A stretch of 10,324 bases of DNA, from the NCBI GenBank assembly GCA_030612385.1, contig JAUWNZ010000027.1, positions 1 to 10,324 of the forward strand. Direction: 5' to 3'. Below the pieces are notes generated by a model. That model ran no database searches, was not told the origin of the DNA, and saw only the letters and a list, made by a program, of their open reading frames with translations. A program made the translations under genes and the position numbers. Origin of the DNA: Pseudomonadota bacterium (GTDB lineage Bacteria; Desulfobacterota; Syntrophia; Syntrophales; JADFWA01). Numbering within the stretch: position 1 is the stretch's first letter; the number at the start of each line of letters is the position of its first letter. Positions 1-10,324 of the stretch are shown here, in pieces.

Positions 1-1137
1 GCCGTCTTGCAGCAGGTTGAAATCCGATTTTGTCCTGTCGGAATGTCTTTTATGTTTGCAGGCAAGAGGGTCTAAAATTTTGCCGCCTCCTATTGTAGTG
101 ACCGGGGAATAACTCCTGATGACAAATCTGTCCCCGGCTACGGCGGTTGTGGGAGTTCCGAGAAAGACCTGGGCATAACCCGCCTCTCCCGGCTCCATTT
201 CATCTCTTCCGATGAGAAGGAGCCTCGAGATTATTTCACTGGTTCCCGAGTGAAACCTGACAAGCGTCCTGTTTTGCAGTTTCCTGCCGGTACAGGATAG
301 ATATCTGAAGAATATATCGAATCGCGATGACGGTGCGAGGGTACCGGCATGAGCGAGAATGTCACCCCTTTGTATGCGAGTTTTTTCGATTCCCTGAAGA
401 TTTACGGCTGTTCTCTGTCCGGTCTCGGCCTTTTCCGCCGCTTCATTGTGAACCTGGATTCCCCTGATCTTTGCCGTAATCCGCCGTCCCGGCGTTATCT
501 CAACAGCGTCACCCACCTTCACTTCCCCCGACATCAGTGTTCCGGTTACCACCGTTCCAAATCCCTTCATGGTGAACACCCTGTCAACCGGAAGCCTGAA
601 GATTCCTGTGTCACGACGTTCGGGAATTCCGGATGCGACTTTATCTAAGATCGAAAGAAATTCAGGAAGACCTTCGCCCGTGACCGATGAAAGGGGAACG
701 ACAGGGGATCCTTCCATAAATGTGTCTTTTAAAAATTCCTCTATGTCATCTTTGACAAGATCGAGCCATTCCTCATCGACGAGGTCGATCTTAGTGAGAG
801 CAACTATGCCCTCTTTGATGTCTAAAAGCGAGCATATATCGAGATGCTCTCTTGTCTGAGTCATCACACCCTCGTCCGCTGCTATGACAAGGACAACCAT
901 ATCTATTCCACCGGCTCCCGCGACCATGTTTTTTACGAACTTTTCATGACCTGGAACGTCCACTATCCCGAGTCTCTGGCCACTTTTAAGCGCAAGTGAG
1001 GCAAAGCCAAGCTCAATGGTTATTCCCCGCTCTTTTTCTTCCTTCAATCTGTCCGTATCCACGCCGGTGAGAGCCTTGATCAGGGCAGTCTTTCCATGGT
1101 CGATATGTCCGGCTGTGCCCATGATTATGTGCTTCAT
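1..1137 (-). CDS. selB: SelB, selenocysteine-specific translation elongation factor (3' end outside window)
   Basis: SelB is a GTPase that carries selenocysteinyl-tRNA(Sec) to ribosomes paused at a UGA codon followed by a SECIS hairpin. Translating the minus strand from the ATG at 1137 gives 379 codons without a stop or frameshift, up to the window edge. The GTPase domain shows GHIDHGKT (residues 10-17), RGIT (37-40), DVPGHEKF (60-67) and TKID (115-118). TKxD in place of NKxD is usual for SelB. The translation-factor beta-barrel domain follows at about 173-265 (VDRVFTMKGFGTVVTGTLMSGEV), then a second barrel to about 350. The C-terminal winged-helix SECIS-binding part, expected in a protein of roughly 600 residues or more, lies outside. 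The start has only a weak AAGG. A 6-bp dyad, AAATCC/GGATTT (1153-1166), lies just upstream. It is transcribed divergently from mltG. Its presence implies a selenoproteome, but no selenoprotein gene or selC is visible here. Confidence 0.95.
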   Translation of the reverse strand, partial: MKHIIMGTAGHIDHGKTALIKALTGVDTDRLKEEKERGITIELGFASLALKSGQRLGIVDVPGHEKFVKNMVAGAGGIDMVVLVIAADEGVMTQTREHLDICSLLDIKEGIVALTKIDLVDEEWLDLVKDDIEEFLKDTFMEGSPVVPLSSVTGEGLPEFLSILDKVASGIPERRDTGIFRLPVDRVFTMKGFGTVVTGTLMSGEVKVGDAVEITPGRRITAKIRGIQVHNEAAEKAETGQRTAVNLQGIEKTRIQRGDILAHAGTLAPSSRFDIFFRYLSCTGRKLQNRTLVRFHSGTSEIISRLLLIGRDEMEPGEAGYAQVFLGTPTTAVAGDRFVIRSYSPVTTIGGGKILDPLACKHKRHSDRTKSDFNLLQDG

Positions 1138-1188
1138 GAGCCTTAACTAACAAAATCCCCGGATTTGCACAATGAGAAAAAACAGGCA

Positions 1189-1342
1189 TTCACCGCAGAG
1201 GCGCAGAGAACGCAGAGAAAATATTGAGGAGGTTCAACGGTTGTAGGGGCAATCCTACGTGATTGCCCTTCGACAAGCTCAGGGCAGGCACACAGGCCTG
1301 CCCCTACAACTTTTCTGTCGTTTCTGCGCTCCCCGCGGTGAA
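1189..1342. repeat. Nested inverted-repeat element between selB and mltG
   Basis: This non-coding element occupies over half of the 270-bp divergent gap. Its outer arms are 1189-1220 (TTCACCGCAGAGGCGCAG...) and 1312-1342 (...CTGCGCTCCCCGCGGTGAA). They are imperfect reverse complements. Inside sits a second palindromic module (1240-1310, listed separately). There is no transposase ORF. The length of about 154 bp and nested symmetry resemble a MITE or a REP-like element. The left-arm wording (CGCAGAGGCGCAGAGAACGC) is of a kind I recall as dispersed in many environmental genomes, but I could not verify that. It must share the gap with the promoters of both selB and mltG. Confidence 0.75.
1240..1310 (+). 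repeat. Inner two-hairpin palindromic module, copy A
   Basis: The module is bounded by a perfect 12-bp inverted repeat, GTTGTAGGGGCA (1240-1251) and TGCCCCTACAAC (1299-1310). Inside are two 8-bp hairpins: GGGCAATC/GATTGCCC (1247-1254 with 1261-1268, 6-nt loop) and GGGCAGGC/GCCTGCCC (1282-1289 with 1296-1303, 6-nt loop). The outer stem and the two hairpins overlap and so are alternative folds. A short spacer (1269-1281) contains CGACAAGCTCAG. A related module lies at 9330-9406 in the opposite orientation. Confidence 0.8.
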
Positions 1343-1369
1343 ATACCTAACCGCACAGGTCGAAAAGTG

Positions 1370-1398
1370 TTGTCAATAATTTGCTGTCGTGATAAGTT
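1370..1398 (+). promoter_or_regulatory. Possible weak promoter for mltG
   Basis: TTGTCA (1370-1375) is followed after 17 nt by TAAGTT (1393-1398). The -35 is good but the -10 is poor. If it is used, transcription would begin within a few bases of the mltG ATG at 1408. That would fit the lack of a Shine-Dalgarno sequence there, giving a nearly leaderless mRNA. The call rests on pattern only. Confidence 0.25.
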
Positions 1399-1407
1399 AA
1401 TAAGATT

Positions 1408-2421
1408 ATGAAGTTAATTTTTGAGAACAAATTTTATATAGCGATTATCTGCATCATCATCCCCTTTGTTGTTTATGCGATTATTTTAGATTATGCGGAA
1501 AGACCTGTGGGCGGTCAGGCTATCCCCGTGACGATAGAGATCCCCAGAGGAGCCGGCTTTTCCAGGATAACCGGGCTTCTTGAGGAAGCGGGATTAATAA
1601 AACATAAAAAATTATTTTATCTGCTGGCAAAGTTGAAGGACGCGCCAACCAATATCAGGGCGGGGGAATATGAGATGGACAGTTCCATGTCCCCGACTGA
1701 TGCCATCAACAAACTGGTAAAGGGCAATATTAAGGGATACAGGGTACCCATACCTGAGGGCTTTAACATACGCCAGATAGCCGCCCGGCTGACTTCATCC
1801 GATCTCATCAATGAAGAAGAGTTCATTAAAGCAGCATCAGATCTGCAGTTTGTCTCATCTCTCGGGATACAGGGGGTCAGCGTTGAAGGATACCTGTTCC
1901 CGGATACTTACATATTTGACCGGTCGATGGACGAAAAGGGGATTATAAAGCTGATGGTCAACCGATTCAGGCAGGTGGCAACGCCGGATATGTTAAAAAG
2001 GGCGGCGGAACTCGGTCTTACGACCGAAGAATCGGTCACACTTGCATCTATCATTGAGAAGGAAGGAGGACCAAAAGAAGAAAAAGCATTGATATCCGCC
2101 GTTTTTCACAACCGGCTTAGAGGTGGGATGAGACTGCAGAGCGATCCCACCGTTATTTACGGCATTAAGGATTTTGATGGCAATATAACAAAGAAGCACC
2201 TGAGGAGTAAAACATCCTATAATACATACCGGATATGGGGGCTGCCGGCCGGACCCATCACAAATCCCGGCAGGGATTCCCTGTTGGCGGCGCTTTATCC
2301 CGCAGATGTTCCCTATCTTTACTTTGTATCCAAAAATAATGGATCCCACCATTTTTCAACCAACCTTGCCTCTCACAATAAAGCTGTCTTTAAATACCAG
2401 ATTAAAAGTGGAAAAATGTAA
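1408..2421 (+). CDS. mltG: MltG, endolytic murein transglycosylase (YceG family)
   Basis: MltG is an inner-membrane-anchored lytic transglycosylase. It cleaves nascent glycan strands in the periplasm and is thought to act as a terminator of peptidoglycan polymerisation. The product has 337 residues, close to the 340 of E. coli MltG. A single N-terminal membrane anchor spans about residues 8-27 (FYIAIICIIIPFVVYAIILD). A LysM-like region follows (about 40-110), including VTIEIPRGAGFSRIT and the PEGFNIRQIA segment. The catalytic domain contains EGYLFPDTY, LASIIEKEGG with E217 matching the catalytic glutamate (E218 in E. coli), FHNRL, LQSDPTVIYG, NTYRIWGLPAGPITNPG and the terminal HxFSTNLASHN. 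ATG at 1408 is the only sensible start ahead of the anchor. There is no convincing ribosome binding site. The gene ends 9 nt before the mraZ promoter -35, so the dcw operon can be driven separately. Confidence 0.96.
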   Translation: MKLIFENKFYIAIICIIIPFVVYAIILDYAERPVGGQAIPVTIEIPRGAGFSRITGLLEEAGLIKHKKLFYLLAKLKDAPTNIRAGEYEMDSSMSPTDAINKLVKGNIKGYRVPIPEGFNIRQIAARLTSSDLINEEEFIKAASDLQFVSSLGIQGVSVEGYLFPDTYIFDRSMDEKGIIKLMVNRFRQVATPDMLKRAAELGLTTEESVTLASIIEKEGGPKEEKALISAVFHNRLRGGMRLQSDPTVIYGIKDFDGNITKKHLRSKTSYNTYRIWGLPAGPITNPGRDSLLAALYPADVPYLYFVSKNNGSHHFSTNLASHNKAVFKYQIKSGKM

Positions 2422-2430
2422 AAATTTTTC

Positions 2431-2459
2431 TTGACAACCCCCATATCCCACCTTATAGT
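2431..2459 (+). promoter_or_regulatory. Sigma70-type promoter of the dcw operon (Pmra)
   Basis: A perfect TTGACA (2431-2436) is followed at 17-nt spacing by TATAGT (2454-2459). It sits immediately after the mltG stop and before mraZ, the usual place for the mra promoter. The predicted transcription start, near 2466, leaves about 43 nt of leader before the mraZ ATG. The MraZ-type boxes begin at about +8, so a bound repressor would block promoter escape. A second TATAAT at 2465-2470 has no -35 at a usable distance. Confidence 0.8.
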
Positions 2460-2472
2460 CCCATTATAATAG

Positions 2473-2497
2473 TGGAGTGAAGTGGGTGATTGTGGGG
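2473..2497 (+). promoter_or_regulatory. Putative MraZ operator: three TGGRN boxes at 10-bp spacing
   Basis: TGGAG (2473-2477), TGGGT (2483-2487) and TGGGG (2493-2497) start exactly 10 bp apart, so each box is a 5-mer followed by a 5-nt spacer. E. coli MraZ is known to bind TGGGN direct repeats with 5-nt spacers upstream of its own gene. The placement between the promoter and the mraZ start fits autorepression of the dcw operon. The third box merges with the G-rich ribosome binding site of mraZ (2494-2499). Confidence 0.75.
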
Positions 2498-2508
2498 GGC
2501 TTTATTGG

Positions 2509-2955
2509 ATGTCCGTATTCCGTGGAGAATATCACCATACAATAGATGGGAAGGGGAGGATTATCTTTCCCGCCAGGCTGCGCGAGGTCTTCGCTGAGAA
2601 ATACGACAACAAGTTGATTGTTACAAAGTGGGACGGTTATCTGATGGTCTTCCCCTATGATGAGTGGAGGACATTAGAGGAAAAGGTTGGTCACCAGTCT
2701 ATTCTGAGAAGGGAAGTACGGGCGTTTCAGCGATTTTTCATGGCGGGCGCCGTTGACTGCACATTTGACAGTCAGGGGAGGGTTCTTATCCCGCCAACGC
2801 TTCGGGAATTTGCAAAACTTGAAAAAGAGGTCATCCTTGCAGGCATGATTAAAGTTGTCGAGATATGGAGTAAGGAGAGGTGGGAGGATGAGATGAACAA
2901 AACGGCTGGCAATATTGACAGCTTCAGTGATTATATGGCCGATCTGGGAATATAG
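2509..2955 (+). CDS. mraZ: MraZ, DNA-binding regulator of the dcw operon
   Basis: MraZ is a ring-forming transcription factor with two SpoVT/AbrB-like swapped-hairpin domains. It controls its own division and cell-wall operon. The ORF is open back to a GTG at 2482, but family proteins begin as M-x-FRGxYxHTID. I therefore place the start at ATG 2509, giving 148 residues (E. coli has 152). The two DNA-contact motifs are DGKGR (13-17) and DSQGR (87-91), each followed by hydrophobic-P ([18 protein letters not shown]), as in the family. The ribosome binding site is GGGGGG at 2494-2499, 9 nt upstream. The gene is directly downstream of Pmra and the TGGRN boxes, and 5 nt upstream of rsmH. Confidence 0.95.
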
Positions 2956-2960
2956 GGGAC

Positions 2961-3890
2961 ATGTTTCACACGCCCGCAATGTTAAATGAGGTCGTTGATT
3001 CTCTTGATTGCAGACCGGGATGTATCTATCTGGATGGAACTGTAGGCGGCGGCGGGCATGCTTATCAAATACTTGCGAAAACGGCTCCCGATGGGATGCT
3101 TATAGGTGTCGATGCGGACGATGATGCGCTTGCGGAGTCACGGCAAGTCCTGGAGCCGTTTGGGAACAGAAAAATTCTTGTCAAGGCAAACTTTGCGGAT
3201 ATAGGTGAGATATTAACAGAACTCAATATAAAAAAAGTTGACGGGATACTGCTTGATCTGGGTGTTTCTTCCCACCAGCTTGAAACGGCAGAGCGCGGTT
3301 TCAGCTTCTCTTCAGATGGCCCGCTCGATATGCGGATGGATCGCAGCCGCGATCGTAGCGCTTATGATCTTGTAAACACATCTTCAGATAATGAGCTGAA
3401 AAGGATAATGAGAGAATATGGCGAAGAGGCAAGGGCCGGAAGGATTGTTAGAGCTATCTGCGCGAGAAGAAAGATATCTCCGATAAAAACAACGGTAGAG
3501 CTTGCCAAAATCGTAGCCCGGGCTCTGCCCGCACAGCTTGCGGGGAAAAGAATCCACCCCGCGACAAAGACCTTCCAGGCCCTGAGAATCGCAGTTAATG
3601 ATGAACTTTCAAATCTCCATAGAGCAATAAATTGCGGCATCGATGTCCTGACTAAAGGAGGAAGATTTTCCATAATCTCATTTCATTCTCTGGAGGATAG
3701 AATTGTAAAAAACTTATTCCGTTCCTGGGAGAGGGGTTGCATCTGTCCTCCCGACTTTCCCGTTTGCGTATGTAACAGAAAACCCAGGTTGAAGGTTTTG
3801 ACGAGAAGACCGATTACACCTGAGAAGATCGAGCTTGAGGCCAATCCGAGGACAAGGGGTGCAAAGCTCAGGACAGCCATGAGGGTCTGA
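2961..3890 (+). CDS. rsmH: RsmH (MraW), 16S rRNA m4C1402 methyltransferase
   Basis: RsmH is an S-adenosylmethionine-dependent enzyme that methylates N4 of C1402 in the decoding centre of 16S rRNA. The product has 309 residues, the normal length. The SAM-binding motif DGTVGGGGH is at 25-33, followed by GVDADDDAL (motif II), LLDLGVSSHQL (97-107), GPLDMRMD, RIHPATKTFQALRIAVNDEL, and SFHSLEDR (240-247). The cysteine-rich tail segment CICPPDFPVCVC is typical of the family. ATG 2961 is preceded by GGGG and lies 5 nt after the mraZ stop. The stop codon (3888-3890) overlaps the GAGGT ribosome binding site of ftsL, which suggests coupled translation. Confidence 0.97.
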   Translation: MFHTPAMLNEVVDSLDCRPGCIYLDGTVGGGGHAYQILAKTAPDGMLIGVDADDDALAESRQVLEPFGNRKILVKANFADIGEILTELNIKKVDGILLDLGVSSHQLETAERGFSFSSDGPLDMRMDRSRDRSAYDLVNTSSDNELKRIMREYGEEARAGRIVRAICARRKISPIKTTVELAKIVARALPAQLAGKRIHPATKTFQALRIAVNDELSNLHRAINCGIDVLTKGGRFSIISFHSLEDRIVKNLFRSWERGCICPPDFPVCVCNRKPRLKVLTRRPITPEKIELEANPRTRGAKLRTAMRV

Positions 3891-3895
3891 GGTAA

Positions 3896-4207
3896 ATGCC
3901 AGTGGCAAAAACATCCAGGCATAGCAAAAAAAAAGAAAACCTGAGATTGAAGATTCCCACGATGATCATTGTCAGCCTGGTTCTTATGGCGACCATTCTC
4001 GGCTATGTCTGGTCGCATATACATTTTACGGAGCTAAATTATCTGATAGCGCAGGAGATGAGCATAAGGGACAGCCTCGCGGAGGAAAACAGAAAGTTAA
4101 AAGTTGAATATGCCACCCTGAAATCACCCGGGCGTATCGAGGCAATTGCCAGAGACAAATTAGAGATGTACTATCCTCAAAGGGACCAGGTTACATTTTT
4201 GAAATGA
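3896..4207 (+). CDS. ftsL: FtsL, divisome bitopic membrane protein
   Basis: FtsL is a small cell-division protein. It pairs with FtsB (DivIC) through a periplasmic coiled coil and helps activate FtsWI at the septum. The product has 103 residues: a basic cytoplasmic N-terminus (KTSRHSKKKENLRLK), one transmembrane helix at about 20-39, then a heptad-rich coiled coil at about 44-77 (LNYLIAQEMSIRDSLAEENR). The conserved tail SPGRIEAIARDKLEMYYPQ follows, as is typical of FtsL. Sequence conservation in this family is low, so the call rests also on the position between rsmH and ftsI. ATG 3896 has GAGGT 3 nt upstream. The stop overlaps the ftsI start as ATGA (4204-4207). Confidence 0.9.
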   Translation: MPVAKTSRHSKKKENLRLKIPTMIIVSLVLMATILGYVWSHIHFTELNYLIAQEMSIRDSLAEENRKLKVEYATLKSPGRIEAIARDKLEMYYPQRDQVTFLK

Positions 4208-6168
4208 TTAAAAAACCAGGGAAATGGCTGCGATTCAGGACAATAACCCTTATGGTTTTTTCCCTGGTATTCTTTATTGCCCTGATATCAAGGACATTCC
4301 AGCTCCAGATTCTTTACGGGGAAACCCTCAAAGCGCAGGCGGACAGGCAACACACAAAGACCCTGCGGCATCAGCCCGAAAGAGGTCTCATACTTGACCG
4401 GAATGGTGAAAAACTTGCGGCAAGTGTAATGGTGGACTCTGTCTGCGCGAATCCGGCGAAAATAAACAATCCCAGGGAGGTTTCATCAAGACTTTCATCT
4501 GTGCTGAACACAGGCAGAAGACCCATCCTGAAAAAACTCTCAAAATCCGGCAGCTTTTGCTGGCTGACAAGAAGGGTATCTCCGGCATGCGCCGATGACG
4601 TAACTGCCCTGAATATCGATGGAATTTATTTAACAAAGGAACTGAAGCGATTTTATCCCAACAGTGAACTTGCAGGTCAGCTTTTAGGCTTTGCGGGCCT
4701 CGACTCCACTGGACTTGAAGGACTGGAACTGAAATATGACAGTTATTTGAGGGGAAAGCCGGAAAAGTGTTTATGGGGAAGGGATGCGAAGGGAAAGAGA
4801 ATCTTCCTGCAGGGAAGTTCAATCGATGAAGCTGAGGATGACAACTGCAACCTGATTCTTACCCTTGATGGCAGGATCCAGTATCTGGTTGAATCGCAAC
4901 TGCGCGACGCTGTCAGGGAAACGGGCGCAAAAGGGGGGATTGCCGTTGTTATGGACCCCAAAACCGGTGAGATACTGGCAATGGCGAACGTCCCCGGCTT
5001 TAATCCAAATACCTTTTTCAGATATTCTTCAAAGGTATGGAGAAACAAAGTGATTACAGATTGTTTTGATCCCGGTTCAACATTCAAACCATTCCTGGCG
5101 GCGGGGGCGCTCGAGGAAGACGCAGTAAAAGAGGATGACACGTTTTACTGTGAAAATGGCGCTTATCGGGTAGGAAACAAAACAATACGCGACGTAAAAA
5201 AACACAAGGAACTTTCACTTCAGGAGATTCTCAAATATTCAAGCAATATTGGCGCTGTCAAGGTGGCGGATGTATTAGGCAGGGAGAGGTTTTATCAATA
5301 CATCAGGAAATTCGGATTCGGCTCCAGGACGGGAATAGGACTTCCTGGTGAATCTTCCGGAATTCTCAGGGCGTCGCAAAAATGGACGAAGGTTGACACG
5401 GCGACAATAGCCTTTGGCCAGGGGGTTTCCGTTACGGCGATACAGTTAATAACGGCGCTTAGCGCCATAGCCAATGACGGAGTTTTAATGAAACCCTATG
5501 TCGTGCGTGGGTTGATTGATCATAAGGGACGTGTTGTCAAAGAGTTTACACCAACAGTTGTGAGGAGGGTGATCTCCCCCTCTACCGCAGGGAAGCTTGT
5601 GTCTATCCTCACAAGTGTTGTGGAGGAGGAAGGTGGTACGGGGAGTAATGCCAGGATCGCAAATGTGGGTGTGGCAGGAAAGTCCGGGACATCTCAAAAG
5701 TTCGACTTCGCGGAGGGCAGATACTCTCACGATAAGGTAAAAGCCTCCTTCATGGGGTTCTTTCCGGCAGTGGATCCTCATTTTGCCATCCTCGTGGTGC
5801 TGGATGAACCTGAAAAACACAGGTGGGGAGGGGTGGCGGCGGCACCTGTCTTCAAAAATATTGCGGAGCAGATATTGTATGGGGGCAACTCCTCGCATTT
5901 GACAAAATGCGCCTATGAAGCCGATTCCGGCCGGATGAGAGACTATGTTGTCAAGCGTGCGGACCTGACAATCACAGAGACATCAAATGAATCGATCATG
6001 CCGGACTTCATGGGTATGTCCATGAGGAAGGCGCTGAAGCTGTCGCAGGAGCGGGGAGTTGATTTGAAGATTGTGGGGAGCGGCTGGGCGGAGAGGCAGA
6101 AACCGTCCGCCGGCGCTCCATTGAAAAATCATCGATCCTGTGTAGTTTTCTTTAGCGACGGCTCTTAA
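4204..6168 (+). CDS. ftsI: FtsI/PBP3-type septal D,D-transpeptidase with C-terminal PASTA domain
   Basis: This class B penicillin-binding protein cross-links septal peptidoglycan as partner of FtsW, anchored in the inner membrane. The product has 654 residues. One transmembrane helix is at about 12-30. The N-terminal pedestal motif RGLILDRNG is at 60-68. The transpeptidase domain begins with VVMDPKTGEILAMANVPGFNPN. Its catalytic motifs are STFK with nucleophile S292 and K295, SSN (346-348) and KSGT (493-496). All are intact. After a linker rich in polar residues, a PASTA-like module begins near 597 (SIMPDFMGMSMRKALKLSQ). E. coli FtsI lacks this module, but it is common in deltaproteobacterial and Gram-positive relatives. 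Start ATG 4204 overlaps the ftsL stop. The heptamer repeat begins 2 nt after its stop. Confidence 0.96.
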   Translation: MIKKPGKWLRFRTITLMVFSLVFFIALISRTFQLQILYGETLKAQADRQHTKTLRHQPERGLILDRNGEKLAASVMVDSVCANPAKINNPREVSSRLSSVLNTGRRPILKKLSKSGSFCWLTRRVSPACADDVTALNIDGIYLTKELKRFYPNSELAGQLLGFAGLDSTGLEGLELKYDSYLRGKPEKCLWGRDAKGKRIFLQGSSIDEAEDDNCNLILTLDGRIQYLVESQLRDAVRETGAKGGIAVVMDPKTGEILAMANVPGFNPNTFFRYSSKVWRNKVITDCFDPGSTFKPFLAAGALEEDAVKEDDTFYCENGAYRVGNKTIRDVKKHKELSLQEILKYSSNIGAVKVADVLGRERFYQYIRKFGFGSRTGIGLPGESSGILRASQKWTKVDTATIAFGQGVSVTAIQLITALSAIANDGVLMKPYVVRGLIDHKGRVVKEFTPTVVRRVISPSTAGKLVSILTSVVEEEGGTGSNARIANVGVAGKSGTSQKFDFAEGRYSHDKVKASFMGFFPAVDPHFAILVVLDEPEKHRWGGVAAAPVFKNIAEQILYGGNSSHLTKCAYEADSGRMRDYVVKRADLTITETSNESIMPDFMGMSMRKALKLSQERGVDLKIVGSGWAERQKPSAGAPLKNHRSCVVFFSDGS

Positions 6169-6170
6169 AA

Positions 6171-6232
6171 AGTTTCGAGTCTAAAGTTAAACCCGAAACC
6201 CGAAACCCGAAACCCGAAACTCGAAACTCGAT
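6171..6232. repeat. Heptamer repeat (GAAACCC/GAAACTC), copy 1, between ftsI and murE
   Basis: This repeat fills nearly the whole 64-nt gap between the ftsI stop and murE. A block AGTTTCGAGTCTAAAGTT (6171-6188) is followed by about six tandem 7-mers (four GAAACCC-like, two GAAACTC-like) up to 6230. AGTTTCGAGT (6171-6180) is the exact reverse complement of 6219-6228, so the RNA can fold. It ends 3 nt or less before the TTG at 6233 and leaves no Shine-Dalgarno sequence. The 18-nt block is identical to 7742-7759 in copy 2. Confidence 0.9.
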
Positions 6233-9229
6233 TTGAAATTATCTCACTTAATAAAAGGGCTCACTATCCTTCAGATATCAGGGGATATTTCAGGTGAGGT
6301 CTCATCCATTTGCTACGATTCCAGGAGATGCGAGGAGGGTTCTCTTTTTGTCGCCATACCCGGGCTGAGATTTGATGGCCACGACTATATCCATGATGCG
6401 GCGAAGAGAGGAGCGAGGTATATCGTACACGAAAAAGAGATGCCTGCGGGGTTGGATCTTACAATGATCAAGGTTGGAGATAGCCGTCGTGCCCTGGGCG
6501 TATTAGGAAAGATCTTCTTCCGGAATCCCTCCGCCGACCTGTGCGTAACCGGCATCACAGGCACAAATGGAAAGACAACCGTAAGCTATCTCCTGGAATC
6601 TATTTTCAAGGCGGCGGGATTTACCGTAGGGGTTATAGGAACGGTGAATTACAGGTTCGATGGATGGGAAATCCCCGCCGCCGTCACAACGCCGGAGTCC
6701 CTCGATCTGCAGGAAATGCTCAGGAGAATGGTCGATTCAGGGATAACACATGCGGTTATCGAAGTATCCTCTCATTCACTCGATCTGAAAAGGGTGGCCG
6801 ACTGTGAGTTTGATCGGAGGATATTTACAAATCTTTCTCAGGATCATCTTGATTATCACCATACTATGGAAAGATACTTTCTTACAAAAAAGACATTCTT
6901 TGAAGAGGCGCCTGACACGGGCGGTAAGATGATCATAAACGGTGATGATCCGTGGGGGCAGAGGCTTTTTGAGGAAACAGGTAAAAAGGCGCTGACCTTC
7001 GGCATCGAAAATGAATGTGATATTTCGGCTGAGAATTTTTATCTTACACCCGAGGGGATCAAAGGAGAAATAAAGACGCATAATGGCAATTTTACCATCA
7101 ACTCATCGATAATCGGGAGGTTCAACCTGTATAATATCCTGACTGCCGCGGCAGCGGCATTTTCTCTTCAGATTCCGGAGGATCGCATCCGGGCCGGCAT
7201 CGAAAATCTAAAGAAGATACCGGGGCGGCTGGAAAAGGTGAGCGAACCGGGTCAGCCGGCGGTCTTTATAGACTATGCTCACACGGAAGACGCTTTGAAG
7301 AAGGCGCTTTTGAACCTGTCCGCATTCAAGAAAGGAAGGATTATCACGGTCTTTGGGTGCGGTGGCGACAGGGATCGTGGTAAAAGACCTCTCATGGGAA
7401 AGATCGCCGCTACGCTCAGCGACCTTACCCTAATTACTTCCGATAATCCGAGAGATGAAGATCCACTAACTATTATAGGGGAGATAGAAAAAGGAATTAA
7501 GGGGAAGACGGGAGCTTCCATAAAAAAGTATCTTCGCGAGGATTTGACGGGAAGTTTTCATGAAAAGGGCTATGTGATTGTTCCTGATCGAAAAGCGGCG
7601 GTTGAGCTCGCAATTGACGTTGCCGATGTTCTGGACACTGTCCTGATTGCGGGAAAGGGGCATGAAAAATACCAGATCACGGGAGACCGGCGGATATTCT
7701 TCGACGATGGAGCGGTAAGCAGGAAGGCTCTTCAAGTTTCGAGTTTCGAGTCTAAAGTTTCGGGTTTAAGGTTCAATGAACAATTAATCTCGAAACCCGA
7801 AACTCGAAACCCGAAACCCGTAACTTTGGAACTAACCATAGACGAGATTTTGAGGGCAACCGGTGGAATCGTCATCCAGGGCGATTCCGGCGGTGTGTTC
7901 AGGGGAATATCTACCGACTCAAGAAGTATCTCAAAGGAGAACCTGTTTCTCCCGATCAGGGGGGAGAGATTTGACGGCCATGACTTTATCGCCGCCGCGG
8001 TAAGAGGCGGAGCCCGTGGATCGCTGGTACAGAGGGGCCTTGAGGGAAAAGTAAAGGCTGCTACTGAAGATGTTGTTCTTGTCCTTGTTGACGATACGTT
8101 GAAAGCCCTGGGTGATATTGCTCATTTCTGGCGGAACAGGTTTGAAATCAAGGTCATAGCGGTAACCGGCAGCTCCGGAAAGACGACAACAAAGGAGATG
8201 ATGGCCGGAATCACAGGGCTGGCTAAAAAGGTGTTAAAGAGCCCGGGAAACTTCAATAACCTTATCGGCCTTCCGTTGACGCTTTTTGAGATGAACGCGG
8301 ACCATGAAGTCGCAATCCTTGAGATGGGGACAAATAAAAGAGGCGAGATAGGAAGACTGACCAGAATTGCGGAACCGGATGTGGGACTCATTACCAATAT
8401 CGGCCCGGCGCACCTGGAAGGCCTTAAATCCATGGGTGAGATCAGGGAAGAAAAGTGGGAACTGTTTAATAATATGAAAAGTCACGGGGTCGCCATTATC
8501 AATAATGACGATGACTTATTGAGCCGGCCGGACGGCCGGTGGGCGGGTAAGACCGTCACCTTTGGCATAAAAAAAGATGCCGATGTCCGAGCGGAGCGTA
8601 TCACGAAAAGAGGCGGGAGCGGGGTAGATTTTATTCTCGTGACGAAGGGGTCCCATCGTAAAATAGCGTTGTCGACCGCGGGAGAACACAATGTCAGCAA
8701 TGCCCTGGCTGCCGCCGCGTCTTCTCTGGCCCTGGGCGTTGAATATGATTTGATTTGTGAAGGATTGATGTCGTTCAAGCCGATCGATGGCCGCATGGAG
8801 ATCCTGAAATTGAGAAACGGGACATTTTTGATTAACGATACATACAACGCCAATCCCCAATCGGTTGGCGCTGCCCTGAACGCTTTGAAAGACTTGAGAG
8901 AAGAACATGGGAGTACAGTCATCTTTGGAGATATGCTTGAACTCGGTGACAGGGCTGAAGAGCTGCATGAAGGTGTCGGGAGTCTTATGGCGGAAACCGG
9001 CGTCGGCGCAATTTTTCTCAAGGGAGATCTTGCCCCGGTGGTGGCGAGAGGGGCAATCAGGAGAGGATTAAAAAACGATCAGATATATTTTCCAGAAAAC
9101 AATGGAGAGATAGCGGCCCATCTCCGGTCATATCTGAAAAAGGGAGATTGGATACTGGTTAAGGGATCGAGGAAGATGGGAATGGAAACGATCGTTCGTG
9201 AGATAACCGAAGAGTTTGGTCTGGTTTAG
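6233..9229 (+). CDS. murE-murF: MurE-MurF fusion: meso-DAP ligase joined to D-Ala-D-Ala ligase
   Basis: This is one uninterrupted 998-codon frame encoding two consecutive cytoplasmic ATP-dependent ligases of peptidoglycan precursor synthesis. MurE (about 1-500) adds meso-diaminopimelate to UDP-MurNAc-L-Ala-D-Glu. It shows GTNGKTT (110-116), TNLSQDHLDYH (199-209), K219 at the position of the carbamylated lysine, and DNPR (404-407), the meso-DAP signature. Residues about 501-531 are encoded by a nucleotide repeat (VSSFESKVSGLRF... SKPETRNPKPVT) and resemble no ligase sequence. MurF (532-998) adds D-Ala-D-Ala. It shows GSSGKTT (646-652), NFNNLIGLPLTL, LEMGTNKRGEI, NIGPAHLEG and NDTYNANP (868-875). 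The start is TTG 6233, chosen because MKLSHLIKGL matches MurE N-termini and no ATG or GTG exists before the upstream stop at 6188. No ribosome binding site is visible. TTG 7826 could serve as an internal MurF start. MurE-MurF fusions are known elsewhere, for example in Bordetella. Confidence 0.93.
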   Translation: MKLSHLIKGLTILQISGDISGEVSSICYDSRRCEEGSLFVAIPGLRFDGHDYIHDAAKRGARYIVHEKEMPAGLDLTMIKVGDSRRALGVLGKIFFRNPSADLCVTGITGTNGKTTVSYLLESIFKAAGFTVGVIGTVNYRFDGWEIPAAVTTPESLDLQEMLRRMVDSGITHAVIEVSSHSLDLKRVADCEFDRRIFTNLSQDHLDYHHTMERYFLTKKTFFEEAPDTGGKMIINGDDPWGQRLFEETGKKALTFGIENECDISAENFYLTPEGIKGEIKTHNGNFTINSSIIGRFNLYNILTAAAAAFSLQIPEDRIRAGIENLKKIPGRLEKVSEPGQPAVFIDYAHTEDALKKALLNLSAFKKGRIITVFGCGGDRDRGKRPLMGKIAATLSDLTLITSDNPRDEDPLTIIGEIEKGIKGKTGASIKKYLREDLTGSFHEKGYVIVPDRKAAVELAIDVADVLDTVLIAGKGHEKYQITGDRRIFFDDGAVSRKALQVSSFESKVSGLRFNEQLISKPETRNPKPVTLELTIDEILRATGGIVIQGDSGGVFRGISTDSRSISKENLFLPIRGERFDGHDFIAAAVRGGARGSLVQRGLEGKVKAATEDVVLVLVDDTLKALGDIAHFWRNRFEIKVIAVTGSSGKTTTKEMMAGITGLAKKVLKSPGNFNNLIGLPLTLFEMNADHEVAILEMGTNKRGEIGRLTRIAEPDVGLITNIGPAHLEGLKSMGEIREEKWELFNNMKSHGVAIINNDDDLLSRPDGRWAGKTVTFGIKKDADVRAERITKRGGSGVDFILVTKGSHRKIALSTAGEHNVSNALAAAASSLALGVEYDLICEGLMSFKPIDGRMEILKLRNGTFLINDTYNANPQSVGAALNALKDLREEHGSTVIFGDMLELGDRAEELHEGVGSLMAETGVGAIFLKGDLAPVVARGAIRRGLKNDQIYFPENNGEIAAHLRSYLKKGDWILVKGSRKMGMETIVREITEEFGLV
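7735..7825. repeat. Heptamer repeat, copy 2, in-frame linker of the murE-murF ORF
   Basis: The left arm (7735-7767, GAGTTTC/GGGTTTC units) and right arm (7793-7825, GAAACCC/GAAACTC units) are reverse complements at 27 of 33 positions by hand alignment. The spacer is 25 nt. The left arm contains AGTTTCGAGTCTAAAGTT (7742-7759), identical to copy 1. The element begins where the MurE C-terminus ends (L500). It ends exactly at TTG 7826, the natural beginning of MurF. Pure GAAACCC or GAAACTC tandem arrays contain no stop codon in any of the six frames, which explains how this array can be translated as a linker. Confidence 0.9.
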
Positions 9230-9242
9230 GCTGAACAACCTA

Positions 9243-9461
9243 AGAAACGAGGGTGAAATAACTTCCCCAAGTATGCATCACAGCTTTAGGTGATGAATTT
9301 TCTAACGCAAAATATTTTAAACAGGAACCGTAGGGGCAGGCCCCTGTGCCTGCCCGATTACAAATTGACCATACAATGCTGGGCAACCACAGGGGGTTGC
9401 CCCTACAAGTATCAAAATTTTTTATATTTATGCTTGGGGAAATTAGTTCGTCCCCGTTCCT
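9243..9461. repeat. Nested inverted-repeat element between murF and mraY
   Basis: This element of about 220 bp fills most of the 252-nt gap in an otherwise tight operon. The outer arms 9243-9274 and 9430-9461 (TTCCCCAAG... and CTTGGGGAA...) are reverse complements at 25 of 32 positions by hand count, and most mismatches are transitions. Just inside the left arm is a small hairpin, CATCAC/GTGATG (9276-9281 with 9290-9295), followed by AATTTT. At the centre is a copy of the two-hairpin module (9330-9406). No ORF with protein-like content was found. It resembles a non-autonomous palindromic element. Confidence 0.8.
9330..9406 (-). repeat. Inner two-hairpin palindromic module, copy B (inverted relative to copy A)
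   Basis: The module is bounded by GTAGGGGCA (9330-9338) and TGCCCCTAC (9398-9406). Inside are two 8-bp hairpins with 6-nt loops: GGGCAGGC/GCCTGCCC (9334-9341 with 9348-9355) and GGGCAACC/GGTTGCCC (9381-9388 with 9395-9402). Compared with 1240-1310 the hairpin order is swapped. Its reverse complement aligns with copy A, including the AGGC-type hairpin at the same end. The spacers between the hairpins differ between the copies. Confidence 0.8.
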
Positions 9462-9481
9462 AAACAATTAGGAGTTTACCG

Positions 9482-10324
9482 GTGCTGTACCACCTTTTAT
9501 ATCCATTACATGAGACATATTCGTATCTCAATGTATTCCGGTACATAACCTTCAGGACGATATATGCGATGATAACCGCTCTGATTATCTGCTTTGTCCT
9601 GGGACCCTGGCTGATAAAAAAGCTTAAATCGCTCCATATCGGCCAACCGATAAGAGAAGATGGTCCAAGTTCCCATATTTCGAAGAATGGGACTCCGACG
9701 ATGGGGGGCATCCTGATTATTTTTTCCGTGGTCGTATCAACACTGCTCTGGGTCGATCTCACAATCAATTATGTGTGGCTTGTTCTCATGGTGACGGTTG
9801 GATTCGGGGTGATAGGTTTTATCGATGATTACCGGAAGCTGTCTAATAAAAGCAGTAAAGGCGTGCCCGGATCTGTCAGGTTGTTTCTGGAGGTCGTCAT
9901 AGCCTTATTTGTCAGCATTATTTTGTATATGAAGCCGGGATTCAGCTCATCCGTGACAATACCCTTTTTCAAGACACTGCTCCCCGACCTTGGATGGGGT
10001 TATGTAATTTTTTCAACATTTATCATCGTGGGGGCCGCAAATGCGGTCAATCTTACCGATGGGCTTGATGGTCTTGCCATAGGACCTGCCATAATATGTT
10101 TTGCAACCTATCTCCTCTTTGCATACCTGACGGGAAATGCGAAGACATCCGGATACCTGCAGATACCCTATGTGGCGGGAGCGGGGGAGCTGGCTATCTT
10201 CTGCGGGGCCATGATGGGCGCCGGTCTCGGCTTTCTCTGGTATAACACTTACCCTGCCCAGGTTTTCATGGGTGATGTCGGTTCTCTTTCTCTTGGCGGC
10301 GCCCTTGGGACCATGGCCATAGTG
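9482..10324 (+). CDS. mraY: MraY, phospho-MurNAc-pentapeptide transferase (3' end outside window)
   Basis: MraY is a polytopic inner-membrane enzyme. It transfers phospho-MurNAc-pentapeptide from UDP to undecaprenyl phosphate, forming lipid I, the step directly after MurF. The frame is open from GTG 9482 to the window edge, 281 codons of an expected 360 or so. It begins [27 protein letters not shown], like family N-termini. It contains PTMGGI, the DDYRK motif with D115 and D116 (matching E. coli numbering), [10 protein letters not shown] with D193, and [12 protein letters not shown] with D265 near the end. Several strongly hydrophobic helices are present. AGGAG (9470-9474) lies 7 nt before the GTG, so unlike murE it keeps a good ribosome binding site. 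The nested repeat directly upstream separates it from murF. Confidence 0.96.

Follow-up and report, generated by a model that had tools for sequence, protein, structure and literature searches.

A predicted MurE-MurF fusion with a linker encoded by a dispersed palindromic heptamer repeat in a member of the Desulfobacterota

The window analyzed here, a whole stretch of 10,324 nt (contig JAUWNZ010000027.1), carries on its forward strand a single open frame at 6233-9229 that starts on TTG, comprises 998 codons and covers both MurE and MurF. The MurE domain (residues 1-500; 6233..7732, + strand) was delimited by Pfam and NCBIfam matches and by residues invariant in a 26-protein alignment. The MurF domain (residues 533-998) occupies 7829..9229 (+) with its stop codon and 7829-9226 without it, and was located from the TIGR01143 match at residues 561-989. 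The curated cut-offs were passed by both single-enzyme models, TIGR01085 murE (620.1 bits, cut-off 257.3) and TIGR01143 murF (569.4 bits, cut-off 288.6). The bifunctional model PRK11929.1 scored 953.4 bits, under its curated cut-off of 1023, and the two domains that it joins were found together in the one 998-residue frame. GTNGKTT and DNPR in MurE and GSSGKTT in MurF, which we take to be ligase active-site motifs, were all present, and their residues were mostly invariant in the 26-protein alignment. From the DNPR motif (residues 404-407), which presumably marks the meso-diaminopimelate type, the MurE domain is probably a UDP-MurNAc-tripeptide synthetase of that type. The frame is open across both domains, as the earlier note had maintained, and its product is predicted to be one bifunctional MurE-MurF ligase. 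The fusion is known from a single assembly of this genome, a 324-contig draft of 1.61 Mb that is 68.65% complete. Upstream of murE lies a gene for a class B penicillin-binding protein (4204-6168), assigned from matches below the curated cut-offs.

The two domains are joined by residues 501-532 (7733..7828, +), which translate to QVSSFESKVSGLRFNEQLISKPETRNPKPVTL, a linker of 32 residues and 96 nt by the present boundaries and of 31 residues by those of the earlier note. An inverted-repeat search combined with translation resolved it into a left arm at 7734..7767 (+), encoding VSSFESKVSGL, and a right arm of CGAAACY units at 7793..7826 (+), encoding SKPETRNPKPVT, with 82% complementarity across 34 nt. 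Identity at lag 7 was 0.67, the highest among lags 4-15 (p = 0.0002, codon shuffles), and the linker RNA folded at -35.3 kcal/mol (z -5.4), a value equalled by 0 of 200 shuffles. The MurE frame runs through the linker with no stop, and the remaining two frames stop inside the element. Its units are mostly CGAAACC/T, and arrays of such units are stop-free in any frame.

A second, noncoding copy of the element, found by repeat search and folding, lies at 6171..6232 (+) between the penicillin-binding protein gene and murE and abuts the murE TTG. It had been pointed out before and proved real, its RNA fold (z -2.4) being equalled by 6 of 200 shuffles. The same spacer holds heptamer repeats in two relatives, G001 and G003, and the lolC start in this genome also lies a few nucleotides past an array. 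Genome-wide, the array pattern CGAAACYCGAAACYCGAAAC gave 30 matches (18 forward and 12 reverse) at no fewer than 14 sites on 13 contigs, and its reversed control gave none; 12 of the 14 sites were judged intergenic, partly by eye. The 18-nt block AGTTTCGAGTCTAAAGTT, for which a genome count had been proposed, occurred in eight copies (control, 0), including 6171-6188 and 7742-7759, and was also present at four places beyond the 14 array sites; it was absent from G001, G002 and G003 when these were searched. The copies of the element differ in unit composition and length. Dispersed tandem 7-nt units, mostly intergenic, place the element among the heptanucleotide repeats, and the many genomic copies of one palindrome (14 sites plus the extra 18-nt blocks) are a trait that it shares with palindromic in-gene elements. 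On these counts and the 7-nt period, the description of the linker as a translated, dispersed palindromic heptamer repeat was confirmed.

Among the matches listed, the same-family comparison consisted of three genomes (G001, G002, and G003). In all three, a heptamer element was found at the murE-murF junction and the genes were unfused. Both genes are whole on one contig in G001 only, the junctions of G002 and G003 lying at a contig end with the second gene partial. In G001 and G003 murE ends on a TAA at or within the left arm, and in G002 its TAA is provided by a GGTTAAA heptamer. The earlier note had expected unfused relatives to lack the repeat, an expectation that these junctions contradict; they indicate that a repeat at the junction alone did not fuse the genes. 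Lag-7 identity at the junction was 0.67 in G001, 0.67 in G002 and 0.43 in G003. The G001 element folded with z -3.0 (2 of 200 shuffles as good), and the folds of the G002 and G003 elements were no better than shuffles (160 and 173 of 200 as good). From their position and from an alignment of repetitive DNA with a mean column identity of 59%, the four junction elements would be orthologous. The broad pattern GAAMYYY x3 was unspecific in G001, with 31 matches versus 28 for the control. No empty site, that is, no junction lacking the element, was seen within the family. Outside it, 21 of 22 split relatives of the same order span just 29-66 nt between the equivalents of residues 500 and 533, versus 96 here; the 22nd, G046, spans 157 nt, owing to the late start of its MurF alignment. 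By eye, murF in the three unfused relatives begins directly past the array. Their murF ATG is GTA here, just upstream of a TTG at 7826..7828 (+), which alignment and translation identified as the first ATG, GTG or TTG in the MurF frame within 7733-7900 (the next are at 7850 and 7895).

A tree of 108 rows was built by a quick method (LG+G4) with SH-aLRT support only; G002 entered with MurF only and G560 with MurE only, G003 was scored as split from its visible stop, and one MurF match of G003, at 28% and spurious, was left out. The fusion of this genome fell in a four-row clade (SH-aLRT 100) with the three unfused relatives, nested in a 12-row clade (SH-aLRT 100) holding 11 unfused rows. The fused or split label changed 15 times on the tree, at least 13 of the changes being forced by starred branches. 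On this tree, which carried a warning of three long-branch meetings, one of them placing G746 against all others including this genome, the fusion is an independent event within its family. The tree also separated P0002 and P0003 from G014 and G030 into different clades, so that their reading as sisters, with fusion before the palindrome, was rejected. G419 is fused, whereas G401, G129 and G451, which are closely related to it, are split; its fusion looks like the product of a small deletion at an overlapping stop and start. Ordinary linkers were found in many fusions (Syntrophaceae-type, f103, and f153), which together with G419 ruled out the proposal that repeats are a general requirement for fusion in this phylum.

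We favor, with a probability of roughly 0.7, a reading in which a pre-existing junction element became stop-free, the murF ATG was lost and MurE came to be read through into MurF as one ligase. In the ancestor of the family, a heptamer element would already have lain between murE and murF, standing in for the normal murE end and the murF ribosome-binding region. Heptamer arrays would turn over and the heptamers diverge between species; in the present lineage the units would have become mostly the stop-free CGAAACC/T, with leftover stops outside the MurE frame, and the murF ATG would have changed to GTA. Since the MurE frame holds no stop and the ATG has become GTA, MurE would be translated directly through the element into MurF, giving a bifunctional ligase with a 32-residue linker that is probably flexible. 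The order of mutations would be repeat first and fusion later. The claim that the repeat abolished the murE stop and so created the fusion thus stands in part: the linker is indeed the repeat, but the repeat would predate the fusion, as G001-G003 indicate, and later changes would have joined the genes.

Seven is not divisible by 3, and a heptamer array is therefore read as one and the same heptapeptide in all three frames. It thereby forms a frame-tolerant linker, which can change length and stay in frame only by 21 nt, or 7 residues, at a time. In the usual picture, two genes fuse when a stop codon is lost and an indel corrects the frame. In this genome, a noncoding intergenic repeat that already lay between two genes would become the linker, a concrete case of repeat DNA between genes supplying protein sequence, and the unfused, repeat-bearing relatives would show the step before fusion. 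The 7-residue steps arising from 7-nt units provide a simple arithmetic signature by which other gene pairs could be screened. It is improbable that stop-free heptamer arrays act as reusable, frame-tolerant and length-adjustable gene joints that in their slippery form make the fusion reversible; if true, a single heptamer gained or lost would decide whether MurE continues into MurF or ends within the element, and a cell lineage could alternate between the bifunctional ligase and separate MurE and MurF.

It is conceivable, though rather unlikely, that the frame is open by chance or is leaky and that most MurF arises on its own by initiation at TTG 7826, with the array acting as a start region that lacks a Shine-Dalgarno sequence; both forms might then be produced. 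The starts of murE (TTG 6233), murF and lolC do lie a few nucleotides past arrays with no Shine-Dalgarno visible by eye, the murF start of the unfused relatives lies directly behind the array, and in marine Beggiatoaceae heptamer repeats are described ahead of starts, where they apparently take the place of the Shine-Dalgarno (PMC4679880). However, the ATG used by the relatives has been lost here, the MurE frame is stop-free, so that ribosomes from murE should enter murF regardless, and it is the linker's two other frames that contain stops. An assembly artefact, in which heptamers were miscounted and the genes are truly split as in the relatives, is improbable. A miscount of one unit would shift the frame into one of the two that stop within the element, and the genome is a 324-contig draft; yet were the genes split, MurF would lack the ATG of its relatives, and the f140 lineage shows in-frame linkers of like kind in numerous distinct proteins and genomes. 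A linker of 96 nt is also short enough for ordinary reads to span.

More improbable still is a one-step fusion in which a mobile repeat abolished the murE stop by the very act of inserting. The dispersal of the element and the short junctions of 21 of the 22 split relatives outside the family, too short to hold it, speak for such an insertion. In contrast, three relatives of the same family carry the junction element and remain unfused, with the G002 stop lying in a heptamer, which, provided that the elements are orthologous, contradicts a one-step event in this family. A one-step insertion may yet apply in f140 or f12, for which no unfused sister was seen to carry the same element at the junction. 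Flexible hinges are commonly rich in P, K, E, T, R and N, but selection on the protein for a low-complexity P/K/E-rich hinge, with its likeness to a DNA repeat a coincidence, deserves hardly any credence, given a 7-nt period that stands out at the DNA level against codon-shuffled controls, arms that pair as DNA, and the same units in intergenic positions.

Fused MurE-MurF proteins with the same domain order and a short linker are known from Bordetella pertussis, other Bordetella, Pseudovibrio, Desulfobulbus and Desulfobacula (PRK11929.1). The B. pertussis protein is described as an active enzyme of elongated shape whose linker measures about 20 residues (PMC6420597); the present protein differs in its 32-residue linker of dispersed DNA repeat and in its independent origin. 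Rickettsia palindromic elements and enterobacterial ERIC/RU are likewise small, dispersed palindromes with a preserved open frame, and they have been found fused in frame inside genes or at gene ends (PMC2229807). They measure about 100-200 bp and have a family consensus, whereas the element here is a degenerate heptamer array that varies between relatives and joins two essential enzyme genes. Also comparable are the TAACTGA heptamers of marine Beggiatoaceae (PMC4679880) and the GGGACCG elements of Geobacter metallireducens (PMC2700814), which are dispersed tandem heptamers, inter- and intragenic, frequently placed at a start or stop codon and repeating one peptide when an array is translated. 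As in these, the element here is tandem and dispersed, and its translated array repeats one peptide. Forward TAACTGA arrays, however, stop in all three frames, and the portions seen of both sources describe insertions at gene ends or perhaps protein splitting, rather than the joining of genes. The tandem repeats of archaeal Borgs are reported to create disordered protein regions (PMC9879509) and resemble the present linker in that repeat DNA becomes a protein segment, disordered in the Borgs and probably flexible here; they are direct repeats on extrachromosomal elements, with no two-gene fusion mentioned in the accessible text. A literature search, from which most subscription journals were beyond reach, gave among the matches listed no recognized repeat-made linker fusing two genes.

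Repeat-built MurE-MurF linkers appear to have arisen independently in other Desulfobacterota. Linkers of short DNA repeats were found at murE-murF in four lineages, namely this genome, f140, f136 and f12, which bears out the suggestion that a repeat-made linker is a distinct route to fusion. The linker DNA consists of CGNAACY heptamers in f140, of AAGCTCA heptamers in f136 and of another dispersed palindrome in f12. The AAGCTCA array occurred once in G527, as the linker itself, and searches of G560 and G470 found none, which refuted its reading as a dispersed repeat. Triple arrays of CGNAACY, among the matches listed, numbered at least 118 in G687, 74 in G470, 71 in G560, 63 in G712, 33 in G527 and 33 in this genome, with a control of 0 in each of the six. 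These units are dispersed in the unfused sisters of f140 and hardly in the fused genomes; the triple array was absent, among the matches listed, from 10 of the 14 fused f140 genomes searched, so there the linker is either a relic or has grown locally. Lag 7 was the best lag, and the 7-nt period significant, in 14 of 17 linkers (this genome, 15 of f140 and one of f136), the exceptions being three of the 15 from f140 (G651, G702, and G692); the p values are uncorrected for multiple tests and relatedness, and G746, with a linker under 30 nt, was left out. None of nine fused controls with ordinary linkers had such a period, eight of them being just 33 nt long and hence offering less power.

Linker lengths were parsed for 130 of 135 proteins taken (P0063 on) from the 197 listed; 34 of the 130 fall off an 18+7k lattice. 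In f140-like proteins the length often steps by exactly 7 residues, or three heptamers. Among 15 edge-disjoint pairs differing in linker length, seven differed by other amounts and eight by exactly 7 (p = 0.0004 versus a 1/7 chance). The RNSQPAT-like unit is present once in P0148, twice in P0146 and three times in P0147.

In the window, MurE and MurF are encoded by a single frame at 6233–9229 on the plus strand (998 codons plus stop). Residues 1–501 match the MurE profile PRK00139.1-4, residues 561–989 match the MurF profile TIGR01143, and the conserved ligase motifs are retained in both parts. The linker had been described in the earlier note as the translation of a repeat, and this reading was confirmed: the 32 residues between 500 and 533 are a plain readout of a heptamer inverted repeat (7733–7828). 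The arms of this element are 82% complementary across 34 nt, its self-identity at lag 7 (67%) was the highest among lags 4–15 (p = 0.0002, codon shuffles), and none of 200 shuffles folded as well.

The same note asked whether unfused relatives lack the repeat, and those of the same family were seen to have one. Among the matches listed, three genomes (G001, G002, and G003) belong to the family of the window; none of the three is fused, and a heptamer element is present at the murE–murF junction in all of them. Both genes are whole in G001 only, the G002 contig opening at the end of murE and the G003 contig closing just past the start of murF. The lag-7 identity of these elements was 0.67, 0.67, and 0.43, respectively, and they align with that of the window over both arms and the loop, with a mean column identity of 59% in repetitive DNA. 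The junction hairpin of G001 was better than its shuffles (z −3.0, 2/200 as good), and those of G002 (z 0.8) and G003 (z 1.1) were not. The heptamers differ by genome: TTTGAAC in G001, GGTTAAA and GAACTCT/GAACTTT in G002, and AACTTTA/AACTCTG-like units in G003. Every forward frame of a TTTGAAC or GGTTAAA array contains a stop, and no forward frame of a CGAAACC or CGAAACT array does. In G001 and G003, murE ends with a TAA located at, or inside, the left arm, and in G002 with a TAA belonging to a GGTTAAA unit; in the three genomes, murF begins with an ATG directly behind the right arm. This ATG is lost in the window, its place being taken by GTA; a start could next occur at the TTG at 7826.

A tree of 108 MurE and MurF rows, with SH-aLRT support, placed the window in a clade of four rows (100) that includes three unfused relatives, within a clade of 12 rows (100), 11 of them unfused. 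The fused or split label requires 15 changes (gains or losses), at least 13 of which are forced by starred branches. This nesting among unfused relatives with a junction repeat indicates that the fusion of the window arose independently and that, if the junction elements are orthologous, it would be younger than the repeat. A MurE–MurF fusion was also seen in G419 (loci L141 / L200; genus g103), which has the split relatives G401 and G129; compared with these, it looks as if about 8 nt had been deleted where stop and start overlap, an ordinary, repeat-free route.

In the genome of the window, a draft of 1.61 Mb in 324 contigs (68.65% complete), CGAAACYCGAAACYCGAAAC gave 30 matches on both strands at 14 sites, and the reversed control gave none. 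An 18-nt block of the element, which the earlier note proposed to count in this genome, was found eight times (control 0), and since four of its places fall outside the array sites, 14 is a lower bound; the block was absent from G001, G002, and G003 when all three genomes were searched. Eight copies of the element were folded and all eight beat the mean of their own shuffles (z −2.4 to −10.0). Judged by reading frames and family scans of the flanking frames, partly by eye, 12 of the 14 sites are intergenic, for example directly 3' of the dxs stop and upstream of rpoC, lolC, and murG. The other two are the MurE–MurF linker and an array on contig C40, in which a frame (L007:1-1404) matching the thymidylate synthase ThyX (residues 8–209) terminates, its last residues (VSSFEFRV) being repeat-encoded.

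One of the intergenic copies (6171–6232, plus strand) adjoins the TTG start of murE, and no Shine-Dalgarno sequence was visible there (6171–6235). Heptamer repeats are also found upstream of murE in the unfused G001 and G003, with AAGAGGA between the arrays and the start codon, a motif lost in the window. On contig C132 (L009, minus strand), lolC seems to start a few nucleotides behind an array. Another array (494–514) lies just upstream of the murG start on contig C185 (L020); the murG match covers residues 29–184 of the frame and stays under the curated cut-off because the contig end truncates the gene. With murG, such elements sit at or close to the start of no fewer than three cell-wall genes in this genome.

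Repeat-built linkers were also found in other lineages. In a homologue search of 5.8 billion proteins, 119 of the best 120 of 4393 homologues were 914–1043 residues long, as in fused proteins. Linkers such as HPKPGTRNPEPETRNPIP occur in one group with about 44% identity to the window. They are the product of (CGAAACC)n, which reads as the heptapeptide NPKPETR whatever the frame, 7 not being divisible by 3. The DNA of this group was located in family f140 (query P0097, among the matches listed). The 15 f140 loci in which the linker was read form one frame to the extent of the contigs (G732 and G707 are incomplete), and CGNAACY units make up their linker DNA, most clearly in G675, G697, and G732; the linker protein of G651 is identical to that of P0129 (Desulfobacteraceae bacterium Eth-SRB2). 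Their sister clade comprises the unfused f140 members G529, G712, and G687. Among the matches listed, CGNAACY arrays numbered 63 in G712 and 118 in G687 (control 0 in both), and 4 in G529 versus 5 in its control; of the 14 fused f140 genomes searched, ten had none and the others 1, 2, 5, and 6. This scarcity indicates that the linker there is a relic or a product of local growth.

In family f136, G527 is fused through a linker of AAGCTCA heptamers, and G560 and G470 are split; the CGNAACY arrays listed numbered 33, 71, and 74, respectively. The AAGCTCA linker was rejected as a dispersed repeat, since across these three genomes a triple of this heptamer occurs only once, in that linker, which is a local array. 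Two fusions of family f12 (L032:3001-3106, G014; L033:3019-3124, G030) contain CCCCCCTTTCGCAAAGGGGGG in the linker, read as SPLAPLSQRG. Palindromes CCCCCCTTTNNNAAAGGGGGG were detected at 13 sites in G014 and 20 in G030, linker counted (control 0), and at 4 in the genome of the window. In the split f70 relatives G452 (L181) and G454 (L194), the murE–murF spacer has octamers GGATTGAG, not heptamers; in G452, inverted-looking CCTCAATT units lie behind them, and the best lag was 8, at 0.68.

A 7-nt period was significant (p < 0.05, codon shuffle; p uncorrected, f140 rows related) in 14 of 17 presumed repeat-made linkers (the window, 15 from f140, and G527), and lag 7 was the best in the same 14. 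None of nine controls, all fused through ordinary linkers (four from f103, one from f129, two from f153, and one each from f8 and f15), showed a significant 7-nt period; eight of these linkers are only 33 nt long. Six further rows gave p < 0.05 in G456, G711, and G014, but not in G455, G419, and G030. Linker length was parsed in 130 of 135 proteins (P0063 on, among 197 listed), and 96 of the 130 fell on 18+7k residues (18, 25, 32, 39, 46, 53), a count inflated by relatedness; the 18-residue cases, six in number, are similar to the f103 fusions, which belong to a different clade. With the linker left out of the tree, 8 of 15 edge-disjoint pairs differing in linker length were exactly 7 residues apart, a step of three heptamers (p = 0.0004 vs 1/7). 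In the nearest pairs, an RNSQPAT-like unit occurs once in P0148, twice in P0146, and three times in P0147.

In the window, ribosomes from murE would traverse the element into murF and yield a single protein, whose linker may be flexible, by likeness to the B. pertussis fusion described in an excerpt of PMC6420597. About 69% of heptamers (11256/16380) give stop-free forward arrays, and many could thus turn into linkers, given loss of the stop upstream and a match of the two frames. As the main rival explanation, MurF may start separately, at TTG 7826. This start would resemble that of murE itself, a TTG behind an array with no visible Shine-Dalgarno sequence, and heptamer repeats seemingly substitute for such sequences in Beggiatoaceae (PMC4679880). 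One heptamer more or less would shift MurE to a frame with a stop within the element, so either a real switch through heptamer gain or loss or an assembly miscount of heptamers at the linker is possible.

The MurE–MurF fusion is known, including in Desulfobulbus and Desulfobacula (excerpt of PMC6420597, which calls these two archaea). Palindromic repeats translated in frame within genes (PMC2229807) and heptanucleotide repeats within and between genes (PMC4679880, PMC2700814) have likewise been described. No report of such a repeat joining two fused genes was found in the open literature, which takes in a minority of subscription journals.

Additionally, a second palindromic repeat family, GTAGGGGCA...TGCCCCTAC, was observed at 1240–1310 and 9330–9408, close to either end of the segment of cell-wall genes, the repeats being partly inverted relative to each other. 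The start of selB, encoding the selenocysteine-specific elongation factor, lies at 1–1137 on the minus strand (TIGR00475, 334.8 bits vs 242.25), and the gene leaves the window.
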